Shown here piece by piece: positions 1 to 64,000 of a DNA stretch of 64,000 bases. Both the position numbers and the translations under genes were made by a program. The stretch's first letter is position 1; each line of letters opens with the position of its first letter. Source of the DNA: Bacteroidota bacterium (GTDB lineage Bacteria; Bacteroidota; Bacteroidia; Flavobacteriales_D; Crocinitomicaceae); contig JACPUU010000001.1 of the NCBI GenBank assembly GCA_016192075.1, forward strand, positions 248,001 to 312,000, written 5' to 3'. Below the pieces are notes generated by a model. It searched no databases and was not told the origin of the DNA. It saw only the letters and a program-made list of their open reading frames with translations.

Positions 1-2
1 CA

Positions 3-1130
3 TTTGATCCGTGTGAACGCATGATTGATTTAACCTGGTCACCTTACATGGGCTGGCCTGAGGGCGTAAAGCGGTATGAAGTGATTGTAAGCATTGCGGG
101 CTCACCGTATGAGGTTATTGCATCATTAGGTTCATCAGCTACCTCGTATGTACACAACGACCTGGTTTATGATGCCAATTACTGCTATTACATACGCGCT
201 GTTTCAAATTACGATTCTATTTCCTATTCCAACGGCAACTGCCGGTTTACACAAAGCCCAAGTCAGGCTGCTTTCCATTACCTGGCAACGGCATCTTACA
301 ACCTGGCCGATGAAGTAGAACTGGTTTGTTATACTGACGGAAGCGCATCTGTACAGAGTTATGAGGTTGAAGTTAAGGGGCCATTGGATACTGATTTTTC
401 ATTGCTGACAACGCTTTCACCAAACGGTACTGATTTTATTTATTACAATGACGCGTCTGTTTTACCGGATCATGGTGCTTATCAGTACCGGATCAACCTG
501 ATTGATTCATGCGGTCACGTGGGCTATGTTACCAATGTAGCACGCACCGTCTTTTTAGAAGTACAGACAGATCATGTAGCCATGCTTAATACGCTGAATT
601 GGTCAGCTTACAGTGGTTTTGACGGTACTATTGTGGAATACCGCATCTACCGAGGTATTAATGGGGTTTTTGATGCAACGCCGCTGGCGGTTACGTTACC
701 GGGTGTGCGTTCGTATGAAGATGATGTTTCGGCATATCTGAATTCTCAGGGACAATTCTGCTATCGTGTAGAGGCTATTGAATCACTCAATTCGTACAAC
801 CTGTCAGAAACGGCTTTTTCAAATACTGCGTGCGTAACTATTGACCCTATTGTGTACATTCCAAACGCGTTTATTATTAATGGTGAAAATCCGGTGTTTA
901 TGCCGGTTATTTCCCTCTATGATTTTGATTCATACCTACTGACTATTTATGACCGCTGGGGCGGTGTCATTTTTCAGACGCGCGACCGCAATGAAGGGTG
1001 GAACGGCGAAGCTGATTTCGGAGATTTGAAACCAGAAGGTACCTATGTTTACCATTTGGTGTTCTATGACCGTGAAGGGAAAGAATACAATTACCGCGGT
1101 TTTGTAACCATGCTTATTGATAAGCAATAA
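3..1130 (+). CDS. T9SS type B sorting domain protein, 5'-truncated by window edge
   Basis: The reading frame is open from the first bases of the window and the residues before the first ATG (position 21) continue the same fold, so the gene starts upstream and only its last 375 codons are seen. The visible part looks like two or three beta-sandwich repeats of fibronectin type III character, with Trp/Tyr-rich strands such as LTWSPYMGW and LNWSAYSGF. The last 90 residues match the gliding-motility-associated C-terminal (type B) domain: a VYIPNAF start, a YDRWG motif, GWNGE, PEGTYVYHL and a final short strand. Such domains direct export through the type IX secretion system to the cell surface. 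Function beyond being a surface or secreted protein cannot be read. It converges with plsC 13 bp downstream. Confidence 0.85.
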   Translation, partial: FDPCERMIDLTWSPYMGWPEGVKRYEVIVSIAGSPYEVIASLGSSATSYVHNDLVYDANYCYYIRAVSNYDSISYSNGNCRFTQSPSQAAFHYLATASYNLADEVELVCYTDGSASVQSYEVEVKGPLDTDFSLLTTLSPNGTDFIYYNDASVLPDHGAYQYRINLIDSCGHVGYVTNVARTVFLEVQTDHVAMLNTLNWSAYSGFDGTIVEYRIYRGINGVFDATPLAVTLPGVRSYEDDVSAYLNSQGQFCYRVEAIESLNSYNLSETAFSNTACVTIDPIVYIPNAFIINGENPVFMPVISLYDFDSYLLTIYDRWGGVIFQTRDRNEGWNGEADFGDLKPEGTYVYHLVFYDREGKEYNYRGFVTMLIDKQ

Positions 1131-1147
1131 GCAGCAATGTTGCTTAT
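1120..1147. terminator. hairpin shared by two convergent gene ends
   Basis: ATAAGCAA at 1120-1127 is the exact inverted repeat of TTGCTTAT at 1140-1147, with a 12-nt loop. The arms overlap the stop codons of both convergent genes. There is no T-tract on either side, so it is a weak or merely possible terminator. Confidence 0.35.
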
Positions 1148-1848
1148 AACTGAATAATCTGACTGCGTATAAATTCAATGCGCTCGTCCATTTCCATTTT
1201 TGTATAGGTTTCAGGTGAAACGGGCGCACCAATGGTCACAACTATTTTACCACGTTGCATATTGAGTTTGGCAGAAGACGGCCATACCACGTAAGCACCT
1301 GTTACGTGTACAGGTATAATGTGTGCTTCAGCATCCTGGGCCAGGTGAAAACCACCTTTTTTGAATGCACTCACTTCGCCGTTTTTAGAAGCAGTACCCT
1401 CTGGAAATATAATTACATGTTTGCCATCGTGAATGAGTTTCGCTGCATACGCCAGGCTTGCTTTAGCTGCGGCTCTGTTTTTACGGTCAATAAAAATCAT
1501 GCCGGCAAGCATAATAAACCAACCCAGAAAGGGCATTCGTTTCAGTTCTTTTTTGGCAATAAAATAAAGATAGATGGGAAATGCAATCAGTAATGCAGGA
1601 ATGTCAAGATACGAGCAATGATTTGACATCACTACATAGGAAATACCCGGTTTGATATTTTCAACTCCCTTCACCTCAAGCTTTGCACCCATTATAAACA
1701 AGGCCACCGGTGCCCACAGGTGTTTTGCCAGAAACAGGGTAGGTTTTGTACTGATAGTCAGCAGGCAGCCCAGCATTGCAGCCAGTATACAAAATAACGA
1801 CCATGCTGAAAAAAAGAAAATACGTATGACAGAAATGACTGCTCTCAT
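1144..1848 (-). CDS. plsC: 1-acyl-sn-glycerol-3-phosphate acyltransferase (PlsC family)
   Basis: This enzyme adds the second acyl chain to lysophosphatidic acid, making phosphatidic acid for membrane lipids. The 234-residue length fits the family. The catalytic HX4D motif is NHCSYLD (His77-Asp82) and the second substrate motif is FPEGT (residues 148-152). A hydrophobic N-terminal segment (about residues 5-32) would anchor it at the inner face of the cytoplasmic membrane. It starts 6 bp after the priA stop on the same strand, so the two are probably co-transcribed with priA first. Acyl-chain and donor specificity (acyl-ACP or acyl-CoA) cannot be told from sequence. Confidence 0.93.
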   Translation of the reverse strand: MRAVISVIRIFFFSAWSLFCILAAMLGCLLTISTKPTLFLAKHLWAPVALFIMGAKLEVKGVENIKPGISYVVMSNHCSYLDIPALLIAFPIYLYFIAKKELKRMPFLGWFIMLAGMIFIDRKNRAAAKASLAYAAKLIHDGKHVIIFPEGTASKNGEVSAFKKGGFHLAQDAEAHIIPVHVTGAYVVWPSSAKLNMQRGKIVVTIGAPVSPETYTKMEMDERIEFIRSQIIQL

Positions 1849-1854
1849 AAATTT

Positions 1855-4335
1855 TTACTGTGGATCAACATCAACATCTACCCGAATAGATCTGAAATCA
1901 TGCATTGCCAGAAATTGTTCAATCTTTTCACGAATGACATCTTTCACTTTTTTGGGAGATGCGTCCCGCTCAAATTTAATGGTGATGTTTTTGATAAACA
2001 TGTTTTTAATTCTTGAAATACCAGGTGTTTCAGGCCCCAGCAGCCGGTCATTAAAAACAGCTTTAAGACTTTTGGCCAGCGTAATGGATCCCATTTCAAG
2101 CACATCTTTATCACGGTGTTTCAGGCTGATGTATATGATGCGGAAAAAAGGAGGGTAGTGAAAATTTTTTCGTTCCAGAATTTCCTGTTTGTAAAGCCCT
2201 TCGTAATCATGCTGCATAACTTTTTGAATAATCCAGTGGTGCGGGTCATAACTTTGAATAATAACCTTGCCCCGTTTAGCCTTACGTCCTGCCCGCCCTG
2301 ATACCTGTGACATCAATTGAAATGAACGTTCAAAAGATCTGAAATCAGGGTAGCGCAGCATTTGATCAGCACTTAAAATACCAACCAGGCCAACGTTGTC
2401 AAAATCGAGCCCTTTGCTTACCATTTGCGTTCCAATCAAAACATCAATTTCACGGTTTTCAAAGTCAGAAATAATTTGCTGATACGCATTTTTGGCGCGG
2501 GTGGTATCTAAATCCATGCGCTGAATTTTGATGGCAGGGAATAGCAGTGCCAATTCATCCTCCACTTTTTCAGTACCAAATCCAAGCATTTTCAGTTTGC
2601 GGCTTCCGCATGCCCCGCAGGATGCCGGTGGTGTAATAAAGTAGCCGCAGTAATGACACTTTAATGCATTGCTGAGTTTATGATAGGTCAGTGATACATC
2701 GCAATTTTTGCAGGTAGGTGTCCAGCCGCACATTTCGCATGACCAGATAGGGGTATACCCCCGGCGGTTTTGAAACAGAATAACCTGTTCTTTATTTTTA
2801 AACGCTTCTTCCATCTGCTCAATCAGCAGTGATGAAAAATGCGATTTCATGGTTTTTTGTTTGGTCTCTTTCTCCAGGTCGGCACACTGTATTTCAGGCA
2901 TCTGAACGCCGCCAAAACGGTTTTTCAACACCACCAGCCCATAGCGGTTTTCAAGGGCATTAAAATAGGTTTCAATAGAAGGAGTGGCAGAACCCAGCAG
3001 AATTTTTGCCTTGTGCAGTTGGCCCAGAACAATGGCTGTGTCACGTGCATTATAACGCGGCGCCGGATCGTATTGTTTGAATGAATTTTCATGCTCTTCA
3101 TCTGCAATAATCAACCCCAGATTTTGAAACGGTAAAAATACAGCCGAGCGTGCCCCCAGGATAATCCGGAATTTGCCGGTGTTTTTAAGAACTTCATTCC
3201 ATATTTCAATGCGTTCATTCTGATTAAACCGGCTGTGATAAACACCAACAAGGTTTCCAAAGTAATGTTGAAGGCGTGTAATTAACTGGGTTGTAAGGGC
3301 AATTTCAGGAAGCAGAAATAGTACCTGCTTGCCCTGTTCCAACACCGCCTGAATCAGGCTTACATAAATTTCTGTTTTGCCTGATGAGGTAACACCGTGC
3401 AGTAACACAACCTCTTTGTCATGAAAGTGCTCGTTAATTTCATGAAGTGCTTTTGCCTGGGTTTCACTCAGTGATTTGATTTCTTTAGATTCGGCCAGTT
3501 TTGAAGCAAGGCGGGTTACTTCAGCATTGAAAATGGTAATAATACCTTTCTTCTCAAGGGTCTGCAGGGTAGACTCACCAATCTGCTCTGAAAGAATTTC
3601 TTTTTTTGGAATGGGGTTCTGTTTACCTTCGTTCCACTTTACACTGTCAACTATTTTCAGCAGGGCATTAACCTGTTTTTCATTGCGCTTATTTGCCTCC
3701 AGTTCATTGAGAATGTGTTCCAGCTTTTCACTGGTGGTGATGTGTTCTGATATTTCTACAAAGGCAAGAAAACGGGGTGCATATTTGGCATTCAGCTCTT
3801 CGGTAACAATGGCTTTCTTTTTCTCAATCAGCCTTTTGATCAGGGGTTGAACGGTTTTTATTTTAACCAGGTCTGAAATTTCTTTCAGCGTCAGTGATTC
3901 CTGAAGCTGCAGTGCTTCAACCACAATAATTTCCTGTTCAGAGAGGTTTTCAAGATCGCGGTCAAATTCAGGATGAATACTGATTTTAGTTTCACTGGCC
4001 AGCTTAAAATTTGCCGGCAGGGCGGCGTTCATAACGTCTCCAATGGGCGCCATGTAATATTCTGAAATCCAATCCCACAATTTGAATTGCCTCTGGGTTA
4101 CAATAGGAGTTTCATCCAATACACCTTCAATGTATTTTACCTGGTATTCTTTGGGCACTTCTTCATGAACACGGCGAATAATGCCGGTATAGTATTTGGA
4201 TTTGCCAAACGGCACAATAACCCGCTTGCCCTGGGCAGCGTGGTTGTTCAGGGCAAAGGGTACCCGGTAGGTATAGGTATTGGAAATACTCAGCGGAAGT
4301 ATAACATCAACAAAATACGTAATCCTTTCGGCCAT
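1855..4335 (-). CDS. priA: primosomal protein N' (replication restart helicase PriA)
   Basis: PriA recognises abandoned replication forks and unwinds DNA to let DnaB be reloaded. All family landmarks are present in 826 residues: an N-terminal 3'-end-binding domain (about 1-105), a winged-helix region, Walker A GVTSSGKT (314-321), the DEEH Walker B box (412-415), the SAT-type motif GSATPS (448-453), and eight zinc-binding cysteines between helicase motifs (533, 536, 542, 545, 560, 563, 573, 576). The length is somewhat over the E. coli protein (732), as is common in this phylum. The ATG at 4335 directly precedes the MAERITYFVDV core, so the start is secure. The plsC gene follows closely. Confidence 0.97.
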   Translation of the reverse strand: MAERITYFVDVILPLSISNTYTYRVPFALNNHAAQGKRVIVPFGKSKYYTGIIRRVHEEVPKEYQVKYIEGVLDETPIVTQRQFKLWDWISEYYMAPIGDVMNAALPANFKLASETKISIHPEFDRDLENLSEQEIIVVEALQLQESLTLKEISDLVKIKTVQPLIKRLIEKKKAIVTEELNAKYAPRFLAFVEISEHITTSEKLEHILNELEANKRNEKQVNALLKIVDSVKWNEGKQNPIPKKEILSEQIGESTLQTLEKKGIITIFNAEVTRLASKLAESKEIKSLSETQAKALHEINEHFHDKEVVLLHGVTSSGKTEIYVSLIQAVLEQGKQVLFLLPEIALTTQLITRLQHYFGNLVGVYHSRFNQNERIEIWNEVLKNTGKFRIILGARSAVFLPFQNLGLIIADEEHENSFKQYDPAPRYNARDTAIVLGQLHKAKILLGSATPSIETYFNALENRYGLVVLKNRFGGVQMPEIQCADLEKETKQKTMKSHFSSLLIEQMEEAFKNKEQVILFQNRRGYTPIWSCEMCGWTPTCKNCDVSLTYHKLSNALKCHYCGYFITPPASCGACGSRKLKMLGFGTEKVEDELALLFPAIKIQRMDLDTTRAKNAYQQIISDFENREIDVLIGTQMVSKGLDFDNVGLVGILSADQMLRYPDFRSFERSFQLMSQVSGRAGRKAKRGKVIIQSYDPHHWIIQKVMQHDYEGLYKQEILERKNFHYPPFFRIIYISLKHRDKDVLEMGSITLAKSLKAVFNDRLLGPETPGISRIKNMFIKNITIKFERDASPKKVKDVIREKIEQFLAMHDFRSIRVDVDVDPQ

Positions 4336-4403
4336 TCAGCGAAAATAAACAAAAAGGAAGCATTTGCCGGCTGCTGTTGAAATCTTGTTCCCGGCCAGGC
4401 ATA

Positions 4404-4432
4404 AAAAAATCCGGCACCGGGCCGGATTTTTT
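4404..4432 (-). terminator. intrinsic terminator of the rhodanese gene
   Basis: A 12-bp perfect stem (AAAAAATCCGGC with GCCGGATTTTTT, 5-nt loop) sits 14 bp past the rhodanese stop codon and has T-tracts on both strands. It should end rhodanese transcripts before priA. Confidence 0.9.
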
Positions 4433-4445
4433 AAATTCAGGTACA

Positions 4446-4886
4446 TTAGTTTTTGTAAGGCCAGTTGCCGTATCCTCCTAGTAGATTGTAGACTTCGGAG
4501 AACCCTTTTTCTTTCATCATTTCCATCGCCCTTCCGCTGCGTCCGCCGCTCTGGCAGTAAACATAAACCGGAACCGATTTGTCAAGTGTGTCAAGTGCCG
4601 CTTCAAATGTTGAACCGTTAATATCCAGGTTGACTGAGCCGGCAATGTTGCCGCCTTCATATTCACCCGGGGTGCGCACATCAAGCAAAAGGCCGTTTCC
4701 ACCATCAATAAGCGATTTGAATTTTTCTGCATCCACATCTTCACTGATTTGTGCAGGTGTGTTAGCTATGGTGGTAGTTGTGTCTTGCAACGACGTTGTT
4801 GTTTCGGTGCTGGTTTGCTGTCCGTTACATGATCCCAGAAAAGCGAGCAAAGCCATGGATGTTGTAAGTAAGATTAGTTTTTGCAT
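4446..4886 (-). CDS. rhodanese-like domain lipoprotein
   Basis: The protein has 146 residues. A signal peptide ends in the lipobox LGSC (Cys20), so it should be lipid-anchored in the periplasm. After a Thr/Ser-rich linker (about 22-45) comes a single rhodanese domain with the landmark DVRTPGEY (69-76) and the active-site loop CQSGGRSGRA starting at Cys111. Rhodaneses move sulfane sulfur or act in thiol redox handling; the physiological substrate of lipoprotein forms is unknown. It has its own promoter-like box and terminator, so it looks monocistronic. Confidence 0.9.
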   Translation of the reverse strand: MQKLILLTTSMALLAFLGSCNGQQTSTETTTSLQDTTTTIANTPAQISEDVDAEKFKSLIDGGNGLLLDVRTPGEYEGGNIAGSVNLDINGSTFEAALDTLDKSVPVYVYCQSGGRSGRAMEMMKEKGFSEVYNLLGGYGNWPYKN

Positions 4887-4899
4887 TGTTTTTTGATTA

Positions 4900-4907
4900 C
4901 AAAATTA
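4900..4907 (-). promoter_or_regulatory. Bacteroidota -7 promoter box for the rhodanese gene
   Basis: Read on the minus strand this is TAATTTTG, matching TAnnTTTG, 14 nt before the ATG at 4886. No clear -33 TTG was found. Confidence 0.55.
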
Positions 4908-4939
4908 GCGGGCCCCATTAAAAGTGGTGGTGACAAGTA

Positions 4940-5548
4940 TCACATTTCCTTGGTTTCTTCAATTGCCGGAAGTTCACCCTTAAAGTAACGGTAAGTAATG
5001 CCAAAGGTAGCCATTTCAGGAGACCAGAGATTCAGTTCAAGGTTCAGCCCCAGGTGATCTGTCAGAAAAAAATTGAACCCTCCCAGGGTAACACCGGTAA
5101 ATAAATTAACCTTGTCCGGAAAGTATTTTTTTTGCTGATCAGTCAAAAGTTCACTGTGCTGAAACCAGCAGGTAATGCCGGCCTGAAGCTTAACATAATA
5201 TTCAAAACCCTTGCGGTAGAAAACAGAAATTTGCGGGTTGATTGAAAACAGCAGAAAAGGGGAACCGTAATAGTGGTTATCGTAATATTCATTCAGGTAC
5301 TGAAACCCCACATGGCCTGAAATGCTCAGTACATTATTTAACACCATTTCATGCGAACAGGCAAAATACGGCATGGTTGTAACTGATTCAAATTTTGCGC
5401 TGCTGGTGTCATTTATAGCATCGAAGAGTGATTTGCGCGCAAACTGATCATAGGTAACCCCGGCGTTAAATTTCAGAACGCGGTTATGTATCTGGCCCAA
5501 TGACACCAATGACACAAAAAATACCCCGGTCAGCAACCCTTTAAGCAT
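4940..5548 (-). CDS. predicted outer-membrane beta-barrel protein, function unknown
   Basis: The protein has 202 residues with a signal peptide (about 1-19, cleavage after SLG). The body is made of alternating aromatic/hydrophobic strands separated by short turns, for example HNRVLKFNAGVTYDQF and YEYYVKLQAGITCW-like segments. The strand ATFGITYRYF lies close to the C-terminus. This pattern is that of small barrel proteins of the OmpW/PorT-like kind, but no specific family is recognised. It ends in EETKEM rather than in an aromatic residue, which is slightly unusual for a barrel. It is divergent from the barrel gene at 5675. Confidence 0.6.
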   Translation of the reverse strand: MLKGLLTGVFFVSLVSLGQIHNRVLKFNAGVTYDQFARKSLFDAINDTSSAKFESVTTMPYFACSHEMVLNNVLSISGHVGFQYLNEYYDNHYYGSPFLLFSINPQISVFYRKGFEYYVKLQAGITCWFQHSELLTDQQKKYFPDKVNLFTGVTLGGFNFFLTDHLGLNLELNLWSPEMATFGITYRYFKGELPAIEETKEM

Positions 5549-5645
5549 AGTGCGAAACTACGCAAATTCTTGCAAACGGCAGACTGGTTATTCTGGCACG
5601 GTAATTGCGAATGCTGCTGCCGGAAACTTATTTCCTGATAAATCG

Positions 5646-5653
5646 TACATTTG
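5646..5653 (+). promoter_or_regulatory. -7 promoter box TACATTTG
   Basis: TACATTTG matches TAnnTTTG and lies 21 nt before the ATG at 5675. A possible TTG start at 5651 falls inside this box, which argues for the ATG at 5675 as the true start. Confidence 0.55.
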
Positions 5654-5674
5654 ATTAATATTAAAATTAAAACT

Positions 5675-6292
5675 ATGAAGAAGTTATTTATGATGGTGGC
5701 CCTTTCGGCTGTTACACTTGGGATTAATCATTCTGCAACTGCTCAGGTAGAGCAGGGAAGCATCATCATTGATCCTTATTACGGTTTCCCGAATTTTGGA
5801 AAAAAAATAGCGGATACCTTTGTTTCAGATTCTACATCTGATGTTAAAGTTACAGGAATTGGACCTTGTGGTTTACGCGGAGAGTATCTGATATCAGATA
5901 ATTTTGGTGTAGGTTTTGATTTTATTTATAACAGTGTTGGCGCAAAAGCAGACTATACAGAAATTGATGGTGCCGGTGTATCACATAATTATACGGACGA
6001 TGTAAACATGCAGCGTTTCAGAGTTCAGGCCAGAATGAATTATCACTTTGTTCAGACCGATGCGGTAGATGCTTATGTAGGTTTTGGAGCTGGAACAAAT
6101 ATTCGCAGATACACCTATGACTCAACCAATCCGGATTTTACAGAACCAGATGCAACAACAGGTGCATTGATCCCTGTTTCAATTCGTATTGCACTTGGTA
6201 CACGATTCTATTTTACAGATAATATCGGTCTTAACGCTGAGCTAGGCCTCGGAGGACCAGTATTGTCGGGTGGTATTTCCATCAAATTTTAA
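5675..6292 (+). CDS. outer-membrane beta-barrel protein (OmpA/OprF-barrel-like)
   Basis: The protein has 205 residues with a clear signal peptide (MKKLFMMVALSAV..., cleavage after ATAQ). The body has eight or so predicted amphipathic strands and ends in the barrel signature GLNAELGLGGP...SIKF with a C-terminal Phe, as expected for BAM-inserted proteins. Start chosen at the ATG with the signal peptide; the upstream TTG lies in the promoter box. The protein is clearly related to the next gene: both end in ELGLGGP followed by a final strand ending in KF. A terminator follows directly. No substrate or binding role can be read. Confidence 0.75.
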   Translation: MKKLFMMVALSAVTLGINHSATAQVEQGSIIIDPYYGFPNFGKKIADTFVSDSTSDVKVTGIGPCGLRGEYLISDNFGVGFDFIYNSVGAKADYTEIDGAGVSHNYTDDVNMQRFRVQARMNYHFVQTDAVDAYVGFGAGTNIRRYTYDSTNPDFTEPDATTGALIPVSIRIALGTRFYFTDNIGLNAELGLGGPVLSGGISIKF

Positions 6293-6310
6293 AAACAATA
6301 AATAACAGAA

Positions 6311-6340
6311 AGGCCCGTTTTAACAGCGGGCTTTTTTTTT
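6311..6340 (+). terminator. intrinsic terminator abutting the next start codon
   Basis: The stem AGGCCCG (6311-6317) pairs with CGGGCTT (6327-6333) and is followed by a run of nine T ending at 6340. The next gene's ATG is at 6341-6343, so the T-tract touches the start codon. Confidence 0.85.
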
Positions 6341-6970
6341 ATGCGAAACTGGTTAGTCATCGTTTGCCTGGTTTTTCTGGGAGCGTCATCTTCAGCACAA
6401 ATGCTCGAGGAGGGAGATCTTGTTGTTGAAGCAGGCATAGGTTTTCCGAATGTGAAGCCTTTTGTATACATTCCGGGAGCAGTAGCGCACAATTCCTTTT
6501 CGCCCTTTGAAAAGCAGGGACACAGTTATGGTCAGTTTATTGTGAAGGGTGAATTTATGATGGCTGATAAAATAGGAGTTATGGCGGCGCTCAATTATGG
6601 CTATTTTACGGGCTATGAAGAATCTGAATACTATGACTGGGACCCGGTAACACAAACAAATGTGCTGAAAACATACTATTATGATATCCGCATTCACAAG
6701 CTCCGATTTACCGGCGGATTCAATTTTCACATTATCCGCACTTCAAGGGCTGATTGTTACCTGGGCTTTCTGGCTGGTGGAAAAAAATCGTATGCAAATG
6801 CTGAAACCAATGATCCTTATGTAAGCGGAGAGGTACAAACATTTAGTTTCCCAGCTGCTTTCAGGGTTCATTTTGGTACACGTTTTTTTGTTACGGATGC
6901 TGTTGCTATAAACATGGAACTCGGCCTGGGCGGCCCGGCAATCAGTTTTGGTGCAACCTATAAATTTTAA
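6341..6970 (+). CDS. outer-membrane beta-barrel protein, paralogue of the preceding gene
   Basis: The protein has 209 residues. The signal peptide (MRNWLVIVCLVFLG..., cleavage after SSAQ) is typical, so the ATG at 6341 is the plausible start even though nothing resembling a ribosome-binding site precedes it: the nine bases before the ATG are all T from a terminator. The body repeats the strand pattern of the previous gene, including a central RF-GGFNFH-type strand and the C-terminal ELGLGGPAI...YKF. The two genes look like an old tandem duplication. If the terminator works, this gene would be expressed only by read-through or from a promoter hidden in the upstream gene. Confidence 0.75.
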   Translation: MRNWLVIVCLVFLGASSSAQMLEEGDLVVEAGIGFPNVKPFVYIPGAVAHNSFSPFEKQGHSYGQFIVKGEFMMADKIGVMAALNYGYFTGYEESEYYDWDPVTQTNVLKTYYYDIRIHKLRFTGGFNFHIIRTSRADCYLGFLAGGKKSYANAETNDPYVSGEVQTFSFPAAFRVHFGTRFFVTDAVAINMELGLGGPAISFGATYKF

Positions 6971-6972
6971 GT

Positions 6973-7338
6973 ATGAAGAATTTCCTTTTTTTGATGTTTA
7001 TGCTGGCCGGTGCTTTGTGCGCTGCGCAAACAGATGCGGAAACGAAATCAGAATACCTTTCAGTACGGGTCCAATACGGCAAAACATTGTCCGGACTCCG
7101 GTATGAAGTTTACCTGGATATAGGAACCTCGGGCAGTCATTCCATGAGCGGCCAGGTTACCAATGATGAGGCTACGGTAACTATATCAGACGATTATGGA
7201 AAGCAGGAGTTTAAAAGTGATATTGACCTGATTAATTACCTGGGCAAAAAGGGCTGGATAGTTATTGATACGTATGAAATTGATATTCTGGACCAGCACT
7301 ATTATACGTACCTGATGGAGCGTAAATATTTCAAATGA
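6973..7338 (+). CDS. small exported protein, function unknown
   Basis: The protein has 121 residues: a signal peptide (MKNFLFLMFMLAGALCAAQ) followed by about 100 residues with mixed charged and beta-forming segments and no recognisable motif. The segment KSDIDLINYLGKKGWIVIDTYE looks like a helix followed by a strand. Similar short exported proteins of unknown role are common in this phylum. It starts 2 bp after the barrel gene and is very likely in the same transcript. Confidence 0.65.
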   Translation: MKNFLFLMFMLAGALCAAQTDAETKSEYLSVRVQYGKTLSGLRYEVYLDIGTSGSHSMSGQVTNDEATVTISDDYGKQEFKSDIDLINYLGKKGWIVIDTYEIDILDQHYYTYLMERKYFK

Positions 7339-7398
7339 TTAAAAAATAATCAGTAAAAAGATTAAAATAACGTCAGATTTTTACATATTTGTAGTCTG

Positions 7399-8088
7399 AT
7401 GTTTGTTTATAGTACTATAAAAAAGCTTGCGCGGGATGATCGTCCCCGTGAAAAAATGCTCGAAAAAGGCGCTATTGCCCTTTCAGATGCAGAAATACTG
7501 GCCATTCTTATTGGATCGGGCACGCGTGACAAATCAGCCGTTGATCTTTGCCGTGAAATTCTTAAATCAGTTGGCAATGATCTCAGCCGCCTTGCCCGGC
7601 TTACCATTCATGACCTTATGAAATTCAAAGGTGTTGGTGAAGCCAAGGCTGTCAGCATTGCAGCCGCCCTTGAACTGTCACGCCGAAAAAAAACAGAAGC
7701 AGAATCTGTTTCTTCTTTTGTCAAATCATCCAAAGATGCTTTTAATGCTATTCTGCCTTTATACGAAGATCTCAATCACGAAGAGTTTCACGTTATTGGG
7801 TTATCACGTTCAAACAAAATAATTGGCATAGACCTGGTTTCTAAAGGCGGCTTCAATTCTACCATTGCTGATGGTAAAGTGATCTTTAAAAAAGCGCTGG
7901 AAAAAGGGGCTTCCGGTATTATTCTGGCGCACAATCATCCATCTGGTAATTTACGCCCGAGTGATTCAGACATTGATCTGACAAAAAAAATGAAATCATT
8001 TGGTTGTTTTATTGAGCTGCCAGTGCTTGATCACATCATTGTTGCTGATCGCAACTATTTCAGTTTTGCAGACAACGGAATGATTTAG
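7399..8088 (+). CDS. radC: RadC family JAB/MPN-domain protein
   Basis: The protein has 229 residues with the usual RadC architecture: an N-terminal helix-hairpin-helix part (about 70-95, FKGVGEAKA) and a C-terminal JAB/MPN metalloprotease fold. The JAMM metal motif is intact: His178-x-His180 followed by Ser188 and Asp191 in a HNHPSG...PSDSD segment. Despite the historical name, RadC is not needed for repair in most tests and its substrate is unknown. The upstream spacer is AT-rich. It stands alone between the barrel cluster and wecB. Confidence 0.95.
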   Translation: MFVYSTIKKLARDDRPREKMLEKGAIALSDAEILAILIGSGTRDKSAVDLCREILKSVGNDLSRLARLTIHDLMKFKGVGEAKAVSIAAALELSRRKKTEAESVSSFVKSSKDAFNAILPLYEDLNHEEFHVIGLSRSNKIIGIDLVSKGGFNSTIADGKVIFKKALEKGASGIILAHNHPSGNLRPSDSDIDLTKKMKSFGCFIELPVLDHIIVADRNYFSFADNGMI

Positions 8089-8118
8089 CGCACAGGCTCA
8101 AAAATCATTTCAAAAGCC

Positions 8119-8126
8119 TAAATTTG
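8119..8126 (+). promoter_or_regulatory. -7 promoter box TAAATTTG for wecB
   Basis: TAAATTTG matches TAnnTTTG and lies 17 nt before the wecB ATG at 8144. Confidence 0.55.
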
Positions 8127-8143
8127 TTTCAGGCAATTTTTTC

Positions 8144-9283
8144 ATGAAACTAATAACCATTATTGGAGCGCGTCCCCAGATTATTAAAGCGGCTGCTATC
8201 AGCAGGGCTATACGCAATCACTTTTCAACCCAAATGCATGAAATAATTGTTCACACCGGGCAGCACTACGATGAAAATATGTCTGAGGTATTTTTTGATG
8301 AACTTCAGATTCCCCGGCCGCACTACAACCTCCAGTCGGGTTCAGGGAACCACGGTAAACAAACTGCAAAAATGCTGGAGGGAATTGAAACCGTCATTCT
8401 GACTGAAAAACCCGATGCCGTTTTGGTATATGGAGATACCAATTCAACTGTTGCCGGCGGTCTTGCTGCGTCTAAATTATTGATTCCGCTGGTGCACATT
8501 GAAGCTGGTTTAAGATCATTCAATAAAAGCATGCCTGAAGAAATCAACCGCATTTGTTGTGATCACATGTCAACACTTTTGTTTTCACCCACCCGTCAGG
8601 GCATTGAAAATTTGAAAAGAGAAGGATTTAACCCTGAAAATAAACCACCTTATACCATTGATAATCCACACGTATATCATTGTGGCGATATTATGTATGA
8701 CAATTCGCTTTATTTTTCAGAATTGGCTTCAGGCCGTTCAATTTTGAAAGAGCTGGATTTAAAACCGGGGTTTATTTTGTCAACTATTCACCGCAATAAT
8801 AACACCGATGATCCGGTCCGCCTTTCAGCTATTTTTGATGCGCTTATTTCGATAACTGAGATCTACCAGGTTCAGGTTGTATTACCGCTTCATCCGCGCA
8901 CGCGCAAAATGATGGAGGTGAATTTGAGCGTTGAACTTCAGCAGCGCCTGAACAGCAGCACCCGTATCAAAATCATTCCGCCGGTGTCATTTTTAGATGT
9001 CATTGCACTTGAAAAAAATGCCGGAATGATTGTTACAGACAGCGGAGGCGTTCAGAAAGAAGCATTTTTCTTTCAGAAACCCTGTATTATTTTAAGGCCT
9101 GAAACAGAATGGGTAGAAATTGTTGAAAATGGAAACGCCATACTCTGTGATGCTGATAAAAAGCGCATTCTGGACGCCTGCAATACGTTTCATCAGAACC
9201 CCGGGTTGAACTATCCGCCCTTGTTTGGTGACGGAAAAGCAGCTGAATTTATTTGTAAAGAAATACTCAACCAGCTTGGATGA
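8144..9283 (+). CDS. wecB: UDP-N-acetylglucosamine 2-epimerase (non-hydrolysing)
   Basis: This enzyme interconverts UDP-GlcNAc and UDP-ManNAc, supplying ManNAc units for surface polysaccharides. Family landmarks in 379 residues: the N-terminal GARPQ motif (8-12), GDTNSTVAG (97-105), HIEAGLRS (118-125), PEEINR (131-136), and the UDP-binding TDSGGVQKEA segment near residue 295. The length is normal. The stop overlaps the next gene's ATG by 4 bp (ATGA), so translation is coupled to a deacetylase-like gene, which supports a role in a polysaccharide pathway. Confidence 0.95.
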   Translation: MKLITIIGARPQIIKAAAISRAIRNHFSTQMHEIIVHTGQHYDENMSEVFFDELQIPRPHYNLQSGSGNHGKQTAKMLEGIETVILTEKPDAVLVYGDTNSTVAGGLAASKLLIPLVHIEAGLRSFNKSMPEEINRICCDHMSTLLFSPTRQGIENLKREGFNPENKPPYTIDNPHVYHCGDIMYDNSLYFSELASGRSILKELDLKPGFILSTIHRNNNTDDPVRLSAIFDALISITEIYQVQVVLPLHPRTRKMMEVNLSVELQQRLNSSTRIKIIPPVSFLDVIALEKNAGMIVTDSGGVQKEAFFFQKPCIILRPETEWVEIVENGNAILCDADKKRILDACNTFHQNPGLNYPPLFGDGKAAEFICKEILNQLG

Positions 9284-10563
9284 TATCTGTTTTCTGTGAA
9301 CATAGCACCCCAAGGCTGCGCTACGTGCTCGACTTCTGCTTTGTGCAGCGGGGCTTTGAATACCAGGTTATCTCTGATACCACAGCCTGGTCCAAAATAC
9401 GTGCTCTGAGAATCAATTATTCACACCATGCTATTCCTTGCGATTACCTGATAAAACCGCATGACCTTTTGTTTGAAGAAGGTGTTCGTGAAGACATTCA
9501 GATCACTGCGGCTGACACTGAAATCAGGATTGATGGTATGACCGATGAGCTGGCACTCATTTTCCGGTTTCTGTCACGGTATGAAGAGTATCTGCCGCAT
9601 GAACGGGATGCGCATGACCGCTACATGTCATCCAATTCTGAACTGGTTAAACTGAATTTGCATCACCAGCCGGTTGCAGATCAGCTGAACAAAAAAATAT
9701 GGAATAAACTCGGGCTTGATTACACACTTGTTGAAAGTGGTTTTGAATGTGTTCCGTCATTTGATATTGACGTGGCCTGGGCCTACAAACACCGTAAACT
9801 GGGCCGGTCAATTGGTGCTGGTATTACAAACGGTAAATTGCGTGAACGGCTTCGTGTACTTGCCGGCAAAGAAAAAGATCCGTACGATACCTATTCATAC
9901 ATCACTGAAATATCAGCAAAGGTGAACCGCATTATTTGCTTTGCCTTGTTGGGTGACTGGTCTAAATACAATAAAAATATTCACTGGAAAAATGAGGCTT
10001 ACGGTTCACTGATCAGGGGACTAAACGCCACGGGCGGAATGGGTATACACCCCTCTTATGAGGCACATTTGAATGCAGCAAAACTGCAGGAGGAAATGGA
10101 ACGCCTGGAACATATTGTGGGGCATGAAATTGTTAAAAGCCGCCAGCATTTTCTGCGACTCAGAATTCCTGAATCGTATGAAATTCTCATCAGCAAAGGA
10201 ATTCAGCGTGATTTTACCATGGGGTATGCAGACAATACCGGTTTCAGAGCGGGTACATCCTTTCCGTTTTATTTTTTTAACCTCCGGTCAAATGAGGCCA
10301 CTCCTTTACTGGTGTTTCCATTTGCTTACATGGACGGGGTTTTGAAAGATCAGTTAAAAATGAGTCCTTCAGCTGCCAAAGAACATGTCAAGGATTTAAT
10401 TGACAGCGTAAAAAATGTGGGCGGTGTTTTTATGTGTATCTGGCACAACAGCTCTATCAACGACCTTGGTGAATGGAAGGGGTGGAAGGATGTGCTGGAC
10501 TATACCATGAGCCTTGTGGAAAAAAATGATTTCTCTGGTTTTGATGAAGATTTTTTTGATTAA
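9280..10563 (+). CDS. polysaccharide deacetylase-like protein (DUF7033 type)
   Basis: The protein has 427 residues and no signal peptide, so it is cytoplasmic. The N-terminal 120 residues resemble the DUF7033 domain often fused to polysaccharide deacetylases in this phylum. The second part carries PSFDIDVAW (159-167, with the Asp pair of the deacetylase fold), GIHPSYEAH and a late GYADNTGFRAGTS-type segment seen in these proteins. A NodB-type metal site is suggested but not complete by eye. It overlaps wecB by 4 bp and probably acts on a precursor sugar or polysaccharide made from WecB product; this last point is inference from linkage. Confidence 0.75.
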   Translation: MISVFCEHSTPRLRYVLDFCFVQRGFEYQVISDTTAWSKIRALRINYSHHAIPCDYLIKPHDLLFEEGVREDIQITAADTEIRIDGMTDELALIFRFLSRYEEYLPHERDAHDRYMSSNSELVKLNLHHQPVADQLNKKIWNKLGLDYTLVESGFECVPSFDIDVAWAYKHRKLGRSIGAGITNGKLRERLRVLAGKEKDPYDTYSYITEISAKVNRIICFALLGDWSKYNKNIHWKNEAYGSLIRGLNATGGMGIHPSYEAHLNAAKLQEEMERLEHIVGHEIVKSRQHFLRLRIPESYEILISKGIQRDFTMGYADNTGFRAGTSFPFYFFNLRSNEATPLLVFPFAYMDGVLKDQLKMSPSAAKEHVKDLIDSVKNVGGVFMCIWHNSSINDLGEWKGWKDVLDYTMSLVEKNDFSGFDEDFFD

Positions 10564-10582
10564 CCCCTTATTTTCTGGTTAT

Positions 10583-11695
10583 ATGAAATACAGCCCGGTG
10601 CTGCTCTTTTTTTGTTTTTTGTCTGCCGGTTGTGTTCGTCATCAGCAGCAAAATTCTGCCAGCAGTAAAATAGCAGAAATCCACGATACCGTTGTGGTAA
10701 AATATGCAGAGGGGTTTGATGTAAATTATTATGACGGTTACCTTGCACTTATTTCGCATTCGATCCGGCAAAATTCTTTTTTTGCAGATACGCTGTTTCT
10801 GCAGACAGACCCGCTTAAGGCAGATTCGTCTATGTCATACCTGAGCCGTAATCTGAACTCAATTGCCTGTCAGTCTTCAACCCACATTGCTTTTCTGGAC
10901 CTGCTGAATGAACTGGATGTTGTAACCGGTTTATGTGGTATGGAATATATTCAGAATGTTGCAGTACATGAAAAATTACAAAAAAACGGTACCCTGGAAA
11001 TTTGCCCCGGTGAACAGGTTTCAATAGAGGCGCTTCAAAAGCTGAATCCTGATTTGTTTTTGATTTATCCGTTTGAAACTACCGGCAAAGAAAAATACAA
11101 CGCCAGCGGAATCACGTCTTTTTACATTGCAGAATACCTTGAAACAACAGCGCTTGCGAGGCTTGAGTGGATAAAACTTTTTGGTGTGCTGATGAATAAA
11201 GTTAACGAGGCAAATGCGTATTTTGAAAAGGTAGAAACGGAATACCTGCAGTTAAAAAGAGCACCTGTTGACAGTGCCCGCACGTTTATTTTAAACTTAC
11301 CGTTCAAAGACAACTGGCACATGCCCTCGGCCAATTCACTGGTTGTAAATTTGTTTGAAGATGCGGGGCTGAGGTATTATTATCCTGAAACAGGTTTAAC
11401 TGAAAACGACTTACATTCCAAAGAAGCTGTTTGGAATGATGCCCTGTTTGCAGATTATTGGATTATTATGGCCAGCAGACCGGCTGGTTTTTCAATGGCT
11501 GACCTGGTGGCAGAAGAGCCTGCGTATGCCGGTTTTAAAGCTGTTATTCAGAACCAGGTTATTTTCTGCAATACAGCCACCAGCAATTATTTTTCAAGCG
11601 GTATTGCTGAGCCACAGGTAATGCTCAAAGATATTTTGTTTGCCACCGGGCAGTTAGAAGATCATGAACCGGAGTATTTTTTTCTTTTGAACTGA
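10583..11695 (+). CDS. ABC transporter substrate-binding lipoprotein (FecB/BtuF-like)
   Basis: The protein has 370 residues starting at the ATG at 10583, chosen because it begins a lipoprotein signal (MKYSPVLLFF..., lipobox SAGC, Cys17); the frame is open further upstream but inside the previous gene. The mature part has the two-lobed helical-backbone binding fold of the iron-siderophore/B12 class: SRNLNSIACQSSTHIAFLD-type start, a VTGLCGMEY segment and EQVSIEALQKLNPDL, matching the usual 'P-D-L' strand. The permease and ATPase of the same system follow. The ligand (siderophore, haem or cobalamin) cannot be told. Confidence 0.88.
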   Translation: MKYSPVLLFFCFLSAGCVRHQQQNSASSKIAEIHDTVVVKYAEGFDVNYYDGYLALISHSIRQNSFFADTLFLQTDPLKADSSMSYLSRNLNSIACQSSTHIAFLDLLNELDVVTGLCGMEYIQNVAVHEKLQKNGTLEICPGEQVSIEALQKLNPDLFLIYPFETTGKEKYNASGITSFYIAEYLETTALARLEWIKLFGVLMNKVNEANAYFEKVETEYLQLKRAPVDSARTFILNLPFKDNWHMPSANSLVVNLFEDAGLRYYYPETGLTENDLHSKEAVWNDALFADYWIIMASRPAGFSMADLVAEEPAYAGFKAVIQNQVIFCNTATSNYFSSGIAEPQVMLKDILFATGQLEDHEPEYFFLLN

Positions 11696-11756
11696 TAGCA
11701 TTTGCAATTGAAAGGGAGTATTGGCGCTTTCAGAAAGGTATGTCAGTGGTATTGAT

Positions 11757-11764
11757 TAAATTTG
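11757..11764 (+). promoter_or_regulatory. -7 promoter box TAAATTTG before the permease
   Basis: TAAATTTG matches TAnnTTTG and lies 19 nt before the permease start at 11784, in the 88-bp gap after the binding-protein gene. The permease and ATPase may therefore have their own transcript. Confidence 0.45.
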
Positions 11765-11783
11765 AAAACACAGGTACCGGAAT

Positions 11784-12788
11784 TTGAAAATCAAGGCAGA
11801 CATACTTTTACTACTTGCAGGCTTGCTGCTGATAACGCTGCTTTTTGGTTTAAACCTGCTGATTGGTGATGTGCACATTCCCTGGTCTGATATAACAACA
11901 CTGCTCAGCGGGGGTGAGGTAGAACAAAAAACCTGGTCATACATTGTTGAAAGCCGTTTAAACCGCTCGGTGGCGGCTGTTTTTTCAGGGGCAGCACTGG
12001 CTGTAGCCGGAATTATTTTACAGGTTTATTTCAGGAATCCGCTTGCCGGGCCGGGCGTATTAGGCATCACATCCGGTGCTTCACTGGGTGTGGCATTTGT
12101 TATTTTGGGCGGTGCCGGTGCCGCGTCAATTGCCGGTGGTATTGGTATTATTGCTGCCGGAATTATAGGAGCCATGGCTGTGCTGGCCTTACTTATGTTT
12201 GTTTCACGTTTTGTTCACAACCCCGTTACTTTACTGGTGCTTGGATTAATGTTCGGCTATTTTACGTCAGCCATAATCAATGTACTTTTTCTGTGGGCCA
12301 ACCTGGATGATACCCGTGAATATGTGCTTTGGGGGCTTGGAAGTTTTGAAGGCATTTCAACCGAAAACCTGATTGTTTTGGTAAGTGTTATTGGTTTGTT
12401 TTTACTCATGGCCGTTTTTTTGATCAAACCGCTGAATGCCCTGGTGCTGGGTTCTGAATATGCTTCGTCGCTGGGCGTTAATCTGAAAACCACCAAACTG
12501 CTTGTAATTAGCATTACCGGTGTGCTTGCAGCAGTTGTTACCGTTTATTGCGGCCCCATCAGTTTTATTGGTGTTGCGGTGCCACAGCTGGTTCGTATTT
12601 TGTGGACTTCAAAAAATCATACGGTCCAGATTCCGGCTGTTATAATACTGGGCGCCATACTGGCATTGTTGTCTGATATTACGGTGCGCCTTTCAGGCAA
12701 TTCACTGCCCTTAAATACCGTAACCGCTTTAATTGGTGCACCTGTGATTATTTATACCATTATAAAACTGAACAAACGCCTTGCTTGA
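11784..12788 (+). CDS. FecCD family ABC transporter permease
   Basis: The protein has 334 residues and about ten transmembrane segments, the usual size for a BtuC/FecCD permease that moves a siderophore or corrinoid across the inner membrane. Landmarks include RLNRSVAAVFSGAALAVAG near the start, NPLAGPGVLGITSGA, and PISFIGVAVPQLVRI in the second half. The start is TTG at 11784; no ATG fits the first membrane segment better. It overlaps the ATPase by 8 bp, so the two are translationally coupled. Confidence 0.92.
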   Translation: MKIKADILLLLAGLLLITLLFGLNLLIGDVHIPWSDITTLLSGGEVEQKTWSYIVESRLNRSVAAVFSGAALAVAGIILQVYFRNPLAGPGVLGITSGASLGVAFVILGGAGAASIAGGIGIIAAGIIGAMAVLALLMFVSRFVHNPVTLLVLGLMFGYFTSAIINVLFLWANLDDTREYVLWGLGSFEGISTENLIVLVSVIGLFLLMAVFLIKPLNALVLGSEYASSLGVNLKTTKLLVISITGVLAAVVTVYCGPISFIGVAVPQLVRILWTSKNHTVQIPAVIILGAILALLSDITVRLSGNSLPLNTVTALIGAPVIIYTIIKLNKRLA

Positions 12789-13488
12789 GTTAAAAGACAT
12801 AACGGTAGCTGTTGGTGAACGCAGGTTATTTGCGGTTAAATCACTGGTGCTGCAAAAAGGCATGATTGCATTAGTGGGCCGTAACGGCTCAGGTAAATCA
12901 ACATTCATCAGAACAATTCTGGGTGAACACGCTGATTTTTCAGGTACCGTTTTAGTAGATGGAAAGAACCCAGAAAGCCTGTCAGCCTTGCAAAAATCAC
13001 GACTGGTTTCTGTGGTTTATTCCCGCCCTCGGATTTTTGGAAATCACACCGTTTTAGATGTGCTGGCATTGGGCCGGCTGCCTTACCAGAACCTGTTTTC
13101 GAAAATTTCAGCTGCTGATTTGCATGTGATAGATCAAATGGCCGGTTTGCTTAAAATTAAAGACTGGTATGCCAAATCATTTAACGTATTGAGTGATGGA
13201 GAAAAGCAACTGGTAATGATTGGGCGTGCCCTGGTGCAGGACACACCTTTGCTGCTGATGGATGAACCAGCTGCTTTTCTGGATGTGGTAAACCGTTTTG
13301 AATTGTCTGTATTACTGAAAAAAATTGCAGATGAAACAGGCAAACTCATTATATGCTCCACACACCAGCTCGACAGGGTTGAGAAAGATTGTGACGGTGT
13401 TTTACTGCTGGCTGATGAGGAGCTTAAATTACTGACCGACAGCAGTAATTTTTTGAAAACAATTAACGCATCATTTGGTATTTCATGA
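12781..13488 (+). CDS. ABC transporter ATP-binding protein (FecE/BtuD-like)
   Basis: This is the 235-residue ATPase of the importer formed with the two upstream genes. Walker A is GRNGSGKS (33-40), the signature is LSDGE (137-141) in place of the canonical LSGGQ, Walker B is LLLMDEP (157-163) and the H-loop His is His195. At the Q-loop position the sequence reads VVYSRPR (78-84), so the usual glutamine is missing. The start is TTG at 12781, giving MLELKDI at the N-terminus and an 8-bp overlap with the permease. A GSCFA gene follows with a 4-bp overlap. Confidence 0.9.
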   Translation: MLELKDITVAVGERRLFAVKSLVLQKGMIALVGRNGSGKSTFIRTILGEHADFSGTVLVDGKNPESLSALQKSRLVSVVYSRPRIFGNHTVLDVLALGRLPYQNLFSKISAADLHVIDQMAGLLKIKDWYAKSFNVLSDGEKQLVMIGRALVQDTPLLLMDEPAAFLDVVNRFELSVLLKKIADETGKLIICSTHQLDRVEKDCDGVLLLADEELKLLTDSSNFLKTINASFGIS

Positions 13489-14420
13489 AGTTCAGAACCG
13501 AGGTAAATTGTGTTGCAAAACCTGACTTTATCACTTACAGAACGCAGATGCTTTCTGTGGGATCCTGCTTTGCTGATGAAATCGGGCTGCGGCTTAAATC
13601 GCTTGATTTTTCCATTTACACCAATCCGTTTGGGGTTATTTTTAACCCGGTTTCAATAGCAGCAGCTCTTAAGAATGCGGTGGATGAATCGAATGACGCA
13701 GATTTTTTCCTGGAGCGTGACGGATTGTGGTTTAATCACGCTTATCACTCTCAGCTAAATGCCGCTTCAAAAGCTGGGTTGATTGAAAAAATAAGCCAGG
13801 TAAATGTGGTTGTAAAGCAGCATTTGCAGCAAGGGAATTTACTGGTACTGACTTTTGGTACAGCCTGGGCTTACAGGCATTGTGCCACCAATACGGTGGT
13901 AGCCAATTGCCACAAAGTTCCGCAGCAGCATTTTTCAAAGGAGCTGCTTGAACTGGATGCATTGAAAGCCATGTATACCGGTTTGTTTCAGCAACTGTTT
14001 GCAAAAAATCCGGGACTGAAGATACTTTTAACCGTTAGCCCGGTGCGCCATGTCAGGGATGGGTTGCATGAGAATAACCTGAGCAAAGCCATTTTGCTGT
14101 TGCTTACTGATTTTTTGGTGAAACGGTTTGAGCAGGTGTGTTATTTTCCGGCGTATGAACTTGTTACCGATGATCTCAGAGATTATCGGTTTTACAAGGA
14201 AGATTTGATTCACCCAACAAAACAAGCGGTGGATTACGTGTTTGAAAAACTGGCTGAAACGTATTTTTCAGAAAAAACAAAACAGGGCGCTGACCTTCAA
14301 AAATCAATACTCCAACTAAAAGGACACCGCAGTATAACAGAACCTTCCACTTCAAATGAAGGGGTTGAGAATAAAGTGGCTGAATTGACAAAAGCATTCA
14401 TGGATCTTAATCTGAAATAA
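13485..14420 (+). CDS. GSCFA domain protein (SGNH hydrolase-like)
   Basis: The protein has 311 residues and shows the family name motif GSCFA (26-30), followed by NPFGVIFNP, LTFGTAW and PVRHVRDG, the conserved blocks of this Bacteroidota-enriched family. GSCFA proteins resemble SGNH esterases, with Ser27 as the likely nucleophile, but no substrate is established. No signal peptide is seen. The ATG overlaps the importer ATPase stop by 4 bp, so it is co-translated with the transporter; a direct functional link is not known. Confidence 0.9.
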   Translation: MKFRTEVNCVAKPDFITYRTQMLSVGSCFADEIGLRLKSLDFSIYTNPFGVIFNPVSIAAALKNAVDESNDADFFLERDGLWFNHAYHSQLNAASKAGLIEKISQVNVVVKQHLQQGNLLVLTFGTAWAYRHCATNTVVANCHKVPQQHFSKELLELDALKAMYTGLFQQLFAKNPGLKILLTVSPVRHVRDGLHENNLSKAILLLLTDFLVKRFEQVCYFPAYELVTDDLRDYRFYKEDLIHPTKQAVDYVFEKLAETYFSEKTKQGADLQKSILQLKGHRSITEPSTSNEGVENKVAELTKAFMDLNLK

Positions 14421-14421
14421 A

Positions 14422-14931
14422 ATGAAAAAAAGTTTTTTTGCAATGATAGCTGTATGTTTTAGTGTGCTGACGGCGTTGGGTGGAACGCCGGCAAAAAGGA
14501 CACCGGTTGTGACAACCTTGATTATTGTACGCCATGCTGAAAAAAACAATGAAACCGATACCACCACGTTAACCCCTGCCGGGTATGACCGTGCAAACAG
14601 GCTTGCGCAACTATTGGTGAATACTGAATTGGCGGCAATTTATACAACGCCTTACATTCGTATGCGGCTGACAGCTGAACCAACTGCGAAACAAAAAAAT
14701 CTGCCAATACTGGATTATACGCCGCATGAAATCAGTGAAACAGATCGCATCATTTCAACCCATACCGGCAAAACGGTGTTGGTTGTAGGGCATGGTAATT
14801 CCATCCCGGCTATCATTAATCAGTATTGCGGTACACAGCTTGAAAATCTGAGCGGTTATAACGATGTATTTATTGTGAGTATTCTGAATGCAAAGGCATC
14901 ATCAAACCGGTACCTGCACTTTTTTTACTGA
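14422..14931 (+). CDS. exported histidine phosphatase family protein
   Basis: The protein has 169 residues with an N-terminal signal (MKKSFFAMIAVCFSV...), then a short histidine phosphatase domain. The catalytic motif is RHAE (37-40, His38), the second arginine lies in TTPYIRMR (75-82), and the second His is in VVGHGNS (His124). This is the minimal SixA/phosphoglycerate-mutase-like form. The exported location suggests phosphate release from small periplasmic substrates, which is inference. It starts one base after the GSCFA stop, so it closes the importer operon; its 3' end overlaps the convergent hydrolase by 7 bp. Confidence 0.88.
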   Translation: MKKSFFAMIAVCFSVLTALGGTPAKRTPVVTTLIIVRHAEKNNETDTTTLTPAGYDRANRLAQLLVNTELAAIYTTPYIRMRLTAEPTAKQKNLPILDYTPHEISETDRIISTHTGKTVLVVGHGNSIPAIINQYCGTQLENLSGYNDVFIVSILNAKASSNRYLHFFY

Positions 14932-15830
14932 TGTGCTAAAATCAACTCACTCATTTTCTCCAATGCCGGCCGGTAGGTTTCAATGCCGTGTCCTACCTGA
15001 TTAAATACAAAGGTGTCTTTCAGTGTACGAATGTGTCTTTGTGCATTGGCAATGGATTTTTTGTAGGGGAAAAGGGTGTCGTTATCACCTTCAAGCAAGT
15101 AAGTAGGTACAGCCACCCGGTTGAGTTCTTCACGCATGTAATACGGTTTTTGCGTTTTGTCTTTGTAGCGTGTCAGTGCCATGCGTTCAAATTCCACGAT
15201 TAAAGTCTCAGCTGTTGCGTTCAGCTGATGATTGGATTTGCAAAAGACAGCGGCGTTCAGAAATTTCAGAATGTTTTTTTCAGACGGAAACAAAACCGGA
15301 AGCAGGTTAGCCCTTAGGTTTTTCCATTTGAGAGAGAAAGGCTGCAGGCATCCCGGGTTGAGTAAAAAAGCGGCATGAACACGTTCAGGTGCTGCCAGTG
15401 CCAGTTTCATGCATACCAGGCCACCAAAGGAAGCGCCGGAAATAAACGTTTTTTCAAGTCCAAGCTGGTCCATAACCTCACAAGCCCAGTGTCCATAACC
15501 GGATGATTTGATGGCGGGTGAATTTCCGTCACTGGGGTTGGGCTGGCCATTGGTTTCAACCAGGTAAATTTTGTTGTGTCTGAGCAAATAATCCAATCCG
15601 CAGTCCAGGTCCCAAAAAAGGGGAGAGGTTCTGAAGCCGGGAAAAATAAGCAGGGTATGTGCGGCGTTCTCCTGACCTAAGGTCCAAACAAGGGTCTTTC
15701 CCAGTGATGTGTTTATTTCCAGCGGTTGATAGGTACGATTGGTCAGCTTTTCAAGCCGCGCTACCCAGCCGTTAAACCAGGCAATATCCGTTTCGGGATT
15801 TTTGAAAGAAGAGGTTCGCACAATTTTCAT
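14925..15830 (-). CDS. alpha/beta hydrolase
   Basis: The protein has 301 residues from the ATG at 15830; a TTG three codons upstream lies in the promoter box and is less likely. The nucleophile elbow is GASFGG (132-137, Ser134), the acid is probably in LLEGDND near residue 250 and the base in QVGHGIE near 280, giving a complete Ser-Asp-His triad. There is no signal peptide. It is divergent from a TetR regulator with a palindrome between them, so it is the likely regulated target. The substrate is unknown. Confidence 0.88.
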   Translation of the reverse strand: MKIVRTSSFKNPETDIAWFNGWVARLEKLTNRTYQPLEINTSLGKTLVWTLGQENAAHTLLIFPGFRTSPLFWDLDCGLDYLLRHNKIYLVETNGQPNPSDGNSPAIKSSGYGHWACEVMDQLGLEKTFISGASFGGLVCMKLALAAPERVHAAFLLNPGCLQPFSLKWKNLRANLLPVLFPSEKNILKFLNAAVFCKSNHQLNATAETLIVEFERMALTRYKDKTQKPYYMREELNRVAVPTYLLEGDNDTLFPYKKSIANAQRHIRTLKDTFVFNQVGHGIETYRPALEKMSELILAHQ

Positions 15831-15836
15831 AAAAAA

Positions 15837-15844
15837 CAAAATTA
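15837..15844 (-). promoter_or_regulatory. -7 promoter box for the hydrolase
   Basis: On the minus strand this reads TAATTTTG. It directly abuts the palindrome at 15845-15860. Confidence 0.5.
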
Positions 15845-15860
15845 TAGTACAAATGTACTA
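15845..15860. promoter_or_regulatory. candidate TetR operator
   Basis: TAGTAC-AAAT-GTACTA is a perfect 6-bp inverted repeat in the 71-bp gap between the hydrolase and the TetR gene. The half-site GTACTAAT (15855-15862) recurs at 15876-15883, exactly 21 bp or two helical turns away. Bound repressor would cover the hydrolase promoter. Confidence 0.6.
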
Positions 15861-15889
15861 ATAATTAGGTTGTGTGTACTAATTTTTTG

Positions 15890-15897
15890 TATTTTTG
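15890..15897 (+). promoter_or_regulatory. -7 promoter box TATTTTTG for the TetR gene
   Basis: TATTTTTG matches TAnnTTTG with a TTG 18 nt upstream (15870-15872). It ends only 4 nt before the ATG at 15902, so the mRNA would be nearly leaderless. Confidence 0.45.
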
Positions 15898-15901
15898 TTT
15901 T

Positions 15902-16531
15902 ATGAACAAAACCAAAAGACAAATTCTGGACACTGCGCTGGCCTTGTTTAATAAGCGGGGACTGGCCCAGGTAAGTTTACGCACTATAGCTGACGAGCTG
16001 CAGATCAGTCCCGGTAATCTGACCTATCATTTTAAACGCCGTGAAGAGATTGTAGAAGTACTTTATTATGAATTTGTGGCAGTTGTGGACGAGCGTTTTG
16101 CAAAAATAAATCCGTCAGAAGTTAGTTTGCGTCTCATTTTTGAGTTGATTTCCATTCTTACAGAAACCCGTTTAAAATATAGCTTTCTGATGCGTGACTT
16201 TATTTCACTGGTAGCTGAAAATCCTTCCATTAAGAAACATTACGCTGCTATAATAGAGAAACGGCGCAGGCAGTCTCTTTTCTTTTTTGAAAAACTCATT
16301 GAACAAAAGGTCCTTCGTGCGGCTGAACTGCCTGATGAATATGTCTTTTTGTATGAACGAATTCAGATTCTTGGTAATTTCTGGATCACATCAGCCGTTA
16401 TGCAAGGTAATAAACTGACTAAAGCTGCTGTTGAACGCAATTTTGAAATGATTGTGCAGGTGGTTTATCCGTATCTGGCATCCAAAGGTCAGAAAGAATG
16501 GAAAAAGCTTACGGCTGCGTCAAAAGGCTGA
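15902..16531 (+). CDS. TetR/AcrR family transcriptional regulator
   Basis: The protein has 209 residues from the ATG at 15902 (an upstream in-frame ATG at 15872 would put the promoter box inside the gene). The N-terminal helix-turn-helix (about 4-50) has the family pattern: ALFNKRGLAQVSLRTIADELQ-like start and GNLTYHFKRREEI. The helical C-terminal domain (about 60-205) would bind an unknown ligand and dimerise. It probably represses itself and the divergent hydrolase through the palindrome between them. Confidence 0.92.
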   Translation: MNKTKRQILDTALALFNKRGLAQVSLRTIADELQISPGNLTYHFKRREEIVEVLYYEFVAVVDERFAKINPSEVSLRLIFELISILTETRLKYSFLMRDFISLVAENPSIKKHYAAIIEKRRRQSLFFFEKLIEQKVLRAAELPDEYVFLYERIQILGNFWITSAVMQGNKLTKAAVERNFEMIVQVVYPYLASKGQKEWKKLTAASKG

Positions 16532-16553
16532 ACCTGAAAAAGGGGCTGAAATA

Positions 16554-16585
16554 AAAAATCCGCGAACCAAATTCCGCGGATTTTT
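16554..16585. terminator. bidirectional intrinsic terminator
   Basis: An 11-bp perfect stem (AAAAATCCGCG with CGCGGATTTTT, 10-nt loop) lies between the convergent TetR and PKD/T9SS genes and has a T-tract on both strands. Confidence 0.88.
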
Positions 16586-16602
16586 CAGCAAAGAAACCAA
16601 AC

Positions 16603-16619
16603 TCCCGAAACGATCGGGA
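16603..16619. repeat. TCCCGA...TCGGGA hairpin motif
   Basis: TCCCGA (16603-16608) pairs with TCGGGA (16614-16619). It is one of three CCCGA/TCGGG hairpins in the window (also 27054-27069 and 30347-30367). Confidence 0.4.
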
Positions 16620-16621
16620 TA

Positions 16622-17917
16622 TTATCTGGTTATTATAACCTGTCCTTCGAAGTATTCTGTTTCGCCGTTGGCGTTTTTAAACTGAACCTGCCATACGTAG
16701 GCCCCGTCATCAGCCAGGGAATTATCGTTCATGTTAGTGCCATCCCACGGTTGGTTAACATTGTTGGTTTGGTACATAACCGTTCCAACTTTGTCATAAA
16801 CCACCATTGTAAATGTTACGTCCATCAGGCGCAATGCTTCAGGAATGAAGTAGTCGTTTTTATTATCACCATTTGGTGTAAACGCAGTTGGAGCCAGCAG
16901 GTTGTAGTCACTTTTTACCTCAATTGGTTTTTGGGTGCTGTTTGTACAGCCAAATTCATTGGTAGCACTCAGTTCAACGGTATAAATTCCTTTTTTGCGG
17001 AACGTGTATTCAAACTGATTTTCAGCAGATGTTTTTAAGCCTTTGATATCCCAGTTCCATTCAACTGCATTTTCAGTCAGGTTGATGAAGGTAACGGTTG
17101 GTATCATTTCATTTGTTTTTTCAAAAGCAAACTCAACTTCAGGCAGTGGATTCACGGTAATATCAATACTTGATTTACTCAGCGTTTTGTTTGTTTTGGA
17201 GTCTTTCAATGAAAGTGATACGGTGAAATTACCAGAACGTTTGTAGGTATGTGTTCCAACTTTAGAACTGCTGAATGATCCGTCACCAAAATCCCAGACA
17301 TAAACAACAGCCTGGTTAATATCTTCCGGTGTAAAAATGAATTCAGAAGTCATACAAGCCACGCTGTTTTCAGTATTAAAACGTGCATTGATACGTGCTG
17401 TGCTGACAGTTTCTGCATTGTTTGGGGTTTGTCCTGGATTTTCAGCAACCTGGTTTACAGGGTCAGTACCGGTGTTGTTTCCGTTGGTTGGTTCAGATCC
17501 GTTTTGGGTTGATTCGTGGTTAAAGTTCTCGTTTCCGGATTCGCCCAGCATTCCTGGTCTTCCAGGTTCAGAAATAGTTAAGAAAGGAACGTTTTCGTTT
17601 CCTGCAGGTTGAATTTCGGTAGAATTGTCTTCGGCTGTATTTTGTGCCTGATCTGTAATCAGCGTGTTGTTATCTGCTGTGTTTTCACCGGCAACGGTAT
17701 TTTCAGCAGTTACTTCAGCAGCCGGAATAGTTTCATTTTGCTGCATCAGGTAAACAGTACCTGAAATCAGCACAACAGCGGCAGCAGAACCAATGATCCA
17801 TTTCATGGCACCGCCTTTAGAGCCCAATTGGCTGCTTACGTTAGCCCAAATCTGGGCATCGTAAGGTGCCTCATAGCCCTCAACTGCTTCTTTTATTAAT
17901 TTATCAAATTTGTCCAT
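16622..17917 (-). CDS. membrane-spanning PKD and T9SS type B domain protein paired with an ECF sigma factor
   Basis: The protein has 431 residues from ATG 17917; an alternative ATG at 17941 would overlap the sigma gene. A short N-terminal head (1-36, with EGYEAPYDAQIWANV) is followed by one transmembrane segment (about 38-57). Next come an Asn/Thr/Glu-rich linker (65-170), a PKD domain with VWDFGDG (207-213), a second PKD-like domain (258-336), and a complete type B T9SS domain (339-431: APTAFTPNGD, VYDKVG, PWDGTN, DDGAYVW). The head resembles the short sigma-binding-type heads seen in this phylum next to ECF genes. Because it lies 13 bp behind an ECF sigma gene, it is probably its anti-sigma partner. 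The N-terminus is not a cleavable signal peptide, so normal T9SS release would need proteolysis; this is unusual. Confidence 0.82.
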   Translation of the reverse strand: MDKFDKLIKEAVEGYEAPYDAQIWANVSSQLGSKGGAMKWIIGSAAAVVLISGTVYLMQQNETIPAAEVTAENTVAGENTADNNTLITDQAQNTAEDNSTEIQPAGNENVPFLTISEPGRPGMLGESGNENFNHESTQNGSEPTNGNNTGTDPVNQVAENPGQTPNNAETVSTARINARFNTENSVACMTSEFIFTPEDINQAVVYVWDFGDGSFSSSKVGTHTYKRSGNFTVSLSLKDSKTNKTLSKSSIDITVNPLPEVEFAFEKTNEMIPTVTFINLTENAVEWNWDIKGLKTSAENQFEYTFRKKGIYTVELSATNEFGCTNSTQKPIEVKSDYNLLAPTAFTPNGDNKNDYFIPEALRLMDVTFTMVVYDKVGTVMYQTNNVNQPWDGTNMNDNSLADDGAYVWQVQFKNANGETEYFEGQVIITR

Positions 17918-17930
17918 CGTTAAAGATGTA

Positions 17931-18494
17931 TTAGTGTTCAAATTTTAAGCTTAGTTCTTCTTTTAACTTCATTTTGGCTTTTGCCAGGTTTGATTTAGAC
18001 GTTCCCTCACTGATACCAAGGTATTCAGCAATTTCTTTGTGACTCATGCCTTCAATTACGTAAAGGTTAAATACGGTGCGGTAAGCGGGTGAAAGCGCGC
18101 TGATAGCTTTAATTGCCGTTTCAGCCTTTATTTTCACATCGTGCTCTTCATCGTCAGCAAAAGGAACATCCTCTTCTAAATTCTGGATGCGTGAATCGTC
18201 TTCAATTGAAAACGGATCGCGTTTGTTTTTCCTGATCTGATCAATGGCCGTATTTATCATGATACGTCTGATCCAACCTTCCAAAGAACCTTCAAAATTG
18301 TAAACGTCCAGTTTGCTGAAGATTTTGATAAAACCGTTCTGTACCATGTCTTGCGCCTCGTCTCTGTCTTTGGCATAACGCATACATACAGCCATCATCT
18401 TACCGTAGAAAAGCTTGAACAGTTGCTGCTGATATTTACTCTTGCCTTTAATGCAACCATCAACAATCGTTCTTAAATCTTCTGTTGTCTCCAC
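17931..18494 (-). CDS. ECF-type RNA polymerase sigma factor
   Basis: The protein has 187 residues with both ECF domains. Region 2 (about 25-95) has DEAQDMVQNGFIKIF and GWIRRIMINTAIDQIRK; region 4 (about 125-185) has LSPAYRTVFNLYVIEGMSHKEIAEYLGISEGTSKSNL-type helix-turn-helix text. It directs RNA polymerase to a small regulon, usually under control of a membrane anti-sigma factor encoded next door; here that is the PKD/T9SS protein. No TAnnTTTG box is seen upstream. The spacer beyond contains an imperfect inverted repeat. Confidence 0.93.
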   Translation of the reverse strand: METTEDLRTIVDGCIKGKSKYQQQLFKLFYGKMMAVCMRYAKDRDEAQDMVQNGFIKIFSKLDVYNFEGSLEGWIRRIMINTAIDQIRKNKRDPFSIEDDSRIQNLEEDVPFADDEEHDVKIKAETAIKAISALSPAYRTVFNLYVIEGMSHKEIAEYLGISEGTSKSNLAKAKMKLKEELSLKFEH

Positions 18495-18831
18495 TGGTTT
18501 TTACACTATTAAGACGCCCCAACTGTGAAAGGGTTGCCAATTTGATAAATTTTTTTTCAGGGAAGAGCCTTGAAGCGAGGAGAGAAGGAGTAAGGATTCA
18601 GAAGTTAGTATTCGTTCCGTAATCCAATTCCCGGGTCCTGCATACCTAACAAGCTCAAGCTATTACTATATCCTTATTCCTGAATCCTGATTCCCTTCCT
18701 TTTTGCCTCTTCCCTTACAAGCACAAAAATCGCCAAAAAAAGAAGGTTCGATTTAAAAACTTCCTAAATTCGTTGTCTGGCTTAATATAAAGAGCACATT
18801 TCTAAAAGTACTAACATAAAATTACATTACA
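18495..18831. repeat. intergenic region with an imperfect inverted repeat
   Basis: This 337-bp gap holds no gene. AGGATTCAG (18593-18601) is the exact inverse of CTGAATCCT (18680-18688). Further out, GGAAGAGCC (18561-18569) nearly mirrors the GCCTCTTCC near 18705. The left arm is purine-rich and the right arm pyrimidine-rich, as in the spacer at 24,705-24,780. I see no clear TAnnTTTG box for the sigma gene or for mdh. Confidence 0.45.
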
Positions 18832-19767
18832 ATGAAAATTACAGTTGTAGGGGCAGGAGCGGTAGGAGCGAGCTGCGCAGAATACATCGCTATTAAAAAC
18901 TTTGCTTCAGAGGTCGTTTTGATCGACATCAAAGAAGGTTTTGCAGAAGGAAAAGCAATGGACCTTATGCAAACGGCTTCATTACTGGGGTTTGACTCAA
19001 AAATTACCGGTACAACCGGCGATTATTCAAAAACTGCGGGTTCTGACGTGGCTGTTATCACCTCTGGTATTCCACGTAAACCAGGTATGACCCGTGAAGA
19101 ACTGATTGGAATCAATGCCGGTATTGTTAAAACGGTGGCTGAAAACCTGATCAAACATTCTCCCAATGTAATTATCATTGTTGTTAGTAACCCAATGGAC
19201 ACCATGGCTTACCTTGTACACAAGTCAACCAGCATTCCTAAAAACCACATCATTGGTATGGGTGGAGCGCTTGACAGTGCCCGTTTCAAATATCGCCTGG
19301 CTGAAGCCTTGGGTTGCCCGCAGTCTGATGTAGACGGTATGGTAATTGGCGGACACAGCGATACCGGTATGGTGCCTTTGATTGAGAAAGCAGTGCGTAA
19401 CAGCGTTCCCGTTTCAGAGTTTTTAAGTGCTGAAAAACAAGCCTGGGTGGTTGAAGAAACCAAAGTGGGTGGTGCAACACTGACGAAATTGTTGGGTACA
19501 TCTGCCTGGTATGCACCGGGAGCAGCGGTAGCAGCCATGTGTCAGGCTATTGCGCTGGACTCTAAAAAAATGTTCCCATGCTCAGCCATGCTGGATGGAG
19601 AATACGGACAAAAAGACATTTGTTTAGGGGTGCCTTGCATCATTGGCAAAAACGGTATTGAAAAAATCGTTGAAATTAAATTGTCTGATGCTGAGAAAGC
19701 AAAAGTTGCAGACAGCGCAAAAGGTGTTCGCGATGTGAACATGCTGCTGGATGCCGTAGCGAAATAA
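18832..19767 (+). CDS. mdh: malate dehydrogenase
   Basis: This TCA-cycle enzyme oxidises malate to oxaloacetate with NAD. The 311-residue length matches the LDH-like MDH group. The nucleotide-binding GAGAVG motif is at 7-12 with Asp32 favouring NAD over NADP. Substrate arginines are Arg82 and Arg88 in the mobile loop (IPRKPGMTRE) and Arg151; the catalytic pair is Asp148 and His175 (GGHSDTGM). The PRKPGMTR loop with Arg at position 82 distinguishes it from lactate dehydrogenase. It is monocistronic with a strong terminator about 127 bp downstream. Confidence 0.97.
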   Translation: MKITVVGAGAVGASCAEYIAIKNFASEVVLIDIKEGFAEGKAMDLMQTASLLGFDSKITGTTGDYSKTAGSDVAVITSGIPRKPGMTREELIGINAGIVKTVAENLIKHSPNVIIIVVSNPMDTMAYLVHKSTSIPKNHIIGMGGALDSARFKYRLAEALGCPQSDVDGMVIGGHSDTGMVPLIEKAVRNSVPVSEFLSAEKQAWVVEETKVGGATLTKLLGTSAWYAPGAAVAAMCQAIALDSKKMFPCSAMLDGEYGQKDICLGVPCIIGKNGIEKIVEIKLSDAEKAKVADSAKGVRDVNMLLDAVAK

Positions 19768-20181
19768 TACCAATGCTTAATCGGTTTGAGTCGGTAGACG
19801 AAAACAAGATTTAGCAGTTGGTTTATACTGAGCGAAAGAAGGAGTTCCATGTGATTGGAATTATAGCTGAGCGAAGTATCTATTGATAGTAACAAAAGCG
19901 CTCTCAGAAATGGGAGCGCTTTTTTTTGCACAGCTTGGTCCTGTACCTACTTAACTGGCTATGACAGGCGTTTTTGCATAAAAGTGGTTGTCAAGGCTAT
20001 ATCAAGTGCATTGCTTTTATTAAATTTATCTCAGGCATTAAGTAAAGAGCATTGACCCCGATAGCTTTCAAGACCGCTTCTTCACAAAGCATCCAGCCGT
20101 TATATAATTAATAAACCGTTATAACTAAAAACAAATTGCTGACAGGAACGACTGCAATCATTACCGTAAAAAAAACATGTG
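19768..20181. repeat. intergenic region with terminator and short repeats
   Basis: This 414-bp gap holds the mdh terminator (19894-19927) and two copies of CTGAGCGAA (19828-19836, 19867-19875), a tag that resembles dispersed intergenic sequences of this phylum. The right half is AT-rich without a recognisable gene or -7 box for the downstream unknown gene. Confidence 0.4.
19894..19927 (+). terminator. intrinsic terminator of mdh
   Basis: AAAAGCGCTCTC pairs with GGGAGCGCTTTT (one T-G wobble) around the loop AGAAAT and is followed by an uninterrupted T-run. A close relative lies at 20996-21026. Confidence 0.9.
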
Positions 20182-20967
20182 ATGACCAATAAATTAGTAA
20201 GAGCCAATATCCAACGCTACAGCACCCATAGTTTTGATGAATACGGTGATCCCAATCCGGTCTACAACTTACAGGTAAACGGAAAAAAGCTTACATTAAA
20301 AACCAGGGATAAAAAACTCCCCTCAGGTATAAACTTCTCTCAAAAATTCGAGTTCATTTTTGAAATCAACACGGCAAATGAAGTCATCGCGTTCAGTTCT
20401 CCGCTACAAGATTTGAAGTGGGGAAATCAAACCCATATTGAAACACTGACGGGATCTAAAAAGCCGAAGCTTATCTACCAGTTTGTTTCAGGTACAGTGG
20501 CTGGTAAACAATCCAGATCAGAGACGGTCAATACCCACCTGCCAAGATTTGGAATGCAAAACAAAACACTTGAAAAACGCACTACTTATTTTATAAACAT
20601 TTCCGGCCAAAATTTAGCAGGGAGTAGCTCCTACAGAAAAATAAAAGTGGGTGATCAGGTAACCGGCGTTACTAACCAATACGGCTATTTAGAAATGTTG
20701 AAAAATACCCATACCGGAAAAATATACGGCTTGTTTTCTATATGGCCAATGGTGATTGCGTTGGTGGTTATGGTACTGATAAATATCGTTTTTTTGACAG
20801 ACGGATCCATGAATGAACCTGTGAAAACTGCTTTTGGAGAATTTCCAAAATATTATGAAAAGTTTGTGTTTTTCAACTTAGTTGCTATTCCTGTTTCAAT
20901 TATGACCATTTTTTGGACAAAAAAACGATTTATGATTTTGCGGTTTCACAATCAGAATAATAAATGA
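20182..20967 (+). CDS. membrane protein of unknown function
   Basis: The protein has 261 residues from ATG 20182 (a GTG lies one codon upstream). No known domain is recognised. Residues 1-185 look like a soluble, beta-rich part with VYNLQVNGKKLTLKTRD-type strands. Two transmembrane segments follow (about 188-210, IWPMVIALVVMVLINIVFL, and 233-252), and the tail is basic. There is no signal peptide, so the large N-terminal part is probably cytoplasmic. Its composition is more AT-rich than its neighbours, and it sits between repeat-like spacers, which fits a lineage-specific gene. Confidence 0.6.
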   Translation: MTNKLVRANIQRYSTHSFDEYGDPNPVYNLQVNGKKLTLKTRDKKLPSGINFSQKFEFIFEINTANEVIAFSSPLQDLKWGNQTHIETLTGSKKPKLIYQFVSGTVAGKQSRSETVNTHLPRFGMQNKTLEKRTTYFINISGQNLAGSSSYRKIKVGDQVTGVTNQYGYLEMLKNTHTGKIYGLFSIWPMVIALVVMVLINIVFLTDGSMNEPVKTAFGEFPKYYEKFVFFNLVAIPVSIMTIFWTKKRFMILRFHNQNNK

Positions 20968-20995
20968 GTGCACCCAAGGGGTATTAATGTTAGTG

Positions 20996-21026
20996 AAAGT
21001 GCTCTCAGATTTGGGAGTGTTTTTTT
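20996..21026 (+). terminator. intrinsic terminator, diverged copy of the mdh terminator
   Basis: The sequence matches 19895-19926 at all but five positions. Every change keeps the stem paired through G-U wobbles on the plus-strand transcript, followed by a T-run, so it suits the gene ending at 20967. Confidence 0.75.
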
Positions 21027-21756
21027 AGTCAATAATATCATAAACATACCACGCTACTCCGCCGGCTAAAATGGTATACATAATTACTTCGCCGACAATC
21101 CTGACCTTTGCAGGTCTCTGCTGTAGCTTTAGTTCATTGTCAAAGGTTTCGTCTACACTTTTGGTTTCAAGGTTGCTAATTATGCGATTTAAGGCGGAAA
21201 AGAATGCTGAAGGGCTGGCAGAGCCAATGTCTTCAGCTGCATAAATGGGCATTGGTTTGCTTGGCGGGGAACCAAAGCAGGCATAAGTCTTAGATGTTTG
21301 TCTATCTTTAATGTAAAAGGCAAGTGTAATGTAGTGCCCATATTTTACTCCTCCCGTGCTTTGAGAGGGAGAACCAGGGCCTGGAATAGTTGATGACGGG
21401 GGAGTGGGGGTTACTGTTATTTGTGAGAAGGGTTTAGTAAAAACAATATAGCGATAGGTTGAAATATCATATTCTTTTCCCTCCGTATCATCGATGAGTA
21501 AATGGTCTAAACCACGCATCAGTTTATCATTTTTTATGAATTGGCTGATTTGGCTTGATGCCTGCTTTTTATGTGAATCACTAATCTTCGCATCATTATT
21601 TGTCCAAAAAGTGGAGAACAGCAAGGGGTATTTGTTAATGTCCGGCGGAAACACAAACTCGTTGTATGATTTAGGAGCGGATATTGAGGTATCACTTTGG
21701 GAAAAAGAGTTCGCGGTTTCAATAGTGAAAAGTATGAAAATGAATAGATAGTTCAT
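21025..21756 (-). CDS. exported protein of unknown function
   Basis: The protein has 243 residues with a signal peptide (MNYLFIFILFTIETANSFSQ). The mature part contains a Pro/Ser/Thr-rich stretch (about 119-137, TPTPPSSTIPGPGSPSQST), a strand-rich segment around GHYITLAFYIKDRQT, and a hydrophobic C-terminal segment (about 222-240) that could anchor it in a membrane. No family is recognised. It is tail-to-tail with the other unknown gene at 20182; the two may form a small accessory segment between mdh and the PhoX-like gene. Confidence 0.6.
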   Translation of the reverse strand: MNYLFIFILFTIETANSFSQSDTSISAPKSYNEFVFPPDINKYPLLFSTFWTNNDAKISDSHKKQASSQISQFIKNDKLMRGLDHLLIDDTEGKEYDISTYRYIVFTKPFSQITVTPTPPSSTIPGPGSPSQSTGGVKYGHYITLAFYIKDRQTSKTYACFGSPPSKPMPIYAAEDIGSASPSAFFSALNRIISNLETKSVDETFDNELKLQQRPAKVRIVGEVIMYTILAGGVAWYVYDIID

Positions 21757-21790
21757 AGGTGATAAATAGCAGCAACAAATTGTTAGGCAT

Positions 21791-21798
21791 CAAAGGTA
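21791..21798 (-). promoter_or_regulatory. -7 promoter box for the gene at 21025
   Basis: On the minus strand it reads TACCTTTG, 34 nt before the ATG at 21756. Confidence 0.45.
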
Positions 21799-22041
21799 AT
21801 TAAAGTAAACAGGTTGGTTGATTGAATATTCTTTCCGCTTAACATTTCTGTGAGACAAGTTCTATACTTGCAATAGAGTGAATTTCTCAGGTATACTTCA
21901 CTTTCTGAGCACAGCGAAGAAACCACCACTAAAATTTAAGCAGCCTCTTCGTGAAGTCCTTTTATTTGTAACAGAGTCCTTGAGTAATTTGTTTTTCTGC
22001 TTGCTTTAGAATCCCTTAACAATTCATTTAATCTCAATCCC

Positions 22042-22049
22042 TATATTTG
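22042..22049 (+). promoter_or_regulatory. -7 promoter box TATATTTG for the PhoX-like gene
   Basis: TATATTTG matches TAnnTTTG and lies 19 nt before the ATG at 22069. Confidence 0.55.
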
Positions 22050-22068
22050 TTTACTTACCTTTTCTGTT

Positions 22069-23574
22069 ATGAAAAAACTTACGGTGATTAGCAGTTTGAT
22101 TCTGCTTGCCTCCTGCTCAGGCAGCGGTGATGAAATAGAAGAAACGCCAAAGGATACGGTTGTACAGCAAGTGGTTGACACCATTCCGCCCTTTGTTGCC
22201 ATTCAATCAAATTTTACGACAGACAGTCTTATTCTGCCTGAAGGTTTTACCTATACCATATTATTCCGTGAGGAATTTGACCTGGTAACCCGGGCTGACG
22301 GCAAAAAATTCCCGGCCAAAGGCAGTCATGATCTTTCCGTATTCATTCCCGATAAAACAGCGCCTGAAACCCGGGGAAAACTCTACATCTCGCATGAAAC
22401 CAAATATGCCAATGCTGATCTTGGCGATGGCGGCGGTGCAACCATTTTTGACATTGAATTAAAAGACGGCCACTGGCAGGTAGTGAGTGAATTTCATCAC
22501 GTTGATTTTTCACAGGTAGGTGGTACTAACCGCAATTGCGGCGGAAGTATGTCACCCAACGGAACTGTTTTTACCTGTGAAGAAGTGTGGGCTCCAAATA
22601 CATCGTATCTCTGGTCTGACGGAAAAGGACATACAGATACTTCATTTCAGAACGGCCGGCCGCTCTGGCAAAACATGGGCTATGTGGTTGAAGTTGATCC
22701 TTACACCCACAAGGCAATTAAAAAACATTGGAAAATGGGCCGTTTTGTACATGAAGACCTTCATTTTACACCCGATGGTAAAACCGTTTACCTGACAGAT
22801 GACAACAGCCCCGGTGTCTTTTTTAAATATGAAACCAAAACAGCATTCAATTACGACGATGGTCAGCTCTATGCCTACAAACAATCCGGTGATGGTGAAA
22901 CAGGCGAATGGCTTACACTTCCAATGGATTCCACCTCATTGATAAACTGTTCTGAAATAGCCCTTGAAAAAGGCGCGAGCATGTTTATACGCCATGAATG
23001 GATGCAGGAGATCAACGGTAAATTATACATTACTGAAACCGGGGAAGATAATTTTGACTGGACAGACGGTGTTACGACCGGAGGCTCCGTTCCGGACTAT
23101 GTGGCTGAGCGTCTTCACCAGAACGGAAATCTTTACGATGATGTTTTTGGACGTATTCTGGAGTTTGATCCTCAGACAAATAGAATGAGCCCTTACCTTG
23201 AAGGCGGATTTTTTTCAGATTCTTCCGGCTGTTTTTCCAACCCTGATTGCAATACATCCGTTAACATAGGCGGCAGGACCTATATGGTTGTTTGCGAAGA
23301 TATAAACTGGTATGACCGCGGAAGGGCCGGAAAAGAGGGGGAACTGAACAAGCTGTTTTTCAATGAGGTTTATTTTTTAGATATGCGTATTGAAAATCCA
23401 ACGGTTGATGATCTGATGCGCTTTGCCGTAACACCAAAGGGAGCTGAAGGAACGGGTGTAATTTTTTTACCGGATGGTGCGATGATTTTAAACATCATGC
23501 ATCCTTCCGTCGAAAATCCGGCACCGTTTAACCGTTCCTGCACTGTATTAATAGAGGGATTTAAGAAGAGATGA
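22069..23574 (+). CDS. PhoX-like (DUF839) phosphatase-family lipoprotein
   Basis: The protein has 501 residues. It starts with a lipoprotein signal (lipobox LASC, Cys16) and an acidic linker, then a beta-propeller-like domain of the PhoX/DUF839 type: LYISHETKYA, NCGGSMSPNGTVFTCEE, RFVHEDLHFTPDGKTVYLTDD and GVIFLPDGAMILNIMHPS are the recognisable blocks. Classical PhoX enzymes are calcium-dependent alkaline phosphatases exported by Tat; this one has a Sec lipoprotein signal instead. Whether it keeps phosphatase activity cannot be judged. A small lipoprotein gene overlaps its stop by 4 bp. Confidence 0.82.
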   Translation: MKKLTVISSLILLASCSGSGDEIEETPKDTVVQQVVDTIPPFVAIQSNFTTDSLILPEGFTYTILFREEFDLVTRADGKKFPAKGSHDLSVFIPDKTAPETRGKLYISHETKYANADLGDGGGATIFDIELKDGHWQVVSEFHHVDFSQVGGTNRNCGGSMSPNGTVFTCEEVWAPNTSYLWSDGKGHTDTSFQNGRPLWQNMGYVVEVDPYTHKAIKKHWKMGRFVHEDLHFTPDGKTVYLTDDNSPGVFFKYETKTAFNYDDGQLYAYKQSGDGETGEWLTLPMDSTSLINCSEIALEKGASMFIRHEWMQEINGKLYITETGEDNFDWTDGVTTGGSVPDYVAERLHQNGNLYDDVFGRILEFDPQTNRMSPYLEGGFFSDSSGCFSNPDCNTSVNIGGRTYMVVCEDINWYDRGRAGKEGELNKLFFNEVYFLDMRIENPTVDDLMRFAVTPKGAEGTGVIFLPDGAMILNIMHPSVENPAPFNRSCTVLIEGFKKR

Positions 23575-23966
23575 AGATGAGATTGGTTATCGGTTTTTGT
23601 TTAGGTCTGGCAGTGGTTTTTACCGCCTGCGATGATATTGAACAAGCCTGTACAGAAGAAAAATATGGTTCGGCCATTGTGTATGATTTTCCCGACAGTT
23701 TGCCTGCCGGTGTTTCGCAGAATGTGAAAGTAGAATACATCCTTGAAAATTCCTGCGGGTCGTTTGTGGAATTTGAAGAAAACATTGCCGGGCAAACTAC
23801 AGAGGTACGGGTTAAGCTGCTTTACGATGGCTGCAGCTGCGATTTGCAGTTTAAAGAAGACTCAAATTATTATGAAGTGAAGCAGGACTCGGTTGGTACC
23901 TATTTGTATAAATTCTACCTGGGTGAAACGGATTATGATTCTTACACCCTGCAGGTATATCAGTAA
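23571..23966 (+). CDS. small lipoprotein of unknown function
   Basis: The protein has 131 residues, with a lipobox FTAC (Cys21) after MKMRLVIGFCLGLAVV. The mature part has four cysteines besides the lipid anchor (QACTE, NSCGS and GCSCD blocks), possibly forming disulfides, in a beta-rich body. No family is recognised. The start overlaps the PhoX-like stop (ATGA), so it is co-translated and may act with it. Its end overlaps the convergent PIG-L gene by 7 bp. Confidence 0.7.
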   Translation: MKMRLVIGFCLGLAVVFTACDDIEQACTEEKYGSAIVYDFPDSLPAGVSQNVKVEYILENSCGSFVEFEENIAGQTTEVRVKLLYDGCSCDLQFKEDSNYYEVKQDSVGTYLYKFYLGETDYDSYTLQVYQ

Positions 23967-24682
23967 CTATGCAGTTCTGAAACCGGCGGATGAAATGATT
24001 CGTTGAAAAATTCAAAATAAACCCGGCTTCCAATTCGTTCAATGACGCCGGTACTTTCAATCACGTCTGTAAATGTTTTGTAACAATAAAGAGCTTCCCT
24101 GAGTTTGCTTTGTTCTTCCTGATTCAGTTCAATAATACAATCAATCAGTTTGGGGTGTGATGTACGCACGTGTGCCATGGCCCCGTCACGTTCTGAATTT
24201 TCAGGGGTGGGAAAAGTCAATAACGCCAGTCGTTTCCAGTTTGGGTACAGCTTGTCTTTCTGCGGATCACAGAAAAGCCGTTTAATCACGGCATGCATAA
24301 CCAGGTGATCGTGATGTCCGCTAATGCCATGAATGGCGTATGTTACCACAATATCAGGGTTGATTGCCGCCATGTGATCGGATACCATTTTTTCAATTTC
24401 AAGCGGGTTCATTTGTGCCATGCCGCCATCTTCGAGGTCAAGAATAGTCATGCCCGTTAAGCCGAGTACCTTTTTTACGTCCTGCATTTCCTGCACGCGC
24501 ACTGCGCCCATTTCTTCAACAGACAGGTTGTATTTGAAACGTTGTTTGGTTGCGCCTCCTTTGGTCAGCGTTAGCAAATAAACTTCTTCACCGCGTTTTG
24601 TCTGCCGGTAAATAACGGGCGCCGGACCAAATGATTCATCATCCGGATGCGGAAAAATATAGAGTGTTTTTAAAGTGCTCAT
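23960..24682 (-). CDS. PIG-L (LmbE-like) deacetylase
   Basis: The protein has 240 residues from ATG 24682; a TTG three codons upstream is part of the promoter box. The zinc-binding motif is PHPDDE (11-16) with the later HGISGHHDH segment supplying the third ligand. These enzymes remove acetyl groups from N-acetylglucosaminyl compounds, for example in bacillithiol synthesis (BshB) or glycan precursors. Which substrate applies here is open; no bshA or bshC is in the window. It converges on the small lipoprotein. Confidence 0.9.
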   Translation of the reverse strand: MSTLKTLYIFPHPDDESFGPAPVIYRQTKRGEEVYLLTLTKGGATKQRFKYNLSVEEMGAVRVQEMQDVKKVLGLTGMTILDLEDGGMAQMNPLEIEKMVSDHMAAINPDIVVTYAIHGISGHHDHLVMHAVIKRLFCDPQKDKLYPNWKRLALLTFPTPENSERDGAMAHVRTSHPKLIDCIIELNQEEQSKLREALYCYKTFTDVIESTGVIERIGSRVYFEFFNESFHPPVSELHSY

Positions 24683-24688
24683 GGGTTG

Positions 24689-24696
24689 CAAAGATA
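24689..24696 (-). promoter_or_regulatory. -7 promoter box for the PIG-L gene
   Basis: On the minus strand it reads TATCTTTG, 6 nt before the ATG, predicting a nearly leaderless mRNA. Confidence 0.45.
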
Positions 24697-24791
24697 ATTC
24701 AATTCAGGGATGAGGGAAGGAACCAGTAAATAAGCCGCTAACTCCCAACTCCTCCCCATTGGCTCTTCCCCAAAATGATTACTTTTACTAA

Positions 24792-25742
24792 ATGAGCTTG
24801 CTTGAAGTCAGAAATCTTACCGTTGCCTACGCTAAAAATGTTGTTGTAAACAAAGCCTCTTTTATACTTAAGAAAGGGGAAATCAGTGTTGTTTTAGGCG
24901 CCAGTGGTGACGGTAAAACATCTTTGCTCAAAGCTATTGCAGGGTTGTTACCCATGCAAAGCGGAGAAGTTTTATTTGAGGGAGTACCTGTAAAAGATGC
25001 ACTGAAAAAACTGGTTCCCGGGCATGATCACATCAAACTTGTCAACCAGGATTTTGCGTTGGATACCTATCATACCGTTGAAGAAAACATTCGCATGCGT
25101 TTGCTGCGTTTTGATGAGGCCTATCGCAATGAGCGGGTTGAAACGCTGCTGCGGTTAACAAAACTGAATAAGTACCGCGCCGTTCGTTCCACCGGCCTTT
25201 CCGGCGGACAGCAGCAGCGCCTGGCTATTGCACGTGCACTGGCTGATGAGCCCGAACTGTTATTGTTGGATGAGCCTTTCAACCAGCTGGATTTTCAGAA
25301 CAAACAAAAAATTGAACGGCACATTCGTTCCTATATCCGTAAAAACAACATCAGCGCCATTCTTGTAACGCACAACGGTATTGAGGCTATGGAATGGGCT
25401 GATCGTATCATTTTTATCCGCAACGGCAAAATAAAACGGGTTGATACCCCGCAGGATTTTTTTGAACGGCCCAGCAATAAATACGAAGCCGGTTTTTTTG
25501 GTGAACTCAATAAAATAAAAGAGCATGATCATGAAATTTATTTCCGTCCCGGCATTTTCAGCCTCACCAAAACCAAAGCCTGTCACCATAAGTTAAAAGT
25601 CGAATACAAAAATAAACTCACCCTGGGCTGGTATTCAGAATATACTTTTGTCAGCAACGGTCAGCCTTTTAAGGTCTATTCCCAACAGCCTATTTCCAAC
25701 ATTTCTGAAATTTTTATTCAACCAATTTTATTTTCTGATTAA
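24792..25742 (+). CDS. ABC transporter ATP-binding protein without adjacent permease
   Basis: The protein has 316 residues. Walker A is GASGDGKT (36-43), the Q-loop Gln is Gln86, the signature LSGGQ is at 136-140, Walker B ends with Asp160-Glu161, and the H-loop His is 194. The domain is followed by about 80 extra residues (from 235) that resemble the TOBE-type tail of importer ATPases of the iron(III)/spermidine group. No permease or binding protein is nearby, so the partner is elsewhere or the protein has another job. An HTH regulator starts 45 bp downstream. Confidence 0.88.
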   Translation: MSLLEVRNLTVAYAKNVVVNKASFILKKGEISVVLGASGDGKTSLLKAIAGLLPMQSGEVLFEGVPVKDALKKLVPGHDHIKLVNQDFALDTYHTVEENIRMRLLRFDEAYRNERVETLLRLTKLNKYRAVRSTGLSGGQQQRLAIARALADEPELLLLDEPFNQLDFQNKQKIERHIRSYIRKNNISAILVTHNGIEAMEWADRIIFIRNGKIKRVDTPQDFFERPSNKYEAGFFGELNKIKEHDHEIYFRPGIFSLTKTKACHHKLKVEYKNKLTLGWYSEYTFVSNGQPFKVYSQQPISNISEIFIQPILFSD

Positions 25743-25755
25743 AAAGTCAGAAAAT
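25730..25755. promoter_or_regulatory. candidate operator for the LexA-like regulator
   Basis: ATTTTCTGA (25730-25738) and TCAGAAAAT (25747-25755) form a perfect 9-bp inverted repeat with an 8-nt spacer. It overlaps the ABC stop codon and sits just upstream of the -7 box at 25762. Confidence 0.5.
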
Positions 25756-25761
25756 TAATTG

Positions 25762-25769
25762 TATATTTG
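25762..25769 (+). promoter_or_regulatory. -7 promoter box TATATTTG
   Basis: TATATTTG matches TAnnTTTG, 18 nt before the ATG at 25788. A TTG start at 25767 would lie inside it and is rejected. Confidence 0.55.
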
Positions 25770-25787
25770 ACGAATAAATCGTCTTTT

Positions 25788-26591
25788 ATGATTGGTGAAA
25801 ATTTGAAATTGCTGCGTAAACGTAAAGGTGTTTCGCAGGAAGAAATAGCGGCAGATCTGGGTTTGACACGCTCTTCCTACAGTGGTTATGAGAACGGGGT
25901 TGCTGAACCTAATATAGAAACGTTGATTAAGATCTCGGAGTACTATGACATTTCTTTAGACAAGTTTATCAAACGTGATCTCAGCAAAATTTCAGAGAAA
26001 GACTGGGATAAGATAGACCGGGGTATTGATGCCGATCTGGATGGTAAACACCTTCGCATTATAGCAACCACGGTTGATCAGGACAATAATGAGAACATTG
26101 AGCTGATTCCTGAAAAGGCAAGAGCCGGGTATACCACCGGGTATGCTGACCCTGAATTTATCAGCGTTTTACCAACCTTTCAATTGCCTTTTCTTAAAAA
26201 AGACCGCAAATACAGAACATTTCCAATCAAAGGTGATTCCATGCCGCCGGTTTCTGACGGCAGTTTTGTTATTGCTGAATACCTTGAGAACTGGAACAAT
26301 GTAAAAGACGGTTATCCATACATTGTGGTAACAACCGATGACGGTATTGTATTTAAGAATGTGTACAAACGGCTTGAAGACAGCCAGACATTTCAATTGT
26401 GCAGCACCAATCCCTTGTATGCGCCGTATGAGGTACATGCCAACAACATTATTGAAATCTGGAAATTTGTCAACTACATTTCGTCTGATTTGCCAACGCC
26501 CGGGTTTAAAGAAAGTGATTTAACCCGCGCCATTCTGGATTTGCAAACCGATGTGAAGCATTTGAAAAACGTATACATTCCCCGAAAATAA
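25788..26591 (+). CDS. HTH regulator with LexA/S24-like C-terminal domain
   Basis: The protein has 267 residues from ATG 25788. The N-terminal HTH of the XRE/Cro type (about 3-60) reads LRKRKGVSQEEIAADLGL and SSYSGYENG. The C-terminal half has the S24 fold: Ser150 in KGDSMPPVSDG and Lys189 in GIVFKN sit at the catalytic Ser and Lys positions. An Ala112-Gly113 pair (ARAGY) lies where LexA-like proteins cleave themselves. So it may be a self-cleaving, damage- or stress-relieved repressor. The operator-like palindrome upstream supports autoregulation. Two other features to weigh are the upstream ABC ATPase and a small unknown gene 3 bp downstream. Confidence 0.88.
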   Translation: MIGENLKLLRKRKGVSQEEIAADLGLTRSSYSGYENGVAEPNIETLIKISEYYDISLDKFIKRDLSKISEKDWDKIDRGIDADLDGKHLRIIATTVDQDNNENIELIPEKARAGYTTGYADPEFISVLPTFQLPFLKKDRKYRTFPIKGDSMPPVSDGSFVIAEYLENWNNVKDGYPYIVVTTDDGIVFKNVYKRLEDSQTFQLCSTNPLYAPYEVHANNIIEIWKFVNYISSDLPTPGFKESDLTRAILDLQTDVKHLKNVYIPRK

Positions 26592-26594
26592 GAC

Positions 26595-26930
26595 ATGAGT
26601 ATAGTCCATTCTTTTTACACGAATTTTAGTAATGAATCAGCTGGACGTTTAATTCTGAAACTGGCAGACGGAAGCAGTTTTAATGAAGGCCACACGCGAA
26701 TAGAATTTTTATCGCCTGAGAATAATCTGATTGCACATCATGATGTAGGCGGAGAGTTGAATTTTGAACCGGTTCATGAAGTGGAACTGTCCATCAAATC
26801 ACTCAAACGAAAATACAAAGGCTGGGTGAAGGCCATCATTCATTCAACCATCAGCAAAGAAAAATTTTTGCTGAGTCTGGGGTTTGATAAAACACCTGAT
26901 TTGGAAACATTGGTGTTGGTGGGGGAGTGA
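26595..26930 (+). CDS. small protein of unknown function
   Basis: The protein has 111 residues and no signal peptide or membrane segment. It looks like a compact mixed alpha/beta protein with regular strands (RLILKLADGSSF, TRIEFLSPENNLIAHHD). It starts 3 bp after the HTH regulator, so the two are surely co-transcribed. I considered a relation to small phage-tail-like (Hcp/TssD) proteins but could not support it. Confidence 0.55.
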   Translation: MSIVHSFYTNFSNESAGRLILKLADGSSFNEGHTRIEFLSPENNLIAHHDVGGELNFEPVHEVELSIKSLKRKYKGWVKAIIHSTISKEKFLLSLGFDKTPDLETLVLVGE

Positions 26931-27218
26931 GGCTTGATAGGCTTTCAGAGGCTTAGCAAAATCAGGTACCGTTTTACTGCATTTTTTGAAACTATAATTG
27001 TTGAATCCTTTTCTGTTTTGTAATTACAGGCAGACCTTCAGTGATTCTTTTGCCCCGATAGTTATCGGGATAATTTTAGGGTGAGTCCGTTACAATGAGA
27101 TGCAATCCTGGAGGCGGATTCAATGATGATAGTTTGTATTGAAACCAAGGGTAAAAAACAACTTAAATTACAATTCTGAAGTAAGGATTTTTATCTTCGT
27201 ACAAGGATTAAAAGTAGA
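26931..27218. other. intergenic region with CCCGATA hairpin
   Basis: This 288-bp gap holds CCCGATA-GT-TATCGGG (27054-27069), a 7-bp perfect hairpin without a following T-tract. Nothing else is recognised. Confidence 0.5.
27054..27069. repeat. CCCGATA/TATCGGG hairpin
   Basis: A perfect 7-bp inverted repeat with a 2-nt loop; the same core occurs at 16603-16619 and 30347-30367. Confidence 0.45.
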
Positions 27219-27818
27219 ATGAAGTATACCAAAAATGTAACAATTTGGCTCTGTTATGGGGCAATGTCCCTGGCTTTTTTTCTTTTGGAATCTTATTCTG
27301 CTTTTTTGTTTTTGTTTTCAATTTCGGCAGAACTGATACTGCTTATAGCGTTTTACGTTTTTTACCAAATGCGCTCCAAACAAAAATCTACGGTAAACTA
27401 TATGAATGTCGTTTATGGAGCCGTTCCCTTGTTGTTTTTGAATACGTTCTTATTTGCAGCTGCAGGCTTAGGTCTTGATGGAAACGAGTTTTATGAATTG
27501 AATCAATATGCACCCCTGGTCCGTCCGATCGTATTTTATAAATGGGAAATTAGTACAATGTTGATCGCCATTATTGTGGGGTACTTTTTCGAATACCAAA
27601 GTAAAAAGAAGACAGAAAATAAAAGTGATCGAATGGAATTCAACCTGGTAATTAATGGTGTAATGGTTTGGGGGATGGGAATTTTTACAATAATTGTTTT
27701 GAATCTTGTACCAACCAAAGGTTATCCCGTCGTTGTTAGTTTATTACCCGTGCTTCGTGCATTAATTGAAATTCCTTTTTATTGGGGAAATAGAGTGAAG
27801 GCCAGCACCCGCTTCTAA
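27219..27818 (+). CDS. multi-pass membrane protein of unknown function
   Basis: The protein has 199 residues with five or six predicted transmembrane segments: about 8-24, 25-47, 65-82, 108-126, 143-162 and a weaker one near 170-185. There are no catalytic motifs or charged clusters in the segments that would name a family. The region just upstream has a TATCTTCG box that differs from the promoter consensus at one position. It is convergent with another unknown membrane-protein gene. Confidence 0.65.
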   Translation: MKYTKNVTIWLCYGAMSLAFFLLESYSAFLFLFSISAELILLIAFYVFYQMRSKQKSTVNYMNVVYGAVPLLFLNTFLFAAAGLGLDGNEFYELNQYAPLVRPIVFYKWEISTMLIAIIVGYFFEYQSKKKTENKSDRMEFNLVINGVMVWGMGIFTIIVLNLVPTKGYPVVVSLLPVLRALIEIPFYWGNRVKASTRF

Positions 27819-27874
27819 CAACTACCGGTTTTCAAAAAGTATTTGAAATGTGGAATAATGGTGTTCTTGCCTGC

Positions 27875-28291
27875 CTATGAGCCCAGAATATCATCGCTCC
27901 CTTTCAGCGGTTTTCCTGATGTTTCCTTTTTTTCCAGCTGAATGGTTAAAATGTGACTCAGCAAATCTTCATATTCTGAACGTGCCAGCATGCCTTTAGC
28001 CAGTTTAATTTTAGAGCCGTTGACATAAATGTCCCGGTTTTGTACGGTAATGGTGTCGGTTAAAAATGAGTAACGCTTCATGGTCATGCCAAACAGGTTT
28101 TTCAACTGAATTTCCTGGTGGTTATAGATTATCGCAGGGTTTACCAGGTAGAAGATAGATACAAGCAGCAATAATCCTCCTGTAATGGTATTGATTGAGG
28201 GACCAATCATCAGGGATACATACAAAATAAACGAGGCGAATACCATAAAAACGATACCAAGTACCTTGTTGAATGTTACGCGTCTGTCCAT
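27875..28291 (-). CDS. small membrane protein of unknown function (bPH-like)
   Basis: The protein has 138 residues from ATG 28291, chosen because the frame upstream codes for an unlikely N-terminus. Two transmembrane segments (about 10-28 and 34-52) are followed by a soluble tail with short strands (AIIYNHQEIQLKNLFG, YSFLTDTITVQNRDIYVNG) of the kind seen in small membrane proteins with a PH-like domain. That comparison is tentative. No other function can be read. Confidence 0.55.
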   Translation of the reverse strand: MDRRVTFNKVLGIVFMVFASFILYVSLMIGPSINTITGGLLLLVSIFYLVNPAIIYNHQEIQLKNLFGMTMKRYSFLTDTITVQNRDIYVNGSKIKLAKGMLARSEYEDLLSHILTIQLEKKETSGKPLKGSDDILGS

Positions 28292-28359
28292 AAAGCTTGT
28301 TTTTCTAAAGCTATTTATTTTTTTTGAAAGAGATGCTGTCGTAATAAAAGGCCATGCAT

Positions 28360-28415
28360 GCACGAATAAAAGACGAATGACATTACAGACGCAACAAAAT
28401 TCGTGTATTCGTGGC
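28360..28415. repeat. CACGAAT imperfect inverted repeat
   Basis: GCACGAAT...GACGAAT (28360-28378) is mirrored by ATTCGTG...ATTCGTGGC (28399-28415). This resembles a dispersed intergenic repeat I know from Bacteroidota genomes; it lies between divergent-side gene starts and has no coding capacity. Confidence 0.5.
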
Positions 28416-28473
28416 GACTTTCTCTTTGTTGGCAGAAATGGCTAAGTTCAAAATGCATTGGCAGATTTTACGT

Positions 28474-29202
28474 TCAAAGCCCTTTGGCCGTAAGATCCGT
28501 TGCATAAAAATCTTTCGTCAGTGCAATGTATTCGGGTGAATAGGTGTTGTCTGAAAATTTCACCAGCAGTTGTTCTTCTGATTCAGGCACGGCGTTAAAG
28601 GCATACGAAACCAGTGTTCGCTTAAATACACCTTCTTCACGCACGGTACGTAGTATTTTTTGCGGAAAAAGTTTTTGTTTTTTTGCTTCGTCCAAATGAA
28701 GTTGTTCCACTTCAAATGGAAAGATCAGATTCAGATTGCCTTGTGGAGAAAGAAATTCAGCGGCTTTTTGATACAAATCAGCTATCGGCAATTCATTGGT
28801 GTGGCGCACTCTGTTTTTGTCCATATTTTCACTCAGGGTGCTGTTTTCAAAGTAGGGTGGATTTGAAATGATCAGGTCAAATTTTTGGGCAGACGTAAAG
28901 TGCTGCAGAGTAGTTTGAATACCGTTGATGCGTGATTTAAAAACAGATGCTTCAAAGTTCTGATTGGCCTCCGTCAGCGAATCTGCATCGGGTTCAATTG
29001 CAATTATTTGTGCAGATGGATTTTGCTGGGCAAGCATCAGGGCTAAAATTCCGGTGCCGGTTCCAATATCCAGAATGGAGGTGAAATTGCCTTTAGACCA
29101 GGCCCCCAGCAGCATAGAGTCTGTACCAACCTTTTGTGCATTCACCTGCTGCTGAATGGTGAATTTTTTGAACTGAAAAGCAGGTGTTTTTTTTGCAGCC
29201 AT
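28474..29202 (-). CDS. trmN6: tRNA1(Val) (adenine37-N6)-methyltransferase
   Basis: The protein has 242 residues. The SAM-binding motif is DIGTGTG (45-51), the acidic residue of the second strand is in IAIEPD (68-72), and the adenine-N6 catalytic motif is NPPY (114-117). The N-terminal FKKFTIQQQVNAQKVGTDSMLLGAW block is typical of the YfiC/TrmN6 group, which methylates A37 of tRNA-Val. It follows rimM by 16 bp in an operon led by rpsP. The family can be confused with other small N6-methyltransferases, so the exact tRNA target is inferred. Confidence 0.88.
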   Translation of the reverse strand: MAAKKTPAFQFKKFTIQQQVNAQKVGTDSMLLGAWSKGNFTSILDIGTGTGILALMLAQQNPSAQIIAIEPDADSLTEANQNFEASVFKSRINGIQTTLQHFTSAQKFDLIISNPPYFENSTLSENMDKNRVRHTNELPIADLYQKAAEFLSPQGNLNLIFPFEVEQLHLDEAKKQKLFPQKILRTVREEGVFKRTLVSYAFNAVPESEEQLLVKFSDNTYSPEYIALTKDFYATDLTAKGL

Positions 29203-29218
29203 TTTTCCGGAAAGAAAC

Positions 29219-29761
29219 TTATTCTTCTTCTTCGTTCAGGTACATTTCCAGCAGGCCGGGAGGCGCAATGACGTAAAGTATCTTATTCTCCCGGTCAATA
29301 CGCTCAATAAATTCATCCTGTTTGGGAAGCAGAATTTCGCGGCCGTTGAAATCAATTTCGAGCAGCGGGTTGCCTGAAAGGTCAATCACTTTAGTGACTT
29401 TGCCAATGGGGCCGCGTGTTTTATCAATGACATCAAAGCCGGTTGCTTCATGAAAGTAGAATTCAGACTCATCCAGTTCCGGCAATGTTTCCAACGGCAG
29501 GTAGAGGCTGCAGCCAACCAGCAGTTTTGCTTTTTTTTCGGTGTCAATGTCTTCAAAACGAACAACCGCAAACCCGTTATTCTGAATGTGAATTTTTTCC
29601 AAAAAAAAAGGAATCAGTTTTTGGTCGTATTCGACGAAAACTGATTCCAGTCTTTTAAAATCGGAAGGATCATCTGTATCTAAAAAAATGCTCAGTTCAC
29701 CTTTAAAACCATGCAATCTGGCTATGTGACCCAGGCGATAACAGCTGTCCTTTTCGAACAT
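29219..29761 (-). CDS. rimM: ribosome maturation factor RimM
   Basis: RimM helps assemble the 30S subunit head, working close to S19. The 180-residue protein has the usual N-terminal RimM beta-barrel (GHIARLHGFKGELSIF, about 11-26) and a C-terminal PRC-barrel domain (about 100-175; GPIGKVTKVIDLSGNPLLEID). It starts 5 bp after the rpsP stop, the classical rpsP-rimM order. Confidence 0.96.
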   Translation of the reverse strand: MFEKDSCYRLGHIARLHGFKGELSIFLDTDDPSDFKRLESVFVEYDQKLIPFFLEKIHIQNNGFAVVRFEDIDTEKKAKLLVGCSLYLPLETLPELDESEFYFHEATGFDVIDKTRGPIGKVTKVIDLSGNPLLEIDFNGREILLPKQDEFIERIDRENKILYVIAPPGLLEMYLNEEEE

Positions 29762-29766
29762 GTTGC

Positions 29767-30297
29767 TTATGCTTCTGCGCTAGCTTCGCCTTCAGCAGCA
29801 GGTGCAGCTTCTTCAGCGGCAGGTGCAGCCTCAGCAGCCGGAACTGCTTTTGCAGCAATTTTAGCAGCTTTTGCTTCGTTTTTAGATTTTTCTTCAGAAA
29901 GCATTTTTTCGTAAGCTGATTTTTTAGCACTTACGACAGATTCTGCTTTGCCGGTAATTTTTGATGTTTTGTCATTCACCCAGGCATCGAATTTTTTATC
30001 AGCAGCATCTTGCGTTAAAGCTCCTTTTGCTACTCCTTTTGCCAGGTGATTTTTATACAACACGCCTTTGTAAGAAAGAATTGCACGCATGGTATTGGTA
30101 GGCTCAGCACCGCTTGATAACCAATGCAAAGCACGTTCAAATTGCAGGTCAATAGTTGCAGGATTTGTGTTTGGATTGTAAGTACCAATTTTTTCGATGA
30201 ATTTACCATCTCTTGGTGAACGGGAATCTGCAATAACAATGTGATAAAATGCAGCTGCTTTTTTTCCGTGTCTTTGTAATCTGATCTTTGTTGCCAT
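29767..30297 (-). CDS. rpsP: 30S ribosomal protein S16 with Ala/Glu-rich C-terminal extension
   Basis: The protein has 176 residues. The first 80 or so are the conserved S16 core ([24 protein letters not shown]...GTYNPNTNP). The rest is an extension not found in E. coli S16: a charged helical part (about 85-140) and then an Ala/Pro/Glu-rich tail (about 145-176). Long low-complexity tails on S16 are common in this phylum. It leads the rpsP-rimM-trmN6 operon and is preceded by a leader with two hairpins. Confidence 0.96.
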
Positions 30298-30367
30298 TTT
30301 GTGATTATAATTTGGAGTCCAAAACTCCGGTTAATAATTTAATTATCCCGAAAAACCGTATTTCGGG
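30298..30367 (-). promoter_or_regulatory. rpsP 5' leader with two hairpins
   Basis: Between the -7 box and the rpsP ATG lie two stems: GGAGT with ACTCC (30314-30328) and CCCGAAA with TTTCGGG (30347-30367). The second is at the predicted 5' end of the mRNA. This is a candidate autoregulatory leader; I cannot match it to a known RNA family from sequence alone. Confidence 0.4.
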
Positions 30368-30371
30368 TCGG

Positions 30372-30379
30372 CAAAGATA
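30372..30379 (-). promoter_or_regulatory. -7 promoter box of the rpsP operon
   Basis: On the minus strand it reads TATCTTTG, which predicts a leader of about 65-70 nt before the rpsP ATG at 30297. Confidence 0.55.
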
Positions 30380-30426
30380 GTGATAGAATTGGATCTGGCA
30401 AGGGTGTAAGCCAATTTTTACTGAAA

Positions 30427-31860
30427 TTAATTCAGTGCAATCGGGTTTCCGTCCGGAAAAGCAGCCTTATACTCCTCGTAGCGCTGCCGCACTTCTATAA
30501 TGTACTCATAGGTTTCAACCCCTCTGCAGTAACCATTTTTAACCAGGTCGTCCCGGTAATAAAGCGGTTTGGAAAGGTTCAACAGCATTTCGTTGACGTG
30601 CCCGGTCCAGGTATTTTTGTCTTTGCCGTATTTTTCACAAAGCCTGCGTGCATCATCAATGTGACCGCGTCCTGAATTAAAGGTAGCCAGGGTAAAATTC
30701 ATGCATTCTGAACTGTCTTTAATTTCGACAGCCCATTCGTCGTAATTTTTATCCAGCTTTTCCAGTGCTGCCCGTATTTGCTCAGCCGGTGAAGACAGCG
30801 GAGAAATACCATACTGCTCTGCCGTGCCGGGCATAAAACCAAACAACCCAAATGCCCCCGCCCAGGAAACTTTCCAGGTCTCAAATTTGGATTCCTGGTA
30901 CATAATTGCCAGAATCAATCGCCAGTCCCAGCCATATTTGGCACACTCAGCTTTTACAAGGTCGTCGTACGGAGAAAGCTGTCCGTCTTTCAGGGATGAA
31001 AACTCTTTATTGGCTTTACCAGACAGGTTTTTGCGTTCAAAATATTTGCGGTGTACTTCACCAATGGTTGATTTATTGTGGGAATCCCGCAGCCAGTAAT
31101 TAAGCGTATCCATTAGCTGGTGAGATGATTTGCGCAGCACAAACGCAATTTGCTGATCATCACTTAATTCAAGTGAAATATCAAGGTTGGGGTAAAAGTT
31201 CATGTCAATTTGGGCAATGTTTTCATCGGCAATGGTCAAATCTATTTCTCCGTCACTCACTTGTCTGATCAGCTCTTCGGTAATCATATCTCCTTCCGTT
31301 CCAATAATGGTCATGTGCAGTTGGTAAGCCGCGTTGAGTCGGTGAATTTGCTGAAAATAGGTGGAGTGTTTCCAGACATGAATGGTTTTGCCCTTTAATT
31401 GCGAGACCTCCGTAATCAGGGAATCCTGAATGGCGTCTTTCTTCATTTTCCGGTAATTGTCAGGCTTGCGTTGAACCAACACCATGCGGGTAGTCATGTG
31501 CGGTATTGAAAAACCAAGCCCTTCACTGCGCTGGTTGGTAATGGCCAGGTTGGCTGCTATGATATCTCCCTCACAATTGTGCAGCAGGTGAATCATGGTG
31601 TCAAGGTCATGCACCATCTTTACCTGCAGGCGTATGTTCATGTCTTTGGCAAACTGGTAGAGCAGTTCATACTCATAGCCCATGTTACGGCCACGGTAAA
31701 CAAAGTAAGAGGCCGGGCTGTTTTCAGCAAGCACTGTAATGACACTGTCTTTGCGAATGTCACTCCAATCATGTACACAGGCATGTTTAACAACAACTGG
31801 CTCTGGATTTCCGCAGCTCAGCAACAACCCCAAAAAGATTCCGGCGAAAATTCGGTTCAT
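30427..31860 (-). CDS. mltF: MltF-like membrane-bound lytic murein transglycosylase
   Basis: The protein has 477 residues with a lipobox LLSC (Cys16). The first domain (about 35-270) is a solute-binding (SBP_bac_3) fold as in MltF; the second (about 290-450) is a lysozyme-like SLT domain with the catalytic Glu in MYQESKFE near residue 320 and the following GAFGLFGFMPGTAEQYG block. It cleaves glycan strands of peptidoglycan in the periplasm. It stands between the rpsP operon and an AcpH-like gene on the same strand. Confidence 0.93.
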   Translation of the reverse strand: MNRIFAGIFLGLLLSCGNPEPVVVKHACVHDWSDIRKDSVITVLAENSPASYFVYRGRNMGYEYELLYQFAKDMNIRLQVKMVHDLDTMIHLLHNCEGDIIAANLAITNQRSEGLGFSIPHMTTRMVLVQRKPDNYRKMKKDAIQDSLITEVSQLKGKTIHVWKHSTYFQQIHRLNAAYQLHMTIIGTEGDMITEELIRQVSDGEIDLTIADENIAQIDMNFYPNLDISLELSDDQQIAFVLRKSSHQLMDTLNYWLRDSHNKSTIGEVHRKYFERKNLSGKANKEFSSLKDGQLSPYDDLVKAECAKYGWDWRLILAIMYQESKFETWKVSWAGAFGLFGFMPGTAEQYGISPLSSPAEQIRAALEKLDKNYDEWAVEIKDSSECMNFTLATFNSGRGHIDDARRLCEKYGKDKNTWTGHVNEMLLNLSKPLYYRDDLVKNGYCRGVETYEYIIEVRQRYEEYKAAFPDGNPIALN

Positions 31861-31869
31861 GCTTGTAAG

Positions 31870-32478
31870 TTACAAAATATCGAGCCTTTGATCAAGAATA
31901 AATTCTGCTGATCGGGTTCTTATTTCATTTAAAAACGTTTCAAAACATGTATCGATCGTTTTTTGATGTTGCTGGTAAACGGCTGAACTGCCGGCCAGCT
32001 TATTTTTAAATGGAATGCGGGTTCCATATTGGCGCAGAATCAGGCTTATTCCTTCAAAAGAAGGATAGGCATAAAACCAGCCGTGTTCTTTCATTTTGTT
32101 GAAAAGAAAACGAAAATCGGCCGGGGTGCCCTCCAGGTTTGCCTCCACTTCAAGGTAAATGGCACCTATAAAATCAGGGTAGGGAATTGATGAATAGTGA
32201 TTCCAGTTGCGTGACAGGTAATGATCCAGCAAAATGTCACAGGCTATGGCGGCTACTTTTGAAATGCCCCCTTGCTGCAAAAGGTGTGTGACGGTTAGAA
32301 TATGTTCTGACTGATCTGTAAAATCGTCAATAAACCGGTGAAGTTTAATGCCTTGCTGAATTTTAAGCGGCAAATGGCTGAAATTGGACAGTTTTCCCTT
32401 ATAGGAGTCTCCGCCGAGATTTCCGGTAATCAGGTGCATATGGTCCTGACAGAGGTAGCAGTGGCCTAAAAAGTTCAA
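31870..32478 (-). CDS. ACP phosphodiesterase-like protein (AcpH/DUF479)
   Basis: The protein has 202 residues from a TTG start at 32478, which begins the family N-terminus MNFLGHCYLC. Other landmarks are GDSYKG (24-29) and LHRFIDDFTDQ, the His/Asp-rich motif of the HD-like phosphodiesterase fold. The E. coli member removes the phosphopantetheine arm from acyl carrier protein. Whether this relative does the same is unproven. It starts upstream of mltF by 9 bp and is likely co-transcribed with it. Confidence 0.85.
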   Translation of the reverse strand: MNFLGHCYLCQDHMHLITGNLGGDSYKGKLSNFSHLPLKIQQGIKLHRFIDDFTDQSEHILTVTHLLQQGGISKVAAIACDILLDHYLSRNWNHYSSIPYPDFIGAIYLEVEANLEGTPADFRFLFNKMKEHGWFYAYPSFEGISLILRQYGTRIPFKNKLAGSSAVYQQHQKTIDTCFETFLNEIRTRSAEFILDQRLDIL

Positions 32479-32532
32479 GGGGTCTAAAGGTACAAAAAAT
32501 AGAGGTGGCCCAGGTGGTGCCCGGCCAACGAT

Positions 32533-34128
32533 CTAATTCTTCCCCACCTTAAAGTCAGAGGTGAAATGAAACGTGATATCCTTATAATCCTGCTGTGCCA
32601 TTTGCAGCAGGAAAGGGGTTTCGGCCAGAAAAACAGGGTTTTTGTCTTTATCCTGGGCAATGTAAATGGTTTTAGCCCTGATAAACTGATCCAGCTGTTG
32701 TTGATTGGTGCTGGTCATCCAGCACGCTTTGTAAAAGCGTTTAGGGGTAAATTCACAGGTGGCCCCGTATTCATTTTCAAGCCGGTATTTAATTACCTCA
32801 AACTGAAGTTGGCCCACTGTTCCAACAATTTTTCGGTTGCCGGGCTGTTGTACAAAAAGTTGCGCTACACCTTCATCTGTGAGCTGTTCAATGCCTTTTT
32901 CAAGCTGCTTTGATTTCAGCGGATCCCTGTTTTCAAGTTCCATAAAAATTTCCGGCGAGAAACTTGGAATGCCTTTGAAAGAGAAATTGGATTGCTCTGT
33001 AAGCGTGTCGCCGATTTTGAAGTTGCCGGTATCATACAGTCCAACCACATCACCCGGGTAAGCTTCATCAATAACACTTTTGTCCTGCGCCATAAATGAG
33101 GTTGGGTTGGCAAACTTAAAGTTTTTGTCAAGCCGCACCTGGTGGTAAAAGTGATTACGTTCAAAACGGCCGGATACGACGCGTAAAAAAGCAATCCGGT
33201 CACGGTGTTTGGGGTCGAGGTTGGCGTGAATTTTAAATACAAATCCGCTGAACTCATCTGCCTGTGGCTCAATAAAACCGGCATCTGTTTCGCGTCCGCG
33301 CGGTGACGGAGATATTTCAAGAAAGGCCTCCAGCAATTCTTTTACCCCAAAATTATTGACCGCACTGCCAAAGAAAACCGGGGCCACATCACCGCTGAGG
33401 TAATTTTTAACGTCAAATTCATCATATACCCCTTCAATCAGGTGCAGCTCTTCACGCAGCAGGCCGGCTGCCTCATCACCCACCAGTTCATCAATTTCAT
33501 TGCTTTGTATGTCATTGATCGAAACAATTTCCTGGGCAATTTTGGTTTTACTGGCTGCAAACAGGTTCAGTTGTTTTCGAAAGATATTATACACGCCTTT
33601 AAAGGTGGCTCCAATACCAATAGGCCATGACAGCGGACGTACCTTTATTTTGAGCATACTTTCCAGCTCATCCAGCAAATCAAACGGGTCACGCCCTTCG
33701 CGGTCCATTTTATTGATGAAGATAATAACCGGTGTTTTGCGCATGCGGCAAACCTCCATCAACCTTTCTGTCTGGGCTTCTACACCATTGGCGCAGTCAA
33801 TGACCAGGATAACGCTGTCAACCGCGGTTAATGTGCGGTAGGTATCTTCAGCAAAATCTTTGTGGCCCGGTGTATCCAGAATATTAACCTGTTTACCGTT
33901 GTATTCAAACGCCATAACAGAGGTTGCAACAGAGATACCCCGCTGTTTTTCAATCTCCATAAAGTCAGAGGTTGCCGTTTTTTTGATTTTGTTGTTCTTT
34001 ACCGCACCGGCAGTTTGAATAGCTCCGCCAAAAAGGAGCAGCTTCTCTGTTAAGGTTGTTTTTCCGGCATCGGGGTGAGAAATAATAGCGAATGTGCGTC
34101 TTTTCTCAATTTCGGTTGCAAACTTCAT
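32533..34128 (-). CDS. prfC: peptide chain release factor 3
   Basis: RF3 is the GTPase that removes RF1/RF2 from the ribosome after termination. The 531-residue length is normal. The P-loop is SHPDAGKT (17-24), G3 is DTPGHKDF, G4 is NKMD, and the switch region RGISVATS is intact; the C-terminal half carries the RF3-specific domains. It is divergent from the L,D-transpeptidase gene, with a GC-rich hairpin in the spacer. Confidence 0.97.
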
Positions 34129-34178
34129 TCTTTTGGTACTACCGGTTCGTCGGTCTGATCTGTTAATTTATCTAAAAT

Positions 34179-34195
34179 CCGGGGATTTTCCCCGG
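34179..34195. other. GC-rich hairpin in the prfC/transpeptidase spacer
   Basis: CCGGGG-ATTTT-CCCCGG is a perfect 6-bp stem in the 111-bp divergent spacer, with A-rich flanks but no T-run. On the minus strand it would lie in the prfC leader. Confidence 0.35.
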
Positions 34196-34239
34196 TCTCA
34201 AAACCGCAAAAGTAGGCAGTTTCGTTATATTTACGGTAT

Positions 34240-35040
34240 ATGTGTGCAAGGAAACGTAAAAAAACGCCCGTTTTTTTCGTTTTGGTTTCGCTCTTCACAG
34301 GTCTTGTTTACAGTTCTTCTGGTCGTGCGGAAGAGGTAAACGCTTCAGACCTGCTGGCTGTGGATTCTGTCTACTCAAGGGCAAAAGCTGATTTCGAAAA
34401 ATACGTGCAGGCTGTGTATCATCAGGTTGATGACGCCGCTTTGTCTTATAAAGCCCTTCAGCAAGGGCTTATTGGTTACTGGAATCTGGAAAAAAGAGGT
34501 GAACTGCCCCGAAAGGACATGCTTACCATTGTGGATTTTTCAAAACCATCCAACGAAGAACGCATGTTTATTATAGACCTCTGTAAAAACAAAATCATTT
34601 ACAGAACATTGGTTGCGCATGGTGTTAATTCGGGTGGCTTGTATGCCCGCAATTTTTCAAATGAAGAAAACTCACATCAGAGCAGTCTTGGTTTTTATAT
34701 TACCACAACCACGTATTCCGGTAAATATGACCTGGCTTTGCGTATTGATGGTTTGGAGTCAACCAATTCAAAAGCCAATAGCCGCGGTGTTGTAATTCAC
34801 GCTGCTAAATATGCCACCTATGAGTTTCTGGAGCAAAACGGCTGTACCCTGGGACGGTCTTACGGATGCCCGGCCTTACCGTATGACAATTTTGAGCAGG
34901 TGGTTGAATGGATCAAAGGCGGAACCTGTTTCTTTATCTATTACCCAAGCAATTCATACGAAAGACATTCTAAATACCTTTCAAGAACAGATTACCTGGA
35001 AGATTTTGTGCCGGCAGACAATACACTAGCGAATAACTAA
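34240..35040 (+). CDS. murein L,D-transpeptidase catalytic domain protein (YkuD_2 type)
   Basis: The protein has 266 residues with a basic N-terminus and signal peptide (about 9-30). The catalytic part has His187 (GVVIHAAKY) and Cys210 in GRSYGCPAL, the two active-site elements of the YkuD_2 branch, where the usual SHGC motif is replaced by S-x-GCP. Such enzymes make 3-3 cross-links in peptidoglycan or attach proteins to it; the exact reaction here is not known. Its 3' end overlaps the convergent T9SS gene by 15 bp. A TATATTTA box at about 34226-34233 would give a nearly leaderless mRNA. Confidence 0.88.
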   Translation: MCARKRKKTPVFFVLVSLFTGLVYSSSGRAEEVNASDLLAVDSVYSRAKADFEKYVQAVYHQVDDAALSYKALQQGLIGYWNLEKRGELPRKDMLTIVDFSKPSNEERMFIIDLCKNKIIYRTLVAHGVNSGGLYARNFSNEENSHQSSLGFYITTTTYSGKYDLALRIDGLESTNSKANSRGVVIHAAKYATYEFLEQNGCTLGRSYGCPALPYDNFEQVVEWIKGGTCFFIYYPSNSYERHSKYLSRTDYLEDFVPADNTLANN

Positions 35041-37236
35041 GCGCTCACTTAAAATCTGGTTTCCGGATTTTACACGCAAGGTATAAATACCACTGGTCAG
35101 ATAGGTGAGGTCAAGTTGCTGGGTAACATTTTCAGCTGAATAAACCAGGTTTTTGGTGAAAACAGGTTTCCCTGTCAGGTCAAGAACTTCAATGACTGAT
35201 TCAGCACCAACTTCACAGGTAAAACGAATTTCAAAGCTACCCGCGTTCGGATTTGGAATAATTTCAATTTTCTGCGCCGCATCAAAGAATGCACCGACGG
35301 TTTCAGTAGCCTCAGGTTCGCCGCTTTCATAATACACCAGCAAACGGTAATAATTTATACCCGGCAATGGTTTTGTATCCGGTACTTCGTAGGCATATCC
35401 GGCATCACCTCCCTGCGCCGGAATAGTGGTCAGATCTTTAAATGAACCGTCGGCTGACAAGCGCTGAACCACAAATTTTTCCATACCGCTTTCTGTAAAC
35501 GTATTCCAGGACACTTTAATGTTGTTTTCACCTGTCGTTGCAATCAGGTTGTCAAGGCGCACCGGCAGCGGGCAGCCAATGTCAAAAGTGGCTATTCTGC
35601 TCACACCGCAGGCATCAGTAACGGTGCAGGTATAAACAGCCGGTGTATTATTTACAGTAATAGTGCTGCTGGTTGCCCCAGTGCTCCAGGCATAGGTATA
35701 ACCCGGAACGCCGTTTGCCGTGGCCGGATCAAGAATTGAAGTACCAATACAATCAGCATCGTTAATGGTTTGGCTGCCATTACCGGTGGCTGTGTTGGCC
35801 AGTGTTTCCAGGGTGCTGCCGGTTATGGTTACAATCCAGGTATTGTTGTTGATGCGCTGACAGCTGGTGCCGCATGCACCGCCTGTATTGCAGTAACAGT
35901 ATGAATTAAAAATGCTGAAGTTTACGTTTCCACTACAGGCGGGTGCCAGGCAGGTAACCAGGTTGTCAAAGGCCAGGTTGGTGCCTGTACAGGTTCCCGG
36001 CGCATCGGCATTACAACCCCAATAACCGTCAACACCGCAAGATGTTTGAAAATAAAATCCGGCATCACTCATCCAGCAGCTGAAAAAGCAGGAGCCTCCT
36101 AATGTTTCATGGACAATGCTGAATGTTGCTCCTGTTAGTGTTGAATTTGCAGGTCTGGGAACAGTAAGGGTGTATGAACAGTCAACCCCGGTGCCTCCGC
36201 AAAATGAACCATTGTAACGGAAACGCATAATGCCGGCGGTGTAAGTGGCAGATGAGTTTACAGACGGGTCAATAACCATGGGGTATACCGCTGCCGGGTT
36301 ATTCAGCCATTCAACCGGTACCCACATTTCCAGGTCATGATCCTGAATTTTATAACCAAATTGATCGGTATTTTCTTTAATGCCTGACTGATCATACCCA
36401 AAAGCTGTTTCAAAATACAACCCGTCACCACTGGTGTTTACTATTTTGGCAACACCTATTTTTGCTCCAGTGCCAGCTTCTATATCAATAACCTCATGCA
36501 TTTCAAGGTGAAATTCTGAATCAGCAGCCAGGTGATCGGTAAAAATCAAATGCCCGTCTGAAAATCCGGGATTTGAAGTCACAACGTAATCTGTTTTAAG
36601 CTGACCCAGTGACACTTTTATTTCAATGTCAATTCCCGGCCAGGCGTTGCTGATTTTAATACCATCATCTCCGGCGGTAATGTTGGACCAATCAGCCTGC
36701 CCCAGGCTGGTAAATGTACCTGCAGTTGATTTATGAACCAGTTCAATATTCCGGTTAAGTGCAATTTGCTCACCGCCTGGCAATGTAAACGAAGTTAAGT
36801 GCTGGTCACTGTCAATGCGTATCGGAAAATCCTGGTGGGATGATTCAAAAACAGTGCTGCTCTCATAAAGCGGTTTAATGCGCGGATCATAGGTTCTCAA
36901 ATAACCGTCTGAATCAGTATAATGAATTTTGCCATAAGCGGCCTGGCTGTAAAAAAGGGTTGATTCAGCTCCTTTACCTACAAACATGCGGGTTGAGTCT
37001 GTGCGCTCGTGAATCAGTTCATAACAATCCTGGCAGGGGGCATTGTAGGGGAGCGTTCCAAATTCAGGATGTGTCTGAAATTCTGCAGGCGTGAGTCTTT
37101 TTAATTCTTCGGTAATTTCCTGGCCTGAGAGTGTAAACGTATCAAAATTGTATGTTTTGGATGCCATTGGCTGTCCATAAACAACCCCGTTTGCAGCAAA
37201 CATCAACACTAAAAAAAAAGTCTTCGGTGTTTTCAT
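35026..37236 (-). CDS. large T9SS type A sorting domain protein
   Basis: The protein has 736 residues with a signal peptide (about 1-22). The first 330 residues resemble the beta-rich start of many surface proteins of this phylum and have a CQDCY pair. The middle (about 340-560) is very rich in Cys, Gly, Asn and Thr (for example NNNTWIVTITG and TVTDACG), suggesting disulfide-stabilised repeats. A fibronectin type III-like domain (about 565-655) follows, then the type A T9SS domain at the end (IEIIPNPNAG...LDLTGKPV...GIYTLRV...). It should be secreted and possibly anchored at the surface; no enzymatic motif is seen. Confidence 0.85.
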   Translation of the reverse strand: MKTPKTFFLVLMFAANGVVYGQPMASKTYNFDTFTLSGQEITEELKRLTPAEFQTHPEFGTLPYNAPCQDCYELIHERTDSTRMFVGKGAESTLFYSQAAYGKIHYTDSDGYLRTYDPRIKPLYESSTVFESSHQDFPIRIDSDQHLTSFTLPGGEQIALNRNIELVHKSTAGTFTSLGQADWSNITAGDDGIKISNAWPGIDIEIKVSLGQLKTDYVVTSNPGFSDGHLIFTDHLAADSEFHLEMHEVIDIEAGTGAKIGVAKIVNTSGDGLYFETAFGYDQSGIKENTDQFGYKIQDHDLEMWVPVEWLNNPAAVYPMVIDPSVNSSATYTAGIMRFRYNGSFCGGTGVDCSYTLTVPRPANSTLTGATFSIVHETLGGSCFFSCWMSDAGFYFQTSCGVDGYWGCNADAPGTCTGTNLAFDNLVTCLAPACSGNVNFSIFNSYCYCNTGGACGTSCQRINNNTWIVTITGSTLETLANTATGNGSQTINDADCIGTSILDPATANGVPGYTYAWSTGATSSTITVNNTPAVYTCTVTDACGVSRIATFDIGCPLPVRLDNLIATTGENNIKVSWNTFTESGMEKFVVQRLSADGSFKDLTTIPAQGGDAGYAYEVPDTKPLPGINYYRLLVYYESGEPEATETVGAFFDAAQKIEIIPNPNAGSFEIRFTCEVGAESVIEVLDLTGKPVFTKNLVYSAENVTQQLDLTYLTSGIYTLRVKSGNQILSERLVIR

Positions 37237-37354
37237 GGTTAGTTGGTTTTAGAAAAATGGGCCGGATATAGCTAAAGATAAATAATCAAAAGGGATTAAG
37301 CAACAGTTTTGGGCTAATTAACACATCTGCCGGTTCTTAATTCCGGAAAAACGA

Positions 37355-37549
37355 TCACTTAAAGGAGTAACCTAACTCCTCAATAACTGTTTTCAGCAGC
37401 AATTCATCAGTTTCACCTTCAATAATCAATTTGTTTTCTGCGGGAATGGCGGTAGCTGCTGAAACACCTTCGAGCTGGAGTACTGCCTTTTCTACCTTGG
37501 CCTTGCAATGGTTACAGGTCATGCCTTCTACTTTATATTCTTTTGTCAT
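37355..37549 (-). CDS. heavy-metal-associated (HMA) domain protein, CopZ-like
   Basis: The protein has 64 residues from ATG 37549 (a start 16 codons upstream is open but lacks conservation). It is one HMA domain with the metal-binding GMTCNHC motif (Cys12, Cys15) and the usual beta-alpha-beta-beta-alpha-beta order ending in EELGYSFK. Such proteins carry copper(I) to ATPases or regulators. It is alone here, without a copper ATPase next to it. Confidence 0.92.
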   Translation of the reverse strand: MTKEYKVEGMTCNHCKAKVEKAVLQLEGVSAATAIPAENKLIIEGETDELLLKTVIEELGYSFK

Positions 37550-37713
37550 ACATTCTCTTATTTTGGTTGTATTGTTTTTCAACCCGGTCCCAATCATCCT
37601 ATTGTTCCGGGATACCTTTCAGGGGCAGTTTTTAGTTTACAAAATTAAGGTTTAATAACATTTTATTGGTGATTATTGTTCATGCAACGGTATGACATTT
37701 GTAATAAAGTCGC

Positions 37714-37721
37714 TAATTTTG
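37714..37721 (+). promoter_or_regulatory. -7 promoter box TAATTTTG for the dapF operon
   Basis: TAATTTTG matches TAnnTTTG and lies 16 nt before the ATG at 37738, the first gene of the operon running to mltG. Confidence 0.5.
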
Positions 37722-37737
37722 TATTGGATTTATTGCC

Positions 37738-38364
37738 ATGAAATATCTCATTATCACCGGAGTTTTTATTGTTGGAATGTCACTTGGTTATGTGGTAGGA
37801 ACGCGCTCTGCATTTTCAGTAGACTCCGGTAATCCTGACCAAATGAATCAGGTGAGTATGGTATCATCTGATAAAAGCACATCAAAAAATGACCGTGAAT
37901 TAAATGCCGCTGAGTCAACGCTCGAGCAAATGCAGCATGAGTATGACTCAACAGATGCAGCATTGACAGATTCAACACTGATTGATTTAATGCTGCTTGA
38001 TTCAACACTTGAAGATGAAAATATCAGCACTGAAAAACTAATTAAAACAATTTCTATTCCGGTTGTGTATCTGACAGAAGAAACGTCAAAAGACACTGCC
38101 ATGCAAGATTTGCTGGGGATTGATGAAGTAAAAATAAATGCCCTGTTTGTTGAGTTCTGGGAGTCACCGCTGAATTTTGAAGGTTACAAATTATCACGTA
38201 AAAAACTCATTGTGTATGGGCTTAGTTCACAGTTCGACTATAAACTTTACAAAGACGGATCGTCGTACTTTTTAGCCTGTCAGAATATCTATTACAAGAT
38301 GAAAGAAACGCAGGACTTTTTACCTTTTGTTGAGGTTTCGAAAAGTGACGTTTTCCATGATTGA
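37738..38364 (+). CDS. N-terminally anchored protein of unknown function
   Basis: The protein has 208 residues: an N-terminal transmembrane segment or signal anchor (about 3-22), a Ser/Thr/Asp/Leu-rich stretch (about 25-105, with repeated TDSTLIDLMLLDSTLEDE-type text) and a compact C-terminal part (about 130-205). No family is recognised. Its end overlaps dapF by 8 bp, so it is the first gene of the dapF-mltG operon, which suggests, without proof, a cell-envelope role. Confidence 0.6.
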   Translation: MKYLIITGVFIVGMSLGYVVGTRSAFSVDSGNPDQMNQVSMVSSDKSTSKNDRELNAAESTLEQMQHEYDSTDAALTDSTLIDLMLLDSTLEDENISTEKLIKTISIPVVYLTEETSKDTAMQDLLGIDEVKINALFVEFWESPLNFEGYKLSRKKLIVYGLSSQFDYKLYKDGSSYFLACQNIYYKMKETQDFLPFVEVSKSDVFHD

Positions 38365-39139
38365 GTTCTACAAATACCAGGGAACCGGCAATGATTTTAT
38401 CCTGGTTGATAACCGTAATCAGGTTTTTAAATCAGATAAACCGGCCTTTGTCAAAAAATGGTGTGACCGCCGTTTTGGAATAGGGTCAGACGGCCTGATC
38501 TTTATTGAAACTGCATCCGACGCTGATTTTTACGTTGATTTTTATAACCCTGATGGCAGCCAGAGTTTTTGCGGTAATGGTTCACGCTGTGCGGTAAGGT
38601 TTGCCGGCCGGCTTGGAATAACCAGCGGTAAAACAGTAATCTTTAAAGCCATTGATGGCATGCACCGGGCTGAAATGAGTGACAACGCCATTTCTATTCA
38701 AATGAAAGATGTAGCAGCAGTAGATCGTATAGACGCTGATTTTTTTATTCATACCGGTTCACCTCATTACATTGCATTTGATGAGAATTCAGAAAAAGAC
38801 ATTCTTACTTTCGGGCGCCAGATCAGGTATTCTGAACGCTTTAAGCCAGGCGGCACCAATGTGAACCTTGTTAAAACGTTAGCTGATAACCATATTGGCG
38901 TTAAAACGTATGAACGGGGTGTAGAAGGTGAAACATTTTCCTGCGGAACAGGTGTTACAGCCTGTGCGCTTGCTTATGCTTTCAAAAACGGAGTTGAAGC
39001 AGGCACTGTAAGGGCTGATGTCAAGGGGGGAACACTTTTTGTAACGTTTGAGAAATACGGGCATGGCTATCGCAATATCTGGCTCCAGGGGCCTGCAGAA
39101 TTTGTCTATCAGGGAATCATCCATGACACGGCTGAGTAA
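38357..39139 (+). CDS. dapF: diaminopimelate epimerase
   Basis: DapF converts LL- to meso-diaminopimelate for lysine and peptidoglycan. The protein has 260 residues from ATG 38357. The two catalytic cysteines are Cys72 (SFCGNGSRC) and Cys196 (SCGTGVTAC). The N-terminal YQGTGNDF block (7-14) and the GTNVNL segment are also conserved. It overlaps the upstream unknown gene by 8 bp and the next gene by 17 bp. Confidence 0.97.
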   Translation: MIEFYKYQGTGNDFILVDNRNQVFKSDKPAFVKKWCDRRFGIGSDGLIFIETASDADFYVDFYNPDGSQSFCGNGSRCAVRFAGRLGITSGKTVIFKAIDGMHRAEMSDNAISIQMKDVAAVDRIDADFFIHTGSPHYIAFDENSEKDILTFGRQIRYSERFKPGGTNVNLVKTLADNHIGVKTYERGVEGETFSCGTGVTACALAYAFKNGVEAGTVRADVKGGTLFVTFEKYGHGYRNIWLQGPAEFVYQGIIHDTAE

Positions 39140-39632
39140 TGTAATACCATTTCCGGGAGCGGAACGAACCAAAACGTATCTGCTACTTGTTTCTCCTGAA
39201 TCCATACCACATCTGTGCCTTATTCACGGCGGACTTTATTATTCCCTGACGTATAAAGAATGTGAGAATGCGCGCGACTTTGTACCCTATCTGGCATCGC
39301 TGGTGCGTGCCAAACGCAAATTACTTTTTGTAGAGATTGACCGGGTTGCAGAAAATCCCTGGACCATTTTCAAAAAATACGAAAAACTGGCCGGGTTAGA
39401 TTTGACTTGTTTACAGCCTATCAAAGAAACCATTTTTGAAAATAGCAACGCCGGTTTTGTTTTTGAACTCATTCAGGAGCTTCAGAACGCAGATCGTATC
39501 AAACAGGTTTATCACATGAACATGGAACCTGATTTTAAAAATCAGGATTTTTTTAGCCTTCGTGAATACTCTAAAGAAGCCATTTTTACGTACATTCAGG
39601 CATTGAATGAAAAGCATGCTAAAAAGCAGTAA
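39123..39632 (+). CDS. cytoplasmic protein of unknown function
   Basis: The protein has 169 residues from ATG 39123 (a longer frame begins inside dapF but lacks an upstream signal). It has no signal peptide or membrane segment and no motif I recognise. Its predicted structure alternates helices and strands (KTYLLLVSPESIPHLCLIHG, KRKLLFVEIDRV). It overlaps dapF by 17 bp and the acetyltransferase by 26 bp, so it is firmly part of the operon. Confidence 0.6.
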   Translation: MTRLSNVIPFPGAERTKTYLLLVSPESIPHLCLIHGGLYYSLTYKECENARDFVPYLASLVRAKRKLLFVEIDRVAENPWTIFKKYEKLAGLDLTCLQPIKETIFENSNAGFVFELIQELQNADRIKQVYHMNMEPDFKNQDFFSLREYSKEAIFTYIQALNEKHAKKQ

Positions 39633-40134
39633 AATTTTTCTGCGGGCAGTTGAACCGGCTGACCTTGATTGTTTATTGGCCTGGGAAAATAACCCTGAAT
39701 ACTGGCGCGTAAGCAATACGCTGACTCCTTTTTCGAAAGAACTGATTCATCAATACGTGCATTCAGCCCAGGATATTTACGCTGTCAGGCAAATCAGACT
39801 GATGATTGAAGAAACAGCCTCAGGTAAAACCGTTGGGGCAATTGATTTGTTTGATTTTGAGCCCAGGCACCAGCGTGCGGGAGTGGGTATTTTAATTGAT
39901 GAAAAATACCGCAAAAAAGGCTATGCTTCGGATGCGCTTAAATTAGTCAAAGAATATGCGCTGAATGTGGTTGGTATTCGTAACCTGTTTGCCGTTATTC
40001 TGGCTGACAACAAGGCCAGCATTGCGCTGTTTGAAAAGAGCGGATTTGAAAAAGTGGGACACCGCAAAAACTGGTTCAATGATGGAAAAAACTGGATTGA
40101 TGAATTCATGTACCAGTCTCAATTAATCAACTGA
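39607..40134 (+). CDS. GNAT family N-acetyltransferase
   Basis: The protein has 175 residues (166 or more if the second ATG at 39616 is used). The order of motifs fits the RimJ/SpeG-like branch: KIFLRAVEPADLDCLLAWENN at the start, the acetyl-CoA loop in RAGVGILIDEKYRKKGYASDA (about 86-106), and NLFAVILADNKASIALFEKSGFEKVG near the end. It transfers acetyl groups to an amine; the substrate is unknown. It lies between the unknown 39123 gene and mltG. Confidence 0.9.
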   Translation: MKSMLKSSKIFLRAVEPADLDCLLAWENNPEYWRVSNTLTPFSKELIHQYVHSAQDIYAVRQIRLMIEETASGKTVGAIDLFDFEPRHQRAGVGILIDEKYRKKGYASDALKLVKEYALNVVGIRNLFAVILADNKASIALFEKSGFEKVGHRKNWFNDGKNWIDEFMYQSQLIN

Positions 40135-40143
40135 TCAGCATCT

Positions 40144-41211
40144 ATGTCTGCTACAAACGCTAAATCAAAAAACATGAGAATACTTGTATCAATCGTTCTG
40201 ATTTTGGGTGTCAGTGCATCAGCCTATATATGGGGATGGCCCATGTATCAGCTGCATTTTACAGCCATTGATCTTCAAAAAGACACGTTGATTTATGTAA
40301 AAACCGGCACCACCATGGATGAGCTGGCAACTCAGATTGAAACAGAAAGCATTCTTACCAAAGACAAGTTTCTGAAGTTTTCAGCTGACCTTGATTTTGA
40401 TGACTCAAAAATAGAACCGGGTAAATACCGGGTTTTTTCAGGTATGAAAATCAAAAATCTGATTTATGCCTTGAAAAACGGAAACCAGGAAGTAAAAGAT
40501 GTTCAGGTCACGTTTAACAACTGCCATGATGTTTACGACCTGGCAGGCAAGGTAGCACCTTCCATAGAGGCTGACTCCACAGAACTCGCAACGTATATTT
40601 CAGACCCGAAGACCATGGAAAAATATGGTTTCAGAAAAGAAACCATGCCCTCTCTTTTTCTGCCGGATACCTATGAAGTGGGCGAGTGGGATATGAGTGC
40701 AGAAGAGTTTGTGGCCTTTATGGCTGAGCAGTGGAAAGCTTTCTGGAATGAGGAACGTGTTGCCAAACGCACTAAAATTAACCTGAGTGAGTCGCAGGTG
40801 GCCACGCTTGCATCTATTATTGAAGCAGAGCAGGGCATTCACACGCAGGAATGGGAAACCATTGCCGGTTTGTACCTGAACCGGTTAGAAACAGGCATGC
40901 GTCTGCAGGCTGATCCAACGGCTAAATTCTGCTGGGGAGATGAACTGGCAGGCGTGCAGCGCTTACTGGAAACTCACATGCAAAAAGACTGTCCGTATAA
41001 CACTTACCTCTATGCAGGTTTGCCTCCGGGGCCCATTCGCATTCCTTCCAAAAAAGCCATTGATGCTGTTTTAAATGCTGAAGATCACAACTATTTATAT
41101 TTCTGTGCCAAGGCAGATAACAGCGGTTTACATGCCTTTGCTGAAACCTATAGCCAGCATTTGGAAAACGCCCGCAAGTTTTGGAAATACATGGATGAGC
41201 GGGGGAACTAA
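40144..41211 (+). CDS. mltG: endolytic murein transglycosylase MltG
   Basis: MltG cuts nascent glycan strands and so sets their length. The 355-residue protein has an N-terminal membrane anchor (about 12-34), a LysM-like part, and the YceG catalytic domain with the glutamate in LASIIEAEQ (Glu227, matching Glu218 of E. coli), plus QADPTAKF and the final GLPPGPI block. It ends the operon that begins at 37738 and shares peptidoglycan as theme with dapF. Confidence 0.95.
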   Translation: MSATNAKSKNMRILVSIVLILGVSASAYIWGWPMYQLHFTAIDLQKDTLIYVKTGTTMDELATQIETESILTKDKFLKFSADLDFDDSKIEPGKYRVFSGMKIKNLIYALKNGNQEVKDVQVTFNNCHDVYDLAGKVAPSIEADSTELATYISDPKTMEKYGFRKETMPSLFLPDTYEVGEWDMSAEEFVAFMAEQWKAFWNEERVAKRTKINLSESQVATLASIIEAEQGIHTQEWETIAGLYLNRLETGMRLQADPTAKFCWGDELAGVQRLLETHMQKDCPYNTYLYAGLPPGPIRIPSKKAIDAVLNAEDHNYLYFCAKADNSGLHAFAETYSQHLENARKFWKYMDERGN

Positions 41212-41310
41212 AAAATTTGTGGCACGGTGTTGAAACTTCCGGAGTTATTTAATTCCCGCTTTATATTCACAGGTGTTACAGAGATTCAAAGACAGAATTC
41301 ATTTTTCCCG

Positions 41311-41438
41311 CAACGCTTGCGCCAAAGCTCATTGCCTTCGCGCAGCCGCTTATGCTTACGCCGGAGCTTCAGCATAGGCGCACGGCATAGCAAGGTCAGC
41401 ATAGGCGCACGGCATAGCAAGGTGAGCGTAGGAGCCAG
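41311..41438 (-). repeat. dispersed GC-rich repeat, copy A
   Basis: This 128-bp block is repeated in opposite orientation at 54777-54873. The copies differ at four positions, and copy A has 31 extra bases. Inside copy A a 27-bp unit (agcataggcgcacggcatag plus caaggtc/g) is repeated in tandem at 41371-41397 and 41398-41424, with a partial third unit. GC content is well above that of the surrounding DNA. It lies between the converging mltG and peptidase genes. Confidence 0.75.
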
Positions 41439-41548
41439 AAAAGCGCTGAAAAATTTCGCGGATGGCGCTGATTTATTTTGGCGAATAGGGGCCTGGAGCA
41501 AAAAAAAGTGCTGGTGGTCTGAAAAAAATCTATAGGAAAAGTCAACAA

Positions 41549-41576
41549 AAAAACCGGACATCACTGCCCGGTTTTT
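41549..41576 (-). terminator. intrinsic terminator of the dipeptidyl-peptidase III gene
   Basis: AAAAACCGG and CCGGTTTTT form a 9-bp perfect stem (10-nt loop), and the minus-strand transcript continues into a T-rich run. It lies 22 bp past the peptidase stop. Confidence 0.88.
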
Positions 41577-41598
41577 CTCATTCAATAATAGAAAAAAA

Positions 41599-43647
41599 TT
41601 ATTTTTTCTTAGCCAAAAAACCATATTTATCAGCATAGTTCAGCATCTGTGCTTCAAAGCTTTCAGGTTGTGAAAGTTTTACATCGGTAATGTTTCCGTC
41701 TTTGTCCATAACCGGTGTCAGAATTGGGTTTACAAAACCGTTGTATGGCGGAATGTTCAATAATTCGCTGCGCTTCAAAACCTGTGCATGCAGCTCTTTG
41801 TCTACTTTTACACCGTATGTTTCAACCAGGTTCATGCCTGCTTTGTAATCTCCCTCAGAGGTGATGCGTTGAATTTCACGCAGCAATTCTCCAAAAAGTA
41901 CACGCAGTTTTTCGTAATCGGTAACGTTGAAATAGGTTTTTCCGTCGCGCTCAACGCGTTCAATCACGTTGTCTTTGGCACCTTTTTCAAAAGCCCAGTT
42001 GGCTACTAACTGACGGTTACGCATGTGTGCTTCTTCCACATCACGGCCCGGTTCAATGCGGCGCAGCTGAACAACCAGGGCGTTGCGGATATAGCCATCG
42101 TATTCTGCTTTTCCAACATCCAGTGATTCCATCAATCCAAGTTCAACCAGCTTTGGATCCAAAATAAAATATAAGGCTACCAGGTCGGCACGCGCTTCTT
42201 CCAGGCACGATGCATAACTTTTTAAGGTTTCTTTTGGTGTGCCTACTCCCGGGTTAATTTGTCCGGATGCGTGCCCGATAACCTCGTGCATGGCCGTGTG
42301 TAATTTGGCAGCCAGTTTTCCGTGTTTTTTTGACAGTTCAATTTCTTCAGCATCGTTTGCAAACTCATCCAGCAATCCTTCACCGCCGGCATTGTCATAT
42401 GCCTCTACCAGGTTACCCAGGCTTACTGATTTGGAACCGTGCTGTACACGAATCCAGTTGGCGTTAGGCAGGTTTACACCAATTGGGGTTGACGGTGAAG
42501 CATCACCCGATTCGCCGGCAACATTTACCACTTTATAGGTTACGCCCACCACATTTTTCTTTTTATGCTCAGGCATAATGCTTGAATTGTCTTCAAACCA
42601 CTGTACATTTTGCTCCAGCGTTTTCATGCGTTCTGATGCTTCAAAATCTTTAATCTGGATAATAGACTCATAGCCTCCGCGCATGTGCATAGGGTCACCA
42701 TACACTTCCACAAATCCCTGGATATAATCAATGTCTCCTTCTGTTGCGCCGGCCCAGGCAATATTATAGTCTGACCATTTTTGCAGGTCGCCTGTTTTAT
42801 AATATTCAATGAGTAATCCAAGTGCATTTGCCTGTGCATCATTTTCAGCTACGCCCTGCGCTTTTTCAAGCCAGTATACAACTTCAGAAAGTGCATCCCC
42901 GTAAAGGCCGCCCACTTTCCAAACTTCTTCATGCAATTTACCGTCAGCATCTTTTACCAATGTTGAGTTCAAGCCAAATTCAACAGGTGTTTCGCCGCCG
43001 TTAGCCATTAGTGGTTTATAGAAATTGTCTACGTCTTTTTCAGTTACACCGTCGCCGTAAAAATTCATGGCAGATGAAACAACCATGTCTGTTTTTGGAT
43101 CCTGGTTTACACGTTTCATATCAATGGTGGGGTCAAACATAGCTGTTACAATAACAGAATCAAGTTGGGTAGCGGTTTCACTCAACAGTGTCTGAAAATA
43201 GTCCCTGGAAAAATCAGGTATAAATTTATCCATGGAATAGTGGTGGTGAATACCGTTGGAGAACCATACCCGTTTGGTATAAACTATAAATTTTTTCCAG
43301 TCTTCACTTTCTTTATCACCGGCATAGGTACGCACAATGTTTTCCAGCGCATTGCGTATCTGCAGGTTGTAGCGGTAGTTTTGATCCCAGGTAATGTCAC
43401 GGCCTGATAATCCTGCCTCATAGAGGTAATAAACAAATGTTTTTTGCTTTACCGTAAGGCTGTCAAATCCCGGAATGTCGTAGCTTAAAACCTGTACGTC
43501 GGCAAAGGTTTCAATTTCCCAGTCCATGTTGGCCGGTGCTTCAGTCAGGGTATCTTTTAACTCACCCGATGACTCGCCCGAGCCGCCGCAGTTTGAAAGA
43601 AATACCGCCGCAAAAATCAGCGGCAATCCAAAAAATAGTTGTTTCAT
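41599..43647 (-). CDS. dipeptidyl-peptidase III family (M49) lipoprotein
   Basis: The protein has 682 residues with a lipobox SNC (Cys20) and a Gly/Ser-rich start. The zinc motif is HEVIGH (454-459), the HEXXGH form unique to M49, with the third ligand in EEARAD (483-488). The family removes dipeptides from the N-terminus of short peptides. The lipoprotein form would act in the periplasm or at the surface. It is monocistronic with its own terminator. Confidence 0.95.
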   Translation of the reverse strand: MKQLFFGLPLIFAAVFLSNCGGSGESSGELKDTLTEAPANMDWEIETFADVQVLSYDIPGFDSLTVKQKTFVYYLYEAGLSGRDITWDQNYRYNLQIRNALENIVRTYAGDKESEDWKKFIVYTKRVWFSNGIHHHYSMDKFIPDFSRDYFQTLLSETATQLDSVIVTAMFDPTIDMKRVNQDPKTDMVVSSAMNFYGDGVTEKDVDNFYKPLMANGGETPVEFGLNSTLVKDADGKLHEEVWKVGGLYGDALSEVVYWLEKAQGVAENDAQANALGLLIEYYKTGDLQKWSDYNIAWAGATEGDIDYIQGFVEVYGDPMHMRGGYESIIQIKDFEASERMKTLEQNVQWFEDNSSIMPEHKKKNVVGVTYKVVNVAGESGDASPSTPIGVNLPNANWIRVQHGSKSVSLGNLVEAYDNAGGEGLLDEFANDAEEIELSKKHGKLAAKLHTAMHEVIGHASGQINPGVGTPKETLKSYASCLEEARADLVALYFILDPKLVELGLMESLDVGKAEYDGYIRNALVVQLRRIEPGRDVEEAHMRNRQLVANWAFEKGAKDNVIERVERDGKTYFNVTDYEKLRVLFGELLREIQRITSEGDYKAGMNLVETYGVKVDKELHAQVLKRSELLNIPPYNGFVNPILTPVMDKDGNITDVKLSQPESFEAQMLNYADKYGFLAKKK

Positions 43648-43796
43648 GATGGTTTTAATTTAGGATTACGAAAATACGAATAGTTTTTTATCTCACCGGA
43701 AATGAGCACATGAAAGGCCAATCAACCGTTTAAGCGGAGCAGGGGTGTTTTGCCGGATTCCGCAGGTTGATTATCTTTAAAGCCCAAACTGAACGC

Positions 43797-44618
43797 ATGA
43801 ATAATTACCAGACCAGCCCTGATTACAACACCATTGGCATTGTTATTTTTATTTTTCTGGTGGTATTGGCGTATTACATTATCCGCCGGTTCAGGTCTTC
43901 TACAGTTGCTGATCCGCAATCACTCTGGCTGAATTCGGAAAAAAGCGGTGCGTTGAAAGACATAGATGCGAAGCTGATTGATTTTTATCACCAGGTATTA
44001 ACCAAATACGTAGCGTATTACCGTGAACTGGATCAGCCAAAGCGTAAAAAATTCATAACCCGGCTGCATGAGTTGATTGAGCACATGGAATTTTTAGGTG
44101 AGCAGGGGCAGGAAATTAATCTCAAGGTAAGCACACTTTGCTGCGCACCGGTTATTCAGATAACTATGGGGCTGGACACCTATTTATTTAATAGCTATCA
44201 CACCATTGTGGTTTATCCGCGCCGGTTTTTTTCTGAAAAGCAGGCGGCTTATGTAAAGGGTGGTGTAAGCCGGGGTGATGTTATTTTCTTTTCGTTTGAA
44301 GATTTGTTAAAGGGATATGCCATACCCAACGATGCATTAAACCTGGGCTTGCATGAAATGGCGCATGCTATTCACATCGAGTATTTTGACGAGGCCTTTG
44401 AACGCCGCTTTCCGCAATGGGAGAAAACGGCAGAACAGGAAGTGGTGAAAATGCGCTATCAGCAAGATCCTGTTCTGCGCAATTATGCCGGACAAAATAA
44501 ACACGAACTCTTTGCCGTTTGCGTGGAAACTTTTTTTGAACAGGCTGCCGAAATGAAACTCAAAGCTCCCGGACTTTACGAGGCCATGTGTGACTTGCTG
44601 AACCAGCGGCCGGTTTAG
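43797..44618 (+). CDS. zinc-dependent peptidase, MtfA family
   Basis: The protein has 273 residues from ATG 43797: an N-terminal transmembrane segment (about 12-30) and a cytoplasmic or periplasmic catalytic domain with HEMAH (186-190) as the zinc motif and a glutamate ligand farther on. E. coli MtfA is soluble and is linked to control of glucose uptake through Mlc; the membrane anchor here is a difference, as is often seen in this phylum. It converges with the FGE-like gene 7 bp downstream. Confidence 0.88.
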   Translation: MNNYQTSPDYNTIGIVIFIFLVVLAYYIIRRFRSSTVADPQSLWLNSEKSGALKDIDAKLIDFYHQVLTKYVAYYRELDQPKRKKFITRLHELIEHMEFLGEQGQEINLKVSTLCCAPVIQITMGLDTYLFNSYHTIVVYPRRFFSEKQAAYVKGGVSRGDVIFFSFEDLLKGYAIPNDALNLGLHEMAHAIHIEYFDEAFERRFPQWEKTAEQEVVKMRYQQDPVLRNYAGQNKHELFAVCVETFFEQAAEMKLKAPGLYEAMCDLLNQRPV

Positions 44619-44625
44619 TATTTCC

Positions 44626-46044
44626 TCACTCCGTTTTCATGGTCAAAACCGGTCTGAAACCAATAAAAGGGGATGCGCCTGTTTCGCCAGGGTATTCATC
44701 TTCCGCTTCTATTTCCAGAAAATGATCACAGCTAAACCAGCTGCCTCCTTTGGTTGCAGGTTTTTGAGTATTATGCGCTATAATCATTTCAGATACGTTG
44801 CCGGCCATGCAGTAGAGTCCATAATTATTAGGCAGGTACGATGTTGTTTTTACCGTATAAAAACCACCATCCAGCTGTATTTTGTTTATATCCACTGCCG
44901 GAAGGTACAAGTGGCGTATGCTGTCATAGGTACATTCATCGATCGAATAGCCGAGGTAATTCATTTCATAACTGCCTTTGCTGTTTCGAAGATACGTATT
45001 GCCATGGGCATATTGCAGGTCATTTTCTCCGTTAAATGCTGCATAGGCCCATTCGAATTCGTCAGGTAACCGAAGGTTCATGATCAGCGGCTTATTATTT
45101 TTTTTCAGAACCTTGTTGGTTTCTTCTGTAAGCCATTTGCAGTACATTTCAGCACCTTTTCGGGAAATATTCACTACCGGATAATCATTGTATGAGGGGT
45201 GAGAAAAATAGTGCTCTGCCATAGGCTCATTGTATGAAGTAGGTACCCTTTTGATCCACTGCGTCTGGTCAGGTAATGCATCTAAAAATTCCTGTTTACG
45301 CCCCTGCAGAATCAAGTCAGAAAGAAAAGTACGGTATTCCAGGTTTGTTACTTCAGTTGTTTGCGCGTAAAAGGCTTTTACACTGATAACCTGTTTTTTG
45401 TAATCGCATGTGCCGGATGGGATATACGCATATTTATCTTTATTCAGTTTTGACAGCGCGGCAATCATTTTATTTTTTTGTTTGTAGTGATCGCGCGTCT
45501 CTTCTTCCGTTAAGGTTGGAAAAATATAACCGCTGTCTGCGGGTTGTTTCACCAGCCCTGCGTTCACTGGATGTGAATGATGGATTTGATTTTTCTGATT
45601 TTCGTCTGATACCGACGGGATTAAATTGCCTGATTCATCCGGATTTTTTTGCATTTCATTGGCAGGTGTATTCTCCTGAACTGCGCCAGACTGATTTTGG
45701 CCTGTTTTGTATGGGCCAGCCGGATTTGCATGCTGATTTAGTTCAGGACTGTCTGAAACCGGTGTTGTGATCAATTTATTTTCTGTGTTCGTTGTTTCTT
45801 CCGGGTTTCGGGTTAAAACAAAAACAGCAACAATAGAAAGCAGCAGCATACTGATCAGAAATTTACCTCCGAAAAATTTCTTTAACGCAGTAATAATAGT
45901 TGGTGCCTGCACCAGGTGGTGTGTTGAAATAGTTTCCATAAGTTCGTTATTTTTAGAATCGTTAAAATCTAAATTCAAAAAAGCCTGAGCCAGCAGGTTA
46001 TCAAGTTCTTTTTCTGAAACGGGGATGTTATGAACGGTTGACAT
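44626..46044 (-). CDS. membrane-spanning FGE (SUMF1/GldK-like) domain protein paired with an ECF sigma factor
   Basis: The protein has 472 residues from ATG 46044. A cytoplasmic head of about 58 residues (NNLLAQ-type helices, rich in Asn/Asp) is followed by one transmembrane segment (about 61-77). A Pro/Asn/Gln/Glu-rich linker (82-195) follows, then a C-terminal formylglycine-generating-enzyme-sulfatase fold (about 205-470) with TTEVTNLEYRTFL, YPVVNISRKGAEMYCKWL, LRLPDEFEWAYAAF, AGNVSEM, KGGSWF and IGFRPV. The usual GNVWEW is GNVSEM here, as in the GldK/PorK branch, and I see no clear catalytic cysteine pair. It overlaps the sigma gene by 17 bp and is probably its anti-sigma partner. Confidence 0.82.
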   Translation of the reverse strand: MSTVHNIPVSEKELDNLLAQAFLNLDFNDSKNNELMETISTHHLVQAPTIITALKKFFGGKFLISMLLLSIVAVFVLTRNPEETTNTENKLITTPVSDSPELNQHANPAGPYKTGQNQSGAVQENTPANEMQKNPDESGNLIPSVSDENQKNQIHHSHPVNAGLVKQPADSGYIFPTLTEEETRDHYKQKNKMIAALSKLNKDKYAYIPSGTCDYKKQVISVKAFYAQTTEVTNLEYRTFLSDLILQGRKQEFLDALPDQTQWIKRVPTSYNEPMAEHYFSHPSYNDYPVVNISRKGAEMYCKWLTEETNKVLKKNNKPLIMNLRLPDEFEWAYAAFNGENDLQYAHGNTYLRNSKGSYEMNYLGYSIDECTYDSIRHLYLPAVDINKIQLDGGFYTVKTTSYLPNNYGLYCMAGNVSEMIIAHNTQKPATKGGSWFSCDHFLEIEAEDEYPGETGASPFIGFRPVLTMKTE

Positions 46045-46606
46045 TTTGCGTTGTTTTAAGTTGTTGTAATGCGGCATTTACATTTTCTGCCAGTTGTTTT
46101 TTCAGCCGCGCATAATACACTTTTAACTGGTCTTCAGGTTTGTTTACAAAAGCGGCAATTTTACTGTAGGGCATATCCTGTCCGCGCATCAGCAGCAGAA
46201 TCCGCTGCCAGTCTTCCAGTTTTTCCAATTCCTGCTGCAAAATAATCAGTGGCATGTTTAAGGGGCTGTCCGTGTCCTGTTCACTGTTTGCAATATTTTC
46301 AGTAAGTGCAACCTCCTGGTTGTTTTTTTCAAAAGACCGCGCGTCTCTGAAAAAATTGCGCAGAAAATGAATGTGCGTCTTAAATATAAAGGCTGATCGC
46401 TTTTGCTCATTTTCAAACATGCTGTCGTTGGTCACTTCAACTATTTTGTAAAGTGTTTTGTATACAACAGCAAGTGCATCGTCTTTATCAATGCTATAAT
46501 TTTTACAGGTATACCCCAATAGCTTTTGAGCATATTTTTCATAAAGAACTGTTAAGCTCTTTTTCGTGTTGTCTGATAAGTGGTGTTCTCTTTTTGTGAA
46601 ATTCAT
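46028..46606 (-). CDS. ECF-type sigma factor
   Basis: The protein has 192 residues. Region 2 is recognisable (about 25-95: LYEKYAQKLLGYTCKNY, ALAVVYKTLYKIVEV, THIHFLRNFFRDARS) and a region-4 helix-turn-helix follows (about 130-180: LEDWQRILLLMRGQDMPYSKIAAFVNKPEDQLKVYYARLK). It is more divergent than the sigma factor at 17931. It overlaps the FGE-like gene by 17 bp, so both are made from the same mRNA. Its targets cannot be read. Confidence 0.85.
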   Translation of the reverse strand: MNFTKREHHLSDNTKKSLTVLYEKYAQKLLGYTCKNYSIDKDDALAVVYKTLYKIVEVTNDSMFENEQKRSAFIFKTHIHFLRNFFRDARSFEKNNQEVALTENIANSEQDTDSPLNMPLIILQQELEKLEDWQRILLLMRGQDMPYSKIAAFVNKPEDQLKVYYARLKKQLAENVNAALQQLKTTQNVNRS

Positions 46607-46785
46607 AGATTAACCTGCTTATATACTATAACACAATTTGGTAACAAAGCAATGCCGGATAGGCTGATTTAGCTGCGTTTTAGTACTCAAATATACGTTT
46701 TTTACGAGGGTCGTTTTTGCAGCTTTAAACGCTGTTTCAACCATTTACCGGGTTTAAACGTTGTTAACAAAGGAAATTGTACCTT

Positions 46786-46793
46786 TATTTTTG
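46786..46793 (+). promoter_or_regulatory. -7 promoter box TATTTTTG for the FG-GAP gene
   Basis: TATTTTTG matches TAnnTTTG, with TTG at 46761-46763 about 22 nt upstream. It lies 12 nt before the ATG at 46806. Confidence 0.55.
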
Positions 46794-46805
46794 TATTCAG
46801 ATTCT

Positions 46806-49103
46806 ATGGTAAAAAGATTGTTTTTGGCATTGTTGATTGCTATGCCCGTTTATGCCGGTGCGCAGTTTGGCTTTCAGCGTATTGATACAATTGCGGTTTA
46901 CGAGTCAGCTGTTTTGCAAAAATATGCCTGGGCGGGCGGACTGGATTATGCGCAATTTTCAAACATTGATATGGATTTTGACGGAACCGAAGATTTGTTT
47001 GTTTTTGACCGCACAAACAATAAGGTACTTACATTTATTCAAAACGGAACAACCGGTTCACCTGACTGGGTATATGCACCGCAGTATGAATCCAAGTTTC
47101 CGGAATATCAGAATATTTACAATGATTATGAAGATGAACAGTTTCTCTTCAACTGGGTTTTGCTGATAGACTATAATTGTGACGGAAAAAAAGACATTTT
47201 TGCAGCACGTTCAGGTGGTATCAAGGTCTTTAAAAATACAGGCAATGTCACTGACGGCTTGTCATTTGTGCAAACATCGCTGCGGCTTAAATCATTTCAG
47301 TATACCATGCAGCAATACATCTATGTAAGTAATGCAGATCTGCCAGGAATAAAGGATGTTGACGGTGACGGCGATGTTGACCTGCTTACGTTTGGCGGTA
47401 CCGGTCAGGCGCTGGAATATCACCGCAACATGAGTATGGAAACTTACGGGCATTGTGATTCACTGATTTTTGAAATGAAAAATATTTGCTGGGGCCGGTT
47501 TCAGGAATCATCAACCACCAACTCAGTAACCCTGTGGGACACGCTTTCATATCCGTGTGATGATCAGATTCCAAATCCTGAAAGCTGGCACCCGTTTGGA
47601 GAGGCTGACCGCCACTCAGGTTCAACCGTGCTGCCGTTAGATATGAACAATAACGGTGTAATGGATGTGGTGATAGGTGATATAGCATACAGCAACCTGG
47701 TATTACTTTCAAACAGTGGTACGTTACCCAATACCAATTCGGGCATGAATGCCGCAGATCCGGCATTTCCGTCCAATTCTGTTGCGGTAGATGCAACCGT
47801 TTTTCCGGGCGCTTATCATGTAGACATTAACAATGATTCTAAACGTGACCTGGTTGTTACTCCGTCTTCTAAAGTGGGTTCTGAAAACAGAACATCTACC
47901 TGGTATTACCTCAATTCAGGTACTGATTTGTCTCCGGTATTTAACTTTCAGCAAGATGATTTTCTGCAGGGAGAAATGATTGATGTAGGGTCACACGCCC
48001 TGCCGGTTTTCTTTGATCACAACGGTGACGGATTAAAAGATTTACTTGTAAGCAGCCTGGGACATTTTGATGCCGGCAGCGGAAACCAGGTTTGCTCAAT
48101 TTATTATTACGAAAACACGGGTACGCTTGCAAACCCTGCATATACGTTGATCACAACAGATTACCTGGGACTTTCAACACTGGGCATTGGCTACTCGCTG
48201 TATTTTTACCCCGCATTTGGAGACCTGGATAATGACGGTGATGAAGACCTGGTGCTTGGTGAATATTCAGGTTATTGCTATTATTTTGAAAATACCGGTG
48301 GAGCAGGCAATACTGCTATTTTCAGCACATACGTTATTTTGAATGACTATATGAGCAACCCGCTGGTAACGCCAACCAATGCAGGTATTTACATTGCACC
48401 AACGCTGGTTGATCTGGACCGTGATAATGACCTTGACCTGGTTGTCGGGCGGCGCAACGGACAGTTGAATTATTATGAAAATATTGGCAATGCTTCTGCT
48501 TATAGTTTTTTGTATCTGACCAATGCGCTGGGTGGTGTAAATGTGTGTGAATGGTGGTCAATTGAGGGGTATGCGGTTCCACAATTTCTGGACATTGACG
48601 GGGCCTACAAGTTGGTCATTGGTTCAAAAACCGGTTACCTGCATTTGTATGATAACATAGAAGGTAACATCAGCAGTAATTTTAACCTGGCTGACTCATC
48701 GTTGGATCAGATTCAGATTGGCACCTATTCAGCGCCGGCTATAGCAGACTTAAATAATGATTCACGTTTTGAAATGGTGGTGGGGAATGAACGTGGTGGT
48801 GCGGCCCTTTACAAATCTGCAAATATCAATAACATTGGTTTTGGAGAAGTTGCAGCCGAAAATCAGGTACGTATTTATCCAAACCCGGCGAATAATGCCG
48901 TAACAATTGATTTTTCAGGTTTAACAAATGAGTATGCAAATTCAACCGTGCAGATAATAGATCTGAGTGGGCGGGTAATTTCTGAAAGTACCGTTTCAGG
49001 CAGTCAGATTAAGCTGGAAACTGCGGGTTGGGAAAAAGGAACATACATCGTTTCTATCAAAACAACAAACGGAATAATCAGTAAAAAACTGGTGATTTTG
49101 TAG
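46806..49103 (+). CDS. FG-GAP/VCBS repeat protein with T9SS type A sorting domain
   Basis: The protein has 765 residues with a signal peptide (about 1-19, cleavage near YAGAQ). The middle consists of repeated Asp-rich loops of the FG-GAP/VCBS type that likely bind calcium: MDFDGTEDLFVFD, DYNCDGKKDIF, DVDGDGDVDLLTFG, DMNNNGVMDVVIGD, DHNGDGLKDLLVS, DLDNDGDEDLVLGEYSG and DLDRDNDLDLVVG. They probably form a beta-propeller. The last 80 residues are a type A T9SS domain (VRIYPNPANN, IIDLSGRVIS, KGTYIVSI). It is a predicted secreted or surface protein. The start is the ATG preceding the signal peptide, not the upstream TTG. Confidence 0.92.
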   Translation: MVKRLFLALLIAMPVYAGAQFGFQRIDTIAVYESAVLQKYAWAGGLDYAQFSNIDMDFDGTEDLFVFDRTNNKVLTFIQNGTTGSPDWVYAPQYESKFPEYQNIYNDYEDEQFLFNWVLLIDYNCDGKKDIFAARSGGIKVFKNTGNVTDGLSFVQTSLRLKSFQYTMQQYIYVSNADLPGIKDVDGDGDVDLLTFGGTGQALEYHRNMSMETYGHCDSLIFEMKNICWGRFQESSTTNSVTLWDTLSYPCDDQIPNPESWHPFGEADRHSGSTVLPLDMNNNGVMDVVIGDIAYSNLVLLSNSGTLPNTNSGMNAADPAFPSNSVAVDATVFPGAYHVDINNDSKRDLVVTPSSKVGSENRTSTWYYLNSGTDLSPVFNFQQDDFLQGEMIDVGSHALPVFFDHNGDGLKDLLVSSLGHFDAGSGNQVCSIYYYENTGTLANPAYTLITTDYLGLSTLGIGYSLYFYPAFGDLDNDGDEDLVLGEYSGYCYYFENTGGAGNTAIFSTYVILNDYMSNPLVTPTNAGIYIAPTLVDLDRDNDLDLVVGRRNGQLNYYENIGNASAYSFLYLTNALGGVNVCEWWSIEGYAVPQFLDIDGAYKLVIGSKTGYLHLYDNIEGNISSNFNLADSSLDQIQIGTYSAPAIADLNNDSRFEMVVGNERGGAALYKSANINNIGFGEVAAENQVRIYPNPANNAVTIDFSGLTNEYANSTVQIIDLSGRVISESTVSGSQIKLETAGWEKGTYIVSIKTTNGIISKKLVIL

Positions 49104-49126
49104 AAAAGCGGTAACGGGTAGAAAAA

Positions 49127-49828
49127 TTATTCAGTCAGAATGGTAAACAACTCATTCAGTTTATGATCGTATTCATCATAAGGTACCTGTTTAAGTTCTG
49201 AAGAACGGGTAAACTCTTCATCTTTCACTTCACGTTGTTTGAATCCGGTAACTTCCAGGTGCATGCGTATACCGTACTGGTCAATGTCATAAATCAGCGG
49301 CACACCAACTGTTCCGGCATAATTGGAAAACCAGGTAATATTGCGCAGGCTGAGGTCTTCAGTAAACCATGAATCAAATTCAGGAATGGTATCACTGTCG
49401 TATTTGGTGGTGTATTTTTTACCCCACAACCCGTTCAGGCTGTCAGCCTCATCCGTTGGACTAAGTTTATAATTGGGCAGGTTCGCTCTGAATTTTTTTT
49501 GATCAGCATCTGACAAAACGGTATAGAGCACATCAGAACCAAAGTCCAAACGCATTTCCAGTTCTTTTGTAGCTTCATCAGCGTAAATATCCGTACGGAA
49601 AATTTTGCCGGTTTTAACAATGGTCAGCATTTTTGATCCTTTAAAAACCAGGGTGGCTTCTTTGGGTAAAATCATGAGCATGGTTGCAGACAAATCAGTG
49701 TTGTAAGGGTACGTAATTTCGTACGTAATTTCACCTTGTTCAATGTAAGATGGCCCGCAGGAAAAAAGGAGAAGTGCAGAAAATGCGCCTGCGAAAAGCT
49801 GAGGGGTAAGGGTTTTAAAAAGCTTCAT
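49127..49828 (-). CDS. lipoprotein of unknown function
   Basis: The protein has 233 residues with a lipobox FSC (Cys24) after a hydrophobic signal. The mature part is beta-rich with regular strands (GEITYEITYPYNTDLSAT, KEATLVFKGSKMLTIVKTG, GVPLIYDIDQYGIRMHLEVTG). That pattern resembles the DUF4412-type lipoproteins of this phylum, but I cannot confirm it. It converges with the FG-GAP gene 23 bp away. Confidence 0.65.
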   Translation of the reverse strand: MKLFKTLTPQLFAGAFSALLLFSCGPSYIEQGEITYEITYPYNTDLSATMLMILPKEATLVFKGSKMLTIVKTGKIFRTDIYADEATKELEMRLDFGSDVLYTVLSDADQKKFRANLPNYKLSPTDEADSLNGLWGKKYTTKYDSDTIPEFDSWFTEDLSLRNITWFSNYAGTVGVPLIYDIDQYGIRMHLEVTGFKQREVKDEEFTRSSELKQVPYDEYDHKLNELFTILTE

Positions 49829-49987
49829 TTAGGGTGTGCGATTTTGGTTTTAGTAGTTTTCTTTCCTGTTTTTGGCGCTTGTAATTTGAGTACTCAAATG
49901 TTTTAAAGCCAAGGGTCAAATTATTAGACAAATATATCATTTTATTGGAATGCAGCGCAGAATAGACTTCAAACCGCTCAAAATGAT

Positions 49988-49995
49988 TAAATTTG
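49988..49995 (+). promoter_or_regulatory. -7 promoter box TAAATTTG for the arginase-argS operon
   Basis: TAAATTTG matches TAnnTTTG and lies 18 nt before the arginase ATG at 50014. It rules out an upstream TTG start at 49993, which falls in the box. Confidence 0.55.
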
Positions 49996-50013
49996 CTGCG
50001 TTACAAGCATTTT

Positions 50014-50970
50014 ATGGCTGAAATCAAAATAATAGAGAATACATCTGAAATTGCCGCCGGTACACGCGGTGCAAGTCTGGGCGTGGGGGCTTTGAAAGTA
50101 GCATCTTTAAAGGCTGACAGCGACTACTTTGGCCGGTATGAGCGTTTTAAGGTAGATTCAGATAACAACGTACTTTTTGAGCCTACGATATTCAGAACAG
50201 CCAAACGCATTGATGCCCTGGTTAATATTTACCAAAGTGTTTCTGACCAGGTTTCATTTGTTTTGCGCAACGGTGATTTTCCCATTGTTCTGGCTGGTGA
50301 TCATGCAAGTGCAGGCGGAACCATTGCCGGTATTAAAAAAGCTTTTCCTGAAAAAAGGCTGGGCGTAATCTGGATTGATGCACACGCTGATCTTCACACC
50401 CCGTATACAACACCCTCAGGCAATTTACATGGTATGCCAATGGCTACTGCGCTCAACGAAGACAACCGCGAAGAGCAGATCAACGAACCGTTACCTGAAA
50501 CCATTGAATTCTGGAACAAATTAAAATCCATGTCAGGTATTGCACCCAAAATTCTGGCTGAGGACATTGTGTACATTGGTTTGCGTGATATGGAAGCGCC
50601 TGAAGAACGTTATATAGAACGAAACCACATCACCGTTTTTACAGTTGAAGACGTGCGTGAAAAAACACCCGCAAAAATAGCTGCACTGGTTGATGAAAAA
50701 CTCCGGAACTGTGATTTGATTTATGTGTCGTTTGATGTAGACAGTATGGACCCGGATATGGTTTCACGCGGAACCGGCACACCGGCACCAAATGGTCTTT
50801 CACCAAAAGAAGCCGGCAGATTTATGGATATTTTTGCCGAATGGACCAAAACCTGCTGCATGGAAATTGTAGAAATCAATCCCTGTCTTGACGACAAAAT
50901 AAATACCATGGCTGAAACTGCCTTTGAAATTCTTGAATCTTTTACTCACACCCTCGAAAACAGAATCTGA
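50014..50970 (+). CDS. arginase family ureohydrolase
   Basis: Arginase hydrolyses arginine to ornithine and urea with two manganese ions. The 318-residue protein has the metal-binding blocks GDHASAGG (His97), WIDAHADLH (Asp122, His124, Asp126) and SFDVDSMDP near 244-252, plus the GNLHGMP loop (137-143) typical of arginases rather than agmatinases. The family also contains formimidoylglutamases, so substrate identity is inferred from this loop. It lies 2 bp before argS, an unusual pairing. Confidence 0.9.
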   Translation: MAEIKIIENTSEIAAGTRGASLGVGALKVASLKADSDYFGRYERFKVDSDNNVLFEPTIFRTAKRIDALVNIYQSVSDQVSFVLRNGDFPIVLAGDHASAGGTIAGIKKAFPEKRLGVIWIDAHADLHTPYTTPSGNLHGMPMATALNEDNREEQINEPLPETIEFWNKLKSMSGIAPKILAEDIVYIGLRDMEAPEERYIERNHITVFTVEDVREKTPAKIAALVDEKLRNCDLIYVSFDVDSMDPDMVSRGTGTPAPNGLSPKEAGRFMDIFAEWTKTCCMEIVEINPCLDDKINTMAETAFEILESFTHTLENRI

Positions 50971-50972
50971 AA

Positions 50973-52859
50973 ATGAACATTGAACAAATACTTGCGCCTA
51001 AAATTTTGCAGGTAGTTGAATCCCTTTACCAGTCATCGTTTGATGCTAAACTGGTACAACTTCAAAAAACCAAAAAAGAGTTTGAGGGTGACGTCACACT
51101 GGTTGTTTTTCCATTCAGCAAAGCGGCCAAAAAATCACCGCAGGAAACGGCTGAAGAAATTGGCCGTGCCTTGTTACAGTCGGTTGATACCATTTCTAAA
51201 TTCAATGTAGTACAGGGGTTTTTGAACCTTTCCATTAACGATGTTTTTTGGGTAAACCAGTTGCAGCAAATGAATGCTGACAGTGCTTTTGGCCTGGTAA
51301 GTCAGGGTAAAAACAAAGTGATGGTAGAATATTCATCACCCAACACCAACAAACCTCTTCACCTGGGGCATTTGCGGAATAATTTTCTGGGGTTTTCAGT
51401 GGCTGAAATTCTTGCTGCCAATGGCAACCAGGTTGTAAAAACGCAGATTATCAATGACCGTGGAGTTCACATTTGTAAAAGCATGCTGGCCTGGCAGCGT
51501 TTTGGAAATGGTGAAACACCGCAGTCGTCCGGTTTAAAAGGAGATAAATTGGTTGGCAAGTATTACGTAGAGTTTGACAAAGCCATGCGTGAAGAATCTA
51601 AAAAGATACTTGCAAACTGGCACGAAGGAATTTTTGAAAACACCCCTGCAGATATTGTTGCTGAATTCAGAAGATTGAAACAGGCTTTTGAAGAAAAAGA
51701 CGACGAAAAAACCAAAAAAGGCATTGAAGGCAAAATGAAAGAGCTGGCAAATAGTCAGACGCCTATTATGACCGATGTAAAAGAAATGCTGTTGAAGTGG
51801 GAGGCGCATGATACTGAAGTGTATGCCCTCTGGCAAAAAATGAATGGCTGGGTATATGATGGTTTTGCTGAAACCTACCGCATGATGGGGGTTGATTTTC
51901 ACAAACTGTACTATGAATCTGATACCTATGTTTATGGAAAATCAATGGTGGAAGAAGGCCTTGCAAAAGGTGTTTTCTATAAAAAACCAGATGGTTCGGT
52001 ATGGGTTGATCTTACTGCCGACGGCCTCGATGAAAAAATAGTGCTGCGGTCAGACGGTACAGCCGTTTACATGACGCAGGACATTGGTACAGCCCGCCAG
52101 CGGTTTATGGATTATCCTGATTTGAACGGTATTATTTACACCGTAGGCAATGAGCAGGATTATCACTTCAAAGTACTTTTTCTGATTCTCAAAAAGCTGG
52201 GGTATACCTGGGCTGACAATTGTTATCATTTGTCTTACGGCATGGTTGATTTACCATCCGGCAAAATGAAATCACGTGAGGGAACTGTGGTAGATGCTGA
52301 TGATCTGATGGATGAAGTCATAGCAAAAGCTAAAGAAATGACACAGGAGCGCGGCCATATTGAAGGCATGGGTGACGCTGAAAAAAACAACCTTTATCGC
52401 ATAATTGGTTTAGGTGGCTTGAAATATTACCTGCTTAAAGTAGATCCTAAAAAACGCATGTTGTTTGATCCGGCTGAATCAGTTGACCTGAATGGTAACA
52501 CGGGCCCTTTCATTCAGTATGCGCATGCACGTATTGCGTCACTTTTGCGCAAGGCAGAAAATGTTAGTTTTCCGGCTGCGGCAGTTGAGCTGCAACCTTC
52601 TGAACGTGAACTTATCAAGCACCTGGCGGCTTATCCACAGGTTGTGGCTGATGCCGGGCATGCTTATTCACCCGCACTGATTGCCAATTATGCGTATGAC
52701 CTGGTAAAACATTACAACTCGTTTTATCAGAGCGTAAGTATTTTTAAAGAAGAAGATGTGGCCAAACGAAATTTCAGATTGGTTCTGAGTCAGACCGTTG
52801 GAAAAGTAATTAAATCATCCATGAAACTCCTGGGCATTGAAGTGCCTGAGCGGATGTGA
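50973..52859 (+). CDS. argS: arginyl-tRNA synthetase
   Basis: The enzyme attaches arginine to its tRNA. The 628-residue protein is longer than the usual 560-590 because of an inserted charged helical segment (about 225-260, rich in Glu/Lys). Class I motifs are HLGH (130-133), the KMSK-equivalent GKMKSREG near 430, and the C-terminal anticodon-binding domain with the ending SSMKLLGIEVPERM. It starts 2 bp after arginase. Confidence 0.97.
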   Translation: MNIEQILAPKILQVVESLYQSSFDAKLVQLQKTKKEFEGDVTLVVFPFSKAAKKSPQETAEEIGRALLQSVDTISKFNVVQGFLNLSINDVFWVNQLQQMNADSAFGLVSQGKNKVMVEYSSPNTNKPLHLGHLRNNFLGFSVAEILAANGNQVVKTQIINDRGVHICKSMLAWQRFGNGETPQSSGLKGDKLVGKYYVEFDKAMREESKKILANWHEGIFENTPADIVAEFRRLKQAFEEKDDEKTKKGIEGKMKELANSQTPIMTDVKEMLLKWEAHDTEVYALWQKMNGWVYDGFAETYRMMGVDFHKLYYESDTYVYGKSMVEEGLAKGVFYKKPDGSVWVDLTADGLDEKIVLRSDGTAVYMTQDIGTARQRFMDYPDLNGIIYTVGNEQDYHFKVLFLILKKLGYTWADNCYHLSYGMVDLPSGKMKSREGTVVDADDLMDEVIAKAKEMTQERGHIEGMGDAEKNNLYRIIGLGGLKYYLLKVDPKKRMLFDPAESVDLNGNTGPFIQYAHARIASLLRKAENVSFPAAAVELQPSERELIKHLAAYPQVVADAGHAYSPALIANYAYDLVKHYNSFYQSVSIFKEEDVAKRNFRLVLSQTVGKVIKSSMKLLGIEVPERM

Positions 52860-52865
52860 TTTTTT

Positions 52866-52886
52866 GTTATTCGCCAGACGAATAAC
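52866..52886. other. perfect hairpin after argS
   Basis: GTTATTCG-CCAGA-CGAATAAC is an 8-bp perfect stem starting 7 bp after the argS stop. It has no T-tract downstream on either strand, so it is not a standard terminator and may protect the 3' end. Confidence 0.4.
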
Positions 52887-52897
52887 CGCGTTACAGG

Positions 52898-53281
52898 TTA
52901 ATTTTTTGTTCCAACGTAGTTTGCTGTATTTCCGCCGGAGGTATAAGAAAAAGTAAGCGTTTCGGTGTCGCCTTCATAGAGAAATTCGGTTAATCCGTCA
53001 GTGGGTGAAACCAGCTCTACATTAATTCCGTTTTTAGCAACCAGCACGTTGAAGGTAGAAAACAACGTTCCGCTTACAGTCGCTGTACTTTTATCAATGG
53101 CTTCTACAACCACTGAATAATTCTCATTGACAATGGTGTCATTTCCCTGGTAATTTCCCTGGAAATGCCCCAGGAAAGTACCTTCCATTTTATACGATGG
53201 CTGACTTTTTTTGCAGGATGAGATGGTAAAAGCAGCTGTAATTAGCAGTATAACAAGGAGACCGGACTTTTTCATAGACAT
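52898..53281 (-). CDS. small lipoprotein of unknown function
   Basis: The protein has 127 residues from ATG 53281 (a second ATG lies at 53275). A lipobox SSC (Cys23) follows MSMKKSGLLVILLITAAF. The mature part is beta-rich (MEGTFLGHFQGNYQGND, VSGTLFSTFNVLVAKNG, ETLTFSYTSGGNTANYVG) like small barrel-shaped lipoproteins. No family is recognised. It converges with argS. Confidence 0.62.
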   Translation of the reverse strand: MSMKKSGLLVILLITAAFTISSCKKSQPSYKMEGTFLGHFQGNYQGNDTIVNENYSVVVEAIDKSTATVSGTLFSTFNVLVAKNGINVELVSPTDGLTEFLYEGDTETLTFSYTSGGNTANYVGTKN

Positions 53282-53345
53282 TTTAATTTGTGTCGAAATT
53301 TAGTGAATTTCTCCCATTCAGAATTGTGTTGCGTGGTGGATATAA

Positions 53346-53376
53346 AAAAAGAATCCCGCATTTTGGTGCGGGATTC
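53346..53376 (-). terminator. intrinsic terminator of the cold-shock gene
   Basis: GAATCCCGCA pairs with TGCGGGATTC (6-nt loop) in a 10-bp perfect stem. On the minus strand it is followed by T7, 34 bp past the csp stop. Confidence 0.88.
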
Positions 53377-53409
53377 AAGATTTTACTGAGTATTTGTTAC
53401 CGGTGCTGA

Positions 53410-53601
53410 TTAAGCTCTTTTAACTTTTACTGCATTCAATCCTTTTTTTCCTTCTTCAAGCTCAAATGTAACGACATCGTTTTCTTTTACTTTGTCAATT
53501 AAACCTGTTGCGTGTACGAAGTACTCTTTGTTCGTTTCGTCCTCTTTAATAAACCCAAAACCTTTGGTTACGTTAAAGAATTTGACAATTCCTTTATTCA
53601 T
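53410..53601 (-). CDS. cold-shock domain protein (CspA family)
   Basis: The protein has 63 residues from ATG 53601. It is one cold-shock domain that binds single-stranded RNA or DNA, with RNP1 KGFGFI (13-18) and RNP2 YFVHA (27-31). It is monocistronic with its own promoter and terminator. Confidence 0.95.
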   Translation of the reverse strand: MNKGIVKFFNVTKGFGFIKEDETNKEYFVHATGLIDKVKENDVVTFELEEGKKGLNAVKVKRA

Positions 53602-53622
53602 TCTGATTAATTTAAATTTACT

Positions 53623-53630
53623 CAAATATA
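53623..53630 (-). promoter_or_regulatory. -7 promoter box for the cold-shock gene
   Basis: On the minus strand it reads TATATTTG, 22 nt before the ATG at 53601. Confidence 0.55.
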
Positions 53631-53720
53631 CGAAGAAAATTGAAAGTTGGTTGCACGGCGTTGATTTTTAACAGAAACCGTTCAAAAACCGGCCTTTTTT
53701 TTCATGCTCCAGTTGCCTGA

Positions 53721-54467
53721 TTACATGAGCATTCCACCGCAAACGTGTAAAGTCTGCCCGGTAATATAGCCAGACATGTCTGAAGCCAGAAAAACGGTTG
53801 CATTGGCAACGTCTTCGGGGGTTCCGCCGCGTTTCAGCGGAATATTGTCTCTCCAGCCCTGAACCACATTCTGATCCAGAACAGCGGTCATCTCAGTTTC
53901 AATAAACCCCGGTGCAATGGCATTACAACGGATGTTGCGTGAACCAAGTTCCTGCGCAACCGATTTAGAAAAGCCAATCATACCTGCCTTAGAGGCAGCA
54001 TAGTTAGCCTGGCCGGCATTGCCGGATACGCCTACTACTGAACTCATATTGATAATAGATCCTTTTCTGGCTTTCAGCATGGGTTTCAAAACGGCTTTGG
54101 TCAGGTTAAAAGCTGATTTCAGGTTGGTACTGATGACTTCATCCCACTGTTCCTCAGTCATACGCATCAATAAATTATCTTTTGTAATTCCGGCATTGTT
54201 GACCAAAACATCAATGGTTCCGAATTCAGCTACTACAGCATCGCACAGTTCCTGCGCTGAATTAAAATCTGAGGCATTTGATTTAAAGCCTTTGGCCACA
54301 CCACCGTTTGCAGCCAGCTCAGTTTCAAGCGCTCTTGCTTTTTCTTCAGATGATAAATACGTAAAAGCAACTTTTGCTCCCTGTTTTATAAACTGTTCAG
54401 CAATTGCTTTTCCAATTCCGCGTGAGGCGCCTGTAATAATGGCAACTTTTCCGTCAAGTAATCCCAT
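53721..54467 (-). CDS. fabG: 3-oxoacyl-[acyl-carrier-protein] reductase
   Basis: FabG reduces 3-ketoacyl-ACP in fatty-acid elongation with NADPH. The 248-residue short-chain dehydrogenase has TGASRGIG (12-19), NNAG (90-93) and the triad Ser142/143, Tyr156 and Lys160 (YAASK). The glycine-rich region and C-terminal GGMLM match the family well. It has its own promoter box. No other fatty-acid gene is nearby. Confidence 0.95.
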   Translation of the reverse strand: MGLLDGKVAIITGASRGIGKAIAEQFIKQGAKVAFTYLSSEEKARALETELAANGGVAKGFKSNASDFNSAQELCDAVVAEFGTIDVLVNNAGITKDNLLMRMTEEQWDEVISTNLKSAFNLTKAVLKPMLKARKGSIINMSSVVGVSGNAGQANYAASKAGMIGFSKSVAQELGSRNIRCNAIAPGFIETEMTAVLDQNVVQGWRDNIPLKRGGTPEDVANATVFLASDMSGYITGQTLHVCGGMLM

Positions 54468-54492
54468 GATTGTTTTTTATTTTTTGGTTGGC

Positions 54493-54500
54493 CAAATATA
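54493..54500 (-). promoter_or_regulatory. -7 promoter box for fabG
   Basis: On the minus strand it reads TATATTTG, 26 nt before the ATG at 54467. Confidence 0.55.
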
Positions 54501-54689
54501 AGTTATTTTTTTTTGAGCTTTCTGTTTACATGAAACAAGGGAGAGGGAAGGGGAAAAGAGGTATGATTTTGAACTGGATTTAATTTGTGGAAAGGTGTTT
54601 CGGATAAAAGAAACAAGGGCTGCTGTGGTGCGACTTATTTTTTAGTAACTGTTAGGATTTTTTTAACCTTCAAAAGAAGAGGTCTGTTC

Positions 54690-54772
54690 TCCCGCAGATC
54701 GCGAGGTGTCGCGACGCGGATAAAATGCGCAGAATACGCAGATTGCAGTTATATGCAAACCAAATCTGCGCC
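54690..54772. repeat. CGCAGAT-type repeat patch
   Basis: CCCGCAGATC starts at 54691. CGCAGATT (54737-54744) is the exact inverse of AATCTGCG (54763-54770). The composition resembles the CGCAGATT-type repeats I know from Bacteroidota intergenic regions. Confidence 0.55.
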
Positions 54773-54776
54773 TTAT

Positions 54777-54873
54777 CTGGCGCCTACGCTGACCTTGCTA
54801 TGCCGTGCGCCTATGCTGACCTTGCTATGCCGTAGCGGCTGCGCGAAGGCAATGAGCTCCGGCGCAAGCGTTG
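54777..54873 (+). repeat. dispersed GC-rich repeat, copy B
   Basis: This 97-bp block matches the reverse complement of 41311-41438 except for four base differences and a missing 31-bp internal segment. It keeps one full 27-bp unit plus a diverged one and the shared end AGCGGCTGCGCGAAGGCAAT. Confidence 0.75.
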
Positions 54874-54997
54874 CAGGAAATCAAAATGATGACACCGTAA
54901 AAGCTGATTATAGTACTACTTTTCGAAATAGAATTTCCTAACAGTCCCTTAGTGGCCGTTTAAAATGATTTTGTGATTAAAAATTTTTCCCGGATTG

Positions 54998-55078
54998 TCG
55001 CAGATCTTGGATTGGAACACAAAAAAAATCACTGTAGATCTGCGGAAATAAATCAGCGATGATCTGCGGGAAATTCAC
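54998..55078. repeat. CGCAGAT-type repeat patch, second
   Basis: GATCTGCGG occurs at 55037-55045 and 55061-55069 with a 24-bp spacing; TCGCAGATC in inverted form lies at about 54998. These are probably remnants of the same repeat family as 54690-54772. Confidence 0.5.
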
Positions 55079-55156
55079 AAATCAGGTCATACCGGGTTTG
55101 ATTTTTGAGCAGCTTCTTAGGCCTTCTTTAATTGCAGATCAGGAATCTATAAAAAG

Positions 55157-55187
55157 AAAAACCCCATCATTGCTGGCAGGGTTTTTT
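55157..55187 (-). terminator. intrinsic terminator of the zinc-ribbon gene
   Basis: AAAAACCC (55157-55164) pairs with GGGTTTTT (55179-55186) just past the stop of the minus-strand gene that ends at 55192, with T-tracts on both sides. Confidence 0.75.
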
Positions 55188-55191
55188 AGTA

Positions 55192-55944
55192 TTAAGCTTT
55201 CTCGGCAACTTTTGGCGGCTCTACCAAAATACGTCCGCAATGTTCGCAAACAATGATTTTTTTGCGGGCCTGAATATCTAATTGTCTTTGAGGTGGTATT
55301 TTATTGAAACATCCGCCGCATGAATCACGCTGAATAGAAACAACTGCGAGTCCGTTGCGTGAATTATTTCTGAGTCTTTGGTAAGCAAACAGCAAACGTT
55401 CTTCAATACCTGCTTTTGCTTTATCTGATTGTTTAACCAGTTTTTCTTCGTCTTTTTCAGTCTCGCTGGAGATTTCGTCCAACTCTTTTTTCTTGATCTG
55501 AAGATCTTTTTTGCGTTCAGCCAAACGATCTTTAGAAGCCTGCAATACTTCAGCTTTATGTTCAATTTTAGCTTTAGCCTCGGCTATTTTTTTCTCCGAT
55601 AATTCAATCTCTAACCCCTGGAATTCAATTTCTTTGGAAATAGAATCAAATTCACGGTTGTTGCGCACATTTTTTTGCTGATCGGTGTATTTTTTAATCG
55701 CCGCTTTGGCGTCTTTAATCATGTTTTTACGGTCAGAAATGATGCCTTCAAGCTCATCATTCTCTTCCTGAAGTTTAGCCAGACGGGTTTCCAAACCTAC
55801 AATTTCGTCTTCTAAATCCTGTACTTCAAGAGGCAATTCTCCACGTACGGTTTTAATTTTATCAATTTCAGAGTCGATTTGCTGCAACTCATACAAAGCG
55901 TTCAGCTTTTCTTCAATTGCTGATTCTATTACTTTTTTTGCCAT
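55192..55944 (-). CDS. C4-type zinc ribbon and coiled-coil protein
   Basis: The protein has 250 residues. A long coiled-coil (about 10-185, heptads rich in Glu/Lys/Leu) is followed by a C-terminal C4 zinc ribbon with two CxxC pairs (CGGC and CEHC), as in the CdsZ/zf-RING_7 family. Members bind nucleic acid or tether complexes; their role is poorly known. It starts 6 bp after the Nif3-like gene, so they share a transcript. This pair is common in the phylum. Confidence 0.85.
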   Translation of the reverse strand: MAKKVIESAIEEKLNALYELQQIDSEIDKIKTVRGELPLEVQDLEDEIVGLETRLAKLQEENDELEGIISDRKNMIKDAKAAIKKYTDQQKNVRNNREFDSISKEIEFQGLEIELSEKKIAEAKAKIEHKAEVLQASKDRLAERKKDLQIKKKELDEISSETEKDEEKLVKQSDKAKAGIEERLLFAYQRLRNNSRNGLAVVSIQRDSCGGCFNKIPPQRQLDIQARKKIIVCEHCGRILVEPPKVAEKA

Positions 55945-55950
55945 TTTTCT

Positions 55951-57045
55951 TTAAAAATAGTTGACCGGATTGGTGTTAGTTTCTGCTAAGCAGGGTGCAA
56001 AGGTAGGAAATTTTTCTTGCAAAAGTGCACCAATCAGCTCAATTGTAAACTGTTCACTTTCAAAATGCCCGATATCTGCAATAACCAGCTGATTGTCAGC
56101 ATCGAAAAATTCATGATACTTAAAGTCGCCGGTAATATAAAAATCGGCCCCGGCAGAAATGGCTTTTGAAAGCAAAAAGCTGCCGCTGCCACCACACCAG
56201 GCTACTTTTTTCACGGTCTGGTTGCGCAGGTTGGTATGCCTGATTGCCCCGGTTTTAAATGTTTTTTTGAGTCGGGTCAAAAATTCTGTTTCACTTACCG
56301 GTGCATCCAGCTCACCAATCATACCGGCCCCTTCATAACGATTGGTATTGAGCAGCGGCACAAGGTCATAGGCAATTTCTTCATACGGGTGAACCCGTTT
56401 CAGGGCCTGCAGGGTTTCATGTATACGGTGTGCAGAAACAAGTACTTCCAGTTTTTGTTCAGGTTCCAGGTGTCGTTCTCCTTTTTTACCTACAAATGGG
56501 TTGGCTCCCTCGGAGGCTTTGAAGGTACCCGTTCCGCTGGCTGAAAAGCTGCAATCTGAATAGTTGCCAATGTGGCCCGCACCGGCTTCAAATAAAGCGT
56601 TCATTACCTGCTCTGTATGATCTGCCGGTACAAAAACACTCAGTTTGACCAGTTTATTTTCGGCAGGTTGCAAAATTGCCGGATTCCGGATTCCGAGTAA
56701 ATCACCAATCTTTTTGTTGACCCCAAACTGAAAGTTGTCCAGGTTGGTGTGCAGGGCATAAATGGCTATGTTGTGCTGAATAGCTTTTATAATCGTGCGT
56801 TCAACATACGTGCGGCCGGTTAATTTTTTGAGACCTTTGAAAATAACCGGGTGATGTGCAATAACCAGGTTACAGTTTTTCTGAATGGCTTCGTCCAGAA
56901 CAGCCTCGGTACAATCAAGTGTAATGAGCGCATTGGTTATCTGCGTGTTTTTAGACCCGGTCAGCAAACCGCAATTGTCATACGATTCCTGACTGCCAAG
57001 GGGTGCCAATGACTCCAGGTAGTTGGTTAGTTCAGCAATTTTCAT
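55951..57045 (-). CDS. Nif3-like dinuclear metal centre protein (YqfO type)
   Basis: The protein has 364 residues. The metal site includes HHPVIF (His64, His65) and later HFESEQ; an insertion with a CutA-like fold (about 130-235) makes it the longer YqfO form. Members form hexamers with two metal ions but have no established reaction. It leads the operon with the zinc-ribbon gene and a TATCTTTA box that differs from the -7 consensus at one position lies upstream. Confidence 0.9.
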   Translation of the reverse strand: MKIAELTNYLESLAPLGSQESYDNCGLLTGSKNTQITNALITLDCTEAVLDEAIQKNCNLVIAHHPVIFKGLKKLTGRTYVERTIIKAIQHNIAIYALHTNLDNFQFGVNKKIGDLLGIRNPAILQPAENKLVKLSVFVPADHTEQVMNALFEAGAGHIGNYSDCSFSASGTGTFKASEGANPFVGKKGERHLEPEQKLEVLVSAHRIHETLQALKRVHPYEEIAYDLVPLLNTNRYEGAGMIGELDAPVSETEFLTRLKKTFKTGAIRHTNLRNQTVKKVAWCGGSGSFLLSKAISAGADFYITGDFKYHEFFDADNQLVIADIGHFESEQFTIELIGALLQEKFPTFAPCLAETNTNPVNYF

Positions 57046-57361
57046 ACGGTAAAGATAGTGAACGCAGTCAATTTTGCTGCTGGTAAGGTTGGGTGAACTT
57101 CAATCGTACCGGTTTTCCGGAAAAGAAATTTTTTGGTTCTGGAAGATGTCCTGAGATTCATGAGCCCCAAAATCCAAGCATAGTGATGGCAAAAGTCGCT
57201 AAACGCCTTAAGATGATACGCGGTGTAAAATTCCAGTTGTTAGGTACAAGCCGGGAGAAAAAACAAGAGCAGTTGCTAAGCATTTCAACCATGCAGATTT
57301 ATTATTCTGCATCAGCGCTTTGATATTTCTGTAAAAGCGTATTTTTACAGCACAGCAAATC
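57046..57361. other. intergenic region before hutF
   Basis: This 316-bp gap contains a weak open frame (57186-57323, 45 residues, basic) that I do not regard as a gene. It also has a TATTTTTA box near 57340 that differs from the promoter consensus at one position. Nothing else is recognised. Confidence 0.5.
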
Positions 57362-58741
57362 ATGACAACCTATAAACTAAAAGGCCTTCTTCAAAACACC
57401 GGCTGGATTTCTCCGGCTTATGTTTCTGTGGACGAAACCGGAAAAATCAGTTCAGTTTCTGACACCTCATTGCAAAAACCGGATTACGATTTAAATTGTT
57501 TTGCCATTCCCGGTTTTCAGAATGCACATTCACATGCATTTCAGTATGCCATGGCCGGCCTTGCAGAAAGGCATTCAACATCACAAACGCCGGATGATTT
57601 CTGGTCATGGAGAGATGCCATGTACAAACTTGCATTGTCTGTTGATCCTGATCAGATGGAAGTTATTGCAACCATGCTGTACAGTGAAATGCTCCGGCAT
57701 GGGTATACCCGCGTGGCAGAGTTTCACTACGTGCATCATGACAAGAACGGAAAGCCTTACGATCATCTGGCAGCTATGGGCGAAAGACTTGTTGCAGCGG
57801 CTGAAAATGCAGGTATTGGAATTACACTGATTCCTATTTTTTATCAGAAAGGTGGTTTTGGAAAAGATCCGGTTGAAGCGCAGAAACGGTTTATTTCTGC
57901 TGACCGCGAATCGTATTTAAAATTACTTGAAGCATCAGGCGACGTGTGTAAAAATTATGCCCATGCCAATGTGGCCCTGGGAATTCATTCCATGCGCGGT
58001 GTTGAACCTGAAATTATCAAAGAAATTGCGCTTGATGGACCCCGTAATTTGCCTTTTCACATACATGTTTCAGAACAGCTGAAAGAGGTAAGTGACAGCC
58101 TGGCTTATCTTGGAAAAAGACCCGTTCAGTGGTTGTTGGATAATTGTGCATTGGATGCACGTTTTCACCTGGTTCATGCAACACATCTCACAGAGGCTGA
58201 GACAAAGGGCATTGCTTTATCAGGTGCGCATGTAGTGCTTTGCCCGAGTACAGAAGGCAACCTGGGGGATGGAATTTTTCCCTTGCTGGAGTATCGCAAT
58301 CTGGGCGGAAAATGGAGCATTGGTACCGACAGCCATATTGGCCTCAACCCGCTGGAAGAGCTGCGTATACTGGATTACGGACAACGACTTACCTCACACA
58401 AACGAAATACATTTTATGCTGCGTCTGAAGGTGATTCGGGTAAGTTTGCAATAGATATGATTACGAAAAGCGGCCGCAAAGCCATGCATAATTTCAGTGA
58501 AAATTATTTTGCCGCCGGTGACTTTTTCAATGCAGCACTGATTGATGCAGATGCACCGCTTATTGCCTCGTCAGGGTTGCAGAATCTTACGGCAACCATT
58601 GTTTATAGTACAGATGTTTCGATGCAGTGCGGCGTAATTTCACATGGAAAACTGATTTCAGAAAAAAATAATCCCGATCAGTCGCTGAAAATAAAATCAG
58701 ACTTTGTTGCATGTCTGAAAAAACTGGCCAACCGTTTATGA
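57362..58741 (+). CDS. hutF: formimidoylglutamate deiminase
   Basis: HutF hydrolyses N-formimidoyl-L-glutamate to N-formylglutamate and ammonia in histidine breakdown. The 459-residue amidohydrolase has the metal motif GFQNAHSHAFQ (His56, His58), then HIHVSEQ, LVHATHL and GTDSHIGLNP as metal or substrate-binding blocks. The FQNAHSHAF form is typical of HutF rather than guanine deaminase or imidazolonepropionase. No hutH, hutU or hutI is near. The stop overlaps the next gene's ATG by 4 bp. Confidence 0.9.
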   Translation: MTTYKLKGLLQNTGWISPAYVSVDETGKISSVSDTSLQKPDYDLNCFAIPGFQNAHSHAFQYAMAGLAERHSTSQTPDDFWSWRDAMYKLALSVDPDQMEVIATMLYSEMLRHGYTRVAEFHYVHHDKNGKPYDHLAAMGERLVAAAENAGIGITLIPIFYQKGGFGKDPVEAQKRFISADRESYLKLLEASGDVCKNYAHANVALGIHSMRGVEPEIIKEIALDGPRNLPFHIHVSEQLKEVSDSLAYLGKRPVQWLLDNCALDARFHLVHATHLTEAETKGIALSGAHVVLCPSTEGNLGDGIFPLLEYRNLGGKWSIGTDSHIGLNPLEELRILDYGQRLTSHKRNTFYAASEGDSGKFAIDMITKSGRKAMHNFSENYFAAGDFFNAALIDADAPLIASSGLQNLTATIVYSTDVSMQCGVISHGKLISEKNNPDQSLKIKSDFVACLKKLANRL

Positions 58742-59898
58742 GTTTTCAGCAGCAGCGGAATTTCAAAGCCTGGTTTTTTATTGCAGGCCTTGTGGTTGCG
58801 CTGGTGGTTAGCCTGCAATCATATTTGCAGGCACCCAAGTCGTTTGACGGTACAAAAGAATATCCGCGCTACAACAATTATGTGATTTTTAAAAATTCTG
58901 CAGATCATTTACTGCAAGGCAAAAACCTGTATGTACTCTATGAAAATGAGCATTGGGATCTGTACAAATATTCACCCACCTTTTCTGTAATGATGATGCC
59001 ATTCTGGCTGTTGCCTGATTCGGTTGGTTTGTTTTTATGGAATTTGCTGAACGTTTCAGTGCTTTTGTTTGCACTTTCAAAAATTGAATTTCCGTCGTTT
59101 AAAATGAAATTGTTGGCGCATCTTTTTATGCTGCCTGAGGTTTTCACATCCATGCAAAATGCACAAAGCAACCTGTTAATTGCGGGATTGATGATACTTG
59201 GATTTATTTATATACAGCGCAATGAAGTAAGTAAAGCCTGTCTGCTGATTCTAATTGCCGTGTTCATTAAACCTTTTGCGCTGGCTGGTTTTGTGGTATT
59301 TATTTTTTTTCCGGGTAAATGGAAAATGGTTGCGTGGTCCGTTGGCTGGTCGGTTGTTTTATTTTTGCTTCCGCTCGTTTTTGCATCCTGGACCGAACTG
59401 GTGTGGCACTACCAAAACTGGAATGTGATGCTGCAAATGGATCATTCTGCCTCTTACGGATATTCCGTACTCGGCTGGCTGCATACCTGGTTTCAGCTAA
59501 ATCCCGATAAATTAATGCTGCTGGCTGCCGGGGCTGTTTTATTGCTTGTTCCGCTGATAAAACAAAAAGCCTATTCCAGTTCTAAATTTCAGTTGTTGAT
59601 GTTGAGTTCAGTTTTGCTGTGGGTGATTTTGTTCAACCATAAATCTGAGTCGCCAACGTTTATAATTGCTGTTTCAGGCATTGTGCTTTGGTTTTTTACC
59701 GAGGCAAAAATTCAGAAGCTAAACCTGGTTTTGGTTGTTATTGCCTTTGTATTTACCTGCCTGGTTGCAACCGATGTTTTTCCACGCAGCATACGCAAAG
59801 AGTGGGCAGAGCCTTATGCCTGGAAAGTGGTGCCGTGTATCCTGGTCTGGCTGAAAATCAGTTGGGATTTAATAACCTTTAAAACTGAAAAGGATTAA
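58738..59898 (+). CDS. GT87-type multi-pass membrane glycosyltransferase-like protein
   Basis: The protein has 386 residues from ATG 58738, chosen because it overlaps the hutF stop (ATGA). There are about nine transmembrane segments and the first periplasmic loop has the acidic and aromatic residues (FDGTKEYPRYNNYVIFKNSADHL) seen in GT87/DUF2029 proteins, which transfer mannose from a lipid carrier. Its pairing with hutF is odd. Substrate unknown. Its end overlaps trmH by 4 bp in a convergent way. Confidence 0.8.
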   Translation: MSFQQQRNFKAWFFIAGLVVALVVSLQSYLQAPKSFDGTKEYPRYNNYVIFKNSADHLLQGKNLYVLYENEHWDLYKYSPTFSVMMMPFWLLPDSVGLFLWNLLNVSVLLFALSKIEFPSFKMKLLAHLFMLPEVFTSMQNAQSNLLIAGLMILGFIYIQRNEVSKACLLILIAVFIKPFALAGFVVFIFFPGKWKMVAWSVGWSVVLFLLPLVFASWTELVWHYQNWNVMLQMDHSASYGYSVLGWLHTWFQLNPDKLMLLAAGAVLLLVPLIKQKAYSSSKFQLLMLSSVLLWVILFNHKSESPTFIIAVSGIVLWFFTEAKIQKLNLVLVVIAFVFTCLVATDVFPRSIRKEWAEPYAWKVVPCILVWLKISWDLITFKTEKD

Positions 59899-60572
59899 TT
59901 TTTTTTACGTGAGAGAATTTCTTTCTCCACTTTTTCAGCGTGTTTGACAACTTGTCTTACCCAATGCAATTTCAGATCAAGTTTTTCCTGTTCACTTAAA
60001 TGCCAGCTGGTTGTTGATTTGCGTAACCGTGCGGTGGTTTCATACAGTGACAGCGCTACGGAAACAGAAATGTTGTAGCTCTCAGTAAAACCATACATGG
60101 GCAGGCGTACAAAGCCATCAGCCTGCTGCATGGCCAGTTCAGAAAGTCCGGTAAGCTCTGTTCCAAACACCAGTGCAAAAGGTTCGTCAACCGGCAGTGT
60201 ATCAATCATACAATCATTGGTATGTGGTGTGGTGGCAATGATTTTGTACCCTTTTTTTTTCAACGCCTGAAGCGCCGCTACGGTATTATTTTCTTCCTGA
60301 TTGTATTTGTAAAGCGTGAGCCATTTGGATGCACCCATGTCAACACCTGAACTGGTTTCGTATTTGTTTCCGTTTTCGATAATGTGAATATCCTGAACGC
60401 CGAAACAATCACATGAGCGAAGTACGGCACTGGCATTGTGCGGCTGAAAAATATTTTCGAGAACAACGGTTATGTGACGTGTTCTGTTTTCAAGAATCTG
60501 ATCAAATAAATTGCGTTTGTGATCAGAGATGTGTTCAAGCATTTGGTCAACGAGCCATTTTTTAGTTTCCAT
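59895..60572 (-). CDS. trmH: tRNA (guanosine-2'-O)-methyltransferase TrmH-like
   Basis: The protein has 225 residues from ATG 60572 (seven residues upstream are open but follow no ATG context). SPOUT motifs: motif 1 with Asn40 and Arg52 (ENIFQPHNASAVLRS), motif 2 FGTELTGLS (136-144, Glu139), and motif 3 LPMYGFTESYNISV (about 157-170). These proteins 2'-O-methylate tRNA G18, but related enzymes act on rRNA. The long N-terminal helical part fits the TrmH form. Confidence 0.88.
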   Translation of the reverse strand: METKKWLVDQMLEHISDHKRNLFDQILENRTRHITVVLENIFQPHNASAVLRSCDCFGVQDIHIIENGNKYETSSGVDMGASKWLTLYKYNQEENNTVAALQALKKKGYKIIATTPHTNDCMIDTLPVDEPFALVFGTELTGLSELAMQQADGFVRLPMYGFTESYNISVSVALSLYETTARLRKSTTSWHLSEQEKLDLKLHWVRQVVKHAEKVEKEILSRKKN

Positions 60573-60590
60573 GAATGAAAAGGTTGACAA

Positions 60591-60598
60591 CAAAATTA
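60591..60598 (-). promoter_or_regulatory. -7 promoter box for trmH
   Basis: On the minus strand it reads TAATTTTG, 19 nt before the ATG at 60572. Confidence 0.5.
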
Positions 60599-60749
60599 GT
60601 TGAAATATTTATCTCGACCGCAGGGAGAGAGCTGTTTCGGTTAACGTGAAATGATAGTTATTGACTCTGGAAGTTATTTGAACAGATTCCTCCCGTTGAT
60701 TGGGATGACAGTCGACCATTGGAACTTCCGGCCCAAACTTAGGTGCAAA

Positions 60750-60782
60750 AAAAAGCCCCGGCACTGAGGCCGGGGCTAATTT
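60750..60782 (-). terminator. intrinsic terminator of the HU gene
   Basis: GCCCCGGC pairs with GCCGGGGC (6-nt loop). The minus-strand transcript continues into a T8 run. It lies 24 bp past the HU stop. Confidence 0.92.
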
Positions 60783-60799
60783 TTTTAACCAGATTTATC

Positions 60800-61072
60800 T
60801 TAGTTAACTTTTCCTGATAATTCTGCTCCTGCTTTGAATTTTACAACTTTTTTAGCAGCGATTTTGATTTCTTTACCAGTTTGTGGGTTACGGCCAGTTC
60901 TTGCAGCTCTTTTAGAAACTGAGAAAGATCCGAATCCAACTAAAGAGATTTTATCTCCTTTTTTCAAAGCTTGCTCAGTAGCAGCGATGAAACCTTCAAG
61001 AGCTCTTTTTGAGTCAGCTTTTGACAATCCTGATTTTGATGCAATAGCATCTACTAATTCTGATTTGTTCAT
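60800..61072 (-). CDS. HU family DNA-binding protein
   Basis: The protein has 90 residues from ATG 61072 (the longer open frame upstream is unlikely). It has the HU fold with VGFGSFSV (45-52) and the DNA-binding arm with the RNPQTG motif (61-66). HU bends and compacts DNA. It has its own promoter and a strong terminator. Confidence 0.96.
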   Translation of the reverse strand: MNKSELVDAIASKSGLSKADSKRALEGFIAATEQALKKGDKISLVGFGSFSVSKRAARTGRNPQTGKEIKIAAKKVVKFKAGAELSGKVN

Positions 61073-61114
61073 AATCAATTTTGATTTTTGGTTAAACAAT
61101 TTTTTATATCGAAA

Positions 61115-61122
61115 CAAATATA
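61115..61122 (-). promoter_or_regulatory. -7 promoter box for the HU gene
   Basis: On the minus strand it reads TATATTTG, predicting a leader of about 36 nt before the ATG. Confidence 0.55.
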
Positions 61123-61242
61123 TTGTAATAACCTTATTTTGCAAGGGGTCTGGCGACAAATACCGTCATTTTGTTAATAAAATAGGCAAAATGTTAATAA
61201 GTGACCCCCAAAACCCGCATTTGGCGCCGCTTTTGGAAGGGA

Positions 61243-61644
61243 TCAGGGGGTTGAAATTAACACACGGTCACTTCCATCAAAATGGGGTGATTGTATAGAC
61301 AAAACTTTAACTGGAGCAGATGAAAGTACTTTTAAAGCGTGTGGAGTACCTTTTGGAATGTTGAAATAATCACCTTTTTTAACGACGAATTTTTCGTCAC
61401 CAAGTGTCATTTCGCCCTTCCCGTCTAGGATGTAGATGTTTTCAGTATGCCACTCGTGTTTGTGCAATGCCACCCCGTTTCTGATCCATATCAGAAAAGA
61501 AGTCTGGTTTGTGTCATCGGCAATTTTTTCTACATAGGTATTTTCATACGGTTCTGCAGGTGTATGCCGGTATAAACGGGGATCTATCTGTGCCATTGCA
61601 GCCATTGCTATTACTGCAATTACAATGAAAAGGAATTGTTTCAT
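61243..61644 (-). CDS. exported cupin-domain protein
   Basis: The protein has 133 residues with a signal peptide (about 1-19, cleavage after MAAMAQ). The cupin core has GVALHKHEWHTENIYILDGKGEM (His-x-His and Glu) and GDYFNIPKGTPH, the two conserved motifs that bind a metal. Such small cupins have diverse roles; none can be chosen. It is between HU and fmt on the same strand. Confidence 0.85.
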   Translation of the reverse strand: MKQFLFIVIAVIAMAAMAQIDPRLYRHTPAEPYENTYVEKIADDTNQTSFLIWIRNGVALHKHEWHTENIYILDGKGEMTLGDEKFVVKKGDYFNIPKGTPHALKVLSSAPVKVLSIQSPHFDGSDRVLISTP

Positions 61645-61692
61645 ACCACTGAAATTTAATGTTCAATTAAATCACGCTATATATATAGCGTC

Positions 61693-62640
61693 TTATTTTG
61701 CAATTTTCCAACCCGCCAGGTGAAAGCCGTTCAGGAACTCAGCGGTGCGCATTTTCTTTTTCCCTTCCAGCTGAAGTTCAGTTACCTCCAGCCAGCCGTC
61801 TGAACAGCCAAGGAAAAGGGTTGTGCCGTCTGATTTAAGTTCAAAGGCGTGATTGGCCCCATCGGTATGTTTTAGCGCAGCAAACAATTTGAGTGTTTTC
61901 TGCTGGTCCTCTTTTACAAGCATTGTCCAGGCAGTTGGATAAGGTGAAAGACCGCGTATTTTATTGTAAACAGTTTCAGTTGATTGTGCCCAGTTTAAGA
62001 AACAGTCTTCTTTAAAAATTTTGGGAGCCGGTTTCAACGTCCCTGCCATAAAATTCAATTGCTCAATTCCGTGAGCGGTGCCATTAAAAATAGATTCAAC
62101 AGTTTTCAAAAGAAGCTGTGCACCCTGTTCCATTAAACGGTCGTGAACTGATCCGGCGGTATCTTTTTCATCAATGGGTATGGTAACCCGGTCAATAATT
62201 TTTCCGGTGTCAATTTCTTTTTCTATAAAAAAAGTGGTTGCGCCGGTTTCTTTGTCACCGTTTATCACAGCCCAGTTGATAGGGGCAGCTCCCCTGTATT
62301 GGGGCAATAATGAGCCGTGCAGGTTGATTGTCCCTAGGGCGGGCATTGCCCATACTGCTTCTGGCAGCATTCTGAAAGCAACAACCACAAACAAATCTGC
62401 ATTCAATGCATTCAACTCAGTTAGAAAATTTTCATCTTTCAGTTTTTCAGGCTGCAGAATTTTTAACCCTTTTTCAACGGCAAATTTTTTTACGGCAGAT
62501 TCTGTCAACTGCTGACCGCGCCCGGCAGGTTTGTCCGGTACGGTTACAACAGCTGCAACATCAATGCCCCCCTGCAGCAGCACTTCCAGTGAGCGCACGG
62601 CAAACTCAGGGGTACCCATAAAAACAATTTTTTTGTTCAT
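61693..62640 (-). CDS. fmt: methionyl-tRNA formyltransferase
   Basis: This enzyme formylates initiator Met-tRNA. The 315-residue protein starts at ATG 62640. Catalytic residues Asn106 and His108 lie in GTINLHGS and Asp144 follows; the SLLPQYRGAAP loop (110-120) is conserved. The ATG overlaps the stop of the upstream MATE gene by 4 bp, so the two are translationally coupled. Confidence 0.97.
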   Translation of the reverse strand: MNKKIVFMGTPEFAVRSLEVLLQGGIDVAAVVTVPDKPAGRGQQLTESAVKKFAVEKGLKILQPEKLKDENFLTELNALNADLFVVVAFRMLPEAVWAMPALGTINLHGSLLPQYRGAAPINWAVINGDKETGATTFFIEKEIDTGKIIDRVTIPIDEKDTAGSVHDRLMEQGAQLLLKTVESIFNGTAHGIEQLNFMAGTLKPAPKIFKEDCFLNWAQSTETVYNKIRGLSPYPTAWTMLVKEDQQKTLKLFAALKHTDGANHAFELKSDGTTLFLGCSDGWLEVTELQLEGKKKMRTAEFLNGFHLAGWKIAK

Positions 62641-63968
62641 GCTTTTACAAATTTCTTTCTGTAGTAGTGTAAATATAAATAACTCATTATTCCAATAGCG
62701 CCAAAATAGATGTATTCTACTGTCCATACACCAATTATGCCGAAATCAAACACCACAATAAACAGGTAACAGCAGGTAAGGTAAATAGCAATGCTGGTAC
62801 CTTCTATGATAAAAGAAACGTTTGATTTACCATAAGCGGCAACAGAATTAAACCAGACAGTAATAACTGAAAATATCAGAAAAGATCCGCAGACCAGTTT
62901 CAAAACGCCGGCACTGTCTTTAAAAATGGCCGGGTTGGGATCAATGTACGGAATCACGTAGTGTGGAAATAAAACCGGACCAACGCAGAAAATGAAAATG
63001 AAGCCCATGCTGAGTAAAATAATTTTGTGCTGAATGAGCGGAATCAGGTGCGGTTTATTTTGACCAAGCAGGTTACTGACATAGGTGCGGGTTGCTGCAC
63101 CAAACCCAAAAATGGGAATAAATACAATAAAATAAATGGCCCTTACAACGGCAGAAACCTCCAGGTCATAAGCCGACATTTCCCGTTCAATGAGCGTGAA
63201 AAAAAGCAGCCAGCCGGCCAGTGCCAGAAAGCCCTGGAACATAAGAGGGGTGCCCAGTTTTAAAAGTGCCCTGATTTCTGAAAAATGAATTTTCTGTAAA
63301 AAACGGATTTGGAATACTTTGAATTCACGGACAGAAAAAATGTAAATAACCAGTACTGCAAAAGCCATTGCTTCTGAAATGGAGGAAGCAATGGGGGCAC
63401 CAATCATTCCCATTTCAGGCAAACCATAGTGCCCGAAAATCATGGCGTAATCCATAAAAATGTTAGAAACGGCCATAACCAGTGTCGAAAACAAAACAAT
63501 ACCGGTGCGGCCTATTCCAATAAAAAAAGCAGTTAAACCGGCGTGCATACCGGCGAAGAAAATTCCCCAGCTGCGGTATTTCAAAAATAAAACCATTTGC
63601 TCACCGGTTGCCTGTGATTTAACAATCAACTCAATAAAAACTGAACTCAGAAAGAAAAAAAGCAGAAAGAGAAAACCGCTTAAAATAATCTGAAGGAGCT
63701 GTGTGTGAAAAATGAGTGAGCCAATTTGTGCGGGGTTCTGCTCTCCGTATTTGCGCGCAATTAAAATTTGGGTCCCGTCTGCCAGCCCTTTACTAAACAT
63801 AAAGAGCGAAACATAAATGAGTCCGGCGTTATTAACCGCGTTGAACGGAATTGTGCCCAGCGTACTTACAAATGCTGTATCGGTAAGCATTACCACCGAT
63901 TGTACAAATGTGCCAAACATGAGCGGCACTGCAATGGCCAGTATTTTTTTATAGGATAATTCCAGCAT
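62637..63968 (-). CDS. MATE family efflux transporter
   Basis: The protein has 443 residues with twelve predicted transmembrane segments in two homologous halves. It is a cation-coupled exporter of drugs or metabolites. Landmarks are the N-terminal PLMFGTFVQSVVMLTDTAFVS and the repeated GLADGTQILIARKYGE-type loop. The start is ATG 63968, so the gene is complete within the window. It overlaps fmt by 4 bp. Substrates are unknown. Confidence 0.93.
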   Translation of the reverse strand: MLELSYKKILAIAVPLMFGTFVQSVVMLTDTAFVSTLGTIPFNAVNNAGLIYVSLFMFSKGLADGTQILIARKYGEQNPAQIGSLIFHTQLLQIILSGFLFLLFFFLSSVFIELIVKSQATGEQMVLFLKYRSWGIFFAGMHAGLTAFFIGIGRTGIVLFSTLVMAVSNIFMDYAMIFGHYGLPEMGMIGAPIASSISEAMAFAVLVIYIFSVREFKVFQIRFLQKIHFSEIRALLKLGTPLMFQGFLALAGWLLFFTLIEREMSAYDLEVSAVVRAIYFIVFIPIFGFGAATRTYVSNLLGQNKPHLIPLIQHKIILLSMGFIFIFCVGPVLFPHYVIPYIDPNPAIFKDSAGVLKLVCGSFLIFSVITVWFNSVAAYGKSNVSFIIEGTSIAIYLTCCYLFIVVFDFGIIGVWTVEYIYFGAIGIMSYLYLHYYRKKFVKA

Positions 63969-64000
63969 GAAAATGAAGGTTAATCCACCTGGATAACCAG

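Follow-up and report, generated by a model that had tools for sequence, protein, structure and literature searches.

The sigma factor gene and its downstream neighbour

The window, by which we mean the whole 64,000-nucleotide stretch of DNA that was analysed, carries on its minus strand an ECF sigma factor gene and, directly downstream, a gene for a protein made of a head, a transmembrane (TM) segment, PKD domains and a type B sorting domain of the type IX secretion system (T9SS). This arrangement had been proposed in a sequence-only reading of the same stretch. It is real, and both genes were found where that reading had put them, with the following features.

18513 to 18538, minus strand: ECF-type promoter GGCAACC-N15-CGTC, 19 nucleotides before the sigma start (an exact site, common to orthologous sigma genes)
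17931 to 18494, minus strand: ECF sigma factor gene, 187 amino acids, GTG start (Pfam and NCBIfam matches)
16622 to 17917, minus strand: whole anti-sigma-like gene, 431 amino acids, directly downstream of the sigma gene
17810 to 17917, minus strand: cytosolic head, residues 1-36, motif F...IK......E.PY....W......L, a proposed sigma-binding module (invariant W24, tandem copies, order in the sigma fusion model)
17744 to 17800, minus strand: transmembrane helix, residues 40-58 (hydropathy and an AlphaFold2 helix)
17402 to 17743, minus strand: disordered tether, residues 59-172, about 115 residues (pLDDT mostly below 50)
16910 to 17386, minus strand: two PKD domains, about residues 178-257 and 260-336, with approximate borders (PKD_4 in two stretches; beta structure in the model)
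16625 to 16900, minus strand: T9SS type B sorting domain (CHU_C/TIGR04131), residues 340-431, without an NR[WYF]G-like motif (Pfam, NCBIfam, regular expressions)

The sigma product matched Sigma70_r2 (2.7e-13) and r4_2 (9.9e-18) in Pfam and TIGR02937 (1.9e-31) in NCBIfam. The downstream reading frame was taken to start at the ATG at 17917, a TTG at 17941 being less likely because aligned relatives begin at the ATG. By hydropathy, the most hydrophobic stretch of the downstream protein is residues 40-58. Given that a charged head precedes this stretch, it was assigned as an anchor and not as a usual signal peptide, and a cleavable Sec signal peptide, which is a feature of type B cargo, was not met in the window protein as judged by hydropathy only. 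In the AlphaFold2 model, the head forms helices at residues 2-13 and 21-30 and the hydrophobic stretch coincides with a helix at 40-58, so that the earlier claim of a membrane anchor in place of a cleavable signal peptide held. The same model left residues 57-172 mostly below a pLDDT of 50, corresponding to the tether, and placed beta domains beyond it, the block means being 83-97 between residue 181 and the C-terminus. Comparison of the model with the PDB returned grappling-hook fragments and other beta-sandwich, adhesin-like proteins as best matches and nothing specific. The sorting domain scored above the curated cut-offs both for CHU_C (residues 342-420, 52.4 bits against a Pfam cut-off of 27) and for TIGR04131 (41.9 bits against an NCBIfam cut-off of 35). 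It had been described as complete, which held only in part, because the NR[WYF]G-like motif is absent. There is no PorP gene beside the window pair.

Conservation of the pair and predicted docking of the head

To follow the pair through related genomes, 199 genomes of the order were searched with the downstream protein alone. Matches were obtained in 198, many of the listed ones covering the PKD/CHU_C parts only, and the best 30 places, picked on the downstream protein and not on the sigma, were taken as loci L009 to L038, with the window among them. In 29 of the 29 other loci the gene immediately upstream, in the same orientation, encodes an ECF sigma, so the pairing is not due to chance. Loss of the gene pair in relatives had been named beforehand as a possible refutation, and the pair turned out to be conserved. 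The end of the sigma gene and the start of its neighbour overlap or lie close together (gaps of −23 to +22 nucleotides) except in L032, where the gap is +81 because the sigma gene has a frameshift. The window sigma is 44-81% identical to 28 other sigmas in an alignment (A2) from which the frameshifted L032 sigma was excluded. The tryptophan of the head motif is invariant across the aligned loci of the order, and the head occurs in two tandem copies in 9 of the 30 loci. In 24 of the 30, an mdh-like start lies next to the sigma gene in divergent orientation.

A search of genome contigs gave 16 loci with matches covering only PKD/CHU_C parts. A phylum-wide search with the whole protein scored no more than five candidates in each genome and was crowded by PKD/CHU_C proteins, and the absence of head-bearing matches outside the order in it is no evidence. 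The sigma search described below mixed orthologs with paralogs, and no genome count for the pair is derived from it.

The layout resembles that of the Dma anti-sigma factors of Bacteroidota, which have an N-terminal anti-sigma part (for the head of the window protein, a predicted role only) and likewise one TM helix, a long disordered tether, a large C-terminal envelope domain and an adjacent cognate ECF sigma gene (PMC13088901). The adjacent sigma gene is met in 30 of 30 loci including the window, and the single TM helix followed by a long disordered tether is met in the window protein by hydropathy and AlphaFold2. The Dma proteins end in an outer-membrane beta-barrel, whereas the window protein ends PKD-PKD-CHU_C and does not meet this feature; a PorP/SprF part takes this place in relatives, with a partial PorP/SprF barrel match in three of four fused relatives tested. 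The regulons also differ, being vesicle or PUL genes for Dma and, by prediction, T9SS type B cargo here. Because its end domain fails the Dma definition, we call the window protein Dma-like and not Dma.

We then considered whether the head could bind the sigma. At eight loci the sigma and the head lie in one frame, and reading through the stop yields a fusion sequence. The fused sequence of L012, modelled with an alignment of 48 sigma rows and 43 head rows that included rows from the in-frame loci, gave a mean pLDDT of 83.5 and a pTM of 0.78. Its head was ordered as two helices (195-207 and 215-225) beside the sigma, with pLDDT values of 70, 90, 93 and 78 in ten-residue blocks, against 64, 58 and 68 for the head region of the window protein modelled alone, which is a rough control only since a different alignment was used. 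The sequence-only reading had also counted a lack of predicted or measured head-sigma binding as a refutation, and at the level of prediction this outcome did not arise. The arrangement of sigma2 and sigma4 in the fused model resembled that in anti-sigma-bound SigW (Z 13.9, 154 residues, 5.0 Å) and in CnrH (4cxf chain A; Z 11.7, 151 residues, 5.7 Å), and it fitted RNA polymerase-bound ECF sigmas more poorly (21-27 Å when both domains were aligned). The free sigma SigG1 (7qh5) fitted the sigma part equally well (Z 12.2, 4.4 Å). The arrangement is thus compatible with a clamp by the head without proving one, and docking of the head on the sigma remains a model prediction, with neither an interface score nor binding data behind it. 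CnrY (PDB 4cxf) is a short two-helix cytosolic anti-sigma domain that precedes a TM segment and clamps sigma2 and sigma4. The predicted head is alike in its two helices and in the CnrH-like sigma arrangement, but differs in having no clear sequence match to any solved chain: a sequence search against solved chains gave no meaningful relative (best E 0.57), and a comparison with Pfam assigned no family.

This absence of relatives, together with the lack of a binding measurement, leaves room for the downstream protein being an unrelated surface protein that merely shares the operon and is not an anti-sigma. We consider this very unlikely, because the head stays constant while the outer ends change, occurs in tandem copies and becomes ordered in the sigma fusion, and because Dma1, which is built alike, acts as a repressor of its sigma (PMC13088901).

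The type B domain and the PorP/SprF parts found in its place

The missing motif was examined by comparing, with regular expressions, 66 anti-sigma type B domains with 69 cargo domains taken from the retrieved loci. The NR[WYF]G-like motif was found in only 1 of the 66 anti-sigma domains, against 58 of the 69 cargo domains. By contrast, the other motifs were kept, namely W-G (64/66 in anti-sigma against 66/69 in cargo), G.Y.W-like (61/66 against 58/69) and an FTPNGDG-like start (51/66 against 33/69). In Flavobacterium johnsoniae, each of five conserved type B motifs is needed for secretion (PMC12618676); the cited text does not spell them out, and we infer that NR[WYF]G belongs to this set. From the motifs kept and the one lost, the domain looks recognisable but perhaps not exportable, and by appearance it would be an altered cargo mimic, an assignment inferred from sequence alone.

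The sigma was then used to search 296 genomes of the class, and the best places gave 29 more loci, one of which is the same place as L023. Head and type B domain are present in 25 of these 29 and the promoter in 23; the six loci without the promoter all come from one genus (g207). The four loci without a type B domain all have a PorP/SprF-like gene next. From the same sigma list, 31 genomes were chosen, which yielded 30 loci. The type B form accounted for 10 of these, a short form for 13 and a third form for 5; the remaining 2 are more distant and end in a beta-barrel. In the short form, a peptide like FGDMIDP..GF...T.E sits on the anti-sigma tail in 17 of 17 cases and resembles a segment of the neighbouring PorP proteins. 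Against a profile of nine PorP segments, the tail peptides scored E values of 7.6e-12 to 1.4e-4, the best of 42 other head proteins reaching 0.059 and the best shuffle 0.03, and PorP/SprF is the next gene in 15 of the 17 loci. The third form, seen in one family (f72), has three to five heads, a hydrophobic stretch, a linker and then PorP/SprF-like sequence. Three of four f72 anti-sigmas tested passed the Pfam PorP_SprF cut-off (30.3-50.5 bits; cut-off 22.3); the fourth, whose sequence is cut by the locus end, showed no PorP_SprF match. The NCBIfam PorP model gave the same three proteins, also cut by the locus end, 34-42 bits, below its cut-off of 90.6. Across these forms the head is the constant part and the outer end the variable one.

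In the sigma tree, the 63 type B, 17 short and 5 fused forms fall into one clade that stands apart from the beta-barrel-linked and other paralogs included, with a support of 0.754 only. For the far families, orthology is an inference that rests on score, the common promoter and this moderately supported clade. Within the short and fused groups no type B domain was detected. That the domain was lost along with the type B route itself was considered and rejected, as four short-form genomes tested keep 48-71 CHU_C matches; eleven genomes with a type B-form anti-sigma have 36-90. Judged by sequence, each of the three forms ties a part of the type B cargo-shuttle pair to the anti-sigma.

These forms bear on an alternative in which the outer part does no more than bring an ordinary sensor of ligand or contact to the outer membrane, much as the Dma beta-barrel does, so that the signal would come from outside the cell and adhesin-like cargo would be a useful response. 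This surface-sensor explanation is possible. The Dma anti-sigma factors share the layout with a beta-barrel end (PMC13088901), proteins that seem to end in a barrel are encoded beside related sigmas in this genome (L118 by Pfam; L116, L117 and L119 by eye), and the outer part finds its best fold matches in the grappling-hook and other adhesin-like protein fragments. But it leaves unexplained why a type B cargo part or a PorP/SprF shuttle part forms the outer end in nearly all clade members seen, and why a PorP-like peptide sits on the short tail.

A second alternative assumes that the type B signal works. In the flagellar checkpoint of FlgM and sigma-28, the sigma controls the substrates of a machine and the anti-sigma bears that machine's signal; FlgM is free and is exported, whereas the window anti-sigma is membrane-anchored and carries an altered signal. 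In a FlgM-like scheme, a T9SS that has become functional would export the anti-sigma, or an outer part cut off from it, easing inhibition and licensing cargo genes. The C-terminal position of the domain and the retention of most type B motifs favour it, and the predicted regulon described below consists of T9SS cargo, as the FlgM logic requires. Against it, the TM anchor would need prior cleavage, the NR[WYF]G-like motif is gone from 65 of 66 anti-sigma domains although each of the five type B motifs is required in F. johnsoniae (PMC12618676; NR[WYF]G among them by inference), and the PorP-part groups show no type B domain. We regard export of this kind as unlikely.

Promoter, predicted regulon and a proposed reading of type B traffic

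The element [AG]GCAAC[CT]-N14-16-CGT is located 7-22 nucleotides before the start of 30 of 30 orthologous sigma genes of the order, and inspection by eye of the upstream regions of eight other sigma genes of this genome suggested that it is absent there. A site for the sigma at its own gene would mean autoregulation, which is inferred and not demonstrated. As sole evidence for a regulon the exact pattern was rejected as too weak, with nine matches in this genome against five for a reversed control, and 21 against 17 in six relatives. The nine matches comprise one sigma operon, one leading to a type B gene (L153), one leading to a giant secreted protein that is truncated where the contig stops (L154, L339) and six without a type B gene in the downstream stretch examined. 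In the relatives, five of the 21 are sigma operons, and 15 of the other 16 were examined (one intragenic match was left out), five leading to a complete type B gene, two to large secreted proteins truncated in the same way and eight to neither.

Given this weakness, we used a weight matrix together with a group comparison. The matrix was built from 29 sigma-gene sites, with the window's own site left out, and scanned up to 1.85 kb upstream of genes. The type B set comprised 54 of 58 rows, the pair itself and three CHU_C rows below cut-off being dropped (two of the 54 upstream regions are short owing to contig ends). The type A set comprised 40 of 150 listed matches, namely the best-scoring 43 minus one that is also CHU_C and two at contig ends. 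The 16-bit threshold was chosen after a first look at the data, and the neighbouring thresholds are given with it (p for type B against type A).

12 bits: type B 11/54, antisense 1, type A sense 1, shuffles 2.2, p 0.012
14 bits: type B 10/54, antisense 1, type A sense 0, shuffles 0.9, p 0.004
16 bits: type B 8/54, antisense 0, type A 0/40 sense and 1 antisense, shuffles 0.3, Fisher p 0.019
18 bits: type B 6/54, antisense 0, type A sense 0, shuffles 0.06, p 0.036
20 bits: type B 4/54, antisense 0, type A sense 0, shuffles 0.02, p 0.13

The eight sites at 16 bits or more lie 5-52 nucleotides before the start codon of the cargo frame or of a small secreted protein preceding the cargo. Within the 64-kb window, the scan at 16 bits returned the sigma's own site only. 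In a second genome (G165), for which the matrix was made from 28 sites (window and G165 excluded) and the set from the top 42 of 67 CHU_C rows minus two frames below 120 amino acids and one at a contig start, sites of at least 16 bits preceded 4 of 39 type B genes (antisense 0, shuffles 0.17), one of the four having no start codon within 80 nucleotides; at 18 bits, 1 of 39 remained. The sigma thus appears to control its own operon and a minority of type B cargo operons, a prediction that rests on sites in two genomes without expression data. With sites at only 8 of 54, most type B genes would stand outside the regulon.

We favour, with moderate confidence, the reading that the pair consists of an ECF sigma and a Dma-like, envelope-spanning anti-sigma through which type B traffic is sensed and cargo genes are adjusted by feedback, with binding, sensing and the sign of the feedback all inferred. 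In this model, the N-terminal head would hold the sigma at the inner membrane, while the TM helix, the long flexible tether and the two PKD domains would let the cargo-like type B domain reach the outer membrane. Once at that membrane, the domain may compete with real cargo for docking to a PorP/SprF-type shuttle that is free or to the SprA translocon. The docking state would be relayed along the tether by pulling, displacement or proteolysis of the anchor, so that the sigma is freed or held, and free sigma would transcribe a set of type B cargo operons in addition to its own. The docking partner, the path of the signal and the direction of the feedback are inferences without binding or expression data. 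A reader of docking is the simplest account because all three forms tie one half of the cargo-shuttle pair to the anti-sigma. Feedback on cargo and shuttle genes makes sense since type B cargo needs cognate, specific PorP/SprF shuttles of low abundance (PMC12618676) and PorP-like proteins bind type B CTD proteins (PMC9143113). The sequence-only reading had likewise proposed an anti-sigma with a T9SS signal, or a mimic of one, in its periplasmic part, such that cargo traffic could control the sigma. This is supported by the promoter before part of the type B cargo operons, by the PorP/SprF parts replacing the type B domain in relatives and by the altered cargo mimic, while binding, sensing and direction stay inferred.

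A bolder version, for which we find the case no stronger than the case against, extends this to a class-wide sensor of T9SS traffic. One sigma lineage would be held under anti-sigmas bearing a cargo-mimic domain, a PorP-mimic peptide or PorP/SprF sequence, and the occupancy of shuttle or translocon, read across the envelope, would set transcription of type B cargo and shuttle genes. Its logic would be FlgM-like, exerted through an anchored, export-deficient cargo mimic.

To our knowledge, it is not known how Bacteroidota sense whether the type IX secretion system has work or capacity. Type B cargo must match scarce dedicated shuttles (PMC12618676), and an anti-sigma with a cargo-like signal, combined with a sigma promoter at cargo operons, would be a direct and testable answer: if true, the cell may sense its own secretion traffic through an anti-sigma that imitates cargo. 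The envelope-spanning, Dma-like anti-sigma factors, which have been described with beta-barrels (PMC13088901), would also gain a member that senses secretion. In the open-access literature searched, we came across no account of an anti-sigma that bears a T9SS signal or a PorP part, most subscription papers being outside the scope of that search. A related circuit is PorA-PorXY-SigP of Porphyromonas gingivalis, in which a T9SS CTD protein influences an ECF sigma controlling T9SS genes. PorA is a separate surface protein that acts via a two-component system, whereas here the CTD lies within the anti-sigma itself (PMC7712824), so that the parallel drawn earlier with PorX/PorY feedback is only a loose analogy.

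The ECF promoters of Flavobacterium psychrophilum SM6 share the CGT in the −10 region, and their targets include T9SS genes and an ECF/anti-sigma pair, but the named T9SS targets there are the machine genes gldN, porU and a PG0189-like gene (PMC9723704). The promoter motif found here allows prediction of type B regulons in other genomes. Among the operons read behind the promoter, one holds a PorP/SprF gene: the C7 operon encodes a secreted protein of 142 amino acids, a PKD/CHU_C cargo of 1309 amino acids and a PorP/SprF protein of 339 amino acids (124 bits).

Further sigma pairs and anti-sigma architectures

A second pair of an ECF sigma factor gene and a gene for a head-TM-PKD-CHU_C protein (358 aa), with the short cytosolic head at its N-terminus and the type B sorting domain at its end, was found in the window's genome, on contig C17. 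The GGCAACC form of the sigma's promoter was not seen there in 180 nt inspected by eye.

L089:1940-2515 and 2499-3575, +, sigma gene and head-TM-PKD-CHU_C gene

In four further sigma pairs, the second protein appeared by eye to carry a charged N-terminus or head-like repeats, then a TM stretch, with an end resembling a beta-barrel.

L116:1301-3577, -, by eye
L117:1609-3478, -, by eye
L118:2007-3958, +, by eye and Pfam over cut-off
L119:1927-4024, +, by eye

Only the L118 protein gave a Pfam match above cut-off, and the head profile matched these proteins weakly or not at all. They are likely Dma-like, resembling the envelope-spanning anti-sigma factors, on an architecture judged mostly by eye. 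Single anti-sigma proteins of L343, L345, L347, L349 and L354 carry three to five heads each in tandem, and might bind several sigma molecules, such binding being inferred.

Operons behind the sigma's promoter

Several promoter-bearing operons (L153, L161, L158 and others) open with a gene for a small secreted protein of about 115-177 aa, immediately followed by a type B cargo gene.

L153:752-1180, +, small secreted protein
L161:891-1244, +, small secreted protein
L158:892-1239, +, small secreted protein
L154:1-5528, -, also L339, giant secreted protein, incomplete

No Pfam family was found for the L153 product, the only small secreted protein run against Pfam. The giant protein, also behind this promoter, exceeds 1800 aa and is truncated at the contig end, ahead of any C-terminal signal that it may have.

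Flanks of the sigma operon

Between the convergent anti-sigma and TetR-like genes, a hairpin followed by T's was seen by eye.

Window 16557-16583, hairpin AAATCCGCG...CGCGGATTT

It could be a terminator common to both genes; a computed stem scan reports a different stem, at 16603-16619. On the other side, an mdh-like gene is divergent from the sigma operon (window 18495-18831), and such a start was found within 700 nt in 24 of the 30 loci from this taxonomic order.
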